Source of the DNA: Roseomonas indoligenes | Lineage (GTDB): Bacteria; Pseudomonadota; Alphaproteobacteria; Acetobacterales; Acetobacteraceae | Direction: 5' to 3' | NCBI RefSeq assembly: GCF_017813365.1 | Contig: NZ_JAGIZA010000010.1 | Location: forward strand, 124,001-188,000 | DNA length: 64,000 nucleotides | In this document: one piece after another, positions 1-64,000 of the stretch | Layout of the letters: the number at the start of each line of letters is the position of its first letter | Numbering within the stretch: the first letter of the stretch is position 1 | Notes under the pieces: model-generated | What the model saw: only the letters and a program-made list of their open reading frames with translations | Databases searched by the model: none | Told to the model about the DNA's origin: nothing | Made by a program: the position numbers and the translations under genes

Positions 1-1407
1 GCCGCCCATCAGAAGCACGGGCACCGGGTTCAGCGTGTGCGCGGTGTGCGGGCCGCCCGTGACGGGATCCTTCATCAGCTCCGCATTGCCGTGGTCCGCC
101 GTGACCAGCAGCGCGCCGCCGATGTCCCGGATGGCGCCCGCGATCCGGCCCAGCCCGGCATCCGCCGCCTCGCAGGCCTTGATCGCGGCGGCGAGGCTGC
201 CGGTGTGCCCGACCATGTCGGCATTGGCGAAGTTGAGGATGATCATGTCGTAAGTGCCGGAGCGGATGGCCGCCTCCGCCTTCGCCGCCAGCTCCGGCTC
301 CGACATCTCCGGCTGCAGGTCGTAGGTCGCCACCTTGGGGGAGGCGACCATGACCCGGTCCTCGCCGGGGGAGGGCGTCTCCTCCCCGCCGTTCAGGAAG
401 TAGGTGACGTGGGGGTACTTCTCCGTCTCCGCCATGCGGAGCTGCCGCATCCCCGCCTTGGCGACGGTGGGGCCCAGCAGGTCGTGCATGGGCTGCGGCG
501 GGAAGAGCGTCTCCAGGAAAGGGTTCAGCGCCTCGGAGTACTCCGTCATCGCGATGGCGGCGCAGAACTTCGGCACGCGGGGCCGCGCGAAGCCGTCGAA
601 GGCGGGGTCCAGCAGGGCGGCCATGATCTGCCGCACCCGGTCCGCGCGGAAGTTGAAGCACAGAACGGCGTCGCCGTCCTTCATGCCCTGGTACCCCGGC
701 AGGACGGTGGCGGGGACGAACTCGTCCGTCTTTCCCGCGGCATGGGCGGCGCGCACGGCCTCCAGCGCGTTCGGGGCGGTTGCGCCCTCCGCCAGGACCA
801 TGGCGCGCCAGGCCTGGGAGACGCGCTCCCAGCGATGGTCCCGGTCCATGGCGAAGTAGCGGCCGGTGATCGTGGCGATGCGCGCGCCCTCCGGCAGCGC
901 CGTCTGGAAGGCGGGCAGGGTGGTCTCGGCAGCCTCCGGCGGGGTGTCGCGGCCATCCGTCCAGGCATGGACGTCCACGGGGATGCCCTGGCCCGCGATG
1001 ATCTTCGCGATCGCCAGCGCGTGGTCCTGGTGCGCGTGCACCCCGCCCGGGGAGAGCAGGCCCATGAGGTGCAGCGTGCCGCCCGTGGCCTTCAGCTTCG
1101 CGCCCAGTGCCGCCAGCGGCGGCATGGCGGCAAGGGAGCTGTCGGCGATGGCGGCACCGATCCGCGGCAGGTCCTGCATCACCACGCGGCCGGCGCCGAT
1201 GTTCAGGTGGCCCACCTCGGAATTGCCCATCTGCCCTTCCGGCAGGCCCACATCGGGGCCGCAGGTGCGGAGGAAGGCGCGAGGGCAGGAGGACCAGAGG
1301 CTGTCGAAGGTCGGCGTGTCCGCCTGCAGCACGGCATTGTCCGCCCGCTCCTCCCGCCAGCCCCAGCCATCCAGGATGACGAGCATGACGGGCTTCGGAC
1401 GGGCCAT
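1..1407 (-). CDS. gpmI: 2,3-bisphosphoglycerate-independent phosphoglycerate mutase (C-terminus beyond window)
   Basis: This cytosolic glycolytic enzyme interconverts 3- and 2-phosphoglycerate using two metal ions. The frame starts at the ATG whose complement is at 1405-1407 and is still open at base 1, giving about 469 of the roughly 510 expected residues. It begins MARPKPVMLVILDGWGWRE, the metal-binding start of the family. GNSEVGHLNIGAGR carries the catalytic Ser of the phosphatase-like domain. HAWTDGRDTPP and, near the window edge, TADHGNAE with a GPHTAHT stretch are further metal-site motifs. It is the last gene of the minus-strand block after rlmH, though separated from it by the acyltransferase, methyltransferase and NnrU genes. 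The identification is secure; only the C-terminus is missing. Confidence 0.97.
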   Translation of the reverse strand, partial: MARPKPVMLVILDGWGWREERADNAVLQADTPTFDSLWSSCPRAFLRTCGPDVGLPEGQMGNSEVGHLNIGAGRVVMQDLPRIGAAIADSSLAAMPPLAALGAKLKATGGTLHLMGLLSPGGVHAHQDHALAIAKIIAGQGIPVDVHAWTDGRDTPPEAAETTLPAFQTALPEGARIATITGRYFAMDRDHRWERVSQAWRAMVLAEGATAPNALEAVRAAHAAGKTDEFVPATVLPGYQGMKDGDAVLCFNFRADRVRQIMAALLDPAFDGFARPRVPKFCAAIAMTEYSEALNPFLETLFPPQPMHDLLGPTVAKAGMRQLRMAETEKYPHVTYFLNGGEETPSPGEDRVMVASPKVATYDLQPEMSEPELAAKAEAAIRSGTYDMIILNFANADMVGHTGSLAAAIKACEAADAGLGRIAGAIRDIGGALLVTADHGNAELMKDPVTGGPHTAHTLNPVPVLLMGG

Positions 1408-1523
1408 CGGGCGCTCCTGGCGTGCGGGTGCGCCTGCCATAGCGCCGGGCCGGGGGCTTGAACAGGGATCGGGCCCGTGGCCGCCGGCTTCTAGAAAAGT
1501 CGACGGTGCAACATGATGGGGCG

Positions 1524-2585
1524 ATGCCCGCCCGTATGCCCCAGCTCGCCTCCATCCAGTACCTGCGGGCGGTCGCCGCGCTGATGGTGGTGATCTACCA
1601 TGCCCGGCTGCAGACGGACCGGCTGGACCTGCCGCTCTGGGGTACGGACCCGCTGGCGGCGGGGGTGGACGTCTTCTTCATCATCAGCGGCCTCATCATG
1701 TGGGTGACGACGGCAGTGCAGCCGGTCGCGCCCGCGACCTTCTGGTGGCGCCGGCTGGTGCGGGTCGTGCCGCTCTACTGGGCGCTCACCGGCATGCTCG
1801 TGACCGTTTCCCTCGTCGGGCCGAGTCTGCTGCGGACCGCGCGCTTCGACCCGGCCCATGTGCTGGCCTCCTTTCTCTTCCTGCCCTGGCCGCACCCCGC
1901 CATGGGCCTGCCCCTGCCGGTCCTCATCCCCGGCTGGACCCTGAACTACGAGATGGCCTTCTATTTCCTCTTTGGCCTGGCCCTGCTGCTGCCGGCCCGG
2001 GCGCGGTTCTGGGCGGTTGGGGCGGCGCTGGCCTTGCCCGTGGTCCTGGCCCATCTCCTGTACCCGCCGGGCCTCGTGCTGGCCTTCTACGGCTCCAGCC
2101 TGGTGCTGGAATTCTGGGGGGGGATGGCGCTCGGGCGGCTGCTGCTCGCCGGGCGGCTCCCCGGGGCGGGGGCTTCGGCGCTGCTGCTGGCGCTGGGCTT
2201 CGCCCTACTGCCCCTGGGCTGGGCGTGGTCGGAAGCCCTCTCCCGCGGCGTCGCCCTCGGCCCGCCCGCCCTGCTGGTGGTGCTCGGCGCGCTGGGGATG
2301 GAGGCGGCTGGGCGGGTTCCGTCCCGGCCCCTGCCCCTGCTGCTCGGCGACGTTTCCTACGCCATCTATCTTTGCCACGTCACGGTGCTGGCGGTCTCCG
2401 CCGAGGTCTGGCGGCGCCTCCCGATGCCGGGCGGACCGGCGGGAACGCTGATCTTCCTCCTGGCGGTGACGGCGGCCTCGATCGGGGCTGGGCTGGTGCT
2501 CTACCGGCTGGTGGAACTGCCCCTTCGGCGGGCCATGCGGGGCCGGGAGGTCCGGCTGCCGGCGGCTCAGGCGCGGGCGGTATAG
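1524..2585 (+). CDS. Membrane acyltransferase, family 3 (OafA/ExoZ type)
   Basis: This integral membrane protein probably transfers an acetyl or other acyl group to a surface polysaccharide or lipid. The first segment has the family signature IQYLRAVAALMVVIYHA with the catalytic His, followed by VFFIISGLIM and WRRLVRVVPLYW. About ten hydrophobic segments run to the C-terminus. The frame is open from 1458, but the ATG at 1524 puts the signature at residues 9-25, as in the family, so I prefer it (353 aa). The gene is divergent from gpmI. Its last 19 bases overlap the 3' end of the convergent methyltransferase gene. The acceptor cannot be told from sequence. Confidence 0.85.
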   Translation: MPARMPQLASIQYLRAVAALMVVIYHARLQTDRLDLPLWGTDPLAAGVDVFFIISGLIMWVTTAVQPVAPATFWWRRLVRVVPLYWALTGMLVTVSLVGPSLLRTARFDPAHVLASFLFLPWPHPAMGLPLPVLIPGWTLNYEMAFYFLFGLALLLPARARFWAVGAALALPVVLAHLLYPPGLVLAFYGSSLVLEFWGGMALGRLLLAGRLPGAGASALLLALGFALLPLGWAWSEALSRGVALGPPALLVVLGALGMEAAGRVPSRPLPLLLGDVSYAIYLCHVTVLAVSAEVWRRLPMPGGPAGTLIFLLAVTAASIGAGLVLYRLVELPLRRAMRGREVRLPAAQARAV

Positions 2586-3325
2586 GCCCGGAAGACCTCC
2601 AGCTCCGTCGCGCAGGCAGCATCGCGGAACCCGGCCGCGTCCAGCGCGCCGAGGATGGTCTCGGCCGGCACGCAGGCCTCGATCGTCTCCCAGTAGTAGC
2701 GCATCAGCTCGCCGGAGCGGTGCCGGGGCGCGGCGATGCGGCAGAGCGCGGGGATGACCGCGCCCATGTAGAAGCGCTCGACCATGCGGGCGAGGCGGCT
2801 CTCCGGCCGGCCGATCTCCAGCAACAGCACCGTGCCCCCGGGGCGCAGCACGCGCCGGTACTCCGCGAAGGCGGCGCCGAGATCGGCCACGTGGCGCAGC
2901 GCGTAACCCATGGAGAGGAAGTCCACGCTGTCATCGGGCAGCGGGATGCGCTCCGCCCGCCCCTGGACGAGGGTGACGCCCGGCAGGACCTTCCGGGCTT
3001 CCGCCAGCATGCCTTCGCTCGGGTCCAGGCCGGTGACGAGGGCCGGGTCGCCCGTGATCGCCACCGCCTGCCGCGCGACGAGCCCCGTGCCCACAGCCAC
3101 GTCCAGCACCTGCATCCCCGGGCGCAGCCCCGCCTCCCGCAGCGCGCGGCGGCGGTAGCCCGGGCCGGTGCCGAGGGAGAAGATGCGGTCGATCCGGTCG
3201 TAATGCGGCGCCGTCTCGTCGAAGAGGGCGCGGACGAAGCCCTCCCGTTCCTCCGCCCGGCCGTAGCGGTGGGCGAGGACGGGGTGCGGGGCGACGGCTT
3301 CGGTGTCTGGCGTGGTCCCGGTCAT
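2567..3325 (-). CDS. Class I SAM-dependent methyltransferase, UbiE/MenG-like
   Basis: The core is a Rossmann methyltransferase. VLDVAVGTGLVARQA is the SAM-binding motif I. GLDPSEGMLAEARK follows as the acidic ribose-binding loop, and LSMGYALRHVADLGAAFAEY and RVLRPGGTVLLLEIGRP are typical UbiE-family motifs. The N-terminus has VRALFDETAPHYDRIDRIFS, which resembles the ubiquinone/menaquinone C-methyltransferase start. An ATG at 3325 gives 252 aa; an upstream ATG at 3385 would add 20 residues of low-complexity sequence. The family also includes enzymes acting on other small molecules, and there is no quinone gene nearby. The methyltransferase call is firm and the quinone role is inference. Confidence 0.85.
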   Translation of the reverse strand: MTGTTPDTEAVAPHPVLAHRYGRAEEREGFVRALFDETAPHYDRIDRIFSLGTGPGYRRRALREAGLRPGMQVLDVAVGTGLVARQAVAITGDPALVTGLDPSEGMLAEARKVLPGVTLVQGRAERIPLPDDSVDFLSMGYALRHVADLGAAFAEYRRVLRPGGTVLLLEIGRPESRLARMVERFYMGAVIPALCRIAAPRHRSGELMRYYWETIEACVPAETILGALDAAGFRDAACATELEVFRAYTARA

Positions 3326-3404
3326 GCGGGGCCGATCCCTGGACGATGGACCGCCAGGAATCGCCTGCCCCGCGTCCCGATGCAAGGGACGGCTGCGCGA
3401 GGGA

Positions 3405-4079
3405 TCAGTACGGCAGGGGCGAGACCCCGAAGATCACGGGATGCAGGTGCAGCATCGCCGCCCAGGCCAGAAGCCCCACCAGGCCCGGCAGGACGACCTG
3501 CCGCCACGCCACCCGGTTCCGCCCGGCCAGGACGGCCCCGAAGGGCAGGATCGAGGTGCGGGCGGCGAAACCGGCCCAGCCCTGCGGGTCCCGCGCCGCC
3601 ACCTTGGCGTCCAGCGACGGCATGCCGAGCGCTGCCGTCACCAGGAAGGCACCGAAGAAGACGAGCGAGGCCGAATCTCCGTTCCCGACGACGTGGACCG
3701 CCGCCCAGATGGCAAAGGACCAGAGCATCGGGTGGCGGGTGATCCGCAGCACGCCGGCCGGTTCCGCCGAGAGCGCCCCGCCCTGGCCCACGGAGGTCGG
3801 GTTCCGCGCCATGAGGCTACCGGCGAAGAGGATGAAGGCCGCGAGCATCGCTGCCACCAGCACCCAGCCAAGCGGGCGCGGCACGGACCAGAGCACCGCG
3901 GTCGGCGCGCTGCGCCAGGCCAGGACGAGCAGGGTGATCGCGAGGGCTGAGGCGAGGGAGAAGGTGGTGCGGAACCCGCCCTCGCCCAGGCGCGCCGCCA
4001 AAGCTGCCCTGGCCCGCGTACCGGCGATGCCGACATGCAGCAGAACCCAGATCAGCGCCGCGACGACCAGAGCGATCAT
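3405..4079 (-). CDS. NnrU family integral membrane protein
   Basis: The 224-residue protein has five or six hydrophobic segments, beginning MIALVVAALIWVLLHVGIAG. It contains the family motif LRITRHPMLWSFAIWAAVHV near residue 112, with an Arg-His-Pro resembling isoprenylcysteine methyltransferase-like folds. NnrU proteins were named for a link with nitrite/nitric-oxide reduction genes, but most copies lie elsewhere and their chemistry is unknown. No denitrification gene is in this window. The gene sits between rlmH and the UbiE-like methyltransferase on the same strand, about 80 bases from the latter, so cotranscription is possible. The family call is confident; the function is not known. Confidence 0.8.
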   Translation of the reverse strand: MIALVVAALIWVLLHVGIAGTRARAALAARLGEGGFRTTFSLASALAITLLVLAWRSAPTAVLWSVPRPLGWVLVAAMLAAFILFAGSLMARNPTSVGQGGALSAEPAGVLRITRHPMLWSFAIWAAVHVVGNGDSASLVFFGAFLVTAALGMPSLDAKVAARDPQGWAGFAARTSILPFGAVLAGRNRVAWRQVVLPGLVGLLAWAAMLHLHPVIFGVSPLPY

Positions 4080-4171
4080 GGAGGCGAGACTAGCTCAACT
4101 ATCCGTGATCTGAAACTCTTTCGTGTTGGGGAAGGGCGTGTGAGGAAGGTCTGGAAGCGACGTCCTGCCGC

Positions 4172-4639
4172 TCAGCCCGGACGCCATGCACGGTGGTAGG
4201 GATGGTTCGTCCGGATGCACTGGGCGCGGAACAACGCCTCGGCCAGCAAGCCGCGCACCAGCATATGGGGCCAGGTCAGCTGGCCGAGGGAAAGGCGATG
4301 GTCGGCGCGCGCCAGCACCGATTCGTCGAGCCCCTCCGCCCCGCCAATGAGGAAAGCGAGCGGCCGGGCCGCCTCTGCCCAGGCGGCGGTCTGTGCCGCG
4401 AGCCGGGCGCTGTCCGGCATCTCGCCGCCGAGATCGAGCGCCACCGCCATCGCCTCGGACGGGATGGCTGCGAGGAGGAGCGCGCCCTCCCGCCGCCGGA
4501 TCTCGGCGGGGGAGCCCTTCGCCTCCGCCAGTTCCCGCAGGTGCAGGGCCGGGCGGAGGCGGGCGTTGTAGTGCTCGAAGAGCGCCGCCTCCGGCCCGCC
4601 GCGCGCGCGGCCGACGGCGAGCAGGAGCGGGGGCTTCAG
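4172..4639 (-). CDS. rlmH: 23S rRNA (pseudouridine1915-N3)-methyltransferase RlmH, probable CTG start
   Basis: RlmH is a SPOUT methyltransferase that methylates pseudouridine 1915 in helix 69 of 23S rRNA. The C-terminal knot is clear: [20 protein letters not shown], then [20 protein letters not shown] and HPYHRA. The first ATG in frame (4450) would leave only 92 residues and remove the N-terminal half, yet the frame continues upstream with family-like sequence ([20 protein letters not shown]). The only sensible initiator is a CTG at 4639-4637, overlapping the rsfS stop as CTGA. That gives exactly 155 residues, the length of the E. coli protein. Translation is probably coupled to rsfS. Confidence 0.9.
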
Positions 4640-6378
4640 TCCTTCCTGCCCTTCTTCCGGGTGTTCGCGCCCTCGCTCAAGGTCGCGGCACCGCCGGACT
4701 CCTCGTCGGGGAAGGTGGGCTGCATGTCCTCGCCGGTGACGTTGAAGGAGAAGCCGGCGGGGCCATCCAGCGCCTCGCCGCGGGGCAGGATGGCCCCGTC
4801 GCCGTTGCCGCCCGGGCGGCCATCGCCGAGCTCGCCGATATAGGCGCGGTCCTGCGCGTCACCGGCCTGGGCGTCGTCGGCATCGCCGTCCACCATCGGC
4901 TTGCGGGGATCGGGGGCTGCCGCGGTCTCGTCGTCGGTCATGCTGTCGTCCTCATCCTCGTCGCCGGAATCCTGGTCCCCGGAATCCTCGTCCCCGACGA
5001 CATCATCGTCGTCGAGGTCGTCGTCGTCCCCGTCGGCCAGGACGTCGTCCGGGCCCTCGTCACCCGCCGCCCCGTCGGAGGGGCGCGCCGACATGGTGCC
5101 CTCCTCCGGTGCCGGGCTGTCCGGGCCCCACATGCGCTCCAGCGCGTAGTTCTGCCGCGCCTCCGGCTTGAAGAGGTGGATGACCAGGTCGCCGGCATCC
5201 AGCAGCACCCAGTCCGGCGAGGCCTCCGTGCGGATGCGGCGGATGCCGTGCTCCGCCAGCGCCTCCTCCACGTGCCGCGCCATGGCCTCGATCTGCCGCT
5301 CCGCCAGGCCGGTGGCGACCACCATGCGGTCCGCGAAGGCGGAGCGGGAGGCGACGTCCAGCACCACCACGTTCTCGGCCTTGTCGTCCTCCAGGCTCGT
5401 CACGGTGGCGCGCACCAGCTCCTCCAGCCGGTCCGGGCTGGGGGCGGGGCGGGGCTGCGTGCGGCCGCGCTGCTTCGGGCCGGCGACGGTGGCGCGCTTG
5501 CGGGGGGTGGGGGCCGCCTCAGCCTCCAGCTCCGCGATGCGGGCGGCCGTCTCGTCGGGCACGGGCTTCGCTGCACGGGCGCGCGCGGGTGCGCGGGCAG
5601 GAGCCTTTGCGGAGGCCTGCTCCGCGACCTCGGTCACCGTCCGGACCGCGGCCTTCGCGGGGGCCTTTCGGGCAGCGGGGGTCCTGGGCGCCGGCGCCCT
5701 GGCAGCAGGGCGGGCCGCAGCGGCGCGGGAGGGCGCCTTCGGCGCCTCGTCACGAGCCGCCGTGCGGGGCGTGGTGGCGCGCCCGCGCGCGGGGGCGGCT
5801 GGCTCCGCGGTGCGGCGGGCCGGGCTCGCGGCCGCCTTCGGCGCGGGGGCGGCCCTGGAGGAGCGGGCCGGGGCGACCTTCACGGCGCGGGCGGGTGCCC
5901 TGGCCGGGGCGGTGCGGGCCGTCGTGGCGCGGCCGGTGGCTGGCTTCGCGGCGCTGCTGGCGGGAGCCTTCGGCGCGGGCGCCCTGGACCGGCTCGGGGC
6001 AGCGGTCGTGCCCGCGCGGGACGTCGTGGCAGGAGCCTTGCGCGCGGGAGCAGCGGCCTTGCGGGCCGGCGCGGCGGACGCGGTGCGAGCGGGCGCCGCG
6101 GAAGTCTTGCGCGCGGGTGCCGGGGCGGCCTTGCGCGCTGGCGCTGCGGAAGCCTTGCGGGCCGGCGCGGCGGCGGAGGTCCGGCGCGCGGGTGCCGCAG
6201 GGGCCTTCGCCCGGGTGGCGGTGGGCGTCGCGGCCGAGGCCCGGGCGGGCGCCGGCTTCTCGGCCCGGGACGCCGGCTTCCCGGCCGTGGTCTTGCGGGC
6301 CCCGGCGGCGGGGGGCTTCGGCCGCGTGGTCCGGCTGCGGGTGTTGCCGCCGGTGGGTTCCTTGGGGGTGCGGGCCAT
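4636..6378 (-). CDS. rsfS: Ribosomal silencing factor RsfS with large basic N-terminal arm and acidic tail
   Basis: RsfS binds ribosomal protein uL14 and blocks subunit joining during starvation. Family members are about 105-150 residues; this one is 580. Residues about 316-417 form the domain ([20 protein letters not shown], then [42 protein letters not shown]). Residues 1-315 are Ala/Pro/Arg/Lys-rich with PAR(K/R/T) units every 8-9 residues around 63-114, like histone H1-type or AlgP-type tails. Residues about 441-480 are almost all Asp/Glu. The ATG at 6378 follows a purine-rich ribosome site (AGGAAGAAGAG); an upstream ATG at 6516 would read through the hairpin array. It lies between nadD and rlmH, the usual order. 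Confidence 0.93.
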
Positions 6379-6408
6379 GACTCGCTCTTCTTCCTGTTTC
6401 TTCGTCGT

Positions 6409-6536
6409 GGCGCCGTGCGGCGCCGGGCTCATTCTTTGCGCCGCGTGGCGCCCGGATGGTCTGTGGTGCCCTCTGGCACCGGGCTGCTTCGTGGCACCTC
6501 GCGACGCCGGGTTCATCCTTGGCGCCCTGCGGCGCC
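6409..6536 (-). repeat. Five tandem 28-bp hairpin units in the nadD-rsfS intergenic region
   Basis: Five units start at 6409, 6437, 6465, 6493 and 6521, an exact 28-bp period. Each is a 6-bp arm, a 4-base loop, a 6-bp arm, then a 12-base spacer. The consensus arms are GGCGCC and GGCGCC. Unit 3 has GGTGCC/GGCACC, a compensated change. In unit 4 the arms mispair on the plus strand, but in minus-strand RNA they pair with two G-U wobbles. Unit 2 has one end mismatch. The array fills the leader of rsfS. A period that is not a multiple of three argues against coding. It could be a translation control element, RNA stability element or protein-binding array. Confidence 0.85.
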
Positions 6537-6540
6537 GGGG

Positions 6541-7287
6541 TCAGTCCGCCCCGGCTGGCGCATGGAGGGCGGCCGGGGCGCTCCCCTCAGAAGGGCCGGA
6601 AGTGGCCGTGGTTGCGTTGGCCCGCAAGGCCCTGATCGCCGTCGCGCTCGCCGGGTGCTCCCGCGCGGGCACGAGGCACCAGGGGGCGTGCGCGCCGGGA
6701 TGCCGCGCCGCCTCCGCCATCAGCATGCCGCAGGGGCGGCGATGCTGGCGGAGCGCGCCCGCCGCGGCGCCGTGCAGGGCGCGCCGCGTATAGCCCGGGC
6801 GCGGCAGGACGGCGATCGGCGTGCCGCGTGCCAGCTTCCGCCAGCGGCGCCAGCGCGGCAGCTGCACCATGTTGTCCGCTCCCATGATCCAGACGAACTC
6901 GGCGCGCGGAAACAGGCGCCGCAGGCGGGACAGGGTGCGCTCCGTCTCCCGCAGGCCCAGCCGTGCCTCGATGTCCACGGCGATCACGCGGCGGCCATCG
7001 GCGACGCGGCGGGCCGAATCCAGCCGCTCCTCGAAGGATGCCATCCCTGCGCTGGGCTTCAGCGGGTTGCCGGGGGAGACGAGCATCCAGACCTCGTCCA
7101 GCCGCAGAACGTGCAGCGCCATCTCCGCCACGTGCCGGTGGCCGGTATGGGCGGGGTTGAAGGAACCGCCGAGCAGCCCGATCCGCACCCGCCGCCCGTC
7201 GCCGTATCGGCCGGGCTCGCGATGCGAGGAAGGGGGGCGGGGCGACGGCGCCTTTTCGCGGCCGGCCGGCGGAACGGGGGGCGGCAT
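6541..7287 (-). CDS. nadD: Nicotinate-nucleotide adenylyltransferase
   Basis: NadD adenylates nicotinate mononucleotide with ATP to form deamido-NAD. The signature GLLGGSFNPAHTGHRHVAE matches the nucleotidyltransferase GxFxPxHxGH loop. EVWMLVSPGNPLKP is the substrate loop, FVWIMGADNMVQLPRWRRW follows, and SATAIRA is the C-terminal ATP-binding motif. The ATG at 7287 gives 248 residues with a 33-residue low-complexity start; a GTG at 7188 directly before RIGLLGG would give a more typical length and is a real alternative. nadD precedes rsfS as in most alphaproteobacteria. NadE, the last step of the same pathway, lies nearby at 13.3 kb. Confidence 0.93.
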   Translation of the reverse strand: MPPPVPPAGREKAPSPRPPSSHREPGRYGDGRRVRIGLLGGSFNPAHTGHRHVAEMALHVLRLDEVWMLVSPGNPLKPSAGMASFEERLDSARRVADGRRVIAVDIEARLGLRETERTLSRLRRLFPRAEFVWIMGADNMVQLPRWRRWRKLARGTPIAVLPRPGYTRRALHGAAAGALRQHRRPCGMLMAEAARHPGAHAPWCLVPAREHPASATAIRALRANATTATSGPSEGSAPAALHAPAGAD

Positions 7288-7323
7288 GGGGCTAGAGCCC
7301 CCCTCGCGGAACGGGTCCCGGTT

Positions 7324-8196
7324 TCAGGGTGTTCGGACCGAAACGGTCACGGGACGCTCCGCCAGCCCCTCATAGGTCACGGTGACGGTGCGCCCGGCCT
7401 CCGTCGGCAAGGCGGGGGAGAAGCCGCCGAGGGAGATGATGTCGCCTGCGCGCAGGCGCCTGCCCTCCGCCTTGAGGTCTTCGACCAGCCAGGGAATGGC
7501 GTTGAGCGGATGGCCCAGCAGCACCGTGGCGGGAACGCGGGACAGCTCCTTCTGGTCGTTCGCCAGCACCACCGTCATCCCGCCCAGCCGGGCGGCGAAG
7601 TCCGGCGTGGCCTGCACGGGGATGGGTTCGCCCAGCACGCCCAGCCGGGCGCCCACGTTGATGGCCACCAGCCCCGGCCCCGTCATCTGCCCCGGCGCGA
7701 AGACAAGGTCAGGCATCTCGATGAAGGGGATCACCTGGTCCAGGTGGCGGAGGATGGCGAGGTGGTCGGCGCCGGCCTCGTTGATGCCCTCGTCCTTCAC
7801 CCGCACCAGCAGGTCGCTCTCCACGTTCGGCACGGCGCCGAAGGCGGCCGGCACCTCGGCCGGGCTGCCCGCGGTGCCTTGGGCGCGGATGGTGGCCTGG
7901 AAGATCGTGCCGCGCACGGGGTGCGGGATGCCGAAGCGCCCCTGCGCGGCCGCATTGGTCAGGCCGACCTTGTAGCCCACCGGCGGCCCCAGCCGCTCCG
8001 CCATCAGGGCCACGATCTTCGCGCGCGCGCAGACCGTGTCCTCCATCGTCAGGCCCGGGCCGTAGCCCTGGGCCGGGCGGTTGGCGAGGATGTCCCCGGC
8101 CATGCGCTGCACATCGGCATCCGATGGGCAGGCGGCCCTTGCCGCCCCTGCTCCGATGGTCAGGGCCGTTGCGGCCAGCAGCGCGATGCGGCGCAT
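7324..8196 (-). CDS. Exported 2-keto-4-pentenoate hydratase/FAH-fold protein
   Basis: The protein has 290 residues with a clear signal peptide (MRRIALLAATALTIGAGAARA, cut before ACPSD). The mature part resembles the MhpD-type hydratase or decarboxylase branch of the fumarylacetoacetate hydrolase fold: PPVGYKVGLTNAAAQGRFGI, then VESDLLVRVKDEGINEA and VVLANDQKELSRVPATVLLG, with RLRAGDIISLGGFSPALPTE near the end. These enzymes are normally cytosolic and metal dependent, so export is odd. The start at 8196 has a strong ribosome site (GGGAGGAGA). It sits between proA and nadD on the same strand, an insertion into the usual order. The substrate is unknown. Confidence 0.8.
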   Translation of the reverse strand: MRRIALLAATALTIGAGAARAACPSDADVQRMAGDILANRPAQGYGPGLTMEDTVCARAKIVALMAERLGPPVGYKVGLTNAAAQGRFGIPHPVRGTIFQATIRAQGTAGSPAEVPAAFGAVPNVESDLLVRVKDEGINEAGADHLAILRHLDQVIPFIEMPDLVFAPGQMTGPGLVAINVGARLGVLGEPIPVQATPDFAARLGGMTVVLANDQKELSRVPATVLLGHPLNAIPWLVEDLKAEGRRLRAGDIISLGGFSPALPTEAGRTVTVTYEGLAERPVTVSVRTP

Positions 8197-8243
8197 GGTG
8201 TGATCTCCTCCCAGACCCGGGATTGGCCCCGTGGCAGGCCGGA

Positions 8244-9518
8244 TCAGGGGCGAACCTGTCCGGTTCCGATCACATGGTAGCGCCAGGTGCAGAGCTGCTC
8301 CAACCCGACCGGGCCGCGGGCGTGCAGCCGGCCGGTGGCGATGCCGATCTCCGCGCCGAAGCCGAACTCCCCGCCGTCGCAGAACTGGGTGGAGGCGTTC
8401 CAGAGCCCGACCGCGGAGGCGAGGCCGTCCAGGAATTCCTGCGCCGCGGCCGCATCCTCCGTGATGATCGCCTCGGTATGCTCGCTGCCGTGCAGGCGGA
8501 TGTGCTCCAGCGCGCTCTCCACCCCGTCCACCACGGCGACGTTGAGGATCGCGTCCAGCCATTCCGTCGAGAAGTCCGAATCGGCCGCGGGCGGCAGCTC
8601 CGGGACGATCGCGCGCGCCGCCGCATCCGCCCGGAAGTCGCAGCCGAGCGCGCGCAGGTCGCCGACCAGCAGCGGAAGGAGGGACGGGGCGACGGCCCGG
8701 TCGATCAGCAGGGTCTCCGTCGCGCCGCAAACTCCGGTGCGGCGCATCTTCGCGTTCGCCAGCACGGAACGCGTCATCGCCGGATCGGCGGCCGCGTGGA
8801 CATAGGTGTGGTTCACGCCCTCCGCATGGGCGAGGACCGGCACGCGAGCCTCCTGCATCACCCGCGTGACGAGTCCCTTCCCGCCGCGGGGGATGATGAG
8901 GTCGATCAGCCCCGCCGCGGCCAGCATGGCGCCGACGAAGGCGCGGTCTGTGTTCGGGGCAACCTGCACGCAGGCTTCCGGCAGCCCGGCCTCGCGCAGG
9001 CCTTCCACGATGCAGGCATGGATGGCGGCGGCGCTGTTCAGGCTTTCCTTTCCGCCGCGCAGGATCACGGGGCTCCCGGCCTTCAGGCAGATGGCGGCGG
9101 CGTCGGCGCCCACATTCGGGCGGCTCTCGTAGATCATGCCGACCACGCCGATGGGCTGGGCCACGCGGCGGATGACGAGGCCGTTGGGCCGGGTCCATTC
9201 CGCGATCACCCGGCCTACGGGGTCGGGAAGGGCGGCCACCTCCTCCAGCCCGCGCGCCATGGCCTCCACCCGGGCGGGGTTGAGGGTCAGGCGGTCCTTA
9301 AAGGCGGGGGAGAGGTCGGGGGCGCCGGCCCGGTCGGCCTCGTTCGCGGCCAGGATCTCGTCCTGGCGGGCGCGCAGGGATGCGGCGGCGGCCAGCAGGG
9401 CCGCGTCCTTCGTCGGTCGCGGGGCGCGCGCCAGGATCGTGGCGGCGGCCCGGGCGGCCCTGGCGGCCTCCTCGAGCGCTGCGCGGGCGATGGCGGCGGG
9501 ATCGACGATCGCGTTCAT
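8244..9518 (-). CDS. proA: Glutamate-5-semialdehyde dehydrogenase (gamma-glutamyl phosphate reductase)
   Basis: ProA reduces gamma-glutamyl phosphate with NADPH, the second step of proline synthesis. The 424-residue length is typical. Motifs include QPIGVVGMIYESRPNVGADA, LKAGSPVILRGGKES and the catalytic region MRRTGVCGATETLLID with its Cys. An ATG at 9518 (MNAIVDPAAIARAALEEAAR) is preferred; the open frame extends upstream to 9722 but the extra 68 residues are not family-like and run into the neighbouring DUF4126 gene. proB, which makes the substrate, is two genes upstream on the same strand. Confidence 0.97.
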   Translation of the reverse strand: MNAIVDPAAIARAALEEAARAARAAATILARAPRPTKDAALLAAAASLRARQDEILAANEADRAGAPDLSPAFKDRLTLNPARVEAMARGLEEVAALPDPVGRVIAEWTRPNGLVIRRVAQPIGVVGMIYESRPNVGADAAAICLKAGSPVILRGGKESLNSAAAIHACIVEGLREAGLPEACVQVAPNTDRAFVGAMLAAAGLIDLIIPRGGKGLVTRVMQEARVPVLAHAEGVNHTYVHAAADPAMTRSVLANAKMRRTGVCGATETLLIDRAVAPSLLPLLVGDLRALGCDFRADAAARAIVPELPPAADSDFSTEWLDAILNVAVVDGVESALEHIRLHGSEHTEAIITEDAAAAQEFLDGLASAVGLWNASTQFCDGGEFGFGAEIGIATGRLHARGPVGLEQLCTWRYHVIGTGQVRP

Positions 9519-9609
9519 GGGAATGAGGTAATCCCGCGCGGCGGCAAGGGGAAGCGCCGTGCGGGGAAGCGGTGCGCGGGACAGACCGGCGCGGGCCGCG
9601 GGCCGCCCG

Positions 9610-10065
9610 CTATCGGCGGGAGGCACCCCGCACGATCCACAGCGTGGCCGCGAGCATGATCGCGTCCTCCACCAGGCCGGTGGAGACCTGGCCGTGGCGC
9701 CGCATGGAGCGGATCCGGGCATCGAAAGTGATGTATGAGGCTGCCACCGCGCCCGCGGCGCCGAGGAAGGCGGCGAAGCCCCGATTTTCGCGCGGGGCCA
9801 GGGCCATGCCCGCCACCGCGCCGGTCACCATTCGGGCCGCGATGCCCGGCGCGATGATCCGGTCCGGCGCGGAGGGCAGCTTGTCCCCGATCAGCTCCCC
9901 GATCGCGAGCGCGACAGCCCCCCAGGAGGCCCAGGAATGGGAGAGGATGGATGGCGCGCCGTTGTCCCGCGGCAACGCGCCGCGCCTGGCCGCCAGGGTG
10001 ACCGCAGCGAGTGGGGTCATAGACCGCATGCCGCCGGGAAGGCCGATGAGAAGGGAACGGAACAT
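9610..10065 (-). CDS. DUF4126-type small membrane protein
   Basis: The 151-residue protein starts MFRSLLIGLPGGMRSMTPLA. It has several short hydrophobic, Gly/Ala-rich segments (WGAVALAIGELIGDKLP, MVTGAVAGMALAP, GFAAFLGAAGAVAAS), which is typical of the DUF4126 family of predicted membrane proteins. The motif GELIGDKLPSAPDRI is the most recognisable. No function is known for the family. It lies between proB (60 bases away) and proA (91 bases away) on their strand, so it is probably part of the proline operon transcript. I chose the ATG at 10065 over one 45 bases upstream because the extra residues are low complexity. Confidence 0.72.
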   Translation of the reverse strand: MFRSLLIGLPGGMRSMTPLAAVTLAARRGALPRDNGAPSILSHSWASWGAVALAIGELIGDKLPSAPDRIIAPGIAARMVTGAVAGMALAPRENRGFAAFLGAAGAVAASYITFDARIRSMRRHGQVSTGLVEDAIMLAATLWIVRGASRR

Positions 10066-10124
10066 GCGGGGCCTCCGGGGGCAGGGGTGCCCCCGCCAAA
10101 CGGCCCGCACGGGGCCCGGTTCCC

Positions 10125-11243
10125 TCAGACCAGGACCATGTCGTCCCGGTGGACCATCACGTCCCGCCCGCGCCAGCCGAGGATCGCCTCGATCTCCGCG
10201 CTGCGGCGGCCGGCGATGCGGCGCGCGCTCTCGGCGTCATAGGCGGAGAGGCCGCGGGCGAGTTCCCGGCCATCCAGGGCTCGGACGGAGACGGCGTCGC
10301 CACGGTCGAAATCGCCCTGCACCTCCCGCACCCCGGCGGGGAGGAGGGAGCTGCCCTCCGCCAGCGCCCGTGCCGCGCCGTCATCCACCACCAGCCGCCC
10401 GTGCGGGGCGAGCGAGCCGGCGATCCAGCTCTTGCGGGCGGAACGCCCCTCCGGCGCCGGCAGGAACCAGGTGGATCGCGCGCCCTCCAGCATGGCGGAG
10501 AGGGGATTGTTCTCCTTGCCGATCGCGATCGCCATGGCGCAGCCCGCGCCCGTCGCGATCCGCGCCGCGATCAGCTTCGTCCGCATCCCGCCGGAGGAGT
10601 AGCCGGGCGGGGGATCGCCGCCCATGGCCATGATCTCCTCCGTCACCCGCTCCACCACCGGCAGGTGCCGGGCTTCCGGATCGCGGCGCGGATCGGCGGT
10701 GTAGAGGCCATCGATGTCGGAGAGGAGAACGAGGACGTCGGCCTCGATCATCTCCGCCACCCGGGCGGCCAGGCGGTCGTTGTCGCCGAAGCGGATCTCG
10801 GCGGTGGCGACGGTGTCGTTCTCGTTGATCACGGGCACGCAGCCCAGGTTCAGCAGGGTCTTCAACGTCTCCCGCGCGTTCAGGTAGCGGCGGCGGTCCT
10901 CGCTGTCCTCCAGGGTCAGCAGCACCTGGGCGGCGGTCATGGAGTGCGCGGCCAGGGCCGATTCCCAGGCGCCAGCCAGGCGGATCTGGCCCACGGCGGC
11001 GGCGGCCTGCTTCTCCTCAAGCCGCAGGGCACGGCGGGTCAGGCCGAGCTGGTGCCGGGCCAGCGCCACCGCGCCGGAGGAGACCAGCACCACCTCCGCC
11101 CCGCCCTGCCGCAGCCGCGCCGTGTCGGCCGCGACGGAGGCCAGCCACTCCGCCCGCGGCGCCGCCGTCACCGGATCCACCACCAGGGCGGAACCGATCT
11201 TCACGACGATGCGGCGGGCCGAAGCGAGCGAGGGCGTGGACAT
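10125..11243 (-). CDS. proB: Glutamate 5-kinase with PUA domain
   Basis: ProB phosphorylates glutamate with ATP, the first and feedback-controlled step of proline synthesis. The 372 residues begin with the amino-acid kinase motif [51 protein letters not shown] and [14 protein letters not shown] follow as nucleotide and substrate loops, then [20 protein letters not shown]. From about residue 285 a PUA domain follows ([20 protein letters not shown]). obgE normally sits directly upstream in relatives; here it is 31 kb away on the other strand. Confidence 0.97.
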
Positions 11244-11291
11244 GCCCGCGGCGTTACCACGGGCGGGCGGCCCCTGCGACAGGGGAGGGGA

Positions 11292-11510
11292 TCAGGGCAG
11301 CCCCGAGGGGGATGCGGGACCTTGCGGCGCCGGTCCAGGCTGCGTCTCGCCGGGCTGCATCTCGCCGGGCTGGACCGCCTCGTCCTCGGCCGTTTCCATC
11401 CGCTCCTCGGCCTCGCCCCGCTGCTTGCGGACCTCTCCGTCCTCCGGGCCCACGCGCCGGCGCTCCAGCCGGCGGACACGCTCCTCGAAGCTTTCCTCGC
11501 GCTCGCTCAT
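11292..11510 (-). CDS. Small charged protein of unknown function
   Basis: A 72-residue open frame begins MSEREESFEERVRRLERRRV, a predicted amphipathic helix rich in Glu and Arg that could form a coiled coil. It ends in a Pro/Gln/Gly tail with three PGE(M/T)QPG-like repeats. AGGAG lies nine bases before the ATG, which supports translation. It is 48 bases upstream of proB on the same strand, with no terminator seen between them. I do not recognise a family. The skewed composition fits a cytosolic, partly disordered protein. It may be a lineage-specific small gene. Confidence 0.55.
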   Translation of the reverse strand: MSEREESFEERVRRLERRRVGPEDGEVRKQRGEAEERMETAEDEAVQPGEMQPGETQPGPAPQGPASPSGLP

Positions 11511-11578
11511 GACCCGGGTCTCCTGTTCTGGCGCCGATCGCGCCCTACAGGCCGGGAACGCCGGGCGGGGGAGGGGGT

Positions 11579-13093
11579 TCAGGCCGGGCTCTCCTCCACC
11601 GAGGCGCGCAGCGTCTGCTCGGGCAGCCCCAGGACGAGAAAGAAGGCGGCCGTCATCACGACGGCGCTGAGGGTGAAGCAGCCGAGCAGGGCGGTGCGGT
11701 AGGCATTGGAAAGCACCGCGTGCTGCTCCGGCGTCAGGGCGGTGAGGGCGGCGGCCCCGCCGCGCGTGATCGCCTCCACATCGACCGGCCCGACGAGGCG
11801 CGCGGCGAGGATGGCGCCGGAGGCCGCCACCCCGACAGCCCCGCCGAGGGAGCGCAGGAAGGTCATCGCCCCCGTCGCCGCGCCGAGCTCCTTGTAGGCT
11901 ACCGCGTTTTGCACGGCGGTGGTGAGGTTCGGCATCCCCATTCCCATGCCGAGCCCCAGCAGGGCCAGCGCGACGAGGAAAACCGCGGGCGGGGCGGCGA
12001 GCCAGGAGAAGGCGGCCAAGCCGCAGAGCGCCACCGCCTCCAGCCCGATGCCCCAGAGCAGGAAGATCTTGTTCTTGCCCAGCCGCGCGGCCGCTTGCCC
12101 GCCGAGGATGGAGGTCAGCACCATTCCCGCCACCTGCGGCAGCATCATCGCCCCAGCCCCCGCCGGGGTCATCCCCAGGACGAGCTGGAAATAGAGGGGA
12201 AGGAAGACCGTGGAGCCGAGCATGGCGAAAACCATCATCCCGCCCACCGCCACGCCGCGGGCGAAGACGGGGTTGCGGAACAGGCCGAGCCGGACGAGCG
12301 GGTCTTCCGCCCGGCTCTCCCGCCAGAGGAAGCCGATGAGGAGAAGGAGCACCAGCGCCGCCATCCCCGCACTGGGGAGGGAGGCCCAGGGGAATTCCGT
12401 GCCGCCCCAGGCGAGGTAGAGCAGCAGCGTGGCCGTGAACCCCGCCATCAGCAGGACCCCCGGCAGGTCCAGCGGCTTGCGCTGGCCTGAGGGCGGCGTG
12501 CGGAGCCCGAATCCGATCAGCAGCAGCGCCACCGCCCCGAGCGGCAGGTTCACGTAGAAGACCCAGCGCCAGGAGAAGGCGGAGGTGATGAAGCCACCGA
12601 GCAGCGGCCCCGCCACGCTGGCCAGGGCGAAGACGCCGGTGAAGAGGCCCTGGTAGCGCGGCCTCTCCCGCGGCGGGATCACATCGCCCACCGAGGCCTG
12701 GGCCAGCACCAGCAGCCCGCCCGCGCCCAGCCCCTGGAGGGCGCGGAACAGGATGAGCTGCCCCATCGACCCCGCCGCGCCGCAGAGAAAGGAGCCCGCG
12801 AGGAACAGCCCGATCGCCACGAGGAAGAGCTTCCGGCGGCCATAGGTGTCGGACAGCTTGCCGTAGAGCGGGGTGGTGACGGTGGAGGACAGCATGAAGG
12901 CCGTGACCACCCAGGAGAGGTGCGCCATTCCCCCGAGATCGGCCACCATGCGTGGCAGGGCGGTGTTGACGATGTTCTGGTCGAGCGCGGCCAGCAGCAT
13001 GGACAGCATCGCGCCCGCGAAGACGATGCGGCGGGGGACGGGACGGGCCGGCGGGACGGTGGTGGCGGCGACCGGCGCGCTCATATCGGGCAT
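11579..13093 (-). CDS. MFS drug efflux transporter, DHA2 (EmrB/QacA) family
   Basis: This is a 14-helix proton-driven exporter. MLLAALDQNIVNTALPRMVA is DHA2 motif D1 in helix 1. YGKLSDTYGRRKLFLVAIGL is motif A in the first cytoplasmic loop. LASVAGPLLGGFITSAFSWRW holds motif C (the antiporter motif) in helix 5. I start at the ATG at 13093 (504 aa); a longer start at 13141 and a shorter one at 13084 are possible, and none has a strong ribosome site. No EmrA-like membrane-fusion partner or regulator is adjacent, so it probably works alone in the inner membrane. Substrates cannot be inferred. Confidence 0.92.
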   Translation of the reverse strand: MPDMSAPVAATTVPPARPVPRRIVFAGAMLSMLLAALDQNIVNTALPRMVADLGGMAHLSWVVTAFMLSSTVTTPLYGKLSDTYGRRKLFLVAIGLFLAGSFLCGAAGSMGQLILFRALQGLGAGGLLVLAQASVGDVIPPRERPRYQGLFTGVFALASVAGPLLGGFITSAFSWRWVFYVNLPLGAVALLLIGFGLRTPPSGQRKPLDLPGVLLMAGFTATLLLYLAWGGTEFPWASLPSAGMAALVLLLLIGFLWRESRAEDPLVRLGLFRNPVFARGVAVGGMMVFAMLGSTVFLPLYFQLVLGMTPAGAGAMMLPQVAGMVLTSILGGQAAARLGKNKIFLLWGIGLEAVALCGLAAFSWLAAPPAVFLVALALLGLGMGMGMPNLTTAVQNAVAYKELGAATGAMTFLRSLGGAVGVAASGAILAARLVGPVDVEAITRGGAAALTALTPEQHAVLSNAYRTALLGCFTLSAVVMTAAFFLVLGLPEQTLRASVEESPA

Positions 13094-13303
13094 TGTCGGA
13101 CGTTTCCGTACTGGGCGGGCGTTACTGGACAGGTATCGCATGGCGCGGATCGTCCCGCCGCGGAAGCCAGGCCCGCGATGCGGCGCCGCATCACCCTGGG
13201 GCAGGGAAAGGGCGCCGCGACGCGGGTTGCGCCCCCGTGCCGGGCGGATGAAGTTGCGTCACCCCGCCAACGCGGGCGGCCCGGGATCGTTCAGTCCGAC
13301 ATC

Positions 13304-15340
13304 ATGAGCTTCCACGCCCTCTACCGTCACGGCTTCGCGCGGGTCGCGGCCTGCACCACGCGGGTCCGCCTGGCCGATCCGGCCGCGAACGCAACCTCGA
13401 TCCTGGCCGCCGCGCGGGAGTGCCACGCGCGCGGCGCGGCCCTGGCCGTGTTCCCCGAACTCGGCCTCTCCGGCTACGCCATCGACGACCTGCACCTGCA
13501 GGACGTGCTGCTGGACGCGGTGGAGGAGGAGGCCGCGCGGCTCGTCGCCGAATCGGCGGATCTTTTGCCCGTGCTGATGGTGGGCGCACCGCTGCGCTAC
13601 ATGGGGCGGGTCTACAACTGTGCCCTGGTGATCCATCGCGGCCGACTGCTCGGGGTGGTGCCGAAGATCCACCTGCCGAACTACCGCGAGTTCTACGAGC
13701 GGCGGTGGTTCGCCTCCGGCGCGGGAACGGAGGGCGGGACGATCCGCATCGGCGGCCACGAGGCCCCCTTCGGCCCCGACCAGATCTTCGCCGCTGAGGA
13801 CCTGCCCGGACTCGTGATCCACGCCGAGATCTGCGAGGACCTCTGGGTTCCCGACCCGCCGAGCAATGCCGGCGCGCTGGCCGGGGCGGTGGTGCTGGCG
13901 AATCTCTCGGCCAGCAACATCACGGTCGGGAAGGCGGATACGCGCAGGCTGCTCTGCGCCTCGCAATCCGCGCGCTGCATAGGGGCCTATATCTACGCCG
14001 CGGCGGGGACAGGCGAATCGACCACCGATCTCGCCTGGGACGGCCAGGTCTCCGTCTTCGAGAACGGGGCCACGCTGGCGGAGAGCGAGCGCTTCCCCGC
14101 CGAGGGGCAGACGGTCTTCGCCGATGTCGACCTCGACATGCTCCGGCAGGAGCGGGCTCGGCAGGGCACCTTCGACGACAACCGCCGCATCCACGCGCGC
14201 CCCTTCCGCCGGATGACGTTCCGGCTTGACCCGCCGATGGAGGATATCGGCTTCGAGCGGCGGGTGGAGCGCTTCCCTTTCGTGCCCGCCGATCCCGCGC
14301 GGCTCAGCCAGGATTGCTACGAGGCCTATGCCATCCAGGTCTCCGGCCTGGTCCAGCGGCTGACCGCCATCGGCAATCCGAAGATCGTCATCGGCGTCTC
14401 CGGCGGGCTGGATTCCACGCAGGCGCTGATTGTCGCCGCGCGCGCGATGGACCTGATGAAGCGGCCGCGCACCGACATCATCGGCTTCACCATGCCGGGC
14501 TTCGGCACCAGCGCCGGCACGAAGAACGCCGCGCACGGGCTGATGAGGGCGCTGGGAATTGACGCACGGGAGCTGGATATCCGCCCCGCCGCCACGCAGA
14601 TGCTGAAGGACCTCGGCCACCGCTTCGCGGGCGGCGAGCCGGTCTATGACGTGACCTTCGAGAACGTGCAGGCCGGGCTCCGCACCGACTACCTTTTCCG
14701 CGCCGCGAACAACGAGAACGGCATCGTCCTCGGCACCGGCGACCTGTCGGAACTTGCGCTGGGCTGGTGCACCTATGGCGTCGGCGACCAGATGTCGCAC
14801 TACAACGTCAATGCCGGCGTTCCGAAGACGCTGATCCAGCACCTCATCCGCTGGGTAGCGGAGGAAGGGATATTCGAGGCCGAGGTCTCCGCCATCCTGC
14901 ACGACGTGCTGAACACGGAGATCTCGCCGGAGCTGGTGCCGGCGGATGCCGGCGGCGCCATCCAGAGCACCGAATCGAAGATCGGCCCCTACGCGCTACA
15001 GGACTTCAACCTGTTCTACACGCTGCGCTACGGCTTCCGCCCCTCCAAGACCGCCTTCCTGGCATTGCGGGCCTGGGGCGACGCCGCCCGCGGCGCCTGG
15101 CCGCCCCACTTCCCGGAGGAGCGGCGCGGTGCCTACGACCTTCCGACCATCCGCCGCTGGCTGGAGGTCTTCCTCGGCCGGTTCTTCGGATTCGCGCAGT
15201 TCAAGCGTTCCGCCATGCCCAACGGCCCGAAGGTGGCGGCTGGCGGCTCCCTCTCCCCGCGCGGGGATTGGCGCGCGCCGTCCGACGGGAACGCGACGGC
15301 CTGGCTGGCCGAGCTGCGGCGCAACGTTCCCGAGTCGTAA
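13304..15340 (+). CDS. nadE: Glutamine-dependent NAD+ synthetase
   Basis: This enzyme amidates deamido-NAD using ammonia released from glutamine. The N-terminal nitrilase-like amidase domain holds the catalytic triad: Glu52 in [14 protein letters not shown], Lys121 in [13 protein letters not shown] and Cys177 in HAEICEDLW. The C-terminal synthetase domain carries the ATP-binding P-loop SGGLDS at 366-371 and later [16 protein letters not shown]. The length of 678 residues is normal for the two-domain form. The ATG at 13304 places the first strand correctly, although the frame remains open far upstream. With nadD at 6.5 kb the last two steps of NAD synthesis are both in the window. Confidence 0.97.
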
Positions 15341-15354
15341 ACGGGAAGTGTGGC

Positions 15355-15400
15355 GGGAATGCCGATTTCACCCCGGTTTATTGGGAAAATTCGGCATCCC
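15355..15400. promoter_or_regulatory. Inverted repeat between nadE and the HU gene
   Basis: Arms GGGAATGCCGA (15355-15365) and TTCGGCATCCC (15390-15400) are complementary apart from a one-base bulge, separated by 24 bases. The long loop and missing T-run make a classic terminator unlikely. The position, 68 bases before the HU start, fits an operator or a transcript leader element for the HU gene. The role is inference. Confidence 0.4.
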
Positions 15401-15467
15401 ACTTGTTGGCCCCCCCGGCTTCGTGGTGATTTCTGCGACCACGCGCAACAGACATTAGGCGGATCAC

Positions 15468-15836
15468 ATGGCAAAGGCAGCGGCACCCAAGAAGCCTGCG
15501 GCGAAGGCTCCGGCAGCGAAGGCTCCCGCGAAGGATGCGGCGGCGAAGCCCGCGGCCGCCGCGGTGGTCAGCCTGAAGCAGCTCGCGGCTTCCCTGGCGG
15601 AGAGCCACGACATGCCGAAGAAGCAGGCCGAGACCCTGGTCAACGACTTCGTCGCTTCCCTGGCGGATCACCTGAAGGAAGGCGCGAAGATCCGGATCAA
15701 CGGCCTCGGCATCCTCGAGGTGAAGTCCCGCCCCGCCCGCATGGGTCGCAACCCCGCCACGGGCGAGCAGATCCAGATCGCTGCCTCCAAGAAGATCGCC
15801 TTCCGGCCCGCCAAGGAACTGAAGGAGGCCGTCTGA
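15468..15836 (+). CDS. HU family DNA-binding protein with Lys/Ala/Pro N-terminal extension
   Basis: HU is a small dimeric nucleoid protein that bends DNA. Residues about 35-122 match the fold: VSLKQLAASLAESHDMPKKQ, the beta-arm signature INGLGILEVKSRPARMGRNP followed by ATGEQIQI, and the C-terminal helix. Unlike the usual 90-residue HU, the first 34 residues are a Lys/Ala/Pro tail (AAPKKPAAKAPAAKAPAK) resembling histone H1 tails; in actinobacteria such a tail is C-terminal. The gene stands alone between nadE and the RepA-like gene and is followed by a strong hairpin, so it is probably monocistronic and highly expressed. Confidence 0.93.
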   Translation: MAKAAAPKKPAAKAPAAKAPAKDAAAKPAAAAVVSLKQLAASLAESHDMPKKQAETLVNDFVASLADHLKEGAKIRINGLGILEVKSRPARMGRNPATGEQIQIAASKKIAFRPAKELKEAV

Positions 15837-15854
15837 CGGCGCCTTTCCAGGCAT

Positions 15855-15876
15855 CCGGGCCGGTTCGCCGGCCCGG
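15855..15876 (+). terminator. Perfect UUCG hairpin after the HU gene
   Basis: CCGGGCCGG (15855-15863) and CCGGCCCGG (15868-15876) form a perfect nine-pair stem closed by a TTCG tetraloop, 18 bases after the HU stop. No T-run follows, but GC-rich genomes often terminate without one. It may also protect the mRNA 3' end. Confidence 0.65.
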
Positions 15877-16307
15877 GGGCCCGCGCGCCCGGCCCCGCGT
15901 GGAGCCGGGCCGCCGCCCCGCACAGGATGCGGGCTCTCCGGCAGGAGCCGGTCCTCATAAGATGTTTTCTGTCCCCGGTCGCGGCTGACGCGCTGCCCCA
16001 TCGGGAAGCCGCGTCCTCTCAGCCCCTTTCTTCGGGCCTGAATGAGCCGAATCGCACCGTGAGCGGGATCATTTTGACGTCGCGGAAAAGATGATCGTGA
16101 GGCGTCCTGGAGAGGAGGAGTCCCTCTTTCCTCCGGTACGGCCGACGCCACAGGTTGGCCGAACAGGACGCGCGGCGGCGATCCGGCATCAGGCCGGGCT
16201 TGCCGCCGCGCCTTGCGCCCATTATCTGGCTGATCGTCTGGTCGCCTCTCTTTCGGCGCGTGCCGCGCGACCCCCGTCCTCATTCCTCTCGAGTACATCT
16301 GCCGTCC
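15877..16307. other. Intergenic stretch between HU and RepA-like genes
   Basis: About 430 bases carry no open frame with family-like sequence. I looked for iterons, DnaA boxes or AT-rich unwinding repeats because the next gene is RepA-like, and saw none. The stretch presumably holds the promoter of the RepA-like gene, but no convincing -35/-10 pair stands out. The frame of the next gene is open from 16155, so a longer N-terminus there cannot be excluded. Confidence 0.5.
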
Positions 16308-17789
16308 ATGACGTCCCGTACCGATCCTGCCGTTGCGGCGGAAGCCGATCGCGCGTCCGCGCCCGAATCCGTCCTCTGGCACCACGCGGCGTTCTGCCGC
16401 CTTGCCCTTCCGGTTGAGCCGGGGGTGGAGGCGTGGCGGCGCGAGGGGGTGGATGCCACCATCCGCATCGCCCCGGGCGCGGCGGGGGATACATTGCCGG
16501 ACGGGCCGGGGCTGCGCCTGCTGCTCGCCTATCTCTGCGACTCCGCGCTGCGCGCCGGCGGAGCCACCGTGGCGCTGGGCGCCGACGCGGCATCGCTGGC
16601 CGCGCGAATGGGCCTGTCCGACGGCGCAGCGGCCCCGCTCGCCGAGCAGATGGACCGGCTTCTCGGCGCCCGGATCACCGCCTCCGTGGATGGCGGGCCG
16701 GAACTGGCCGTGCTGGACGCCCGCAGCCGCCCGCGCGGCGGTGGCTGGCCCGCGCAGGTGAAGCTGAACGCGCGTTTCCTGGCGAGCCTTGAGACGAGCG
16801 CCGTGCCGCTGGACCGCGGCATCCTGCGCGCCCTCTCGGGTTCCGCCGAGGCGATGGACGCCCATGCCTGGACGCGCGAAGCCCTGGCCCGCGCCGGCGC
16901 GGACGGGACCGTGACCTCGCCCTGGCCGGAGCTGCAGGCCCGTTTCGGTGTGCCGGGTGCAGCCGCCGCAGCCTTCCGCGATGCCTTCGAGGGCGCGCTC
17001 CGCCTCGTCTTCGAGGCGGATCTGTCGATCGAACTCGCGGTGGATAATGACGGCGTGAGCGTGCGCCAGGCGCAGCCGCAGGAAGCCCCTGCTCCGGTCG
17101 AGGCGGCTCCGGCTCCGGCACCGGTGCCCGCGGCGGCCGTTCCCGTGGCGGACCCCGTTCCTGCCCCGGTCGTGCGGCCGGTTGAAGCGGCGCCGGTTCC
17201 CGATGCGCCCGCTGCCCCGCCCCGCCCGGTGTCCGCCGTGGCGGAGGAGGAGGTGCGCCCGCGCGAGGAGCGCCGGCGCGATGACCGTCCGCGCGATGAG
17301 CGGCCTCGCGAGGAGCGTTTCCGTGACGAGCGGCCTCGGGATGACCGTCCTCGCGACGAGCGGTCCCGTGACGAACGCTCCCGCGACGACCGGCCCCGCG
17401 AGGATCGCGGCCGCGACGACCGCCGCAACCGCCGTGACGAAGGCGGGGAAGGGGGCGTGGACGCGATCGTGGACGACATGGTCCGCCTGCGTTCCCACCT
17501 CACCGGGCTGCCGCAGGTGGTCTGGCTGCGGCGCGGGCACGGGGACGAGAACATCCTCATCGGCGTCACCCCCGGCACGCGCATGGACACGGACCGGCTG
17601 ACCATCCTGATGGTGGAACCGATCGTGATGCAGGTCAGCGGCGGCCTGGGCCAGAACGATTTCGACCGGGTCTCCGCCTGGGTGATGGCGAACCGCGACC
17701 TGATCGACGAGTTCTGGGAGGGCAGCATCGTCTCCGCCGAGGAGGTGAACAACCGTGTCCGCAAAGCCCCGGGGCCGAGCTGGCGCTGA
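16308..17789 (+). CDS. RepA-like protein with Arg/Asp repeat linker and a C-terminal domain
   Basis: The first 240 residues look like the winged-helix RepA of broad alphaproteobacterial plasmids. LRLLLAYLCDSALRAGGATV and SLAARMGLSD resemble its helix pair, LLGARITASVDGG the next strand, VKLNARFLASLETSAVPLDR the conserved Pro-Leu-Asp step, and SPWPELQARFGVPG the recognition region. A Pro/Ala/Val linker follows. Residues about 320-378 are an Arg/Asp/Glu repeat built on RPRDER units. A compact domain at about 383-493 contains LPQVVWLRRGHGDENI and DLIDEFWEGS, which I do not recognise. No partition genes or iterons are near, so plasmid replication is doubtful. It may be a domesticated initiator. 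Start chosen at MTSRTDPA; 493 aa. Confidence 0.6.
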   Translation: MTSRTDPAVAAEADRASAPESVLWHHAAFCRLALPVEPGVEAWRREGVDATIRIAPGAAGDTLPDGPGLRLLLAYLCDSALRAGGATVALGADAASLAARMGLSDGAAAPLAEQMDRLLGARITASVDGGPELAVLDARSRPRGGGWPAQVKLNARFLASLETSAVPLDRGILRALSGSAEAMDAHAWTREALARAGADGTVTSPWPELQARFGVPGAAAAAFRDAFEGALRLVFEADLSIELAVDNDGVSVRQAQPQEAPAPVEAAPAPAPVPAAAVPVADPVPAPVVRPVEAAPVPDAPAAPPRPVSAVAEEEVRPREERRRDDRPRDERPREERFRDERPRDDRPRDERSRDERSRDDRPREDRGRDDRRNRRDEGGEGGVDAIVDDMVRLRSHLTGLPQVVWLRRGHGDENILIGVTPGTRMDTDRLTILMVEPIVMQVSGGLGQNDFDRVSAWVMANRDLIDEFWEGSIVSAEEVNNRVRKAPGPSWR

Positions 17790-17852
17790 TCCCGGCGATC
17801 TTCTGAGGCCGCACCCCTGATAATTCCTGGCGTCGTCCCGATTTGCCCGGGG

Positions 17853-18905
17853 ATGGCCCCAGTTTTCCTCAACCGCATCGGCACGGCCACGCCGCGCCAT
17901 GAGGTCCACGGCACCTTCCGCGCCTTCGCGGAAGGGCTGATCCCCGAGGGGCGGGAACGCCGCCTCTTCTCCCGCATGGCGGACCGTGCCGGCATTGCCC
18001 GCCGCTGGAGCGTGCTGGAGCCCGATGGCCGCCCGGGGCTGGTGGACGCGGAGGGCTTCTACGCCCCCGGGGGCTTCCCCTCCACCCGCGCCCGCATGGT
18101 CCGATGGGAGGCGGAGGCGCCGGCCCTGGCCTTCCGCGCGCTGGAGGCTCTGGGGCCAGTGGAAGGGATCACGCATCTCATCACCGCCTCCTGCACCGGC
18201 TTCGCCGCACCCGGGCTGGACCACGCCATCGCCGCCCGGCTGGGGCTGGAGGAGAGCGTGGCGCGCACGAATATCGGCTTCATGGGCTGTCAGGCCGCCA
18301 TCGTTGCGCTACGGGCGGCCCATGATGCCGTGCGGGCGGATCCGGCCGCGCGGGTGCTGGTGGTGAACCTGGAACTCTGCACCCTGCACCTGCAGGAACG
18401 GCCGGAGGTGGAGCAGCTCCTCTGCTTCCTCCTCTTCGGCGATGGCTGCTCCGCCGCGCTCGTCAGCGCCGATCCGGAGGGGCTACGGCTGGACGGCTTC
18501 CGCTGCGCCCTGATGCCGGAGGCGAGCGAGCAGATCGCCTGGCGCGTGGCCGACAACGGTTTCGACATGGTGCTCTCCGGCGAGGTGCCAAAAAGCCTCG
18601 CCCGCGCCCTTCCGCAGCGCCTGCCGGCCCTGCTGGACGGGGCGGAGCCCGCCGCCTTCGACCTATGGGCCATCCATCCCGGCGGCCGGTCCGTGCTGGA
18701 CGCGGTGGAGGAATCCTGCCGGCCGCCCCAGGGCGCGCTCGCCGCCTCCCGCGCCGTGCTGGAAGGGCACGGGAACATGTCCTCCCCCACGATCATGTTC
18801 GTGATGCGGGCGATGCTGGCGGAGCGGGAGAGGGGGCGTCGCGGCATCGCCATGGCCTTCGGCCCCGGCCTCTCGGCCGAGACGATGCGCTTCGAGACGG
18901 TGTGA
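17853..18905 (+). CDS. Type III polyketide synthase (chalcone synthase-like)
   Basis: This homodimeric enzyme extends an acyl-CoA starter with malonyl-CoA and cyclises the product, typically to alkylpyrones, alkylresorcinols or phloroglucinols. The Cys-His-Asn triad is visible: Cys146 in GFMGCQAAI, His275 in WAIHPGG and Asn308 in GHGNMSSPT. ITASCTGFAAPGLDHAIAAR and AMAFGPGLSAE are further family motifs. The length of 350 is usual for bacteria. It heads a tight operon with a methyltransferase (ATG overlapping this stop) and a flavoprotein. The same trio makes methylated quinone-like lipids in other bacteria. The exact product cannot be read from sequence. Confidence 0.92.
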   Translation: MAPVFLNRIGTATPRHEVHGTFRAFAEGLIPEGRERRLFSRMADRAGIARRWSVLEPDGRPGLVDAEGFYAPGGFPSTRARMVRWEAEAPALAFRALEALGPVEGITHLITASCTGFAAPGLDHAIAARLGLEESVARTNIGFMGCQAAIVALRAAHDAVRADPAARVLVVNLELCTLHLQERPEVEQLLCFLLFGDGCSAALVSADPEGLRLDGFRCALMPEASEQIAWRVADNGFDMVLSGEVPKSLARALPQRLPALLDGAEPAAFDLWAIHPGGRSVLDAVEESCRPPQGALAASRAVLEGHGNMSSPTIMFVMRAMLAERERGRRGIAMAFGPGLSAETMRFETV

Positions 18906-19600
18906 TGTTCCGCGCGCGGTCGGATGCGCCGGAGATCATGGACGATTCGGCGCAGAACTTCGCTGCTTTCTCCGGCGCGCTGAAGGACCTGGAGCGGATC
19001 AACCGCATGAGCCTGGCTTATCGCCCCACGCTGCGCTGGCTGGACGCGCTGGCTCGACGGGAGGGCGCGCGGCGGCTGAGCGTTCTGGATGTTGGCGCCG
19101 GCGGCGGCGACATGCTGGCGCGCGTGGCGGATTGGGGCGCGCGCCGGGGCGTGGCGGTGGAGCTGGCGGCGCTGGATCGTTCCCCCCATGCGGAGGCCCA
19201 TGCGCGGGCGCGCCACCCGGACCTGACCGCGCGCTGGATCACCGCCGACCTCTTTGCGCTGGACCCGGCCGAGCGGTTCGACGTGGTGGTCTGCTCCCTC
19301 TTCGCCCATCACCTCGACGACGCCGCGCTGGTGCGCTTCCTGCGCTGGATGGAGAAGCGGGCGCGACTGGGATGGCTCGTCAGCGACCTGCACCGGCACC
19401 CGGTTCCCTGGGCGGCTGTCTGGGCGGGGGTGCGGCTGCTGCGGATGGACCCGATGGTGGTGCATGACAGCACCGTCTCCATCGTCCGCGGCTTCTCCCG
19501 CGCGGACTGGCAGGGGCTGATCGACCGCGCGGGCGTGCGCGCCGATCTGCGCTGGGCCTTCCCCTTCCGCTGGATCGTCTCCGGCCCGGGGCCGAAGTGA
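18905..19600 (+). CDS. SAM-dependent methyltransferase of the type III PKS operon
   Basis: The 231-residue protein has the SAM-binding motif LSVLDVGAGGGDMLARVADW, an acidic loop in LAALDRSPHAEAHARAR and a motif-II-like FDVVVCSLFAHHLDDAALVR. It resembles methyltransferases found directly after type III polyketide synthases. The ATG overlaps the synthase stop (TGATG) and the next gene starts inside this stop (GTGA), so translation is coupled. It probably methylates the phenolic or pyrone product, on O or C. Cytosolic, with no membrane segment. Confidence 0.85.
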   Translation: MFRARSDAPEIMDDSAQNFAAFSGALKDLERINRMSLAYRPTLRWLDALARREGARRLSVLDVGAGGGDMLARVADWGARRGVAVELAALDRSPHAEAHARARHPDLTARWITADLFALDPAERFDVVVCSLFAHHLDDAALVRFLRWMEKRARLGWLVSDLHRHPVPWAAVWAGVRLLRMDPMVVHDSTVSIVRGFSRADWQGLIDRAGVRADLRWAFPFRWIVSGPGPK

Positions 19601-20676
19601 CGGAGGTCTTGGTGATCGGCGGCGGTCCGGCCGGGGCCGCGGCGGCGATCCTCCTGGCGAGAGGCAGGGCGCGGGTGACCCTTGTGGAGCGCGAGGCGGC
19701 GGCGCGGGAGAAAGTCTGCGGCGAGTTCCTCGGGCCCGACGCCGCGGCGCTGTTGGACGGGCTGGGCCTGTCGCTGCCCGCACTGGGCGCCCTGCCCATC
19801 GAAGGGGCCCGGCTCGCGGCGGGGCGCCATGAGGCGGGCTGGAGGTTGCCCTTCGGCGCCTGGAGCCTGCCGCGCGCCGTCCTGGACGAAGCCCTCCTGG
19901 CGCTGGCCATCGAATCGGGGGCGAAGGTCCTGCGCGGCGCCGCCGTCTCCACCGCCTGGCGGGACGGGGCGGATTGGTGCGCGCGGCTTTCCGGCGGGGA
20001 TCTGCTGCGCGGCGGCGCGCTGGTGCTGGCCACCGGCAAGCACGAGCTGCGCGGCCATGCCCGGCCGAAGCTGGGTGGGGCGGTCGGGCTGAAGCTGCCG
20101 TTGCAGCTTGCGGCGCCGCTGCCGGAAGCGGTGATGCTGCTTCCCTTCCGGGGCGGCTATGCCGGGCTGCAGCCCCGGCCCGGTGGCGGCGCAAATCTCT
20201 GCGCTGCTCTTCAGAGGGTGGAGGCGGCGGATTCGCGGGCGCTGCTGGCGCGCGTCTCCGCCGGCTCGGCCCGGGCGGCGGAGCTGCTGCGGGGCGCGGA
20301 GCCGCTGCTGCCACGCCCGATGGCCGTGGCCGGCGTGCCTTATGGTTTCCGCCACCGCGACGGGCCTTCGCCCGATCCGGGCCTCTATCGCGTGGGCGAC
20401 CAGTTCGCGGTGGTGCCCTCGCTGGCCGGGGACGGCGTGGCCATGGCCCTGGCGGGCGGGGAGGAGGCGGCGCGGGCAATCCTGGCCGGCCGCCCCGCCC
20501 CGGCCTGCCACGCGGCGCTGGACCACCGCCTGGACCGGCCGATGCGCTGGGCCGGGCTGCTGGCGCGCGGGCTGGACCGGGCGCCGGGCGCGCTGGCGCT
20601 GGCCGCCCGCCTCTCCCCCGCCCTGGCGCGGCTGGCGGCGGCGCAAACCCGAATGCCCGGCTTCAGCGCCGCTTAA
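19597..20676 (+). CDS. FAD-dependent oxidoreductase of the type III PKS operon
   Basis: The N-terminus VLVIGGGPAGAAAAILLARG is the FAD-binding dinucleotide fold, and EKVCGEFLGPDAAALLDGLG is the signature of the geranylgeranyl reductase/hydroxylase branch. VGDQFAVVPSLAGDGVAMAL is the second FAD motif (GD). The length is 359 residues with a GTG start that overlaps the methyltransferase stop. In related clusters (for example srsA-srsB-srsC of Streptomyces) a flavoprotein hydroxylates the alkylresorcinol to a quinone; a like role is inferred here. Confidence 0.88.
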   Translation: MTEVLVIGGGPAGAAAAILLARGRARVTLVEREAAAREKVCGEFLGPDAAALLDGLGLSLPALGALPIEGARLAAGRHEAGWRLPFGAWSLPRAVLDEALLALAIESGAKVLRGAAVSTAWRDGADWCARLSGGDLLRGGALVLATGKHELRGHARPKLGGAVGLKLPLQLAAPLPEAVMLLPFRGGYAGLQPRPGGGANLCAALQRVEAADSRALLARVSAGSARAAELLRGAEPLLPRPMAVAGVPYGFRHRDGPSPDPGLYRVGDQFAVVPSLAGDGVAMALAGGEEAARAILAGRPAPACHAALDHRLDRPMRWAGLLARGLDRAPGALALAARLSPALARLAAAQTRMPGFSAA

Positions 20677-20719
20677 CCGGTCCAGCCGCATCCTGCGCCC
20701 GCTTCAGCAGGGGGCCAGG

Positions 20720-21904
20720 ATGGCCGGGCATGTCGTCACCTTCATCGGCGAGAACGAGAACGGCATCCTCGCCGAGCTGAACGGCGCCTTCATGCGGCGG
20801 CTGGAGCCCATGGGGCTACAGGGCCACGTCATCGACCTGCACCAGCCCGGCTGGACCGACCGCCTGCTGCCCCTGGCGCGGGACGGGATCGCCCTGGCCT
20901 GGGGCTCCGCCGGGATCGGCGCCACCCTTTCGGCCGGGGAGGGGAATCTCTGGGACATGCTGCAGGTCCCCTTCATCTCCGTCCTCGCCGATACGCCCTG
21001 CCAACTGCCGGCGAACCATCTCGTCGCCTCCCGCTGGGTGGCGAACGGCTACATGATGGAGGACTGGCTGGCGGTGCAGCGGCGCCTCATCCGCTCGCCC
21101 CAGATTTCCGCCCTGCTGCCCTTCGGCGTGCTGCCCAACCCGTTCCGGGAACGGACGCCCTGGTCCCGCCGCCCGCACCGCATGGTTTTCGTGAAGACCG
21201 GCGAGGATCCTGCCCGCCGTCGCGCGGAATGGGAGGGCTGGCCCGCCCCCCTGCGCCGCGCCCTGAACGACGCGGCTGCGGAGGCGGCGCGGCGCCCGAC
21301 CGGCGACATCACCGATCTGGTGATCGAGGCGGCCCGCGCGAACGGCCTGCACCTTGAGGAGCGGCTGGAGATCCTTTTCGCGCTCGCCTTCCAGGTGGAC
21401 ATGCACACGCGTGCGCTGCGATCCAACGCCTTTGCCCGCGCGCTGCTGCCGCTGGACGCACTGATCATCGGCCGCGGCTGGGACCACCTGGGCGATGCGG
21501 GCGCGCGCGCGACGCTGCGCCCCGCGGTTCACGCCGCTGAGCTGCCCGCGCTTTATGCGGACACGCAGATCGTCGTCAGCACCACGCCAAACTTCGGAGG
21601 CGGCGTGCATGAGCGCGTGGCCGGCGGCTTCGCGGCGCGCGCCTGCGTCGCCTCCGACAGCAACGCCTATACCCGCGCGCATTTCGCCGAGCTTTCCGCC
21701 TTCCACGGCCTCGAATGGACGGCGCCGGATCTGACCGAGCGCATGGCGGCGATCTTTCATGACTCCGCGGACCGAGACGCGGACGCCGCGGCCGCCCTGG
21801 CCGTCGCGGAGCGCGACTTCCCGCCGGAGGCCTTTCTCCGCGCCCTGGTTGAACTGGCCGATCTCGTGCGCGCCGGAAACCGCCTGGAAAGATTCGCCGC
21901 CTAG
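20720..21904 (+). CDS. Glycosyltransferase-like protein (CgeB/GT1_2 type)
   Basis: The 394-residue protein has a Rossmann-like N-terminus (MAGHVVTFIGENENGILAEL, then GIALAWGSAGIGATLS) and a C-terminal half like CgeB/YkvP-type glycosyltransferases: LDALIIGRGWDHL, LRPAVHAAELPALYADTQIV and TTPNFGGGVHERVAGGFAAR, followed by AYTRAHF. The last block is the nucleotide-sugar region in that family. No membrane helices. It precedes a DegT aminotransferase and a GNAT protein in the same direction, so it may attach a modified amino sugar to a glycan or protein. The specificity is unknown, and a non-catalytic role cannot be excluded. Confidence 0.65.
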   Translation: MAGHVVTFIGENENGILAELNGAFMRRLEPMGLQGHVIDLHQPGWTDRLLPLARDGIALAWGSAGIGATLSAGEGNLWDMLQVPFISVLADTPCQLPANHLVASRWVANGYMMEDWLAVQRRLIRSPQISALLPFGVLPNPFRERTPWSRRPHRMVFVKTGEDPARRRAEWEGWPAPLRRALNDAAAEAARRPTGDITDLVIEAARANGLHLEERLEILFALAFQVDMHTRALRSNAFARALLPLDALIIGRGWDHLGDAGARATLRPAVHAAELPALYADTQIVVSTTPNFGGGVHERVAGGFAARACVASDSNAYTRAHFAELSAFHGLEWTAPDLTERMAAIFHDSADRDADAAAALAVAERDFPPEAFLRALVELADLVRAGNRLERFAA

Positions 21905-21960
21905 GCTTCCCGATGCCGCCCGCCGCGCGGCACCCGATCAGGACGATCAGGAGCGTCACC

Positions 21961-23127
21961 ATGCCCTTGGATGCGACGCGTTTCGCCGATACTGCCCGCC
22001 CGTTGGTCCTGGCACGGGGCTTTGCAGCGCCTGGTATTCCCGTGGCCCGCCCGCGCCTGCCCGCGGCCGAGGCAATCCTACCCTACCTGAGGGAGATCGA
22101 TGCGAACCACTGGTACGCCAATCACGGTCTGCTCTGGCTGCGGCTGCAATCGCGCCTGGCGGCGCATTGGGGCATGGGTGGGGAGGAGGTGGCGCTGACG
22201 GCGAACGCCACACTCGCCCTGGCCCTTGCGCTGCGCGCCACGGGCGTCGCGCCCGGGCGAAAATGCCTGATGCCGGCCTGGACCTTCGTCGCCACCGCCG
22301 GCGCGGCGCGGGAGGCGGGGCTGGTGCCGCATTTCGCCGATGTGGATGCGGGCACCTGGGCTCTGGACCCGGAAGCGGTGGAGGCGCGGCCCGATCTCTG
22401 CGAGATGGGGGCCATCCTCGTCGTCGCGCCCTTCGGCCGGCCATTGGACCTGGCGCGCTGGGACGCGCTCTCGGCTCGCACCGGGGTTCCCGTGATCGTC
22501 GATGCCGCCGCCGCCTTCGATGCGCTGCGTGCAGGGGGGGCGATGGTGGTTGGCCGTGCGCCGGTGATTGTCAGCCTGCACGCGACGAAGTCCTTCGGCA
22601 TCGGGGAGGGCGGGGCGGTGTTATCGCGGGACGCGGCGTGGCTGGAGCGGCTTCGGCGCCTCTCCAACTTCGGCTTCCTCGGCTCGCGCGACGCGGTGCT
22701 GGCGGGCACCAATGCGAAGATGTCGGAATACGCGGCCGCCATCGGCCTGGCCGCCATGGATGCCTGGCCGGAGACGCGGGCCGGCTGGCTCTCGATCACG
22801 CGCCACTACGCGGCTGCCCTGCAGGATGCGGGCCTCAAGGCCTCGCCGGGCTTCGGCGAGGACTGGGTCAGCGCAACGCTTTCGGTGCTTTGGTCGAGCG
22901 ATGCAGCGGCGGGTGCGGCGGCGCTTGCGCGGGAAGGGATCGGGACGCTGCGCTGGTGGGGGGACGGCTGCCACGCCAATCCTGCCTATGCGGATTGCCC
23001 GCGCGATCCGCTGCCCGTCACGGAAGCGATCGCGCGCCGGGCCCTCGGCCTACCTTTCTGGCGGGACATGACGGCGACGCAGGTGGATTACATCTGCGGC
23101 GTGGCACGGCGGGCAGCGGGCGGCTGA
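21961..23127 (+). CDS. DegT/DnrJ/EryC1/StrS family PLP-dependent aminotransferase
   Basis: Members transfer an amino group to a keto-sugar nucleotide. Residues ANATLALALALRATGVAPG hold the phosphate-binding region, MPAWTFVATAGAAREAGLVP the family block, Asp181 in VIVDAAAAFDAL contacts the PLP ring, and Lys210 in SLHATKSFGIGEGG is the Schiff-base lysine. Start chosen at 21961 because AGGAGCG precedes it; an ATG at 21913 would add 16 residues. 388 aa, cytosolic. The next gene starts two bases after the stop, so they are coupled. Confidence 0.88.
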   Translation: MPLDATRFADTARPLVLARGFAAPGIPVARPRLPAAEAILPYLREIDANHWYANHGLLWLRLQSRLAAHWGMGGEEVALTANATLALALALRATGVAPGRKCLMPAWTFVATAGAAREAGLVPHFADVDAGTWALDPEAVEARPDLCEMGAILVVAPFGRPLDLARWDALSARTGVPVIVDAAAAFDALRAGGAMVVGRAPVIVSLHATKSFGIGEGGAVLSRDAAWLERLRRLSNFGFLGSRDAVLAGTNAKMSEYAAAIGLAAMDAWPETRAGWLSITRHYAAALQDAGLKASPGFGEDWVSATLSVLWSSDAAAGAAALAREGIGTLRWWGDGCHANPAYADCPRDPLPVTEAIARRALGLPFWRDMTATQVDYICGVARRAAGG

Positions 23128-23129
23128 TC

Positions 23130-24023
23130 GTGGCGGCGCATCCCTATGCCAGCCTCGGCTACGCCGGGACCCTCGCGCATGTGGGCCGCCCGATCTGGGT
23201 GGAGCCCTGGAAGGGCGCCATGCTGCTGCGGGATGCGCCGGGGAACGCCTTGGACGCGGCCGGCCCGCACCCCTTCGGTGCGGTGGGGGAGGGGGCCGAC
23301 CTGCGGGCGGGAATGGAGTTGTTGCGCGGGGCCGGTGCCGTCAGCGCGGTGCTGGTGGCGGATCCCTTGCGGACGCCAACGACGGGCGGGCTGCGTGCGG
23401 CCTTCGATATCGTCACCCCGTTCAAGACCCACTGGACGGTGGAGCGCAGCGCCGGTGCCTTCGCGCCCAGCGCGCACCATCGCGGATGCATTCGCCTGGC
23501 CAACCGGAAATGCCGGGTGCGCCCGGTCGCTCTGCGAGACCACTTGGACGAATGGTGCCGGCTCTACTGCGAGCTCACCCGGCGGCATGGCATCACCGGG
23601 ATTCACGACTATCCCCGCGCCTCTTTCGAAGCCCTGGCGGAGACCGAGGGTCTGCATGCCTTTCTTGCGGCGAACACGACGGGGGAGGTGATCGGCATGC
23701 ACCTCTGGGTGGATGACGGCCGCGTGGCCTACAGCCATCTGGCCGCGACGGACGCCGCGGGATACCGCGCCGGTGCGCCCTACGCCCTCTACGCAGCTGC
23801 CATCGAGAGCTTCGGCGCACATGACGCCATCGACCTGGGGGGCGGCGCCGGGCTGGCGGATGATGCGGGGGACGGTCTCGCGGGTTTCAAGCGCGGCTTC
23901 TCCAACGCGTCACGCGTCGCGCATCTCTGCGGCCGGGTTCTGGACGAGGTGGCCTATGCCCGGCTCTCGGCCGGGCATGCCACAAGGGGATATTTCCCCG
24001 CCTACCGCGCCCCTCGGCTCTAG
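23130..24023 (+). CDS. GNAT-type acyltransferase (BioF2/FemAB-like)
   Basis: The 297-residue protein starts at a GTG two bases after the aminotransferase stop. HRGCIRLANRKCRVRPVALR, EWCRLYCELTRRHGITGIHD and EVIGMHLWVDDGRVAYSHLA followed by YRAGAPYALYAAAIE match the double-GNAT acyltransferases that acylate amino sugars or peptides. DLGGGAGLADDAGDGLAGFK is the usual terminal motif of that group. With the aminotransferase it predicts an N-acylated amino sugar. The stop TAG is shared as the palindrome CTAG with the convergent cyclase gene. Confidence 0.75.
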   Translation: MAAHPYASLGYAGTLAHVGRPIWVEPWKGAMLLRDAPGNALDAAGPHPFGAVGEGADLRAGMELLRGAGAVSAVLVADPLRTPTTGGLRAAFDIVTPFKTHWTVERSAGAFAPSAHHRGCIRLANRKCRVRPVALRDHLDEWCRLYCELTRRHGITGIHDYPRASFEALAETEGLHAFLAANTTGEVIGMHLWVDDGRVAYSHLAATDAAGYRAGAPYALYAAAIESFGAHDAIDLGGGAGLADDAGDGLAGFKRGFSNASRVAHLCGRVLDEVAYARLSAGHATRGYFPAYRAPRL

Positions 24024-25963
24024 CGTGTGCCGCTTCCGGCGCTGCGCCGGGCCTGCATCACGGTGATGGAGGGCGCCTGCACGACGCGGTTCCGCCCGGT
24101 GCGCTTGGCCTCGTAGAGCGCGGCATCGGCCGCGGCGACGAGAATGGAGGGCTCCGGCTGCGTGGCGGAGTCCGGCTGCGCCGCCGCAACGCCGATGCTC
24201 GCCGTCAACATCCCGGACTCGTTCGCCTCGTGGGCAATGCCGGCTCGCGCGATGGCGGAACGGGCCTGCTCGGCAACCTCGCGCGCGCCGGCTGCGTCGG
24301 TGACGGGAAGGATCACCGCGAACTCCTCCCCGCCGTAGCGGGCGGCAAGGTCGGCGGGGCGGCGGATCGTGGCCTCCAGGGCGCGGGCTACGGCGCGCAG
24401 CGCATCATCCCCCGCCAGGTGCCCGTAGCGGTCGTTGAACATCTTGAAGCGGTCCACGTCCAGCAGCAGCAGGGCCAGCCAAGTGCCCTCGCGCGCGGCG
24501 CGGCGCCATTCCGTCGCCAGGGCCTCGTCGAAACGGCGGCGGTTGGCCAGGCCGGTCAGTCCGTCCGTCGCGGCCAGTTCCGCCATGCGCTCCTGCATCA
24601 ATCGGCGCTCCGTCACGTCACGGGAGACGGCGACGAAGCCGCCGCGCTCGGGTTCCTCGCCCGCGCGGACCTGCTGAAGGGTGGTCTCCATCCAGCCACG
24701 GCCTCCATCCGGCCGGGTGATGCGGCAGGTCACGTCCACCGGCGCGCGCGACCCGGCCGCCCCGTCCAGCGCCGACTGCAGCGCGGGGCGGTCCTCCATG
24801 TCCGCCAGTTCCGGCAGGGGGCGCCCCAGCAGCATCCGGGCTGGCACGCCGAGGAGGCGCGCCGCCGCCGGCGAGGCGTAGTGGATCCGCCCGTCAGGCC
24901 CGATGCGGGAGACCATGTCGCTCGCGTGCTCCGCCAGCAGGCGGAACTGCGCCTCGCTGTCCGCCAGGGTCCGCTCCGCCGCCCGCCGCTGGCGAGCGTG
25001 GCGGATCAGCCGACGGCCCAGGAAGGCGAGGAGGGCGGCGAGCAGGGCGGCCACGGCGATCCGCCCCAGGGCCTGCCAAGTCATGGCGCCGAGCACGTCC
25101 TGCGTCCCCCGGCCGACCAGCACGGTCAGCGGAAAGCGCTCTCCGCTCCAGTAGGCGCCGATGCGGTCCACCCCGTCGATCGGAGAGACGAAGTGGAAGC
25201 GCCCGGATTCGCGCTTCGCCACGGAGTCCCGCAGCGGCGTCCGGTTCAGGATGGGAGCGCCGAGCGCCGCCTCGTCGGCGGGCGTGCGTGCGAGGACCCT
25301 TCCGTCGTCGCGGACGAGGGTGATGGAGCCGTGTTCCCCGAGGTCGAACCCCACGAAGCCTCGCGCCACGGCGCCGATTTCCATGGCCGCGACGACCACG
25401 CCGCCGAACCGGCCATCGCGGTTCCGAAAGCGGCGCGAGAGGGTGACCACCCATTGCCCGTCCAGCCGGCTCCGCACGGCGGTGCCGAGGCGGGGGGCGG
25501 GGGAGGGATCTTCCCGGTGCAGGCGGAAATAGTCCCGGTCGGCGATGCCGATGCCCTGCGTTGGCGACTCGTAGGAGCTGAGCAGCAGCGCCCCATCGGC
25601 CCCGTAGACGGAGAAGTTCCGCAGTTCCGGCTGGTTGTCGAGCTGCCTGCGCATGAGGCGGGAGAGCTGGCCGAGACTGGCCGGGCCGGCGCCATCGGCT
25701 TCCAGTTGCTCCACCATGCTCACCAGGGCGACGTCCGCCATCGCGAAGTCACCCTCGGCGTCCCGGACGAGGGAGTGGGCGAGGTTGGAGGAGGCTGTCC
25801 GCACCTCTTCGATCCGCTGCTCACGGCCCGACCATTCGTGCCAAGCCGTCAGCGGGACCAGCAACGCGCTGGCGCCGAAGAGTAGGGCGTAGGCGATGGT
25901 GACGGTCCGGGGTGGACGTTCCGGGCTGGCCGAGGCCGGGGCGAGGACAGTCAAGGCTGACAA
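24020..25963 (-). CDS. Membrane sensor diguanylate cyclase (dCache-PAS-GGDEF)
   Basis: The protein makes cyclic di-GMP from GTP in response to an external ligand. Domains: helix 1 at about 22-40, a periplasmic Cache-type sensor to about 285 (ISIADRDYF-like block GIGIADRDYFRLHRED), helix 2 at about 295-315, a PAS domain at about 335-460 ending in VSRDVTERR, and a GGDEF domain from about 465. RYGGEEF near residue 540 is an active site of the GGEEF type. RPAD five residues before RYGGEEF's glycines fits the RxxD inhibitory site. The start is TTG at 25963 behind GGGGAG. 647 aa. Its gene overlaps the convergent GNAT stop by four bases. Confidence 0.92.
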   Translation of the reverse strand: MSALTVLAPASASPERPPRTVTIAYALLFGASALLVPLTAWHEWSGREQRIEEVRTASSNLAHSLVRDAEGDFAMADVALVSMVEQLEADGAGPASLGQLSRLMRRQLDNQPELRNFSVYGADGALLLSSYESPTQGIGIADRDYFRLHREDPSPAPRLGTAVRSRLDGQWVVTLSRRFRNRDGRFGGVVVAAMEIGAVARGFVGFDLGEHGSITLVRDDGRVLARTPADEAALGAPILNRTPLRDSVAKRESGRFHFVSPIDGVDRIGAYWSGERFPLTVLVGRGTQDVLGAMTWQALGRIAVAALLAALLAFLGRRLIRHARQRRAAERTLADSEAQFRLLAEHASDMVSRIGPDGRIHYASPAAARLLGVPARMLLGRPLPELADMEDRPALQSALDGAAGSRAPVDVTCRITRPDGGRGWMETTLQQVRAGEEPERGGFVAVSRDVTERRLMQERMAELAATDGLTGLANRRRFDEALATEWRRAAREGTWLALLLLDVDRFKMFNDRYGHLAGDDALRAVARALEATIRRPADLAARYGGEEFAVILPVTDAAGAREVAEQARSAIARAGIAHEANESGMLTASIGVAAAQPDSATQPEPSILVAAADAALYEAKRTGRNRVVQAPSITVMQARRSAGSGTR

Positions 25964-26173
25964 GGCGGCTCCCCTCGCGGTCTGATCCGACAGGCTGCTC
26001 CCTTGCGGGAGGGCCAGCAGGGCGACGTTCGCCCTATCAACGCGACCGATGCTGCGGATTTTCTATCTGAGGTTGCATCTACGGGATGGCACAAGGAAAT
26101 CGGGATGTCACCCCACCCGGCGCGTCGGTGGTGTAAGCGGGAAACCACGGACTAACCGGAACAGCGGACGAGG

Positions 26174-26503
26174 ATGTCGGTACAAGGGCTTCTGCTCCTG
26201 CGCCGCGGGGTTCTCGCCCTGCCGGGACTGACGCTGCTGGGCCATGCCCGCGCCCGGGCCGCGCAGGGAGGCCCGTTCAGCCTCGGTATCGCTTCCGGCG
26301 AGCCCGCACCGGATGGATTCGTGCTCTGGACCCGGCTCGCCTTCGACTGGCGCGGCGGCGGCATTGCCGCGCGCGCCGTGCCCGTGGACTGGGTGGTGGC
26401 GCGGGACGAAGCGCTGCGCGACGTGGTGCGGCGGGGCCAGGCGGTGGCGACGCCGCGACGCTACGTGGTGAAGGCGGGGCGGACCGCGCTTCCGCCGGGG
26501 TAG
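26174..26503 (+). pseudogene. phoD: Truncated alkaline phosphatase D (N-terminal domain only)
   Basis: The 109-residue frame starts with a signal-like segment ([20 protein letters not shown]) and then [20 protein letters not shown] followed by WTRL, the hallmark PhoD N-terminal domain. [20 protein letters not shown] continues it. After ATPRR the sequence stops resembling PhoD and ends at TAG. The metallophosphatase domain of about 350 residues is missing. Downstream DNA contains pieces in other frames, so the break is a rearrangement, not a point stop. The gene is very probably dead. Confidence 0.72.
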
Positions 26504-26649
26504 GGCGTGGCCTGGTCCGCCTCCGGTGCCGCGGGCGCGGCATGGGGTGCCATCTCCACGTCCAGCGGCACCGCCCGGGCGACGAAGAACTCGGTCAGGT
26601 CGAGCAGGAAGTCCCTCGCCAGCCCCGGGCCCGCCCGGTCCGCCTACCC
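26461..26649 (-). pseudogene. Possible gene remnant on the minus strand
   Basis: Reading right to left, an open stretch between two stops encodes GLARDFLLDLTEFFVARAVP and then LDVEMAPHAAPAA, ending PAFTT at a TAG (26463-26461). It looks like a protein C-terminus rather than random shadow, and it abuts the phoD break. There is no start codon near and I recognise no family. It could be the end of a gene whose body was deleted. The rest of 26504-26925 shows scraps of coding-like sequence but no intact gene. Confidence 0.25.
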
Positions 26650-26925
26650 CGCTGTTTCCTGGCGAAGCTTTGCGGCGCCGTCCACACCGTTGCCCGGTTC
26701 AATTCGGTGGAACGCTTCCGGAATGGGCGGAACGGTTCTCTGCCCCGTGGATCGACTCCCGGTCCACGTTCGCGGAACAAGAAATCCCGGAAGTACGGCG
26801 CCGGGCGTTCCTCACCTTCCGCAGCGACTGGAGCGAGCCGGAGCGCCGGCACGGTACCGCTCATCTGTTTGAGACACGGTTGCGGGGGTCAATGTGAGGA
26901 CAAGGCTCAGTCTTTGATGGGTTGA

Positions 26926-27281
26926 TCAGGCTGCAGCGACGGTGTCGGGCGTATTAACGGCGTTGAAGGTGTTGAGGATGGCGCAGCGGATCTGAATCTC
27001 GGCAACCTGACGGGCGGGGCCGCGGGGCGAGAGGCGCTTGAGGCGTGCGATGACGAGGTGCAAGGGGCCGCCCGGGCGCAGTAGGATACCTCGACGGTCA
27101 GGTCGTTCTGCCGTCGTGAGAGGTTGCTGTCGTGCGGCGCCTTCCAGTCCAGGCCCGCAAGCCTCCCACCCGGCTCCGGGGCCGCCCGCAGCAGCAGCTG
27201 ATACAGCACCTTCAGCGTCAGCACCGTCTGGATCGCCGCGTCCGTGTAGACGCGAGAACGGCCGCGCCTGCCCGTGCCTTC
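26926..27281 (-). mobile_element. IS5-family transposase remnant with internal deletion
   Basis: One frame encodes GRRGRSRVYTDAAIQTVLTL and DWKAPHDSNLSRRQNDLTVE, the N-terminal block of IS5-type transposases. After VSY the frame shifts and joins directly LHLVIARLKRLSPRGPARQV followed by AEIQIRCAILNTFNAVNT and DTVAAA, the family C-terminus, ending at a TGA (26928-26926). About 150 central residues with the DDE catalytic acids are gone. The fusion falls at LHLVI, where an intact protein would enter the catalytic core. I could not define terminal inverted repeats. It is not mobile on its own. Confidence 0.72.
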
Positions 27282-27570
27282 CGAGGCGTGTCCGGCCATT
27301 GCGTATCCAGGACTACCGGCAGCTTTGTGCAACAACGCCGAATTGTCCCATTTCTCGGGCGGGATCTGGATGAAGATCCGCGCCACCAGCATGAGCACCA
27401 GCAGAAGGGACGAGGTGACAGTGACGATGCGCTGCACGATGCCCGGCCAGGAGGCCAGATCGGATCGGCAGTAGCCGCAAGGGGGCCAGGCACTTCACAT
27501 TTTCTTGATTTTCGATTGAGAACGACTTAACGCTGACGAAGGCGATCCCAGGCCCTGAGGGGTGCAGATC

Positions 27571-27603
27571 CAACGAGGGCGGTAGGCCGCATCAACGAGG
27601 GCG
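27571..27603. repeat. Pair of 11-bp direct repeats, 22 bp apart
   Basis: CAACGAGGGCG occurs at 27571-27581 and 27593-27603. The start-to-start distance of 22 bp is close to two DNA turns, so one face could bind a protein. The second copy ends six bases before the ATG of the small gene at 27609. It could be an operator, or a scar of insertion. Confidence 0.4.
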
Positions 27604-27608
27604 CTTTG

Positions 27609-27848
27609 ATGAGGTGCGAACCGACTTCGTCTCGCGAAGCGCGAGAGGAGATTGATCTGCTGCTGACGGATCTGGTTGCCCGCTTCAATGGAGCGGACTT
27701 GCCCAGATACGTGCTGCGAGATGTCGGACTGGTGCTGATCGCAGAACTGGCCCCGCCGAGCGAAATGAAGGCTCGTCTTGCAGCCTGGCGGGATCGCTGG
27801 CGGGACACGGTGCGGATGGAAGCCATGCCCATGAGGAAGTGCGCCTAG
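27609..27848 (+). CDS. Small protein of unknown function in the island
   Basis: The 79-residue frame reads MRCEPTSSREAREEIDLLLT, then DLVARFNGADLPRYVLRDVG, EMKARLAAWRDRWRDTV and a short tail. It is mostly helical with balanced charge and no membrane segment, so it looks like a real soluble protein. Its base composition is visibly less GC-rich than the flanking chromosome, which suits acquired DNA. A TTG three bases upstream could also start it. The 11-bp direct repeats lie just before it. No family is recognised; a small regulator or toxin-antitoxin part is possible but unsupported. Confidence 0.5.
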   Translation: MRCEPTSSREAREEIDLLLTDLVARFNGADLPRYVLRDVGLVLIAELAPPSEMKARLAAWRDRWRDTVRMEAMPMRKCA

Positions 27849-28324
27849 GGGCGCCTGACCGCAGCGTCTGATCGGGCTGAGGCAGTCAATCTGGGCTTGC
27901 CCGGGCTGGTGTCAGCCCACATCACACCTCGGTCCATCGGGCTCGGATCGGCGATCAAGAAATATCGCGGAAGCTCGCCATCTCGTTCCGGACTCGAATT
28001 TGCGAGGCCCCGTGCGGGCCTCAACTGCCGCGGCGCTGGCGAAAGGATCTCCCACGCGTCTGGAAGTTCCCGCAGCCTTGCTGGGCATGACCTTCAGCGA
28101 GAGCCCGTCACCGTCTGCCCGGGGGAACTTGGCGCGCTTCTCGGCAGCTTCGAACTCCCGATCCCCGAGCATGGCCGCCCTCCGTCGCCCGGTTGCTTCC
28201 CCTCTCGTTCATGCGCCGGGGTGGAAAAGGAAGAATCGAGACCCCTACGACCCTCTGCAGGGCACGGAGCCACCCGGGTTATAGGACTTGGCGGGAAGGG
28301 GAAGGATGTAGGGGCAACGGAAAG
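27849..28324. other. Degraded stretch between small gene and tRNA-Ser
   Basis: About 475 bases have no intact gene. The only suggestive content is a short minus-strand piece like the start of a tyrosine integrase, listed separately. I looked for a second copy of the tRNA 3' end (for example GGTTCGAATCCC), which would mark the far attachment site, and did not find one here. Confidence 0.5.
28081..28172 (-). pseudogene. Possible tyrosine integrase N-terminal remnant
   Basis: A minus-strand frame encodes AEKRAKFPRADGDGLSLKVM then PS, which resembles the arm-binding domain of phage-type integrases (usual form: ADGxGLxLxVxPSG). It is about 150 bases downstream of the 3' end of tRNA-Ser and runs in the same direction, the classic place for an integrase that uses a tRNA end. 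The match is short and soon breaks down, so the call is tentative. Confidence 0.3.
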
Positions 28325-28414
<90 letters not shown>

Positions 28415-28433
28415 GGACCGTGCCGGAGGCCCG

Positions 28434-28462
28434 TCCTACCGAGGGCGCGAGTGCCTCGTCAA
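28434..28462 (-). promoter_or_regulatory. Likely sigma-70 promoter of tRNA-Ser
   Basis: On the minus strand TTGACG (28462-28457) is followed after 17 bases by GTAGGA (28439-28434). This leaves about 20 bases to the tRNA start. The -35 is strong; the -10 is weak. Confidence 0.45.
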
Positions 28463-28777
28463 GGCCGGCACTGGCCCGCGACCTGCGAGTGTCGGCTTTA
28501 CCCAGTCCCGGAGGACTCGGAGGCCGTGGCGCTCTGTCGTGCTGGCGGTCGCGGCTGGGCAGGGAACTGCACGGGCTTTTCGGATTCCGACAGAGGTCGC
28601 CAGCTCGTCAGGAATGCCCTTCGGAGCTGCCTCCGCTAGGTGTTCGAGGAAGACGGAAACGCGCGTTCATTAGCGGCGCGGCCGCCGGGGCGTCCACGGC
28701 CGAACGGGATCAGCCCGCCGGGCAGAGAAAGGCCGATCCGCAAAGCGGGTTCGTGAGCGGGGTGGCGGTGGATCGGG
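28463..28777. other. Gap between tRNA-Ser promoter and Ldh2 gene
   Basis: About 315 bases show no coding-like frame with a plausible start and no terminator or repeat that stands out. The 3' end of the Ldh2 transcript must lie here. Confidence 0.4.
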
Positions 28778-29854
28778 TCAGCGCGCTACCAGCGACGCCA
28801 CGCCGGCCTCGGCGGCCAGCCGGTCGAGTTGCGCGACGAGGGCCGCGGGCAGGGCGACACCCCGCGCGGCACGCTCCCGCCGCCGCTCACCCCGCAACTC
28901 GCCCGGCGTGCGGATGCGATCCACCCCGGGCAGGCGCGCGGAGTTCCGCAGGTCTTCCAGGTGGCGCCGCACCTCCGCCTGGAAGGCTGCCGGGTCTAGG
29001 AAGCGCGAGACGTCGAGCGCGATGAGCACGTGGCCCGTCTCCGTCACCGTGCGCTCGTCGGCGTTGAAGTCCACCACGTCGCGCCCGAAGGCGGCGCGGT
29101 TCAGCGGCCCGGCCAACAGGCCGAGCACCAGGGCCAGCCCGCTGCCCTTGTAGCCGCCGACGGGAAGCAGGATGCCCTCGTGGCTGCGCTTCGGGTCGGT
29201 CAGCGGCTCACCGGTGCGGGCGTCGATCATCCAGCCCTCCGGCATCGGCTTGCCGCGCATGGCGTGGCCCTTCACGGTGCCGTAGGAGACGACTGTCGTG
29301 GCCATGTCGAGCACGACGGGATCGTCCTCCCCCATGGGCATGGCGATCGCCAGCGGGTTCGTGCCCAGCAGCGACTCCGTGCCGCCCCAGGGGGCCATGT
29401 GGTTGGCGCTGGCCACCACCGTGTAGATGCCGATCATCCCCGCCGTGAGCGGCAGGCAGGCATGCACCGCGCCCGATCCGGCATGGTTGGAGCGGCGCGC
29501 GCCCACCCAGGCGATGCCGCTCTCCCGTGCGATGGCGATCGCCGTCTCGCCCGCCTTCGACATCACCAGGTGGCCGGGGCCGTTATCGCCCTCCACCATC
29601 GCCACGGCCGGCGCCAGGCGGCGCACCGCGATCTCCGGCCGCGGGTTCATGCCGCCCGCCCGCATCCGGCGCAGGTACTGCGGCAGGCGGAAGATGCCGT
29701 GGGCGTCGGCGCCGGTCAGGTCCGCCTCCACCATCAGCTCGGCGACGCGCCGCGCCTCCTCCGCCCGCATGCCCGCGGCGGCCAGCACCTCGGCCGCGAA
29801 GCCGACCAGCACCGCCGCGCCGTGCCGGGGCGCCCCGGCCTCCTCCTCCCCCAC
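28778..29854 (-). CDS. Ldh2-type malate/L-lactate/ureidoglycolate dehydrogenase
   Basis: This NAD(P)-dependent 2-hydroxyacid dehydrogenase belongs to the Ldh2 fold, distinct from classical LDH. Typical motifs: VEADLTGADAHGIFRLPQYL, GIAWVGARRSNHAGSGAVHA with the catalytic His, and LLGTNPLAIAMP, plus VLDMATTVVSYGTVKGHAMR and LPVGGYKGSGLALVLGLLAG. 358 residues with a GTG start, four bases after the stop of the amidohydrolase gene upstream, so both are one transcript. The family includes malate, sulfolactate, ureidoglycolate and delta-1-piperideine-2-carboxylate enzymes, so the substrate is open. It is downstream of a GntR regulator and probably catabolic. Confidence 0.9.
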   Translation of the reverse strand: MGEEEAGAPRHGAAVLVGFAAEVLAAAGMRAEEARRVAELMVEADLTGADAHGIFRLPQYLRRMRAGGMNPRPEIAVRRLAPAVAMVEGDNGPGHLVMSKAGETAIAIARESGIAWVGARRSNHAGSGAVHACLPLTAGMIGIYTVVASANHMAPWGGTESLLGTNPLAIAMPMGEDDPVVLDMATTVVSYGTVKGHAMRGKPMPEGWMIDARTGEPLTDPKRSHEGILLPVGGYKGSGLALVLGLLAGPLNRAAFGRDVVDFNADERTVTETGHVLIALDVSRFLDPAAFQAEVRRHLEDLRNSARLPGVDRIRTPGELRGERRRERAARGVALPAALVAQLDRLAAEAGVASLVAR

Positions 29855-29857
29855 GGC

Positions 29858-30853
29858 TCAGCCCTCCAGCCCGAGGAGGCGCCGGACATTGCCCGAGAGG
29901 ATGGCGTCCCGCGCCGCAGGGTCCGCGATCGCCTCCTCCACCTCTTCCACACCCCGGGTCGTGCCCATGTCGAAGGGGTAGTCGGTGCCGAAGAGGATCC
30001 GTTCCGGCCCGACCTCCTCCAGCAGGAAGCGCAGGGGGCCGGGCGCGTGGGTGATGCTGTCGTAGAACAGCCGGTCCAGGCTCTCGGCCGGATCGCCCTT
30101 CAGCCGCGCCTTCGGTTCCGGCCGCACGCGCCAGCCGTGGCGGAAGCGGCCGGCCTGGAAGGGCACGAAGCCGCCGGCATGGGAGAGGAGGAAGCGGATG
30201 CGCGGGTGCCGCTCGATCACCCCGCCGAAGACGAGGGAGGCCGCGGCGATCGTTGTCTCCAGCGGATTCCCGATGAGGTTGGTGAGGTAGTAGCCGCGCA
30301 TCCGCTCGGCCGCGACGACCTTGTGCGGGTGCACGAGCACGAGCAGCCCGTGGCGGTCCGCCACTTCCCACACCGCGTCCAGCGCGGGATCGTCCAGGTT
30401 CCGCCCGGCGATGTTGGAGCCGAGATGCAGGCCGCGCAGCCCGTGCGCCGTCACGGCCCGCTCCAGCGTGGCGGCGGCGCGGGCGGGGTCCTGCATCGGG
30501 GCGGTGGCGAGGCCGATGAAGCGGTCGGGATGCTCGCGGCAGAGCGCGCCGATCGACTCGTTCTGGATCTCGGACACCGTGTCCGCCCCGCCCGCATCCG
30601 CCTCGTAGAGGAAGGTGTGGGGAATGTTGCAGACCACGTGCATGTCCACCCGCTGTCTGGTCATGTCAGCGAAGCGACGCTCCAGGTCCCAGGCCGCGCG
30701 GGGGAAGGGGTTCTGCCGGACATCCAGGATCTCGAGGATTCCCGCCTCGTCGTCCAGCCGCGTCAGGCGCGGCGCCAGGCCGGGAACGGCGCCGGCGATG
30801 GCCGCGATCATGGCCTCCGTAAGGATGTGCGTGTGCGCGTCGATCACTGCCAT
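29858..30853 (-). CDS. Amidohydrolase-superfamily metal hydrolase/decarboxylase (ACMSD-like)
   Basis: The 331-residue TIM-barrel protein begins MAVIDAHTHILTEAM, with the metal-binding HxH. GLRGLHLGSNIAGRNLDDPA, LVLVHPHKVV, FLLSHAGGFVPFQAGRFRHG and ERILFGTDYPFDMG provide further His and the Asp of the mononuclear Zn site. This spacing is that of aminocarboxymuconate-semialdehyde decarboxylase and related 2-pyrone or benzoate decarboxylases and lactonases. With the Ldh2 enzyme, cupin and transport proteins it suggests breakdown of an aromatic or dicarboxylic acid. Soluble; no signal. Confidence 0.85.
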   Translation of the reverse strand: MAVIDAHTHILTEAMIAAIAGAVPGLAPRLTRLDDEAGILEILDVRQNPFPRAAWDLERRFADMTRQRVDMHVVCNIPHTFLYEADAGGADTVSEIQNESIGALCREHPDRFIGLATAPMQDPARAAATLERAVTAHGLRGLHLGSNIAGRNLDDPALDAVWEVADRHGLLVLVHPHKVVAAERMRGYYLTNLIGNPLETTIAAASLVFGGVIERHPRIRFLLSHAGGFVPFQAGRFRHGWRVRPEPKARLKGDPAESLDRLFYDSITHAPGPLRFLLEEVGPERILFGTDYPFDMGTTRGVEEVEEAIADPAARDAILSGNVRRLLGLEG

Positions 30854-30884
30854 GGCGATCCCCTCGTCGCGGTCTCGTGCCGCC

Positions 30885-30904
30885 GTCCTATGACGTTATA
30901 GGAC
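30885..30904. promoter_or_regulatory. Candidate GntR operator upstream of the amidohydrolase-Ldh2 operon
   Basis: GTCCTAT and ATAGGAC form a perfect 7-bp inverted repeat around GACGTT. It lies between the GntR stop and the amidohydrolase start, 31 bases before that ATG. Read on the minus strand the core TATAACGTCATAGGA matches 11 of 15 bases of a site at 31775-31789 before the first TctC gene, so one regulator could bind both. Confidence 0.5.
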
Positions 30905-30921
30905 GAATGCTTCCGGCCCGG

Positions 30922-31728
30922 TCAAGGCCGCACGGGACGGACCTCGCCCCGGCGCAGCGTGCGCGTGAAGGAGAAGCTGTCTGCGCGGTAATAGGTCCGC
31001 GCGCACTCGATCGCCTGCCCGACGGCATCGGCGGCCACGCGCTCGGTCATGACCAGCGGCTCGTGCTCGGCGATCGCCAGCAGCCCCGCGCGGAAGGAAT
31101 CGGCCCGGATCACCTCGATCCGCTCCTGCGCCTCCCGCGCGACGAGGCCGAAAACCTCCTCCAGCACAAGATGCAGGGGCGGCGAGAGATCGGCGCTCAG
31201 CAGATCCGGCGCCAGGGCTGCCGGCACGAAGCTTGTGCGGATCGCGACGGGCCCGCCGTCACGGTCCAGGACCCGGCGGAGCTTGTGCACCGGCGCATCG
31301 GCCGCGATCCCCAGGCGGGAGGCCACCCAGTTCGGTGCCGGCACCGTTTCCGCCGCGTGGACGCGCATCTTGCCCGACGACGCCTCGTCGAAGGCGCTGG
31401 CCAGGAAGTGTCCGGGCTTCTGTAGGGGCGCCTCGCGCCGGGCCAGCCGCACGAAGGTGCCTCGGCCCTGCTGGCGGTGCAGCAGCCCCTCATCCACGAG
31501 GGAGGTGACGGCTTGGCGCACCGTGATCCGGGACAGGCCGTAGCGCTGCCCCAACTCCGCCTCCGTCGGGATGCGGTCACCGGGGCCGAGATCGAAGGTG
31601 ACGAGGTCGCGCAGCGCGTGCTTCAGCTGCAGCCAGCGGGGGATGGCCGGGCCACCGCGCATGGGCCGCAGCACGGGCGGGCCATCACTCCCGGACCTCT
31701 CGCCCGCCGGTACCTGCCCTGACTTCAT
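30922..31728 (-). CDS. GntR family transcriptional regulator (HutC/UTRA type)
   Basis: The winged-helix DNA-binding part is residues about 25-100 (DRIPTEAELGQRYGLSRITV then RQAVTSLVDEGLLHRQQGRG). The C-terminal UTRA ligand domain follows (VPAPNWVASRLGIAADAPVH, LSADLSPPLHLVLEE and MTERVAADAVG), typical of HutC-type regulators that bind a small acid or amine. 268 aa. It lies between the two arms of the locus and is transcribed with the amidohydrolase-Ldh2 genes or from its own promoter, divergent from the TctC genes. It probably represses both sides until the substrate is present. Confidence 0.92.
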   Translation of the reverse strand: MKSGQVPAGERSGSDGPPVLRPMRGGPAIPRWLQLKHALRDLVTFDLGPGDRIPTEAELGQRYGLSRITVRQAVTSLVDEGLLHRQQGRGTFVRLARREAPLQKPGHFLASAFDEASSGKMRVHAAETVPAPNWVASRLGIAADAPVHKLRRVLDRDGGPVAIRTSFVPAALAPDLLSADLSPPLHLVLEEVFGLVAREAQERIEVIRADSFRAGLLAIAEHEPLVMTERVAADAVGQAIECARTYYRADSFSFTRTLRRGEVRPVRP

Positions 31729-31746
31729 CCACCCGCATCCACGCGC

Positions 31747-31785
31747 TTGACAAGGGGCACGATGGATAGGTCATGTATCGTCATA
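31747..31785 (+). promoter_or_regulatory. Promoter and putative operator before the first TctC gene
   Basis: A perfect -35 TTGACA is at 31747-31752. The best -10 candidates around 31770-31778 are weak, as for a regulated promoter. GTCAT appears at 31770 and 31780, and CGTCATA at 31779-31785 matches the core of the palindrome at 30885-30904. Overlap of the two elements fits repression by the adjacent GntR protein. Confidence 0.45.
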
Positions 31786-31825
31786 ACACAATTGGGCGCG
31801 GACCACCGCGGCCGGAGGAAACACG

Positions 31826-32800
31826 ATGGCGGGCAGGGTGCGCCGGTGGCTTCTGGCCGTCGCGGTGACGGCTCTCTCGGCGGGCGGGGCGGCGGCGCAG
31901 GCGGCCTATCCCGACCGGCCCATCCGGGTGATCGAGCCGCTGGCGGCCGGCAGCGCCGTGGACGTTGTCGTCCGCATCGTGGCCGAAGGCATGGGCGACC
32001 TGCTGGGCCAACGCCTGGTGATCGAGAACCAGACCGGCGCCTCCGGCCTCGCGGGCATGCGGACCGGGGCGCGGGCCGCGCCGGACGGCTACACCCTGCT
32101 CGCCGTCAATGACGCGGTCGTCACCGCGCTGCCCAACATCCATCCTGCGGCCGGCTACGACCCGCTGAAGGACTTGGCGCCGGTCGGCCAGATCGTGCGG
32201 ATCCGCTGGGGGCTGGTCGCGCACCCCTCGGCGCCCGCGCGGGACCTGGCGGGGATGATCGCCGCGGCCCGCGCCCGGCCGGGCGGGATCGACTTCGCCT
32301 CCGGCGGCGCCGGCAGCCCGCAGCACATCGCCATGGAGATGCTGCTGCGCGCGGCGGGCGTGCGGATGAACCACATCTCCTACCGCGGCGCGACGCCGGC
32401 CCTTGTCGCCGTCACGGCGGGCGAGGTGCCCTACGGCTTCTTCGGGCTGCCCACGCCCAACGCCTACGTGCGCGACGGACAGCTCCGCATGCTCGCCACC
32501 GCCGGCCCCGCGCGGATCGAATCCTTCCCGGACACGCCGACGGTCGCCGAGACCCTGCCCGGCTTCAGCTTCTTCACCTGGGGCGCCTTCCTCGCCCCCG
32601 CCGGCACGCCGCCCGCGATCATCGCGCGCCTGAACGCGGCGCTGCGCGACACGCTGGCGATGCCGGCGGTGCGGAGCCGGCTGGAAGGGCTGGGTTACGA
32701 GGTGGTCGGCAATACGCCGGAGGCCTTCGGCACGGCGCTGGCCCAGGATTACGCGAGGATGGGCGAGATCGTCCGCGCAGCGGGCATCCGCATGGAATAG
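31826..32800 (+). CDS. TctC/Bug family periplasmic solute-binding protein (first copy)
   Basis: The 324-residue protein has a signal peptide (RRWLLAVAVTALSAGGAAAQ) followed by the family start AYPDRPIRVIEPLAAGSAVD. RLVIENQTGASGLAGMRTGA and ARAAPDGYTLLAVND complete the N-lobe, and FPDTPTVAETLPGFSFFTWG is the usual C-lobe motif. Such proteins capture carboxylates in the periplasm and normally pass them to the TctAB membrane pair, which is absent here. A GGAGG ribosome site precedes the ATG. Its start is divergent from the GntR gene. Confidence 0.92.
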   Translation: MAGRVRRWLLAVAVTALSAGGAAAQAAYPDRPIRVIEPLAAGSAVDVVVRIVAEGMGDLLGQRLVIENQTGASGLAGMRTGARAAPDGYTLLAVNDAVVTALPNIHPAAGYDPLKDLAPVGQIVRIRWGLVAHPSAPARDLAGMIAAARARPGGIDFASGGAGSPQHIAMEMLLRAAGVRMNHISYRGATPALVAVTAGEVPYGFFGLPTPNAYVRDGQLRMLATAGPARIESFPDTPTVAETLPGFSFFTWGAFLAPAGTPPAIIARLNAALRDTLAMPAVRSRLEGLGYEVVGNTPEAFGTALAQDYARMGEIVRAAGIRME

Positions 32801-32852
32801 CGCGTCGCCCCAGAAACGGCCGGAGAGCCGAGATCGTCGGGAGGAACCAGAT

Positions 32853-33848
32853 ATGTCCAGGACCACACGCCGCCTCCTGCTCGGCGCCGCCGGGCTGGCG
32901 GGACTTTCAGTTCCGGGACTGCCGCGCGCGGCTCGCGCCCAATCCTGGCCATCCCGCCCGGTGCGGCTGATCGTCCCGCTCGTGCCCGGCGGCACCACCG
33001 ACCTGATCGCGCGGGTGATTGCCGATCCGTTGTCGAAGCTGATCGGCGGCAACGTGGTCGTCGAGAACCGGCCGGGCGCGAATGGCTGGATCGCCAATGA
33101 CTACGTCATGCGCGAGCGCCCCGATGGGCACACGCTGATCGTCAACAACGTGTCCACCCACGCGATCAACTCGGCCATGGCGGGGCCGGACCGGGCCCTG
33201 GTGCCCTCCCGCGGGCTGGCCCCGATCACCAACCTGATCGAGGCACCGCAGTTCTTCCTCGCCCCGGCGGACTTTCCCGCTACCTCCCTCTCCGACTTCG
33301 TCGCGCGCGCCAAGGCCAGTTCCCGGCCGCTCGTCTACGCCTCGGCCGGCGTTGGGTCCTACCAGCACATCGACCTCGAGACCTTCGCCAGGCGCGCGGG
33401 CATCAGCCTGGTCCACCTGCCGCTTCGCGGTGCGGGGGAGATCGTGCCGGTCCTGCTGCGCGGCGACGCGCAGATCACCGAGTTCAACGTTTCCGCGGCG
33501 GCGCCGCATATCGAGGCCGGGCGCATGCGGCCCCTGGCGGTCGTCGCGCGCGGGCGCCTTTCCGCCTACCCGGACACGCCGACCACGGTGGAGGCGGGTT
33601 TCCCGGATCTCGTCACCACCCTTTGGAACGGCCTCTTCGCGCCGGCCGGCACGCCTGCCCCTCTCATCGCCACGCTGCACCGCCATGTCGTGGCCATCCT
33701 GCGCGATCCGGACGTGGTGGCCGCCCTGGATCGCCAGGCCGTGCGCACGACGCCGAGCGACAGCCCGGAGGCCTTCGGCTCCTACCTGGCGGAGGATGTC
33801 GCACGCTGGAGCGCGCTGACGCACGAGTTTAATATCCAGCTCAACTGA
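32853..33848 (+). CDS. TctC/Bug family periplasmic solute-binding protein (second copy)
   Basis: The 331-residue protein starts MSRTTRRLLLGAAGLAGLSV, a signal with twin arginines that may use the Tat route, cut near ARAQ. SWPSRPVRLIVPLVPGGTTD, NVVVENRPGANGWIANDYVM and SAYPDTPTTVEAGFPDLVTT are the family motifs. It follows the first TctC gene by 52 bases with its own GGGAGG site. The two copies are only moderately alike, so they probably bind different ligands. No membrane partner is in the window. Confidence 0.92.
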   Translation: MSRTTRRLLLGAAGLAGLSVPGLPRAARAQSWPSRPVRLIVPLVPGGTTDLIARVIADPLSKLIGGNVVVENRPGANGWIANDYVMRERPDGHTLIVNNVSTHAINSAMAGPDRALVPSRGLAPITNLIEAPQFFLAPADFPATSLSDFVARAKASSRPLVYASAGVGSYQHIDLETFARRAGISLVHLPLRGAGEIVPVLLRGDAQITEFNVSAAAPHIEAGRMRPLAVVARGRLSAYPDTPTTVEAGFPDLVTTLWNGLFAPAGTPAPLIATLHRHVVAILRDPDVVAALDRQAVRTTPSDSPEAFGSYLAEDVARWSALTHEFNIQLN

Positions 33849-33889
33849 GCGGCGCCGCCGGCGTCGGAACGAGAGAGGATGATCGACGG

Positions 33890-34312
33890 ATGACCACCGC
33901 GAGCAGCAAGGGCGTCGTGCTCTATCCCAGCGAGATGACGGCCTATGAGCGCGGTGGCGGGGCCAAGACCATTCCCCTCGTCACGCCCGGTATCGGCGCC
34001 AGGAGCTTCCTCAACGGCATGACAATCTTCGCGCCCGGCGCGTCCATCCCGCTGCACTCCCACAATTGCGAGGAAAGCGTGCTGCTGCTGGAGGGCAATG
34101 CCATCGCCGAGATCGACGGCGAGCGGCACGAGGTGAAGGCCGGCGACATCTCCTGGATCCCCGAGGGCGTGCCGCACCGCTTCATCAACGCGTCCAAGAC
34201 CGAGGGCATGCGGATCCTCTGGACCTACGCCCGGATCGACGCCACCCGGACCCTGATCGAGACCGGCGACACCCGCCCCGTGCTGGCCGAGCACACCAAG
34301 CCGGCGGCCTGA
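33890..34312 (+). CDS. Single-domain cupin protein
   Basis: The 140-residue beta-barrel has cupin motif 1 as LHSHNCEESVLLLEGNAIAE, with two His and a Glu for metal binding, and motif 2 as GDISWIPEGVPHRFINAS. Such proteins include isomerases, dioxygenases and ligand sensors. It is the third gene after the GntR-controlled promoter, 41 bases behind the second TctC, so it probably belongs to the same transcript. Its role in breaking down the imported acid is inferred. Confidence 0.85.
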   Translation: MTTASSKGVVLYPSEMTAYERGGGAKTIPLVTPGIGARSFLNGMTIFAPGASIPLHSHNCEESVLLLEGNAIAEIDGERHEVKAGDISWIPEGVPHRFINASKTEGMRILWTYARIDATRTLIETGDTRPVLAEHTKPAA

Positions 34313-34498
34313 AGCGTGGGATAGGCTGGGCAGGGGCCGCGCATCCGGGATGTGTCCGGCCTTGGGGTAGCGCGCCATCCTTGGTCGTGGCACCGGTGGG
34401 CCAGTCCCGCCGCATCGTGTTGGCGGGGTCTGTGCCGGGGCGATTACACGGGCCGTTGGCGCCGCGTTTCACCCGGGGCATGACGGAGAAGGCGCTCG

Positions 34499-35071
34499 AT
34501 GCAGGTTAGGCCGAGGATGACGTACCCTGCGGGCAGCCTGCTGGCCGTCATGCTCGGCGAGGACGCACCGATCGACGTGCGGCGGGCGGCGCGGCGCCTG
34601 CGCTCCGAGCGAGCGCCCGCCCTCGCGGTCGACGACGACATCGCCGCCCTGGCGCGCGGGCTGGCCTCTGCCGAGATGTCGCGCTCGCCCGCCGTGCTGG
34701 ACGCCCTGCCGCCGCTGTTCTGGCTCGAAGCTCACCGGCAGGACGGGGCGGGTGCGCCTGGGATCGAGGGATGGGTCGTGGAGAGGAAGGGCGGCGGGCT
34801 TGCCGTCCGTGGCTTCAGCTTCGTGTCCGGGGATGAGGCCCTGCCCGTGCCGGAGGGGACGGCGACGGTGTCGTTCGGCGCCGATGCAAGGGAGGAGACC
34901 GGCTATCTCCGGGGTCTGGTCACGGCCATCTGCCTGCCCGAGATGCTCTCGCAGATGGGGGAAAGTTCGCCCGTCGTGCTGATGCCGGCCGATGCGCCGG
35001 AGGAGGAGGCGAGCCTCCTGCGCGGCTTCAGGCTCTCCGTGGCGATGTCGCCAGGGTCTGTGCCGGGCTGA
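34499..35071 (+). CDS. Protein of unknown function
   Basis: The 190-residue frame starts behind GGAGAAGG, a good ribosome site, and reads MQVRPRMTYPAGSLLAVMLG. It has LRSERAPALAVDDDIAALAR, LPPLFWLEAHRQDGAG and VVLMPADAPEEEASLLRGFR, with an even mix of helical and strand-like segments and no signal or membrane helix. I recognise no family. It is convergent with the XRE regulator gene. Composition and codon use match the neighbouring chromosome, so it is probably real. A start six residues later is also possible. Confidence 0.5.
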   Translation: MQVRPRMTYPAGSLLAVMLGEDAPIDVRRAARRLRSERAPALAVDDDIAALARGLASAEMSRSPAVLDALPPLFWLEAHRQDGAGAPGIEGWVVERKGGGLAVRGFSFVSGDEALPVPEGTATVSFGADAREETGYLRGLVTAICLPEMLSQMGESSPVVLMPADAPEEEASLLRGFRLSVAMSPGSVPG

Positions 35072-35119
35072 GCCCGCCGCAAGGGGCCGAGACCGCTTTC
35101 CGCCGGCCGACCCATCCGC

Positions 35120-35773
35120 CTAGGAGGACGCCGCGCCGCGCAATCGTCCGCTGAGGAGGGCGATCAGGGCAGCATCAAGGTCCGGGTCAATGCCGGAGCA
35201 GACGACAATGGCCCGCGCCGCGCCTTCGCCGGCATTGAGGTAGGCGTGGCCCATGGTGCTGTCGAGGTAGATGCCGTCCCCGGGCTCCAGCAGGTCGGGC
35301 TCGTAGAACTCCGTATGCACCTCCACCTTGCCCTCCAGGACGTAGCAGTACTCCTCGCCCGTATGGCGGATGAGGTCGCCGAACTCGGCGATCGAGCGGG
35401 CATGCAACTCCGCCATGATCGGGATCATGCGTTTCCGGGCTATGTCGGTGAACTGGTACAGGTACTCGTACCAGTCCGTCCGCAGGCGGCGGCCCCCTCC
35501 GGCCCGGCTGATGCTGCGGCGTGCGGTGACGGGGCGGGTGGCGGACGGCGCCTCGAACAGCGTGGCGACGCTGACGCGAAGGCCTTCGCTGAGGGCGAGC
35601 AGCTTGTCGTAGGTGAGGGACATCTGCCCGTTCTCCACCTTCGAGAGGGTGGAGATGGCGAGGCCGGAGCGGGCACTGACCTCCTTCAGGGTCAGGCCCT
35701 GGGACTGGCGCGCGGCGCGCACGCACTCCCCGAGGGAGGGGCGGCCGGCTGTGAGGTCGGCGGCCTCGGTCAT
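35120..35773 (-). CDS. XRE family regulator with C-terminal cupin domain
   Basis: The helix-turn-helix is LGECVRAARQSQGLTLKEVS then ARSGLAISTLSKVENGQ at residues 14-50. The C-terminal cupin from about 110 (HTGEEYCYVLEGKVEVHTEF and LEPGDGIYLDSTMGHAYLNA) senses a small ligand. This layout (PuuR/SutR type) is common for regulators of amine, amino acid or sulfur uptake. 217 aa. It is divergent from the M81-peptidase operon with only 106 bases between, so it probably controls that operon. Confidence 0.9.
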   Translation of the reverse strand: MTEAADLTAGRPSLGECVRAARQSQGLTLKEVSARSGLAISTLSKVENGQMSLTYDKLLALSEGLRVSVATLFEAPSATRPVTARRSISRAGGGRRLRTDWYEYLYQFTDIARKRMIPIMAELHARSIAEFGDLIRHTGEEYCYVLEGKVEVHTEFYEPDLLEPGDGIYLDSTMGHAYLNAGEGAARAIVVCSGIDPDLDAALIALLSGRLRGAASS

Positions 35774-35812
35774 GTTGACGTTTCCGGCAAGGCAGTTTCA
35801 CTATCGGTCAAC
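35774..35812. promoter_or_regulatory. Inverted repeat in the XRE/M81 divergent region
   Basis: GTTGAC (35774-35779), directly before the XRE start codon, and GTCAAC (35807-35812) are exact complements 27 bases apart. On the minus strand GATAGT (35806-35801) could act as a -10. The site could be an operator for the XRE regulator acting on both genes, but six-base arms are short. Confidence 0.35.
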
Positions 35813-35879
35813 TTCGGGCCGATCCTAGGTGCTTCACCCCGGACAGGCCAGGGCCGGAAGGGCGGGGGAGTGCGGGAGC

Positions 35880-37379
35880 ATGCGGATCTTCATCGCGGGC
35901 CTTGCGACGGAAACCAACACCTTTTCCCCCATCCCGACGGGCTGGGCCGGCTTCAAGGAAGGGCGGATCTGGTTCCGCAACGACGGCAGCCGGAACCCGC
36001 CCGTGGCGGGGAACGTGCCCCTCATCACCTGGCGCCGCATGGCCGAGGCGGATGGGCACGCGGTGGCGGAGAGCATCTGCACCTTCGCCCAGCCTGCCGG
36101 CACGACGCTGCGGCATGTCTACGAAGGGCTGCGGGACATGCTGCTTGAGGACCTGCGGCAAGCCGGGCCGGTGGATGTCGTGCTGCTCTTCATGCACGGC
36201 GCCATGGTGGCGCATGGCTATGACGACTGCGAAGGCGACACGCTGGCGCGGGTGCGCGAGGTCGTCGGGCCGGCCGTGAGGATCGGGATCGAGCTGGACC
36301 TGCACTGCCATCTGACGGAGCTGATGCGGACCAGCGCGGATGCCATCATCACCTACAAGGAATACCCGCATGTCGACATGGCCGAGCGGGCGGAGGAACT
36401 CTACCTCCTCTGCACCCGCGCGGCGCGGGGCGAGGTGAGCCCGGTCACCGCCTATCACGACTGCCGCATGGTGAGCATGTGGCGCACGCCGACCGAGCCG
36501 ATGAAGTCCTTCGTCGCGCGCATGCAGGCGCTGGAGGGGAGGGACGGCATCCTCTCCGTCTCCTTCGGCCACGGCTTTCCCTGGGGCGACGTGGAAGAGG
36601 TGGGGGCCAAGACCGTCGTCATCGCCGATGGCGACATGGGCAAGGCCCAGGCGCTGGCGAAGACCCTGGCCGAGGAGGTCTGGGCCATGCGGGAGGCGAC
36701 CTCCACCCGCCACGACACGATCGACGAGGGCATCGACCATGCGCTCTCGGGCGCGCTGGCCGGCACGGGCAGGCCGGTGGTGCTGGCCGACGTGGCGGAC
36801 AATGCCGGCGGCGGCGCCCCCTCCGACAACACGGCCATCCTGCGCCGGCTGGTGGACCGGGGCGTGAAGGGCGCGGTGATCGGCTGCTTCTGGGACCCCC
36901 AGGCCGTGGCCTTCTGCGCTGAGGCGGGGGAGGACGCGAGCTTCCTGCTGCGGATCGGCGGCAAGTGCGGCCCCTCCTCCGGCGATCCAGTGGACCTGAT
37001 GGTGACCGTGCGGAAGGTCGATCCCGACTTCACCCAGACCGGGCTGAGCGGCGGGCGATCCGGCTTCGGACCCAGCGCCTGGGTCTCGGCGGACGGCATC
37101 GACATCGTCCTCACCTCCAAGCGGCAGCAGACCTTCGCGCCCGATGCCTTCACCGGCCTCGGCATCACGCTGGATGACAAGGCCCTCGTCGTGGTGAAGT
37201 CCACGCAGCACTTCCACGCCGCCTTTGCGCCAGTGGCGCGGGAGATCCGCTACGTGGCCGCGCCCGGGGCCATCCCGCCGGACTACGCCAACATTCCCTT
37301 CACCAAGCGCACCCGCCCCTTCTGGCCCCGCGTGGCCGACCCCTTTGTGCCCACCAACACCCACCCGGAGGCGCCGTGA
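35880..37379 (+). CDS. M81 family metallopeptidase (MlrC/microcystinase C type)
   Basis: MlrC proteins hydrolyse linear peptides left from cyclic toxins and, in general, unusual small peptides. The 499 residues open MRIFIAGLATETNTFSPIPT, the family start. His106 in LLFMHGAMVAHGYDDCEGD and Asp140, His142 and His144 in IELDLHCHLTELM are the zinc ligands. VVLADVADNAGGGAPSDNTA and FGPSAWVSADGIDIV are C-terminal motifs. Start chosen at 35880 with GGGGGAG upstream. The next gene begins inside this stop (TGATG). The natural substrate is open; microcystin is not implied. Confidence 0.88.
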   Translation: MRIFIAGLATETNTFSPIPTGWAGFKEGRIWFRNDGSRNPPVAGNVPLITWRRMAEADGHAVAESICTFAQPAGTTLRHVYEGLRDMLLEDLRQAGPVDVVLLFMHGAMVAHGYDDCEGDTLARVREVVGPAVRIGIELDLHCHLTELMRTSADAIITYKEYPHVDMAERAEELYLLCTRAARGEVSPVTAYHDCRMVSMWRTPTEPMKSFVARMQALEGRDGILSVSFGHGFPWGDVEEVGAKTVVIADGDMGKAQALAKTLAEEVWAMREATSTRHDTIDEGIDHALSGALAGTGRPVVLADVADNAGGGAPSDNTAILRRLVDRGVKGAVIGCFWDPQAVAFCAEAGEDASFLLRIGGKCGPSSGDPVDLMVTVRKVDPDFTQTGLSGGRSGFGPSAWVSADGIDIVLTSKRQQTFAPDAFTGLGITLDDKALVVVKSTQHFHAAFAPVAREIRYVAAPGAIPPDYANIPFTKRTRPFWPRVADPFVPTNTHPEAP

Positions 37380-38965
37380 TGCCCGCACCGACCCGCCGCG
37401 CCCTGTTGGGCGCCACCGCCGCGACAGCCCTCGCGCCCATGCTCGCGCGGCCGGCCGTGGCGCAGCGCGGCAGCGTGCTGCGCTTCGTGCCGCAGTCGGA
37501 CCTCGCCGCGCTCGATCCGGTCTGGACCACGGGCTACGTGGTCCGGAACCACGGCTACATGGTCTACGACACCCTCTACAGCATGGATTCCCGGTTCCAG
37601 CTGAGGCCGCAGATGGCCGAGGGGCACGAGGTGTCGGATGAGGGCCGGACCTGGACCATCCGCCTGCGCGAGGGGCTGAAGTTCCACGATGGCGAGCCCG
37701 TGCGCGCGCAGGACTGCGTGGCGAGCATCCGCCGCTGGGCCGCGCGGGATGGCTTCGGCGCCACCCTCATGGCGGCAACGGACGAGCTCTCGGCGGTGGA
37801 TGACCGCACGCTGCGCTTCCGGCTGAAGGCGCCTTTCCCGCTGCTGGCGGAGGCGCTGGGCAAGCTTTCCAGCCCCGTGCCCTTCATGATGCCGGAGCGG
37901 TTGGCCCGGACCTCGCCGCAGGAGCAGATCCGGGAGGCCGTGGGCTCCGGCCCCTTCCGCTTCCTCAAGGACGAGTGGGTGGCGGGCAGCCAGTCCGTCT
38001 ACACGAAGTTTGACGGCTACGTACCGCGTAGCGAGCCGGCGGACGGCGCCGCGGGCGGCAAGCGCGTCTTCCTCGACCGCGTAGAGTGGAAGGTCATCCC
38101 CGATACCTCGACGGCCGTCTCGGCGCTCTCCACCGGGCAGGTGGACTGGATCGAGAACGCCTCGGCCGACCTCCTGCCGGTCCTCCGCCGCTCCCGCGAT
38201 GTCACCGTCACCACCCGCGATCCACTCGGCGTCTACGTGCTGCTGCGCTTCAACCACCTCTACCCGCCCTTCGACGACCTGCGGGTGCGCCAGGCCGTGC
38301 TGCAGGCGGTGAACCAGCCGGACTACCTGCAGGCCATGGTGGGCGACGCCTCCCTGTTCAGCGAGTGCAAGGCCTTCTTCCCCTGCGGCACGCCCCTTTC
38401 CTCCGGCGCCGGCGGAGAGGTGATGCAGGGCAACATGGCCAAGGCGCGGGAGCTGCTGAAGGCCAGCGGCTATGATGGCCGCAAGGTCGTCATCATCTCC
38501 CCGACCGACATGCCCTTCCTCGCACCGCTCGGCGACGTGACGGCGGACCTGTTGAAGCGGCTGGGCATGAACGTGGAACTGGTGGCGACGGACTGGGGCA
38601 CGGTGCTGTCGCGCCGCGCCTCCCAGAAGCCGCCCGAGGAGGGCGGGTGGAACATCTTCCACACTACCGCGGTCGCGCCGGAATTCATGAGCCCCGCCTC
38701 CCACCTCGCGCTCCGCGGCAATGGCCGTGCGGGCTGGTCGGGCTGGTTCACCGACGAGAAGCTGGAAGACTTGCGCAACACCTGGCTGCGCACGGACGGC
38801 GAGGCCGCGCAGAAGGCAGTGGCGGCCGACATGGAGCGCGAGGCCTTCCAGTCCGTGCCCTATGTTCCCATCGGCACGATCCAGCAGCCCACCGCCTATC
38901 GGAAGAACCTGCAGGATGTGCTGCCCGGCACCGCCCCGGTCTTCTGGAACATGCGCAAGGCCTGA
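37379..38965 (+). CDS. ABC transporter oligopeptide-type substrate-binding protein
   Basis: This is a periplasmic SBP of the DppA/OppA class (528 aa). The signal MPAPTRRALLGATAATALAP has twin-arginine character and ends at VAQ. LDPVWTTGYVVRNHGYMVYD, TWTIRLREGLKFHDGEPVRA and FNHLYPPFDDLRVRQAVLQA are class signatures. It probably captures the peptide or acylated amino acid used by its neighbours. No permease or ATPase gene is adjacent, so it must share a transporter encoded elsewhere. A GTG three bases earlier is an alternative start. Confidence 0.92.
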   Translation: MPAPTRRALLGATAATALAPMLARPAVAQRGSVLRFVPQSDLAALDPVWTTGYVVRNHGYMVYDTLYSMDSRFQLRPQMAEGHEVSDEGRTWTIRLREGLKFHDGEPVRAQDCVASIRRWAARDGFGATLMAATDELSAVDDRTLRFRLKAPFPLLAEALGKLSSPVPFMMPERLARTSPQEQIREAVGSGPFRFLKDEWVAGSQSVYTKFDGYVPRSEPADGAAGGKRVFLDRVEWKVIPDTSTAVSALSTGQVDWIENASADLLPVLRRSRDVTVTTRDPLGVYVLLRFNHLYPPFDDLRVRQAVLQAVNQPDYLQAMVGDASLFSECKAFFPCGTPLSSGAGGEVMQGNMAKARELLKASGYDGRKVVIISPTDMPFLAPLGDVTADLLKRLGMNVELVATDWGTVLSRRASQKPPEEGGWNIFHTTAVAPEFMSPASHLALRGNGRAGWSGWFTDEKLEDLRNTWLRTDGEAAQKAVAADMEREAFQSVPYVPIGTIQQPTAYRKNLQDVLPGTAPVFWNMRKA

Positions 38966-38969
38966 ACCG

Positions 38970-40445
38970 ATGCACGACCTCATCCTCCGCAACGGCCGCC
39001 TGCTGGACCCCGAGACCGGGCTGGACGCCACGGGCGACGTGGCCGTGCGCGACGGCCGAATCGTCGCGACCGGACGGGTGGAGGGCGAGGCGGCGCGGGA
39101 GATCGACGCCGCCGGCCTCTGCGTGGCGCCAGGCTTCATCGACCTGCACGGGCACGGCCAGTCCATCCCCGCCGATCGGATGCAGGCCTTCGACGGCGTG
39201 ACCACCTCGCTGGAGCTGGAGGTGGGCGTGCTGCCGGTGGATGCCTGGTACGGGAAGCAGGCGCGCTCCGGCCGCGTGCTGAACTACGGCACCGCCGTCG
39301 CCTGGGCTTTCGCCCGTATCGCGGCGATGAGCGGCCTGGAGCCCGAGCCGGAGCTGGGCTTCATGGGGCGTGCCACGCGCGAGCGCCGCTGGATGGAGGA
39401 GGTCGCGACGGACGCCGAGGTGGCGGAGGTGCTGCGCCGCGTGCGGGAGGGCCTGGATGAGGGCGGCATCGGCATCGGCCTGCCCAGCGCCTATGCCCCC
39501 GGCACCGGCGTGAAGGAGATGTCGCTGGTCTGCAGCCTGGCCGCGGATCGCGGCGTGCCGACCTATACGCACATCGCCTACATGTCGAACGTCGACCCGA
39601 AAAGCTCCATCGAGGCCTATACCCGGCTCATCGGCTATGCCGGCTCCACCGGCGCGCACATGCATATCTGCCATTTCAACAGCACGAGCCTGCTGGACGT
39701 GGAGCGATCCGCGCAGCTGGTGCGGAAGGCGCAGGAGCTCGGGCTGAAGATCACGGTGGAGGCCTATCCCTACGGCTCCGGCTCCACGGTGCTCGGCGCC
39801 GCCTTCTTCACCGACCCGGCCTTCCCCGAGCGCACGGGGCGCGACTACGGCGCGGTGCAGATGGTCTCCACCGGCCACCGCTTCACCTCGCGGGACGAGC
39901 TGGTGGCGGCGCAGCGGGAGACGCCGGCCTCCCTCGTGCTGTTCCACTTCCTCGACGTGGACGTGCAGCCCCGGCACCAGGACCTGCTGGACGTCTCCAT
40001 TCTCTATCCCGGCGGCGCCATCGCCTCGGACGCCATGCCCTGGACCCTGCCGGACGCCTCCGTCTACACGGGCGAGGAGTGGCCGCTGCCAGCCGACGCC
40101 TCCTCCCACCCGCGCTCCTCCGGCACCTTCACGCGCTTCCTGCGGCAGTACGTGCTGGACCGGAAGGCGATGCCGCTGCTGGACGGCATCGCGAAATGCA
40201 CCCTCATCCCCGCCCGGGTGCTGGAGGAGAGCACGCCGCAGATGCGCCGCAAGGGCCGCCTGCAGCCGGGCTGCGATGCCGATATCGTGGCCTTCGACCC
40301 GGAAACGCTGCGGGACCGCGCGGACTTCCGCAACATGAACCGCGCGGCGGAGGGCATGCGCCACGTGCTGGTGAACGGCACCCCGATCATCGCCGACGGC
40401 GCGCTGGAGACCACGGCACGGCCGGGCCGCCCGGTCCGGCGCTGA
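38970..40445 (+). CDS. N-acyl-D-amino-acid deacylase family amidohydrolase
   Basis: The 491-residue amidohydrolase begins MHDLILRNGRLLDPETGLDA. The zinc site uses His60 and His62 in FIDLHGHGQS, then HICHFNSTSLLDV, and Asp in YPGGAIASDAMPW. The ending KCTLIPARVLEESTPQMRRK and GRLQPGCDADIVAFDP is typical of D-aminoacylases and dihydropyrimidinase relatives. It follows the binding-protein gene by four bases, and the GTPase gene starts inside its stop. It probably removes an acyl group from imported compounds. D-amino-acid specificity is inferred from family. Confidence 0.85.
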   Translation: MHDLILRNGRLLDPETGLDATGDVAVRDGRIVATGRVEGEAAREIDAAGLCVAPGFIDLHGHGQSIPADRMQAFDGVTTSLELEVGVLPVDAWYGKQARSGRVLNYGTAVAWAFARIAAMSGLEPEPELGFMGRATRERRWMEEVATDAEVAEVLRRVREGLDEGGIGIGLPSAYAPGTGVKEMSLVCSLAADRGVPTYTHIAYMSNVDPKSSIEAYTRLIGYAGSTGAHMHICHFNSTSLLDVERSAQLVRKAQELGLKITVEAYPYGSGSTVLGAAFFTDPAFPERTGRDYGAVQMVSTGHRFTSRDELVAAQRETPASLVLFHFLDVDVQPRHQDLLDVSILYPGGAIASDAMPWTLPDASVYTGEEWPLPADASSHPRSSGTFTRFLRQYVLDRKAMPLLDGIAKCTLIPARVLEESTPQMRRKGRLQPGCDADIVAFDPETLRDRADFRNMNRAAEGMRHVLVNGTPIIADGALETTARPGRPVRR

Positions 40446-41374
40446 TGCCCGTTCCCGTCCTGCTCGTCACCGGCTTCCTGGGGGCGGGCAAGACGACGGT
40501 GATCAACGCCCTGCTGGCGGCGGCGCAGGGCAAGCGGCTCGCGGCCGTGGTGAACGACTTCGGCGCCATCAACATCGATGCCGAGCTGCTGGCGGGCAGT
40601 GCGGAGGGCATCGTTGCCCTGCAGAACGGCTGCATCTGCTGTACGCTGCAGGGCGACCTGCTGCGCACCCTGTCCCTGCTGCTGCGGCAGGACCCGCCGC
40701 CGGAGGGGATCGTGATCGAGACGAGCGGGGTTTCCGATCCCGCGGAGATCGTCCGCAGCCTTCTGGACCCGGTGATCTGGCGGGAGGCGGCCCTGGACGC
40801 GGTGCTCTGCGTGGCCGATGCGCGGGCGCTGGCGGACCGGCCCACGGCGCTGGAGGAGGCGCTGCTGCTCTCCCAGCTGCGCTCGGGCGACTTCATCCTG
40901 CTGAACAAGTCCGATGCCGTGACCGCGGACGAGCTGGCAGCCGTGCGCGGGAGGCTCTCCGCCCTGCTGCCCGCGCGGACGGTGCTGGAGACGAGCCACG
41001 GTGCCGTGCCCAGGGACCTCTTCTTTAACGAGGAGCCGCCCGAGGTGCCGGATCGGTCGGCGCCGCCCGCCTCGCGCTTCACCACGCCGGGCTTCGAGAC
41101 CCTGAGCTGGACGGCGGACCGCCCCCTCTCCCCGGCACGCTTCCAACTGGTGGTCAGCCGCCTAGCGCCGCTGCTGGCCCGGGCGAAGGGCGTGCTGCGC
41201 TTCGAGGGGCAGGAGAGGCCGATGCTGTTCCAGATGGTGGGGGAGCGCGCGACCTTCGGCGCGGCACCGCCCCCTCCGCCGGGGGCCGCGGAGGTGCGCC
41301 TCGTCTTCATCGCCGAGAACGGTCGGCTGCGGGAGGATGCCCTTCGGGCGATGCTGAACGGCTGCTTGGTATGA
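40445..41374 (+). CDS. CobW/COG0523 family GTPase (putative metal chaperone)
   Basis: The 309-residue G3E GTPase has the P-loop GFLGAGKTT at 10-18, the family metal motif CxCC at Cys63, Cys65 and Cys66 (NGCICCTLQ), and ETSGVSDPAEI with LLNKSDAV for guanine binding. The C-terminal CobW domain is present (FETLSWTADRPLSPARFQLV). These proteins deliver zinc or other metals to client enzymes. It is translationally coupled to the D-aminoacylase gene (TGATG), and both hydrolases in the operon need metal, so they are its likely clients. Confidence 0.9.
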   Translation: MPVPVLLVTGFLGAGKTTVINALLAAAQGKRLAAVVNDFGAINIDAELLAGSAEGIVALQNGCICCTLQGDLLRTLSLLLRQDPPPEGIVIETSGVSDPAEIVRSLLDPVIWREAALDAVLCVADARALADRPTALEEALLLSQLRSGDFILLNKSDAVTADELAAVRGRLSALLPARTVLETSHGAVPRDLFFNEEPPEVPDRSAPPASRFTTPGFETLSWTADRPLSPARFQLVVSRLAPLLARAKGVLRFEGQERPMLFQMVGERATFGAAPPPPPGAAEVRLVFIAENGRLREDALRAMLNGCLV

Positions 41375-41523
41375 GGGCACGGGGTTATCGCCGTTGCCGG
41401 GCGGCCATGGCGTGGCCTAGGGACCAGGAGTGCCGCTCGCCCTCGGCCCGCGGAATCCGAGCCCCGGCGGCGGCTGGCCCCAGGGCAGGACGTAACCGCG
41501 GCGTGAACGGGGGAGGGGAGTGG

Positions 41524-41553
41524 TTGACTCCCGTGTGACAACCCCGCTATACG
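41524..41553 (+). promoter_or_regulatory. Sigma-70 promoter of rplU-rpmA
   Basis: TTGACT (41524-41529) and TATACG (41548-41553) are separated by 18 bases. The match is close to consensus, as expected for ribosomal protein genes. This leaves a leader of about 95 bases before rplU, which may hold control elements, but I could not define a structure. Confidence 0.7.
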
Positions 41554-41655
41554 CCGCCCCTCATCCGGTGTGGTCCCCCGTCCTGGGCGCGGGCCGCGCC
41601 GGTATCTGCACGAGCGCATCTGAACCAGGCCGAGACGAGGCGGACCCGCATCCCC

Positions 41656-41970
41656 ATGACCTACGCAGTGATCCGCACCGGCGGGAAGCAGTACCGCGTG
41701 ACCCCGAATGCCGTGTTGACCGTCGAGAAGCTCGAGGCCGAGGTTGGCGCGACCGTCACTCTGCACGACGTGCTCGCCCTGGGCGGCGAGGGCGGCCTGC
41801 AGGTCGGTGCCCCGACCGTTCCCGGTGCCTCCGTGACCGCGACCGTGCTGGAGCAGAAGCGCGGCGACAAGGTGATCATCTTCAAGAAGCGCCGCCGGCA
41901 GAACAGCCGCCGCAAGAACGGCCACCGCCAGCACCTCACGGTGCTGCGGATCGGCGACTTCGCGGCCTGA
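41656..41970 (+). CDS. rplU: 50S ribosomal protein L21
   Basis: bL21 binds 23S rRNA early in assembly. The 104 residues start [20 protein letters not shown] with [20 protein letters not shown] following. [20 protein letters not shown] is the basic rRNA-binding stretch, and [12 protein letters not shown] ends it. It leads rpmA and obgE in the conserved order. Confidence 0.98.
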
Positions 41971-41999
41971 GCCGGCAGCAAGACCAGGAGATCTGAGAG

Positions 42000-42269
42000 A
42001 TGGCTCATAAGAAGGCCGGCGGCTCCTCCCGCAACGGGCGCGACTCCGCTGGTAAGCGCCTCGGCGTGAAGCTTTTCGGTGGCCAGGCCGTGCGCGCCGG
42101 CAACATCATCGTGACCCAGCGCGGCACGAAGATGATGCCGGGCCGCAACGTGCTGGTGGGCCGCACCCACTCCCTCCACGCTCTCGTGGATGGGCATGTG
42201 AAGTTCGAGCGCAAGGCCGACAACCGCGTGGCGGTCTCGGTGGAGCCGCTGGCCGTCGCGGCCGAGTAA
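42000..42269 (+). CDS. rpmA: 50S ribosomal protein L27
   Basis: bL27 reaches the peptidyl-transferase centre through its N-terminus. The 89 residues begin [20 protein letters not shown], with no long Firmicute-type leader to cleave. [20 protein letters not shown] and [20 protein letters not shown] are conserved. It is 29 bases after rplU and followed by a strong terminator. Confidence 0.98.
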
Positions 42270-42294
42270 GCTCCCCAGCCCAGCGCTGCGGATC

Positions 42295-42328
42295 ACGGGG
42301 GCCGCTCGTCGGCCCCCGTTTTCGTTTG
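42295..42328 (+). terminator. Intrinsic terminator between rpmA and obgE
   Basis: ACGGGGGCCG (42295-42304) and CGGCCCCCGT (42310-42319) form a perfect ten-pair stem with a CTCGT loop, followed by TTTTCGTTT. It lies 14 bases before the obgE start, so it would separate ribosomal protein from GTPase expression, with read-through supplying obgE. Confidence 0.85.
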
Positions 42329-42338
42329 GATTATCTGA

Positions 42339-44094
<1,756 letters not shown>

Positions 44095-44098
<4 letters not shown>

Positions 44099-45234
44099 GG
44101 CGTATCGAGCGCGGCCGCGGGCGGCAAGGCCGGCTTCGGCGGCTTCGCGTTGGACCACGCCACCACCGCCGCGATGCCCACCAGCGCCCCGAGCCCGGCG
44201 GCGTTGACGCCCAGCTGCATCGCCCAACCCTCCCGCCACTCCAGCGCCAGCCGGCCGAGGAAGGAAAGGAAGATGCCCGCGCAGAACACCGGCAGCCCCT
44301 GCTGCCCGATGAGGACGAAGGGCCGGGCGACGGCGCCGCCGAGCCAGGCCGCCCCGCGCGGCACGGCATGGGCGACGAGATAGGCCAGCGCCAGGATTGA
44401 GAGCAGGCGGAATGGGTGCAGCGCCGACTTGTCCACCGCGTCCACCACCGTGGCCACCGGCAGGGGCAGCAGCCCGATCAGGTCCCGCCGGAGATAGACG
44501 ACGAGGGTGGCGGCGAAGGAGAGGACGAGGACCAGCCCGCAGGCCGCACCGATCCAGGGCCGCCAGCGCAGCCCGCCGCCCTCCCGCGCCCCGCCTCCGA
44601 GCACCGCCCCCACCGCGAAGAGGAGCTGCCAGGCGAAGGGGTTGAAGAACCACCCGCCCCCCGTCCAGGAGGGAAGGTTCAGATCGCTCAGCCGCGCCAC
44701 CGCGTAGAGCAGTACGGAGGCCCCGAGCATCAGCCCCGGCCGCCTCAGCAGCGGCAGGGCCAGCGCGAAGAGGCCGAGCACCACGATGTAGAGAGGCAGG
44801 ATGTTCAGGAAGGCCGGCTGGTAGGAGAGCAGCAGCGCCTTCAGCAGCGCCAGGTATGGCGCGTCCCCGAAGGGGTCGAGGTGCATCTCGTCGAGATAGG
44901 CGCTGGCGTCCAGCGTCGTGGCCGAGTACCCGACCTGGGCCGTGAAGACGACGAAGAGGAAGATGTGGGCCACATAGAGGGTGAAGCACCGCCCGGCCAC
45001 CCGGGTGCCGGCGCGCAGCCAGCCCTCCCGCTCCATCTGGCGGCCATAGGCGATGCCGGCGGCATAGCCGGCCAGCAGCACGAAGACCTCCGTCGCGTCG
45101 CAGAGCAGCACGTTGCGGATCGTCAGCCGCCCCAGCACATTGCCGGGCACGTGGTCCACGAAGATGAACCACAGCGCCATCCCCCGCGCGAGGTCCACGC
45201 GCAGGTCCCGCCCCCCGCGGATCAATCCTCCCAT
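44095..45234 (-). CDS. OpgC-type membrane acyltransferase
   Basis: OpgC proteins succinylate osmoregulated periplasmic glucans. The 379 residues start GGRDLRVDLARGMALWFIFV followed by DHVPGNVLGRLTIRN, the OpgC signature with the putative catalytic His. About ten transmembrane helices follow, including AEVFVLLAGYAAGIAYG-like and FLNILPLYIVVLGLFALALP segments. It is divergent from the TPR-methyltransferase (22 bases) and coupled to the SGNH hydrolase. No opgG or opgH is in the window, so the acceptor may be another polysaccharide. Confidence 0.85.
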
Positions 45235-45256
45235 ACCGGCCTTTCCGGAGCCCTAC

Positions 45257-46477
45257 ATGCCCCAGCCTAGCACGCCCCAGGACAGCCGTCAGACCGTGCA
45301 AGCCCTCGTGCGGCAGGCGGCGGCGCGACAGGCGGTGGGGGACTTCCAGGGCGCCATCGCCCTGTACCGCCGCGCCTTCGTCATCGATCCGGACGAGCCG
45401 AACGCGATGCACCTCATGGGGATCCTGGCGCGGCAGATGGGGGAGATGGATGTGGCCCTCGACCTCTCCGGCCGCGCCGTGGCGCAGATGCCGGAGAGCC
45501 CCGTCTTCCTCGCGGCGCGGGGCGCCACCCTGGCCGCGGCGGGGATGCTCGAGGAGGCCGTGGAGGTGCTGGGCCGGGCGGTGACGAAGCGTCCGGCGGA
45601 CGCCATGTCCCGCCGCAACCTCGGCCAGGCGCTCTGCGCCCTGGGGCGGGTTGCGGAGGCGATGCCGCATCTGCGGGAGGCCGTGGCGCTGATGCCGAAC
45701 GACCCGGAGGCGCAGCTGGCCCTCGCACACGGCCTGCGGGAAGCCGGGGCGCCCGGCGCCGCCGAGGCCGCCCGCCGCGCCCTCTCCGCCGGGGGCGACG
45801 TGGCGGCCCAGGCCCGCTTCCTCCTCGCCTCCCTGGGGGAGGGAAGGGCGCCGGCGAAGCCCTCCGCCGCCTATGTGCGGAACCTCTTCGACAACTACGC
45901 GCCGCGCTTCGAGGCGGAGCTGACGGGCGCGCTGGGCTACCGCACGCCGGAGGCCCTGGCCGCTCTGCTGCGCGGGGCCGGGCTGGAACCGCGGGGGGAG
46001 CTGGACGTGCTCGACGCGGGATGCGGCACCGGCCTCTCCGGCCAGGCGCTGCGGCCCTGGGCGCGGCACATGACGGGGGTGGACCTCTCCCCCCGCATGC
46101 TCGACGTGGCGCGGACGCGCGGCGTCTATGAAACGCTGGAGGAGGCGGAGCTGGTAGAGTTCCTGGCCCACCACCGCGGCGCCTACGACCTGGTGGCGGC
46201 GGCGGACGTGTTGAACTACCTCGGCGACCTCGCCCCGGCGCTGAACGCCATGGCGGCCGCGCTGCGCCCCGGCGGCCACGCCGCCTTCAGCCTGGAGACG
46301 GGGCTGGACGCGCCCTACGCCCTCGGCCCGGGCATGCGCTACCGCCACGACCCCGCCCATGTCATCGCCCTGGCCGAGGCCACGCGGCTGGGCCTGGTGG
46401 AACTGGAGGACGTGACGCTCCGCGAGGAGCGCGGGGTGCCGGTGGCGGGCACGCTGCTGGTGCTACGGCGGAACTAG
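45257..46477 (+). CDS. TPR-repeat methyltransferase
   Basis: Residues about 10-180 are tetratricopeptide repeats (QAVGDFQGAIALYRRAFVID, EMDVALDLSGRAVAQMPESP and GRVAEAMPHLREAVALMPND), a protein-binding arm. AAYVRNLFDNYAPRFEAELT then begins a class I methyltransferase with LDVLDAGCGTGLSGQAL, GVDLSPRMLDVARTRGVYE and AALRPGGHAAFSLETG. This fused layout is widespread in Proteobacteria and often unassigned. The ATG at 45257 follows GGAG; the frame is open upstream. 406 aa. Protein methylation is a guess. Confidence 0.85.
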   Translation: MPQPSTPQDSRQTVQALVRQAAARQAVGDFQGAIALYRRAFVIDPDEPNAMHLMGILARQMGEMDVALDLSGRAVAQMPESPVFLAARGATLAAAGMLEEAVEVLGRAVTKRPADAMSRRNLGQALCALGRVAEAMPHLREAVALMPNDPEAQLALAHGLREAGAPGAAEAARRALSAGGDVAAQARFLLASLGEGRAPAKPSAAYVRNLFDNYAPRFEAELTGALGYRTPEALAALLRGAGLEPRGELDVLDAGCGTGLSGQALRPWARHMTGVDLSPRMLDVARTRGVYETLEEAELVEFLAHHRGAYDLVAAADVLNYLGDLAPALNAMAAALRPGGHAAFSLETGLDAPYALGPGMRYRHDPAHVIALAEATRLGLVELEDVTLREERGVPVAGTLLVLRRN

Positions 46478-46546
46478 GCCGAGGGCTGCACGGCGGCCCC
46501 GCTCGCGCTAGGTAACGACATAACGAGGAAAGAGGGAGGACGGCGG

Positions 46547-47488
46547 ATGACCGCGATCGCAGGGAAGGGCTTGGCACGGCGACGGCTGCTCGCAATCGCG
46601 GCGGGCGCGCCGGCGGTGCTGGCGGCCGGTCGCGCCGGCGCGGCCGCCATGGGCCGCGTGGAGGAGCGCCAGTTCGCGGACAGCGCCGTGCTGGGGAAGG
46701 ACGTGCGCTACAGCGTCTATCTTCCGCCGGACTATGACATTTCCAAGCGCGCCTATCCCTTGATCTACATGCTGCACGGTGGCGAGAGCGGCACGGATAC
46801 GGACTGGTTCCGCTTCGGCCGGCTGAACGTGCTGCTGGACCGGCTGATCGGCGACGGCCGCTTCCCCGCCGCGATCGTGGTGAGCCCGAACGGCCAGCGC
46901 GACGAGGCGAACCGCAACAACACCTACTACATGAACGACGCCGACGGCGCCTTCCGCTGGGAGGACATGTTCTTCCAGGACTTCATGCCGCGCATCGAGG
47001 AGCGCTACCGCGTGATCGGCGGGCGGGAAGGGCGGGCCATCGCGGGCCTCTCCATGGGCGGCTACGGCGCGCTGGCCTATTCCATGCGCCATCCCCGCAC
47101 CTTCATCGGGGCCGCGGCGCTGAGCGCGGCCTTCCGCACGGACCAGCAGATCGTCACCATGGACCAGCCCGGCTACGACCGGCGCTACGGCAAGGCCTGG
47201 GGCCTCGGCCTGCAGGGCGAGGCGCGGCTGAACAACCTCTACCGGGATTACAGCGTGCTCGACATGGTGGACCGGCTGCCGCCGGAGAACATCAAAGGCA
47301 CGCCCTTCCACATCGATTGCGGGGCGGAGGACCGGTTCTTCGACGGCAATGCCATCCTGCACCAGAAGCTGCGGGACATGGGCGTGCCGCACGGCTTCAT
47401 GATCCGCCCTGGGCTGCACAACTGGGACTACTGGCGCTCCGGGTCGGAGGGGGCCCTGCTGTTCCTCGGCCGGCTTTTCCAGCAGTAA
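46547..47488 (+). CDS. Secreted alpha/beta-hydrolase (esterase D/PHB depolymerase-like)
   Basis: The 313-residue protein has a twin-arginine signal (LARRRLLAIAAGAPAVLAAG) for export. LPPDYDISKRAYPLIYMLHG gives the oxyanion region, Ser in AIAGLSMGGYGALAYSMRHP is the nucleophile, Asp lies in HIDCGAEDRFFDGN and His in PGLHNWDYWR. Related enzymes include feruloyl esterases, mycolyltransferase-like and S-formylglutathione-hydrolase-like proteins. It stands alone between the TPR-methyltransferase and egtB. The substrate is unknown. Confidence 0.85.
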   Translation: MTAIAGKGLARRRLLAIAAGAPAVLAAGRAGAAAMGRVEERQFADSAVLGKDVRYSVYLPPDYDISKRAYPLIYMLHGGESGTDTDWFRFGRLNVLLDRLIGDGRFPAAIVVSPNGQRDEANRNNTYYMNDADGAFRWEDMFFQDFMPRIEERYRVIGGREGRAIAGLSMGGYGALAYSMRHPRTFIGAAALSAAFRTDQQIVTMDQPGYDRRYGKAWGLGLQGEARLNNLYRDYSVLDMVDRLPPENIKGTPFHIDCGAEDRFFDGNAILHQKLRDMGVPHGFMIRPGLHNWDYWRSGSEGALLFLGRLFQQ

Positions 47489-47617
47489 TCGTCTCCGCGG
47501 ATGGGACCGGGCGCGCGATCGTGACGCCCGGCCCCCTGACGCAGAACGGCAGGACGGGCCACTTGGCCTCCGGCCCCGCCCCGTGCCGGGCGGCGATTCG
47601 GTCCCGGAGCTCTCTGC

Positions 47618-48820
47618 ATGAACATGATCTCGCCCGGACTGGGGACCCCGCCCGGACAGGCTCTCCTCGCGCGCTACATGGCGGTGCGGGCACGGACCGA
47701 CAGGCTCACCGCGCCTCTCTCCGCCGAGGACCAGGTCGTGCAGTCCATGCCGGATGCCAGCCCGGCCAAGTGGCACCGGGCGCACACGACGTGGTTCTTC
47801 GAGACCTTCCTGCTGCGGCCCCACCTTCCCGGCTACCGGCCCGTGCGGGAGGAGTACGCCTTCCTCTTCAACTCCTATTACGAGGCGGCCGGGCCGCGTC
47901 ACGCCCGGCCGCAGCGCGGCATGATCACGCGCCCGGACTGCGCAGCGGTAGGCGAGTACCGGGCGGCGGTGGATGCGGCGATGGCCGATCTCCTCCGCGA
48001 ACCCTCGGCGGAGGTTGCGGCGCTGGTGGAGTTGGGCCTGCGGCATGAGGAGCAGCACCAGGAACTGCTGCTGACGGACATCCTGCACGCCCTCAGCCTC
48101 AACCCGCTCCGCCCGGCCTACGACCCGGACTGGGAGGAGCCCGCGGCCTCCGGTGTGGCGACGATGCTCGACGGGCCGGAGGGGGTGGTGGAGATCGGCC
48201 GTGCCGGGCCCGGCTTCGCCTTCGACAACGAGACGCCGCGCCACCGCGCCTACCTCATGCCCTACCGCATCGCCAGCGCGCCTGTGACGAACGGCGAGTG
48301 GCTCGCCTTCATGGAATCCGGTGGCTACGGCGACCCCCTGCTTTGGATGAGCGAGGGCTGGGCCGCGCGCGGGGCCGGGGAGTGGGAGGCGCCGCTGCAT
48401 TGGGAGCGGCACGACGGCGCCTGGATGGGCTTCGGCCCGGCGGGGCTTAAGCCCGTGGACCCCGCGCTGCCCGTTCGCCACATCTCCTGGTACGAGGCCG
48501 ACGCCTATGCGCGCTGGGCGGGCAAGCGGCTGCCCACGGAAGCGGAATGGGAGGCCGCCTCGGCCCTGCCGGGCTTGCGCGACGCCACCGGCGTGGTGTG
48601 GCAATGGACCGGCAGCGCCTACCGGCCCTATCCCGGCTTCAGCCCCTGGGCGGGCGCCGTGGGCGAGTACAACGGCAAGTTCATGATCGGTCAGATGGTG
48701 CTGCGCGGCGGCTCGCTGGCGACCCCGCCGGGCCATGCGGGCCCGACCTACCGCAACTTCTTCCCGCCCGGGGCGCGCTGGCAGTTCAGCGGGCTGCGCC
48801 TGGCGGAGGACGTGGCGTGA
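47618..48820 (+). CDS. egtB: Ergothioneine biosynthesis sulfoxide synthase EgtB
   Basis: EgtB is a non-haem iron enzyme that joins a thiol donor (gamma-glutamylcysteine or cysteine) to trimethylhistidine with O2. The DinB-like N-terminus has WHRAHTTWFFETFLL (His53, His56) and HEEQHQELLLTD (His143, His147), which supply the three-His iron site. The formylglycine-enzyme-type C-terminal domain is present (PVTNGEWLAFMESGGYGDPL, KRLPTEAEWEAA and MVLRGGSLATPPGH). 400 aa. GGAGC precedes the ATG. egtD starts inside its stop. Confidence 0.95.
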   Translation: MNMISPGLGTPPGQALLARYMAVRARTDRLTAPLSAEDQVVQSMPDASPAKWHRAHTTWFFETFLLRPHLPGYRPVREEYAFLFNSYYEAAGPRHARPQRGMITRPDCAAVGEYRAAVDAAMADLLREPSAEVAALVELGLRHEEQHQELLLTDILHALSLNPLRPAYDPDWEEPAASGVATMLDGPEGVVEIGRAGPGFAFDNETPRHRAYLMPYRIASAPVTNGEWLAFMESGGYGDPLLWMSEGWAARGAGEWEAPLHWERHDGAWMGFGPAGLKPVDPALPVRHISWYEADAYARWAGKRLPTEAEWEAASALPGLRDATGVVWQWTGSAYRPYPGFSPWAGAVGEYNGKFMIGQMVLRGGSLATPPGHAGPTYRNFFPPGARWQFSGLRLAEDVA

Positions 48821-49776
48821 GCGGCGCGACCTCCCTCGACGCCGCTGCCATGCAGCGCGCGGCCCTCATCGCCGACGCGCTGGCAGGCCTTTCCGGCGCG
48901 CGGAAGACGCTGCCCTGCAAGTGGCTCTACGACGCCGAAGGCGCGCGTCTCTTCGAGGCGATCACCGCCCTGCCGGAATACTACCCGACACGCACCGAGA
49001 CGCGGATCCTGGACGAGGCGGGCCCTGCGATCGCGCGGGCCATTGGCCCCGGCGCGCCGGTGGTGGAGTTCGGCCCCGGCGACGGCGAGAAGGCCGTGCG
49101 GCTTCTGCGTGCGCTGGACGCGCCCGCGGCCTACCTGCCCGTGGACATCGCGCCGGAATGGCTCGACGCTGCGGCGGCACGGGTCTCCGCGGCACTGCCC
49201 GGATTGCGCGTGCACCCCGTCGTGGCCGATTTCAGCGCGGCCTTCGATCTCGCCGCCCGGATGGAGGGCAGCGCCCCGGCGCTCGGCTTCTTTCCCGGCT
49301 CGACCATCGGCAACTTCGAGCCGCCCGATGCCGCCGCCTTCCTGCGCCGCATCCGCGCGGGCCTCGGGGCGGGTGCCCGGCTGCTGCTGGGCGCGGACCT
49401 GGTGAAGGATCCCGCGGTGCTGGTGCCGGCCTATGATGACGCGGCCGGAGTGACGGCCGCTTTCAACCTGAACCTGCTAGCACGGCTCAACAACGAGGCC
49501 GGTGCCGACTTCGACCTCGGCGCCTTTCGGCACCGGGCGGTCTGGAACGCCGCTGCGGAGCGGATTGAGATGCACCTCGTCTCGCTGGCCGCGCAGTCGG
49601 TGCGGCTGGCCGGGCGGGTGTTCCGCTTCGCGCCCGGCGAGACCATCCATACGGAGAACAGCCACAAGTATCGCCCGGAGCGCCTTCGCGCGCTGGCCGC
49701 CGAAGCGGGCTGGACCGTGGCGGCGATGTGGACGGATCCGGAGGACCTCTTCTCGGTCTGGCTGCTGGAGATCTGA
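48817..49776 (+). CDS. egtD: L-histidine N-alpha-methyltransferase EgtD
   Basis: EgtD trimethylates histidine to hercynine, the EgtB substrate. The 319-residue protein has LPCKWLYDAEGARLFEAITA and LPEYYPTRTETRIL, the family start, VVEFGPGDGEKAVRLLRALD for SAM, FFPGSTIGNFEPPDA, and the C-terminal ETIHTENSHKYRPE motif. The GTG start overlaps the egtB stop (GTGA), so the two are coupled and together make the sulfoxide; an EgtE-type lyase is not in the window. Confidence 0.96.
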   Translation: MSGATSLDAAAMQRAALIADALAGLSGARKTLPCKWLYDAEGARLFEAITALPEYYPTRTETRILDEAGPAIARAIGPGAPVVEFGPGDGEKAVRLLRALDAPAAYLPVDIAPEWLDAAAARVSAALPGLRVHPVVADFSAAFDLAARMEGSAPALGFFPGSTIGNFEPPDAAAFLRRIRAGLGAGARLLLGADLVKDPAVLVPAYDDAAGVTAAFNLNLLARLNNEAGADFDLGAFRHRAVWNAAAERIEMHLVSLAAQSVRLAGRVFRFAPGETIHTENSHKYRPERLRALAAEAGWTVAAMWTDPEDLFSVWLLEI

Positions 49777-49790
49777 CCGGGGGCACGCTC

Positions 49791-49807
49791 GAAGGCGCAC
49801 CGCCTTC
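49791..49807. terminator. Short hairpin between convergent egtD and flhG
   Basis: GAAGGCG (49791-49797) and CGCCTTC (49801-49807) form a seven-pair stem with loop CAC. It lies between the two stops and overlaps the flhG stop. It could end both transcripts, though no T-run is present. Confidence 0.45.
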
Positions 49808-50549
49808 AGGCCGCCGCCCGTGGCTCGACCAGCCCTGCCGCCAGCGTCTCCAGGTCCCGCGCGGCTGGACAGCCGGGGTGGCGGGTGAGAAGGGGCGCCT
49901 GATGGCGGATCGCGTCGCGCACCTTCGGGTCGCGGCGCACCACCCCGGCCAGCGGCACGCCGCGCCCCAGGAAGCCGCGACAGGCGCGATCCAGCGCGGC
50001 GTGGGTGCGCGCCCCGGCAGCAGAATCCGCGGCCATGTTCACGGCAACCCGTGCCTCCGTTGCCGGGGCGTCGCGACGCAGCAGCTTCAGCACGGCATAG
50101 GCATCCGTCAGGCTTGTCGGCTCATCAGTGGCCACCACCAGCAGCGCGTCGCAGCCGGCGCCAAGGCGGCGCGGCACGGGGTCCAGCCCCGCGCCGATAT
50201 CCAGCACCACGTCGTCCTGCGGGGCGGCCCGCAGCAGGCCGAGGAAGCGGTCGATCCAGCCCGGGTCCAGCGCGGCCAGAGCGCCGGAGCCGGAGCGGCC
50301 GGGCAACACCTCGAACCCTGCCTCCACCCGCAGCGCAGCCTCGCCCAGCGTCACGTCGCCGGCGAGCACCGACATCAGGTCGTGCCGAGCTTCCAGCCCC
50401 AACTGCACGTCCACGTTCGCGAGGCCGAGGTCGCCATCCGCCAGGAGCACGCGGCGCCCGGCGCGGGCCAGCGCCTGGGCGAGCCCGATCGCCAGCACCG
50501 TCTTGCCGACGCCGCCCTTGCCGGACGCGATACCAATCAAGCGGCCCAT
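49806..50549 (-). CDS. flhG: MinD-like ATPase FlhG (flagellar number regulator)
   Basis: FlhG (FleN) limits flagellar number and interacts with FlhF. The 247-residue protein has the deviant Walker A GIASGKGGVGKTVLAIGLAQ, the switch RRVLLADGDLGLANVDVQLG and DDVVLDIGAGLDPVPRRLG. LLVVATDEPTSLTDAYAVLK is a typical FlhG stretch. It overlaps the flhF gene by 13 bases, as FlhF-FlhG pairs often do. The start at 50549 gives MGRLIGIASGK. Confidence 0.9.
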   Translation of the reverse strand: MGRLIGIASGKGGVGKTVLAIGLAQALARAGRRVLLADGDLGLANVDVQLGLEARHDLMSVLAGDVTLGEAALRVEAGFEVLPGRSGSGALAALDPGWIDRFLGLLRAAPQDDVVLDIGAGLDPVPRRLGAGCDALLVVATDEPTSLTDAYAVLKLLRRDAPATEARVAVNMAADSAAGARTHAALDRACRGFLGRGVPLAGVVRRDPKVRDAIRHQAPLLTRHPGCPAARDLETLAAGLVEPRAAA

Positions 50550-51451
50550 ACGGCCTCCTGTGCAGCTATCCTGGCGGGGCCTTGCAGCCGCTCCGCCAGC
50601 CAGGCCGGGGTGAGGGGGGTGAGGCCGTCCGCCGCGCCCGGACCGGTCCCTGCCTCCGTCAGCGCGAGCGGCCCGGCGAAGGCGGCGGCCAGCACGCCGC
50701 CGAGCCGGCGGGCGCCGTCCAGCCGCGTGGGCAGCAGGTGGCGGGCGCCCAGTGCCGCAAAGGCGCGGGCCGTCTCCATCGCTTCCTCGGAATCCAGCCC
50801 GGCGGGCAGCACAAGCAGAGGCGCGGCATCGGTGACACGCAGCAAGGCGAGAAGCTGCTCGGCCTGGGCGGGGTTGAAGGGGTCGCAGCCCGCCGTGTCC
50901 AGCAGCAGGGGCTGGCCAGGTCGTCGCCCCGCCAGCGCGGCCGCCAGCTGCGCGCCCGTGCCGGCGGTGGCAAGCGGGACACCGAGCACCCGCGTGAAGG
51001 CAGCGATCTGTTCCGCGGCCCCGGCGCGCTGGAGATCGGCCGTCATGACCATCGGGCGGGCGCCCCGCATCACCATCCGCGTGGCCAGCTTCGCGACGGT
51101 CAATGTCTTGCCCGCCCCGGGCGGCCCCACCAGGGCCAGGGGCCGCGCGGCGTCCGGCAGGGCCGCGAACCGGAACACGGCGGCCAGGGAAGCGGCACCG
51201 CCCGCACCGATGCTTGGCCGCAGGGCCGGTGGAAGATTGTGGCGTGCCAGCGGATCGGGCACCGCCGGAACGGAGGGTGGAAACGGCGGCGGCGAAGGGG
51301 GTTCCTCCTCCGCCGGCTCCAGCGCGGCCGTCACCTCCACCCCCGTGGCGGTGCGCCGGGTGGAGAGGATCAGCGCGTCGGGGCCCAGTGCCTGGCGGCA
51401 TTCCGCCATGGCATCGGCCATCCTCGCTGCGCGGAAGACTCGAAGCCGCAT
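50537..51451 (-). CDS. flhF: Flagellar biosynthesis SRP-type GTPase FlhF
   Basis: FlhF places polar flagella. The 304-residue protein starts MRLRVFRAARMADAMAECRQ followed by ALGPDALILSTRRTATGVEV, the conserved FlhF start. LALVGPPGAGKTLTVAKLAT is G1, LLLDTAGCDPFNPAQ is G3-like, and LPTRLDGARRLGG is the G4 region. It is shorter than most FlhF proteins because the middle linker is reduced. It lies between flhA and flhG, the common order. Confidence 0.88.
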   Translation of the reverse strand: MRLRVFRAARMADAMAECRQALGPDALILSTRRTATGVEVTAALEPAEEEPPSPPPFPPSVPAVPDPLARHNLPPALRPSIGAGGAASLAAVFRFAALPDAARPLALVGPPGAGKTLTVAKLATRMVMRGARPMVMTADLQRAGAAEQIAAFTRVLGVPLATAGTGAQLAAALAGRRPGQPLLLDTAGCDPFNPAQAEQLLALLRVTDAAPLLVLPAGLDSEEAMETARAFAALGARHLLPTRLDGARRLGGVLAAAFAGPLALTEAGTGPGAADGLTPLTPAWLAERLQGPARIAAQEAVWAA

Positions 51452-51492
51452 GAGTTAAGCCTGGGCCGCCCGGGGTTGCCGAAGGGTGAAGA

Positions 51493-53544
51493 TCAGATCG
51501 CCCCCACGGTCCGGATGCGGGCGCGCGGGTGGATTTCCGTCTGCGCCAGCACGGGGGTGGCAGGGCGGAAGCGCTCGACGATCGCGCGCACATGCGCCCG
51601 CACGCCCGGGCTGCAGACGAGCACCGGCGACTCCCCCTGCGAGGTTGCCCGGTCGAAGGAATCCCGCAGCCGCGTCATGAAATCGTGCAGGCGGGAAGGC
51701 GCCATCGCCAGCTGCCGCTCGTCACCCGGACCGACCAGCGCCTCGGCGAAGGCCTGCTCCCACTCGGCCGAGAGGGTGATCAGCGGCACATAGCCCGCCG
51801 GCCCCCTTGCTGCGTCGGAAAGCTGGCGCGCCAGCCGCGCGCGCACCACCCCCACCAGCGCCGGCACGCCGCGGGCGCCAGCCGCCATCGCCTCCTGGAC
51901 ACCTTCCAGGATCGTCGGCAGGTCGCGGATGGAGACGCGTTCCGCCAACAGGGCCTGCAGCACGCGCTGCACGCCGCCCGTGGTGATCTGCTGGGGGATG
52001 AGGTCGGCCACGAGCTTGCCGTTCTCCGGCGGCAGCTCGTCGATCAGCTTCTGCGCCTCCGCATGGCTCAGCAGTTCCGGCATATTGTCGCGCACGATCT
52101 CCGTCAGATGGGTCGCCAGCACGCCGGCGCCGTCCACCACCGTGCAGCCGCGCGCCAGCGCCTCGTCCTTGCGATGCTCCTCGATCCAGAGGGCGGGCAG
52201 GCCGAAGGTGGGCTCCTCGCAGGGCTCGCCGGGCATGTCGGGCCGCCCGCCGGACGGGTCGATCGCCAGCTGCATTGGGATCCGCAACTCCCCGCGTCCC
52301 GCCTCGATCTCCTTCACGCGCACCACATACTCATGCGGCTGCAGATGCAGGTTGTCCTGGAGTCGCACGCTGGGCAGCACGAAGCCCATCTCCTGCGCCA
52401 CGGTCTTCCGGAGGTTGCGGATCTGCTCCGTCAGCCGCGGCCCCTCGCCGGCCGCGAGCGAGAGCAGCCCGTAGCCTAGCTCGATCCGCAGCATGTCGAT
52501 CCGCAGCGTCTCCGCAATCGGCGCTTCCGCCACGGGTCCCGGCGGCGCGGCCGCCGCCTCCCCGGCCTTCACGTCGGCCTTGCCGCGCTGCCAGGCCCCG
52601 GACGCGAAGGCACCGGCCAGCAGCAGGAACGGAACCAGCGGCATGCCCGGAAGAAAGCCCATCATTCCCGCCGCGCCCGCAGCGATCCAGAGCGGCTTGG
52701 CCAGGCCGAGCTGCTTCAACAGCGCCTTGTCCGCCGTGCCTTCCGTCCCGCCCTTCGTCACCACGATGCCGGCAGCCACCGAGGTGAGCAGCGCCGGGAT
52801 CTGCGAGACGAGGCCGTCGCCGACCGTGAGGGCGGAGAAGGTGGTGATCGCGTCCATGAAGGGCAGCCCGTGTCGCCCGGCGCCGATGGCAATGCCGCCC
52901 AGCAGGTTGATGCCGGTGATGATGAGGCCCGCGATGGCGTCGCCGCGCACGAACTTCGCCGCACCGTCCATGGCGCCGTAGAAGCCGCTCTCGGCTTCCA
53001 GGTCGGCGCGGCGCTGGCGCGCGGTCCTGTCGTCGATGAGGCCGGCGGAGAGGTCGGCGTCGATCGCCATCTGCTTGCCAGGCATGGCATCCAGGCTGAA
53101 GCGCGCTGCCACCTCCGCGATGCGTCCTGAACCCTTGGTGACGACCATGAAGTTCACGACGAGCAGGATGGCGAAGACGATCATGCCCACCAGCACGTCC
53201 CCACCCATCAGGAAGCCGCCGAAGGCCGAGACGACATGGCCCGCCGAACTCGGCCCCTCATGCCCGTGGGTGAGGATGGTGCGCGTGGTGGCGACGTTCA
53301 GCGAAAGGCGCAGCAGCGTGGTCAGCAGCAGGATGGTGGGGAAGGAGGTGAAGTCCAGCGGCCGCTGCAGGAACAGCGCCGTCATCAGCACGAGGACCGA
53401 GAGCGTGACCGAGAGCGCCAGCCCCCCATCCAGCAGCACCACCGGCAGCGGCACCACCAGCACGACGATGAGCATGGCGACGCCCATCGCCAGCGCCACA
53501 TCGGTGGAGCCGCCGAGATTCCGCAGCCAGGGGGGAAGTGTCAT
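51493..53544 (-). CDS. flhA: Flagellar export apparatus protein FlhA
   Basis: FlhA forms the ring of the flagellar type III export gate. The 683 residues have eight N-terminal transmembrane helices, starting with VALAMGVAMLIVVLVVPLPV. The FHIPEP-type signature lies within DAMPGKQMAIDADLSAGLID and AESGFYGAMDGAAKFVRGDA. The cytoplasmic domain follows (YVVRVKEIEAGRGELRIPMQ and DELPPENGKLVADLIPQQIT). It is 42 bases before flhF and six after flbD on the strand. Confidence 0.97.
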   Translation of the reverse strand: MTLPPWLRNLGGSTDVALAMGVAMLIVVLVVPLPVVLLDGGLALSVTLSVLVLMTALFLQRPLDFTSFPTILLLTTLLRLSLNVATTRTILTHGHEGPSSAGHVVSAFGGFLMGGDVLVGMIVFAILLVVNFMVVTKGSGRIAEVAARFSLDAMPGKQMAIDADLSAGLIDDRTARQRRADLEAESGFYGAMDGAAKFVRGDAIAGLIITGINLLGGIAIGAGRHGLPFMDAITTFSALTVGDGLVSQIPALLTSVAAGIVVTKGGTEGTADKALLKQLGLAKPLWIAAGAAGMMGFLPGMPLVPFLLLAGAFASGAWQRGKADVKAGEAAAAPPGPVAEAPIAETLRIDMLRIELGYGLLSLAAGEGPRLTEQIRNLRKTVAQEMGFVLPSVRLQDNLHLQPHEYVVRVKEIEAGRGELRIPMQLAIDPSGGRPDMPGEPCEEPTFGLPALWIEEHRKDEALARGCTVVDGAGVLATHLTEIVRDNMPELLSHAEAQKLIDELPPENGKLVADLIPQQITTGGVQRVLQALLAERVSIRDLPTILEGVQEAMAAGARGVPALVGVVRARLARQLSDAARGPAGYVPLITLSAEWEQAFAEALVGPGDERQLAMAPSRLHDFMTRLRDSFDRATSQGESPVLVCSPGVRAHVRAIVERFRPATPVLAQTEIHPRARIRTVGAI

Positions 53545-53550
53545 GCGGCG

Positions 53551-54936
53551 TCAGCCGAGCTGCGCGTAAGGAAAAGGGGCCACCGGCATCTGCCCGGGCG
53601 CCATGGGCACGGGGGCACCCGTCGCGCGGTACTCGTGCAGCTTGTTCCGAAGCGTGCGGATGGAGATGCCGAGGATTTCCGCCGCCCGGGTACGGTTGCC
53701 CAGGCAGTGGGTCAGCGTCTCCAGGATCAGGTCGCGCTCGACTTCCTCCATCCGGCGACCAACCAGCGCGGCCACACCTATGGCGCGCGCGGGTTGCGCC
53801 GCGGCCAATGCCGGGGCGGCAGCTGCGGGGCGCGGTGCGGGCACGTGCAGCTCCACCGCTTCCGCCCCGATCTCGTCGCCCTCGGCCAGCAACACGGCGC
53901 GGTGCACGGTGTTCTCCAGCTCCCGCACGTTTCCAGACCAGGCGTGGCCGAGCAGCGCCGCGCGCGCGGCCGGTGAAAAGCGGCGCAGCGGGATCCCGTT
54001 CGCCTCGGCGTAGCGGCGGGCGAAGTGCTCGGCGATCGGCAGTATGTCGTCGGGCCGGTCGCGCAAGGCGGGAACCCGCAGTGCAACAACGTTGAGGCGA
54101 AAGAACAGATCCTCGCGGAAGCGCCCTGCCGCCACCTCGGCCGCCAAATCGCGGTTGGTGGCGGCGAGGATCCGCACGTCCACCTTCACGGGACCGGCGC
54201 CGCCCAGGCGGTCGATCTCGCGCTCCTGCAATGCGCGCAGGATCTTCGCCTGTAGGCGCGGGTCCATCTCCCCGATTTCGTCCAGCAGCAGCGTGCCGCC
54301 ATCTGCCTGCTCGAACTTGCCGCGGCGCGCGGCAACCGCACCAGAGAAGGCGCCTTTCTCATGCCCGAACAGCTCACTCTCCAGCAGCGCTTCCGGCAGG
54401 GCGGCGCAATTCAGGGCGACGAAAGGGCGGTCGGCCCGGCGGGAATGGCGGTGGATATGCCGCGCCAGCACCTCCTTGCCCGTGCCGCTCTCGCCGGTGA
54501 TCAGCACGCTCGCCTCGGCCCGCGCCACGCCCTCGGCCCGCTTCAGCACCGCGGCCATGGCGGGATCGCGGTGCACGGGCGTGTCCGCTTCCCCCGCCGC
54601 GGCCTGCAGCATGGCGGCGATCAGCTCCGCGTCCGGCGGCAGCGGCAGGAACTCCTTCGCACCGGCCTGGATGGCGCGCACCGCGGCGGACGCGTCCTGG
54701 TTGCGCCCGCAGGCCACTACGGGGCAGGCGATCCGCTCCGCCTCCAGGCAGGAGACGAGCCAGGCCACGTCGTGCAGCACGTCGCAGAGGATGAGGTCGA
54801 AGCCCTCGCCCCGCGCCATGGCGATGCCGGAGGTCACGCCATCCGCCTGCCGCAGCCGCGCCCCGCGCGAGGTCGCGATCCGCGCCGCCTGGCCCAGCTC
54901 CGCCTCCAGGCTGCCGATGATGAGGAGGCGCGTCAT
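53551..54936 (-). CDS. flbD: Sigma-54-dependent flagellar regulator FlbD
   Basis: FlbD activates late flagellar genes with sigma-54. The N-terminal 120 residues form a receiver-like domain that keeps one Asp (LILCDVLHD) but lacks the acidic pair at the start ([10 protein letters not shown]), as in Caulobacter FlbD. The AAA+ domain has Walker [16 protein letters not shown], the sigma-54 loop as GAFSGA (Ser for the usual Thr), and [10 protein letters not shown]. The C-terminal Fis-type helix-turn-helix is [20 protein letters not shown]. 461 aa; its ATG overlaps the fliN stop. Confidence 0.94.
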
Positions 54937-55247
54937 CCCGCGCGGTCCGCCTTCACGATTTCCGTCATCGTCACGCCCAGGCGGTTGTCCTCCACCATCA
55001 CCACCTCGCCGCGCGCGACGAGGCGGTTGTTGACGTAGATGTCCACGGCCTCGCCCAGCTTGCGGTCCAGCTCCACCACCGCGCCCCGGCCAAGCTTCAG
55101 GAGCTGGCTGACCTGCAGCGTCGCGCGGCCCAGCACTGCGCTGACCTGAACGGGAATGTCGTAGACCGCGTCCAGCCCCTGGCTGGAGAGGGTGGGGCGG
55201 GAGTCGGAGGCCTCGTCGGCGCTCACGGGCTCGAAGCCGTTGCTCAT
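54933..55247 (-). CDS. fliN: Flagellar motor switch protein FliN
   Basis: FliN is part of the cytoplasmic C-ring. The 104 residues include the SpoA domain [20 protein letters not shown] followed by [20 protein letters not shown] and [19 protein letters not shown], the full FliN signature. It overlaps flbD and fliH by four bases each (ATGA). FliM, its usual partner, is not in the window. Confidence 0.95.
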
Positions 55248-55867
55248 GCGTCATCCTCCATCGGTAGGTGCAGGGCGGCCAGCGCCTCGCGGATCGCGGC
55301 GCGGCGGCGGGACAGGTCGAGGTCCAGCCCGCCATGGCGCCAGACGATCCGCGCATCACCCTCGGGCAAGTCCGGATCGGCCTCGATCGGCAGGCCGGTC
55401 CCGCCGAAGCGGGCGCGGGCGTGCTCCAACAGGGCAGGGGGCACGCGCAGCGTGGCGCCGGGCGGCGCCTCGTCGGGCGGGCCGAGCGCGCGCATCAGCG
55501 GTTCCAGCAGCGCCGGCGCTTCACGCGCCGCGGCGCCGGGCAGGGCGGCGTCCACCACCGAGACCAGCATCTCGGCCAGCGCGGCGGCGTGCTCGTCCAC
55601 CGCATCGCGCGCGGCCTCGCGCGCGCCCTGGAGCTGCAGCAGGGCGATACGGATCGCCTCGTCCGCCATGGCATCGCGAGCGGCTTCTCCGGCGGCGCGC
55701 CCGCGCGCCTCGCCCTCGCGCAGGCCGGCGGCGTGCCCCTCGCGCCGCGCGGAATCCAGCAGCTCCTCGATCGATGGTCCCGAAAGCGGTGGCGGGGCCT
55801 CCGGCCCCTCCGGGGCGTCCAGGTCGGGAAGGGAAAGGCCGCGAAGGCCGGTGGGCAGGGGGAACAT
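55244..55867 (-). CDS. fliH: Flagellar assembly protein FliH
   Basis: FliH holds the export ATPase FliI. The 207-residue protein has the Ala/Gly/Arg-rich middle ([20 protein letters not shown]), the GxxxG-type repeats usual for FliH, then a [20 protein letters not shown] block near the C-terminus that matches the family end. Primary similarity is low, as is usual, but position between fliG and fliN (the flbE place in Caulobacter) supports the call. Confidence 0.85.
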
Positions 55868-55868
55868 G

Positions 55869-56861
55869 TCAGGCGACCATCTGCTCCTGCCCGTCCTCCA
55901 GCTGGATCTGGCCCGTGGCGGCCAGGTCCTTTGCCGTGGCCACCATCATCGCCTGCGCCTCGTCCACGTCGCGCAGCCGCACCGCGCCGAGGGCCGCGAT
56001 ATCGTCCTTCAGCATCTTCGCCGCGCGCTCCGACAGGTTTCCGAAGAACAGGTCCTTCAGCGGTTCGCTCGCGCCCTTCAGCGCCAGGGCCAGCTTGTCC
56101 TTGTCCACGCTGCGCAGCAGCATCTGCACGCCCTGGCCATCCAGCCGGCTCAGGTCGTCGAAGGTGAACATCAGCGCGCGGATGCGCTCCGCGCTCTCGT
56201 GGTTGCGCTCCTCCAGCGCGGCCATGATGCGGCCCTCGGCGGCGCGGTCGAGGTTGTTGAAGATCTCCGCCATCATCTCGTGGCTGTCCTGGCGGCTGGC
56301 GCGGGCCAGGTTGCTCATGAACTCCATCTTCAGCGTGCGCTCCACGCCCTCCAGCGCCTCCTTCTGCACGGTTTCCATCCGCAGCATCCGCATCACCACC
56401 TCCATGGCGAAGCCTTCCGGCAAAAGCGCCAGCACGCGCGCGGCATGGTCGGACCGCACTTTGGAGAGCACGACGGCAACGGTCTGCGGATATTCGTTTT
56501 TCAGGTAGTTCGCGAGAACGGCCTCCGAGACATTGCCGGGCTTGTCCCACATGGTCCGCCCGGCGGGGCCGCGGATCTCCTCCATGATCTGCGCCACGCG
56601 GTCGGGCGGCAGGGTCTTCAGCAGCATCCGTTCTGTCGTCTCATAGGAGCCGATGAGCTTGCCGGTGGCACCGAGGCTGTCGCTGAACTCCTTGCAGAGG
56701 TCCTCCACCACCGCCGCGTCGATGGCGCCGAGCGTGGCCATGGCGGCGGAGACGTCGCGGATCTCGTCCTCGTGCAGCCGGGCGAAAAGCCGCCGCGCCT
56801 GATCTTCCCCAAGCGTGAGAAGGAGAACCGCCGCCTTCTGCGGACCGGTCAGCTTCGTCAT
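55869..56861 (-). CDS. fliG: Flagellar motor switch protein FliG
   Basis: FliG links the MS ring to torque generation. The 330 residues start [20 protein letters not shown], the family start. [20 protein letters not shown] holds the EHPQ-like motif in the middle domain, and [20 protein letters not shown] with [20 protein letters not shown] carries the charged C-terminal torque helix. One base separates it from fliH, and its ATG overlaps the fliF stop. Confidence 0.97.
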
Positions 56862-58489
56862 TGCGTCTCCTCCGGCGCCAGCCAGCCACGCACCACCGCC
56901 AGCCCTTCGTCGGGATGGGCTTCCATCAGCGCGTTCACCTGCGCGACGGAGGAGGCGCGCAACTGGCCGTGCACGTTCTCAAGGCTCACCATCTCGTCCC
57001 CGTCCGGACCGGGAAGGGCGCCCGCGGGTACGGCCACGCCGGCCAGAGCCGCCGGCATCGCGCCACCCGGCAGCACCGCGCCGTCCGACCCGATGCCGGC
57101 CAGGGAGGGCTGTGGCACCAGCGTCGCGGTCAGCCGCCTCGTCATCGGCCGCACCACCAGCAGGATCGCAACCAAGGCCACAAGGGCGTAGAGCCCTGAT
57201 TCCACCAGCCGCGCGGCGGTGGCCGGGCCGAGGCCGAGGCCGAGCACGCCAGGATCGGCCGGGCTGTCCCCGCCCTCCGGCGTCGCGAAGCGCATGGAGA
57301 CGACCTCAACCCGGTCGCCACGCCGCTCGTCGAAGCCGATGGCGCTGCGGACCAGTGTCGCGATCCGCGCCAGCTCCTCCGCGCCCCGCTCCCGGAAGGC
57401 GGGGGGCGTCCCCTCCCACACCCCGTCCACCAGCACGGCGACGGAGAGGCGGCGCGTGACCGGGTGCTCCCGAACGGTGCTCCGCACGGTCTTGCCGATC
57501 TCGTAGTTCGTCGTTTCCTCGTTCTTGCTTTCCTGGCTGGCGTTCCCGCCGCCCGCATCGGCTCCCGGCAGCTGGTTGGCGACGGAGACGCTGCCGCCTT
57601 CCGCGCCGCGGGACTGCTCCTGGCTGCTCTGCACGCTGCGCGGCACCTGGTTGTCGGGGTCGAAGCGCTCCTCGGTGGTCTGCACGCGGTCGAAATCCAT
57701 CTCGACCGTCGCCTCCGCTCGCACGCGGCCGGAACCGAGGCTTCGCTCCAGCATCTCCTCCAGGCTGCGCGCGATCCGCAGCCCCTCGGCACGGCGCATC
57801 TCCTCCTGCGTGGCCGCCGCCGCCGGCCCCGATAGTGCCTGGCCGCCGCGCGCCAGCAGCTCCCCCCGGCTGTCCACGATGGAAACGTTGCGCGGCAGCA
57901 GCCCCGGCACCGCGGTGGCGACGAGGTGCAGCACCGCCTGCACACCGTCCCGGTCCAGCCGTTGCACGCCCTGCATGGTCAGCACCACGCTCGCCTGCGC
58001 CTCGGTCTGCTGGCGGGAGAAGGCCTCGCGCCGTGGCAGCACCAGATGCACCCGGGCGGCGCGCACCCCGGACAGGCCCCGGATGGTGCGGGAAAGCTCG
58101 CCCTCCATCGCTCGGAGCCGGTTCACGTCCTGCTGGAAGGGGGTGGTGGTCAGGCTCTCGCCACGGTCGAAGATCTCCCACCCCACGCTGCCGCCGGCGG
58201 GCAGGCCTTCCCGCGCCAGCGAGAGGCGCAGGCGCGGCACCATATCCTCCGGCACCAAGATGGAGCTGCCGCCGCTGCCGAGCCGGAACGCCACCTTCTG
58301 CCGCTCCAGCGAGGCCACCACCGCGCCGGCATCGCGCGGGTCCAGCTCCGCGTAGAGAAGGGCCATGCCGGGCTGGCCCGCGCGGGTGCCGAACCAGGCC
58401 AGCAGCCCGAGCACGGCGAGCGCGGTGGCGGCCATCGCGCCCAGGCGGACGGGGCCGAGCGCGCGCAGCTGGGCCAGGAAGGCGGCCAT
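56858..58489 (-). CDS. fliF: Flagellar MS-ring protein FliF
   Basis: FliF builds the base of the flagellum in the inner membrane. The 543 residues have a first helix near 20-38 ([20 protein letters not shown]), then [20 protein letters not shown] and [40 protein letters not shown], and a second helix near 415-440 ([18 protein letters not shown]). The C-terminal tail for FliG binding is present. It is the first gene of the fliF-fliG-fliH-fliN-flbD run. Confidence 0.97.
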
Positions 58490-58582
58490 TCAGCGCCCGC
58501 CCTGCATGACCACCGATGGCCGTCCCGCACGCCCAGGCCGCTTCTGCATGGAGCCAACCCCCTCGCGCCGGCCTTCTGCCGG

Positions 58583-58601
58583 CCCGGCAATCCTTGCCGG
58601 G
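58583..58601. terminator. Hairpin between flgD and fliF
   Basis: CCCGGCAA (58583-58590) and TTGCCGGG (58594-58601) form an eight-pair stem with a 3-base loop in the 154-base gap after flgD. It may end the fliK-flgD transcript before fliF. No T-run is present. Confidence 0.5.
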
Positions 58602-58622
58602 TGGGGGTTAACGGCCGGTTAC

Positions 58623-58652
58623 GCCTCAGCCTCAGCCTCAGCCTCAGCCTCC
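58623..58652 (-). repeat. Hexanucleotide repeat carrying the flgD stop codon
   Basis: Four exact GCCTCA units and one GCCTCC run from 58623 to 58652. Read on the minus strand each is TGAGGC, so the flgD frame meets four in-frame TGA codons spaced six bases apart. The first is the stop at 58646-58644. Change in copy number would keep the frame. Confidence 0.8.
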
Positions 58653-59315
58653 GCCGGCGATGGAGCGCACGGCATCGAAGCCGTAGCTCGCCGTGCCCAT
58701 GCGCAGCTTCAGCGCCCCGTCCACGCGCTCCGCCGCCGTGGCCGTGCCGACCACCGTGAAGGAAGTGGCGGCGGCACCGCCATTCGCGTCCGCGCCCGTC
58801 ACCGCCACCTTGTAGGCGCCGTCGGGCAGCTGCTTGCCGGTGGTATCCTTGCCGTCCCAGGTCCAGTCCTGGCTCGCGGTGCCCAGCGCCACCTGCGCCT
58901 CGCGCAGGGTCTTGCCGTTGCTGTCCAGGATCGCCACCCGGGCCGTGCGCGCGGCACCCGCGGCTGGCAGGCGCACGGTGGCGGTTCCATCCTGCAGGGG
59001 CAGCGAATCGCTCTGCACCTCCACCCTTTGCCCGAGCATCGGCGAGGCGGCGGTGAGCTGCGCGGCCTGCTGGAGCGAGACCATCGACTCCAAGTTCTTG
59101 TTCATCGCGATCTGCTGCTCCACCGAGGCGAACTGCACGAGCTGCGAGGTCATCTCGTTGGTATCGAGCGGGTCGGTGGGGGACTGGTTCTTCAGCTGCG
59201 TCGTCAACAGCGTGAGGAAGTTGTCGAAGCTGCCGGCCAGCTGCGTGCGCGCCGTGCCAGAGGCGCTAGTCGCGGTGCTGGAGGTGGTCGAAGTCGTCGC
59301 CGTGGTCGTGGCCAT
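58644..59315 (-). CDS. flgD: Flagellar hook assembly protein FlgD
   Basis: FlgD caps the growing hook. The 223 residues start with a Ser/Thr/Ala tail, then FDNFLTLLTTQLKNQSPTDP followed by LDTNEMTSQLVQFASVEQQI, the FlgD signature. The C-terminal FlgD-type beta domains are present (VAILDSNGKTLREAQVALG and WTWDGKDTTGKQLPDGAYKV). It starts 13 bases after fliK on the same strand, so both are coexpressed. Confidence 0.95.
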   Translation of the reverse strand: MATTTATTSTTSSTATSASGTARTQLAGSFDNFLTLLTTQLKNQSPTDPLDTNEMTSQLVQFASVEQQIAMNKNLESMVSLQQAAQLTAASPMLGQRVEVQSDSLPLQDGTATVRLPAAGAARTARVAILDSNGKTLREAQVALGTASQDWTWDGKDTTGKQLPDGAYKVAVTGADANGGAAATSFTVVGTATAAERVDGALKLRMGTASYGFDAVRSIAGGG

Positions 59316-59328
59316 GCCCGGTCTCCCG

Positions 59329-60750
59329 TCAGATCGCGATGTCGAGAAGGCCGAGGACGGCGCGGCGCCCCGGGCCGGCCTGCTCTGCCGCGATGCTTTC
59401 GCCGGCCCAGCTTCCACCAGGCCGCCGCCCGCTCCGCTGGCCACCGCCACCCGTGCTGCCGCCGCCGGGGAAGGCGTTTCCGCCCCCGGCGCCGGAATCG
59501 GAGAGAAGGGAAAAGCCGAGGCTGCGCCCGCCCTCGCCGATCCCGGCGCCGCCGAGGGCCCGATCCAGCGCCGCGCCGTCGCGGGCCAGCAGGGCGAGCG
59601 TCTCCGGCCGTTCCGCCGCCACCTGGACATGCGTGGCCTCGCCCGAGCGCTCCACCACCACCTCCACGCGGCCCAGCTCCACCGGATCGAGGCTGATGGC
59701 GATCCGCCCGTCCGGGCCCCCGAGGGCGAGGGCGATGGCGACCGGCGCCACCTGCTCCGCTGGGGCGGTGCGCGGCGCCAGGCGCGGCGCCTCGGCCGGC
59801 GTGGCGGCGGGCATCGGCACGGGGAGCAACCCCGGCAAGGCGGAGGCGGTGAGCGCGGGCGCCCCGGCTGAAGCGGCGGGCGGGGCCGGGTCTGCGGGTT
59901 TCTTCAGGTCCCGAAGATCGGCGCCAATGTCCGGCGCTGTCGCGGCGGACACCATGGGAGCCATCATCGGCAGGGCCGCCGGCGCTGCGGAGTCCTGTCG
60001 CGGCCCCGACTGCGGTGCATCGGCCTGCGGTATGGTGGCTCGGCCGGGCTGCCCGGCCTTCCCGGCCTTCTCCCGCCCCGGGCCGTTGTCATCTCCGGCC
60101 GCACGGCGCGGTGTGGCTGGTCCGGCGGGCGCCGCGATAGTGATCTCTGGAGGAATGCGGTCCTCCGTCGGCGCGGCGGCCGCCTGCGGAACCGGCGCGG
60201 GCAGGCCCTGGGCGGGGGCGGGAAGGGGAAGAACCCGTTCCAGTGCCGGGTCTGCGGGGGCAGGGGGCGCCAAGGCCGCTGCGTCCTCCTCCTCGTCATC
60301 CGGGCCAGCGGCCACCTTCTCGGTGCCCTCCGCGGCAGGGGCGATGTCCTCCCCGGCGGGAAGGCCCGGCACAGGATCGGGCGTGCCGCCGGCCACCAAG
60401 GCGGGCACGGCCGCTTCGGCAACTTTCGAACCGGCGGGCTTCTCAGGAGCGGGCGCCGGGGCAACCTCTGCTCCGGGGCGTGGGGCTGTGGCCGACGGCA
60501 GCAGAGCAGCCGGCAGGATTGCGGCCGCGGTGACACCTCCGGGCTGCACTCCCGCAACAGGTGCCATGTCAGTTCCAATCCTTGCGCCGGGCGGCGCCCC
60601 GGCCGCGTCTGTCACGCCGCGCAGTGCCTGCGCGAAGCCGCCGCCATCGGGCGCGCCGGCCACAGGCGTGGCTCCCGCCGAGACCGCTTCCCTGGGCGCG
60701 GCGCCGCGCGGCGGGGCGCTCGCCGGCGGGCTGTCCAGCACGTCCATCAT
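59329..60750 (-). CDS. fliK: Flagellar hook-length control protein FliK
   Basis: FliK sets hook length and switches export specificity. The 473 residues are Pro/Ala-rich and disordered for about 350 residues, as is usual. The conserved C-terminal domain is visible near residue 375: IAISLDPVELGRVEVVVERS then GEATHVQVAAERPETLALLA and LDRALGGAGI. Start at 60750 behind GGGAGCGGAGG, with a second ATG three bases later. It is divergent from flgE across 252 bases. Confidence 0.88.
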   Translation of the reverse strand: MMDVLDSPPASAPPRGAAPREAVSAGATPVAGAPDGGGFAQALRGVTDAAGAPPGARIGTDMAPVAGVQPGGVTAAAILPAALLPSATAPRPGAEVAPAPAPEKPAGSKVAEAAVPALVAGGTPDPVPGLPAGEDIAPAAEGTEKVAAGPDDEEEDAAALAPPAPADPALERVLPLPAPAQGLPAPVPQAAAAPTEDRIPPEITIAAPAGPATPRRAAGDDNGPGREKAGKAGQPGRATIPQADAPQSGPRQDSAAPAALPMMAPMVSAATAPDIGADLRDLKKPADPAPPAASAGAPALTASALPGLLPVPMPAATPAEAPRLAPRTAPAEQVAPVAIALALGGPDGRIAISLDPVELGRVEVVVERSGEATHVQVAAERPETLALLARDGAALDRALGGAGIGEGGRSLGFSLLSDSGAGGGNAFPGGGSTGGGGQRSGRRPGGSWAGESIAAEQAGPGRRAVLGLLDIAI

Positions 60751-60913
60751 CGCCTCCGCTCCCCTGGCCGCCGCGCATCCGGCAAGCCCCGGGGGCGGAG
60801 ACCGCAAGCGGCCTGCCAGCCCGTGCCAGGCCCGGCCCGGCAAGCCCGACCCGGAAGCCGGCAAGGCTTGCCGCCCCCCGGCACGCCGCGCCGCCGAAAT
60901 TCCGCTTGGTGGC

Positions 60914-60929
60914 TGGCACGGGCGTTGCG
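60914..60929 (+). promoter_or_regulatory. Sigma-54 promoter of flgE-flgK-flgL
   Basis: TGGCACG (60914-60920), four bases, then TTGCG (60925-60929) match the -24/-12 consensus TGGCACGN4TTGCW in all but the last base. It is 73 bases before the flgE start and inside the gap divergent from fliK. The regulator is probably FlbD, encoded at 53.5 kb. Confidence 0.85.
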
Positions 60930-61002
60930 CCAGGGCCGGCGGGCGCCAGGAAGAGCCGGCGCCCGACATTCCAATCGCACGGCCATCCCCACGGAGTCAG
61001 GC

Positions 61003-62301
61003 ATGTCGCTCTACGCCTCGATGAACACGGCCATCAGCGGGCTGACCGCCCAGTCACGCGCGCTCGGCAACGTCGCGGACAACGTGGCGAACAGCCAGAC
61101 CACCGGCTTCAAGCGCACCGACACAAACTTCGTGTCCTACGTCACCCGCTCCACCGCGCAGGTGAACCAGCCCGGCTCCGTCACGGCGCGGCCGGACTAC
61201 ACCGTTTCCGTGCAGGGCACCGTGCAATCCTCGGACAACCCGCTCTCCATGGCGATCGCCGGGCAGGGCATGTTCGCCGTCTCCAGCGCCACGGGCACGG
61301 AGAACGGCGCCACCACCTTCGACGCCCGCACCTACTACACCCGCGCAGGCGACTTCGGCATGAACACCGCCGGCTACCTCGTGAACGGCCAGGGCTACTA
61401 CCTGCAGGGCTGGACGGTCGGCTCCAACGGCGCGCCGGACCGCTCCAACATCGCGCCGCTGCGGGTGGACCAGTCCGTCTACAACCCGGTGGCGACGAGC
61501 AACGTGAACCTCTCCGCCAACCTGCCCGCGGATTCCACCACCACCCCGGCCAATGCCTCCATCCAGATCTACGACAGCCTGGGCCGGCTGCACGCCGTGG
61601 ACATGACCTGGACGAACACGGGCACCAACACCTGGCAACTCTCCATGAATATCCCGGACGACGGCTCGGGCGTGACCACGCGCACCATCGACGTGAACTT
61701 CGGCACCTCCGCCAGCGCCACCACGGCCGCCGGCACGATCGGCTCCTTCGGCACGGGCGCAGGGCTGACGGGCAGCGCGGCGACGGCCGGGGATCCGGCC
61801 ACCGTCACCTTCTCCGCCGATTTCGGCCAGGGCACGCAGAGCATCCAGCTGAACCTCGGCAATTTCGGCCAGCCCTCCGGCGTCACGCAGTATGCGGGCA
61901 CGGAGTACACGCTGCGCGACATCTCGCAGGACGGCGTGCCCCAGGGCAGCTTCTCCTCCGTCTCGCTCAGCGACAATGGCGACCTGACCGTGAACTATGA
62001 CAACGGCCAGAGCCGTACCATCGGCCGCGTGCCCATCGTGACCTTCGCCGACCCGGACAAGCTGCAGAAGATGGACGGCCAGGCTTATCTCCGCACGACG
62101 GAGAGCGGCGAGGCGCGGGTGAACGACGCGGCGTCCAACGGCGGCGGCAAAATCGTCACCTCCTCGCTGGAGAGCTCCAACGTGGACATCGCCTCGGAGT
62201 TCTCCAAGCTGATCCTCGCGCAGCGCGCCTATGCCGCGAACACGAAGATCGTCACCGCCGCCGACGAACTGCTGCAGGACACCATCAACATGCGCCGCTA
62301 G
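61003..62301 (+). CDS. flgE: Flagellar hook protein FlgE
   Basis: FlgE polymerises into the hook. The 432 residues open SLYASMNTAISGLTAQSRAL followed by GNVADNVANSQTTGFKRTDT, the rod/hook N-terminal motif. DNPLSMAIAGQGMFAVSSAT and FTFDARTYYTRAGDFGMN-like residues follow, and the C-terminus has SSLESSNVDIASEFSKLILA then QRAYAANTKIVTAADELLQD. The ATG at 61003 gives the expected first helix. It is first in the sigma-54 operon. Confidence 0.96.
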   Translation: MSLYASMNTAISGLTAQSRALGNVADNVANSQTTGFKRTDTNFVSYVTRSTAQVNQPGSVTARPDYTVSVQGTVQSSDNPLSMAIAGQGMFAVSSATGTENGATTFDARTYYTRAGDFGMNTAGYLVNGQGYYLQGWTVGSNGAPDRSNIAPLRVDQSVYNPVATSNVNLSANLPADSTTTPANASIQIYDSLGRLHAVDMTWTNTGTNTWQLSMNIPDDGSGVTTRTIDVNFGTSASATTAAGTIGSFGTGAGLTGSAATAGDPATVTFSADFGQGTQSIQLNLGNFGQPSGVTQYAGTEYTLRDISQDGVPQGSFSSVSLSDNGDLTVNYDNGQSRTIGRVPIVTFADPDKLQKMDGQAYLRTTESGEARVNDAASNGGGKIVTSSLESSNVDIASEFSKLILAQRAYAANTKIVTAADELLQDTINMRR

Positions 62302-62359
62302 CCGCGTCGGCCGAGATGCGTCGCACCTCGCCTGATCCCGCAACGGAGAAGCGGAGCGG

Positions 62360-63883
62360 ATGAGCCTCGACCTTGCCCTGTCCATCGCCCGCAGCGGGCT
62401 GTCGCACGTCAACCGGCAGCTCGCGCAGTCGGCCGCCAACGTCGCCAACGCCGCCACCCCCGGCTACACCCGCAAGGAGGTGCAGGGACAGGCGGTGGTG
62501 GCCGGCGCCCTCTCCTCCGGCGTGCGCAGCGCGGAGGCGACGCGGGCAGTGGACGCGGCGTTGGTGAACCGGATGAACGCCGCACGCGCCGCGACCGACG
62601 CCGCAGCCGCCCGCGCCGCCCTGCTGAAGGGCGTGGAGGTGGCGCATGGCGCCACGGGTGAATCCGTCGCGGACCTGACAGCGGCCCTCGGCGACGCCTT
62701 CACGGCGCTGCGGGGCGATCCCTCCGATACCCTCCTTCAGTCGAAGGTCACCGGCGCCGCGCAGGACCTCGTGGACCGCTACGCCACCGTCTCCTCCGCG
62801 ATCCAGGATGCACGCCAGGGCGCCCAGGACACGATGGTGCAGGACGTGAAGGCGCTGAACGACGCGCTGCGCAAGATCTCCGACCTAACGGGACAGATCG
62901 TCCCCTTGCGCGCGCAAGGGCAGAGCACGGCGGAGCTCGAGGATCAGCGCGACGCGGCAGTCGCCACCCTTTCCTCCGTCATGCAGGTCAAGGCCCTCGC
63001 CGATGTGGATGGCGGCATAACGCTGATCACCGCGGGCGGACTGAACCTGCCCCTCCAATCGGAGAGCGGCCCCTTCTCCCTCGCCGGCGCCGCCCTTGGG
63101 CCGGAGGCCTGGTACGGCAGCGGCGGGACCTTGCCAGGGGTGATGCTCGGCACCACCGACGTTACGGCGCGGCTGGGCAGCGGCACCCTGGCCGCCCATG
63201 CCTCCCTGCGCGACACGGAGTTGCCGCTTGCCCAGGCAGAGCTGGACGTCTCCGCCGCCAACCTCGCCGCCCGCTTCGACGCCCAGGGTCTCACCCTCTT
63301 CACCGGCGGCGCCGGGACCGTGCCCGATCCGTCGGCCGCCTATGCGACAGGCGGCTGGATCGGCTTCGCCGGCACCATCCGCGTGAATCCGGCCGTGACG
63401 GCCGACCCGGGCCTGGTGCGCGACGGCACCCGTGCCGTGGCATCGGGCGCGGGCGGCGCCACGGGCTTCACGCCCAACGCCGCCACTGGCCCGGCCAACT
63501 TCACCGCGCTGATTGACCGGGTGCTGAACAACACCCTCGGCGCCCAGGTCTCGAACGGGGTTTCCCAGCCGGCCTTCACCAGCACCGGCCTCGGCCCGGG
63601 CGGCAACCTCTCCTCCTCCCTCCGCGCGAACCGCAGCCTCGGCGACTACGCCTCCTCCCTCGTCGCCACCCAGACCGCGGCCCGCGCCGAGGCGGAGGAG
63701 GCGGCGAAAGGATCGGGCGACCTCCTCTCCTCCCTGGAGAGCCGCTTCTCCGGGGAGTCGGGCGTGGACATGGACAAGGAGCTGGCCGCGATGATCGCGC
63801 TGCAGACGGCCTATTCGGCGAATGCCCGGCTCATCTCGACGGTTCAGACGATGTACGACACCCTCTTCCAGGCGGTGCGGTGA
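62360..63883 (+). CDS. flgK: Flagellar hook-associated protein FlgK
   Basis: FlgK joins hook and filament. The 507 residues start SLDLALSIARSGLSHVNRQL then AQSAANVANAATPGYTRKEV, the FlgK start. DLTGQIVPLRAQGQSTAELE and DQRDAAVATLSSVMQV form the usual middle motif (LEDQRD), and SGVDMDKELAAMIALQTAYS with ANARLISTVQTMYDTLFQAV the C-terminus. It is 58 bases after flgE. Confidence 0.96.
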   Translation: MSLDLALSIARSGLSHVNRQLAQSAANVANAATPGYTRKEVQGQAVVAGALSSGVRSAEATRAVDAALVNRMNAARAATDAAAARAALLKGVEVAHGATGESVADLTAALGDAFTALRGDPSDTLLQSKVTGAAQDLVDRYATVSSAIQDARQGAQDTMVQDVKALNDALRKISDLTGQIVPLRAQGQSTAELEDQRDAAVATLSSVMQVKALADVDGGITLITAGGLNLPLQSESGPFSLAGAALGPEAWYGSGGTLPGVMLGTTDVTARLGSGTLAAHASLRDTELPLAQAELDVSAANLAARFDAQGLTLFTGGAGTVPDPSAAYATGGWIGFAGTIRVNPAVTADPGLVRDGTRAVASGAGGATGFTPNAATGPANFTALIDRVLNNTLGAQVSNGVSQPAFTSTGLGPGGNLSSSLRANRSLGDYASSLVATQTAARAEAEEAAKGSGDLLSSLESRFSGESGVDMDKELAAMIALQTAYSANARLISTVQTMYDTLFQAVR

Positions 63884-64000
63884 TGGCGATCGCGGGAATC
63901 GGCTCCGGCGCGCTGGCGCAGCTGGTGCAGCAATCCTCCGTCATCAAGGCGCAGCTCACCACGCTCGCGGCGCAATCCGCGGACGGCAGGCGCGGGACCT
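63883..64000 (+). CDS. flgL: Flagellar hook-filament junction protein FlgL (start only)
   Basis: The last 118 bases encode the first 39 residues, MAIAGIGSGALAQLVQQSSV then IKAQLTTLAAQSADGRR. The ATG overlaps the flgK stop (TGATG). FlgL or flagellin-like proteins normally follow flgK, and the start resembles the FlgL helix of this group. The identification rests mainly on position. Confidence 0.75.
   Translation, partial: MAIAGIGSGALAQLVQQSSVIKAQLTTLAAQSADGRRGT

Follow-up and report, generated by a model that had tools for sequence, protein, structure and literature searches.

A five-unit hairpin array in the rsfS leader of Roseomonas indoligenes, a putative damper of rsfS translation, and the apparently weak rsfS start codons of its relatives

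How did a chain of five hairpins come to stand between nadD and rsfS, and what could it do to the expression of the downstream gene? In the 64,000-nucleotide stretch of Roseomonas indoligenes DNA analysed here (the window), the nadD-rsfS gap extends from 6379 to 6540 and contains five head-to-tail units of 28 nt on the minus strand (6400-6539), which overlap neither the nadD stop (6541) on one side nor the conserved rsfS start codon (6378) on the other. Along the rsfS strand each unit opens with CCC or CCG, continues with two 6-nt arms around a 4-nt loop and closes with a 9-nt spacer (Table 1). The 16-nt stem-loops begin at 6409, 6437, 6465, 6493 and 6521 (plus coordinates), a spacing of exactly 28 bp that agrees with a previous reading made from the letters only (the sequence-only reading). 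The word "exact", which that reading applied to the units themselves, holds for the spacing but not for the copies, whose pairwise identity is only 15-22 of 28 bases. Computed over a 166-nt stretch, self-identity at lag 28 is 0.572, versus 0.521 for the best lag (10-83) in 2000 dinucleotide shuffles; the period thus stands above all 2000 shuffles and is not a product of chance.

Table 1. Features of the nadD-rsfS region in the window, with predicted hairpin and Shine-Dalgarno energies.
Feature	Coordinates	Strand	Sequence features	Energy or evidence
Array unit 1 (RNA order)	6512..6539	-	CCC GGCGCC GCAG GGCGCC AAGGATGAA	hairpin -14.7 kcal/mol
Array unit 2	6484..6511	-	GGCGTC GCGA GGTGCC, two G-U pairs	-6.5 kcal/mol
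Array unit 3	6456..6483	-	GGTGCC AGAG GGCACC, double compensatory change	-11.6 kcal/mol
Array unit 4	6428..6455	-	GGCGCC ACGC GGCGCA, broken outer pair	-9.8 kcal/mol
Array unit 5	6400..6427	-	GGCGCC GCAC GGCGCC; nearest to rsfS ribosome-binding site	-13.2 kcal/mol
nadD (upstream gene), putative 5' end	6541..7287	-	stop TGA 6543-6541	ORF and translation; Pfam PF01467, E 7.3e-17
rsfS	4636..6378	-	conserved ATG, MARTPKEP...; RsfS domain about 5128-5406	Pfam
rsfS ribosome-binding region	6379..6399	-	AAACAGGAAGAAGAGCGAGTC; weak Shine-Dalgarno	-3.3 kcal/mol vs -8.3 in G006 and G013

A reading frame across the array is open from 6516 and holds in-frame ATGs at 6516 and 6432, and translation may initiate within the array. 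A coding function was rejected because 28 is not divisible by three and the relatives start at the ATG of MARTPK, and the array was thus taken as leader. In the window, the search for a non-AUG rsfS start was negative: the ATG at 6378 opens the conserved MARTPK sequence, and genomes G006 and G013 share this start context. The protein encoded at 4636-6378 displays a very long N-terminal extension rich in Ala, Pro, Lys and Arg and an acidic C-terminal tail rich in Asp and Glu; low-complexity N-terminal extensions of a like kind are seen in RsfS of near relatives.

On the minus (rsfS) strand 29 of the 30 stem pairs are intact, and on the plus strand 27. Both arms of the unit at 6465 have changed together (GGTGCC/GGCACC) and two pairs of the unit at 6493 are kept solely as G-U, in minus-strand RNA, as had been described previously. 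Paired six-base arms in every unit were not recovered, since the outer pair of the unit at 6437 is broken on either strand. The strand-specific rescue, formerly read as a mark of selection, depends on two C-to-T changes within a single unit, and when five arm changes are placed randomly at least 29 pairs survive with P 0.086 for the given strand and 0.17 for either strand. It was consequently discarded as proof of RNA selection, there being two changes only and a pairing count within chance. Covariation support for the pairing is also weak and not significant, as 36 of 500 shuffles matched or exceeded the score calculated over 12 units and one pair had changed on both sides. Within the array, stems carry 5 changes in 60 positions, compared with 23 in 80 for loops and spacers (Fisher P 0.0028) and 15 in 60 for spacers alone (P 0.026). 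Stems thus vary less than loops and spacers, which makes some constraint likely, and this divergence suggests that the hairpin stem is probably constrained. The best fold of the whole leader (169 nt) is one long nested structure of -73.6 kcal/mol, against a total of -55.8 kcal/mol for the five local hairpins. As GGCGCC is its own reverse complement, most arms are able to pair with most others across units, and the global minimum-energy fold therefore does not consist of five separate hairpins.

Computational comparison with the genus, in which nadD was matched in 15 of 15 genomes, located a single-copy hairpin right after the nadD stop in seven other genomes; together with the window's genome these make 8 of 15, all with a GCGC-type stem of five to seven pairs at this place. 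More than one copy is found only in the window's genome (1 of 15). Conservation in relatives consequently applies to a single hairpin at the same place and not to the tandem array, while the proposal of an intercistronic leader element of rsfS is upheld by the same-place copy in 7 of the 14 other genus genomes and by the lower divergence of the stems. The remaining leaders are of another type in G001, G010 and G011, carry a different hairpin in G003, G004 and G012, and are represented in G014 by a long leader that lacks the GCGC-type stem. In many relatives nadD and rsfS overlap without any leader (gap -4), so rsfS can do without the hairpin. The nearest genome, G006, carries the same 28-nt unit, with a spacer identical to that of array unit 2, ACGAAGCAG. 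Units 2 and 5 each match the G006 unit at 23 of 28 bases and one another at 22 of 28; being as near to that unit as to each other, they do not point to a recent expansion, and the sequences suggest an array about as old as the G006 split. With a single copy in seven relatives and the array in one genome, the array is explained as a lineage-specific tandem expansion of one ancestral intercistronic hairpin, with a putative effect on rsfS.

Such an expansion could also have been neutral. Slippage at a hairpin-forming palindrome would have multiplied a leader segment that then drifted without effect on rsfS, a possible origin about which we are nonetheless doubtful. It is consistent with the occurrence of the array in one of 15 genus genomes, with a number of intact pairs that chance can reach (P 0.086) and with the weak covariation. 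Template switching between the arms of a quasi-palindrome can yield paired changes, and the double change of unit 3 could have arisen in this way, from arm to arm, without selection. Drift alone would not predict arms changed at 5 of 60 positions against 23 of 80 in the rest of the unit, nor a stem core that is better kept than the loop across the seven single-copy relatives.

The array gave no Rfam match at the gathering threshold, the only match in the window being a tRNA. An intrinsic terminator or attenuator was rejected, as no terminator-like site (stem plus U-tract) was identified on the minus strand between 6300 and 7350; the sole site of this type lies on the plus strand at 6370-6385. 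The genome contains no second array copy with E below 0.05 (next best E 0.07), and the bare motif GGCGCC-N4-GGCGCC is present 25 times, including two instances inside the array, compared with 9 for the reversed control pattern; membership of a REP-like dispersed repeat family was rejected on these grounds. Two other repeat regions were observed. In G000:C23 (about 461418-464977) matches to the stem motif are spaced by multiples of 354 bp along 3.5 kb of a single strand, a periodicity that suggests a gene with long tandem repeats of 118 codons each, and positions 17250-17423 of the window hold tandem repeats of 15, 30 and 45 bp, perhaps an arginine-rich coding repeat. Located right after a stop codon and between two cistrons, with stable G+C-rich stems devoid of a U-tract, the array could be a REP-like stabiliser or processing site of the nadD-rsfS mRNA, shifting the nadD:rsfS mRNA ratio rather than acting directly on translation, which we consider unlikely because the genome, unlike those with REP elements, has no dispersed family of the unit. 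We give very little credence to the palindromic repeats being DNA binding sites, either an rsfS operator or a promoter element: the exact 28-bp spacing and the palindromic GGCGCC arms would suit such sites, but the arms are altered in three of the five units, relatives have one copy only or, in many cases, no leader, and a scan of the region that covers few promoter types revealed no sigma-70-like promoter.

The interpretation we favour is a minisatellite-like tandem expansion, private to the lineage, of one intercistronic RNA hairpin, with a main effect that would most likely fall on translation. Transcription may proceed across the nadD-rsfS gap, in which case a series of G+C-rich stems placed after the nadD stop and ahead of the rsfS ribosome-binding site would keep terminating ribosomes from getting to rsfS and re-initiating there, leaving rsfS insulated and RsfS synthesis lowered. 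The array may thus be a damper or an insulator of rsfS translation, a predicted role in which the hairpin chain of the window would be combined with an unusually weak Shine-Dalgarno. At -3.3 kcal/mol this is the weakest of the 11 AUG genomes of the genus, the others ranging from -6.6 to -8.6. The proposed wider rule in Alphaproteobacteria is that rsfS initiation would be kept weak, mostly by AUA, AUC, AUU or CUG starts of the infC kind, the window's clade being an exception with AUG. Taken as a whole, the private expansion of one ancestral hairpin, likely damping or insulating rsfS translation within this rule, is a reading for which we regard the case as evenly balanced.

Starts were called as the in-frame NTG or ATN codon with the best duplex to the anti-Shine-Dalgarno. 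From 220 Acetobacteraceae genomes drawn, of which 200 had nadD at E <= 1e-20, 132 loci were read (52 returned directly by searches and 80 fetched among the matches listed), a non-random set that favours higher-scoring nadD matches and includes the window's genus in full. Raw counts before curation, over 152 loci including duplicates and outgroups, were ATC 58, ATA 49, ATG 22, GTG 9, TTG 8, ATT 3 and CTG 3. Curation of the 132 loci kept 116, set aside 14 as unclear (four with raw calls, namely ATG, ATA, TTG and GTG) and left two without a candidate; 13 of the 116 kept starts were set by eye (eight previously GTG; L159 previously ATG) and 5 were located via the start context. The curated starts comprise 55 AUC, 40 AUA, 3 AUU and 18 AUG, with no GUG or UUG; L085 (ATT) is ambiguous, having an ATG directly after. 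An AUC, AUA or AUU start with Shine-Dalgarno support is predicted from sequence in 98 of 116 loci, where the strength of the Shine-Dalgarno is not independent evidence since the starts were picked by its energy. In most loci AUA or AUC comes after the Shine-Dalgarno and typically precedes GCC CGC or GCC AGA; the window's clade has AUG at that place. AUG starts are confined to three genera, g1 (11/15), g68 (4/4) and g96 (3/3), the window's genus among them. Within the counted coding stretches of nadD and rsfS, AUA accounts for 15 of 1075 isoleucine codons; ordinary codon usage therefore does not explain how often it stands at the start. Eight of 112 family loci have an open frame that contains no ATG, GTG or TTG before the RsfS domain is reached; five of these are clear cases, since the frames of L132, L139 and L185 run off the fetched stretch. 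Of 96 non-AUG loci, 19 lack all three codons from the called start to the domain. The majority of the sampled relatives seem to initiate rsfS at a weak and uncommon codon, a pattern that suggests RsfS production deliberately held down. Among the same loci, the nadD start of several Acetobacteraceae (L076-L079, L082, L083) is maybe CTG, in some as CTGA overlapping a stop. NadD and RsfS lie in one continuous frame in L136 (G190) and L140 (G232), a predicted NadD-RsfS fusion protein, and in L134 (G134), which shares their genus label g121, the frame is open throughout the fetched stretch.

In the wider class 123 genomes were drawn, 113 of them with rsfS, and 90 loci were read, each from another family. 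The best calls were ATA 27, CTG 21, ATC 11, ATT 10, ATG 8, TTG 6, GTG 6 and none 1. The 61 calls with a strong Shine-Dalgarno (energy <= -6) comprise ATA 24, CTG 16, ATC 8, ATT 6, ATG 3, GTG 3 and TTG 1; AUA, CUG, AUC and AUU together account for 54 of the 61. In 49 of these 54 non-canonical loci the best ATG, GTG or TTG is at least 2 kcal/mol worse, and in five it is closer. From the in-frame stop upstream to the RsfS domain, 14 of the 90 class loci contain no ATG, GTG or TTG. A further 28 loci of the phylum include eight from Alphaproteobacteria (CTG 6, TTG 1, ATG 1) and 20 from outside that class (ATG 12, TTG 3, CTG 2, ATC 2, ATT 1), and with ATG in 12 of the latter 20 the pattern is not universal. 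In E. coli MG1655 the rsfS start is TTG.

Four control genes indicate how such calls are to be read. For rpsO the caller returned ATG in 26 of 30 cases, with ATT in three and ATC in one, and thus falsely gives AUU or AUC in about one case in eight; three of the misses sit 6 nt past an ATG and the other, L321, is a chance match far upstream. For infC it returned CTG in 15 of 15, the next best codon lying 15 nt downstream (ATG in 10 of 15). As an observation on infC itself, this CUG call is placed behind AGGAG in all 15 genus genomes (L235-L249), the window's included. The nadD control gave AUA, AUC or AUU in 6 of 52 loci but is a poor one, as its Shine-Dalgarno is mostly weak. The noisy rlmH control gave these codons in 9 of 44 and, at an energy <= -6, in 1 of 19, but CTG in 7 of 19, which makes the CTG calls of rsfS less secure than those of AUA and AUC.

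Array and start codon may be linked. In the near set (L056-L112) the median Shine-Dalgarno of AUG loci, -6.6 (n = 16), is weaker than the -10.3 of AUA, AUC and AUU loci (n = 37), with a P of 1.6e-6 that is optimistic because the species are related and shared ancestry is uncorrected. Family-wide the two groups differ little (medians of -6.6 for AUG and -7.4 for AUA, AUC and AUU; P 0.008), and the AUG genome G223 has a strong Shine-Dalgarno of -11.6. Leaders of at least 30 nt, counted in 108 of the 116 loci, accompany 9 AUG, 9 AUA, 16 AUC and 1 AUU start, with a median fold z of -1.69 for AUG, -1.08 for AUA and -0.61 for AUC. Leader hairpins also occur with AUA or AUC starts (e.g. G012, G004, G061) and hence are not a specific substitute for a weak codon; the idea that the array replaces a lost weak codon found no specific support. 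It is reasonable to suppose that initiation at rsfS is held weak in one way or another. RsfS blocks subunit joining from the 50S side, IF3 is the anti-association factor of the 30S side, and IF3 disfavours the whole set AUA, AUC, AUU and CUG. With slightly less than even confidence, we propose that RsfS would be made from IF3-disfavoured starts across Alphaproteobacteria, which would tie its synthesis to IF3 activity like that of infC and place both anti-association factors in one feedback loop, and that the window's clade would have escaped to AUG, holding RsfS down by a weak Shine-Dalgarno and, in this species, by the five-fold hairpin array.

Conserved non-canonical starts have been described in S. 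aureus for cvfC1 (AUU), ccpN (AUA) and infC (AUA), where reporters with non-canonical starts gave ~10% of AUG expression in poor medium (PMC13009471); the portions of that text available contain no mention of rsfS. In vitro, according to the accessible part of a second study, mismatched pairs, for example CAU reading AUU, are used less when IF3 is raised (PMC10158994). A term search for "start codon" gave no hit in the available portions of PMC13246957 and PMC7125091. Among the matches listed, titles and abstract openings contain no report of a non-AUG rsfS start or of nadD-rsfS tandem hairpins, and no paper among them names rsfS as a non-AUG gene.

The start-codon pattern matters more than the array. 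If AUA, AUC, AUU and CUG are truly the starts of rsfS in most Alphaproteobacteria, the N-terminus of RsfS may be misannotated in many genomes, RsfS would join IF3 as a second anti-association factor whose leader has a weak start, and the question would arise of whether IF3 sets the RsfS level. The array itself is a natural experiment in how far leader hairpins multiply before a translation-control gene.

Three known systems bear comparison with this locus. E. coli infC and pcnB start at AUU, and rsfS of the relatives resembles such infC-type genes in its conserved non-AUG start behind a good Shine-Dalgarno; it differs in that the pattern is class-wide and drifts among AUA, AUC, AUU and CUG, and the window's own rsfS differs further by its AUG. 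REP or BIME elements and intercistronic stabiliser hairpins are palindromic G+C-rich units between operon genes, sometimes clustered. The array is likewise palindromic, G+C-rich and intercistronic, but in contrast with REP or BIME elements it is confined to one gene pair, is not dispersed and consists of 28-nt units arranged head-to-tail. Minisatellites and variable tandem repeats in leaders are head-to-tail repeats of constant length, and the array shares with minisatellites its head-to-tail order, its constant unit length and its restriction to one lineage, whereas its units are strongly diverged (15-22 of 28 bases identical) and their stems are better kept.
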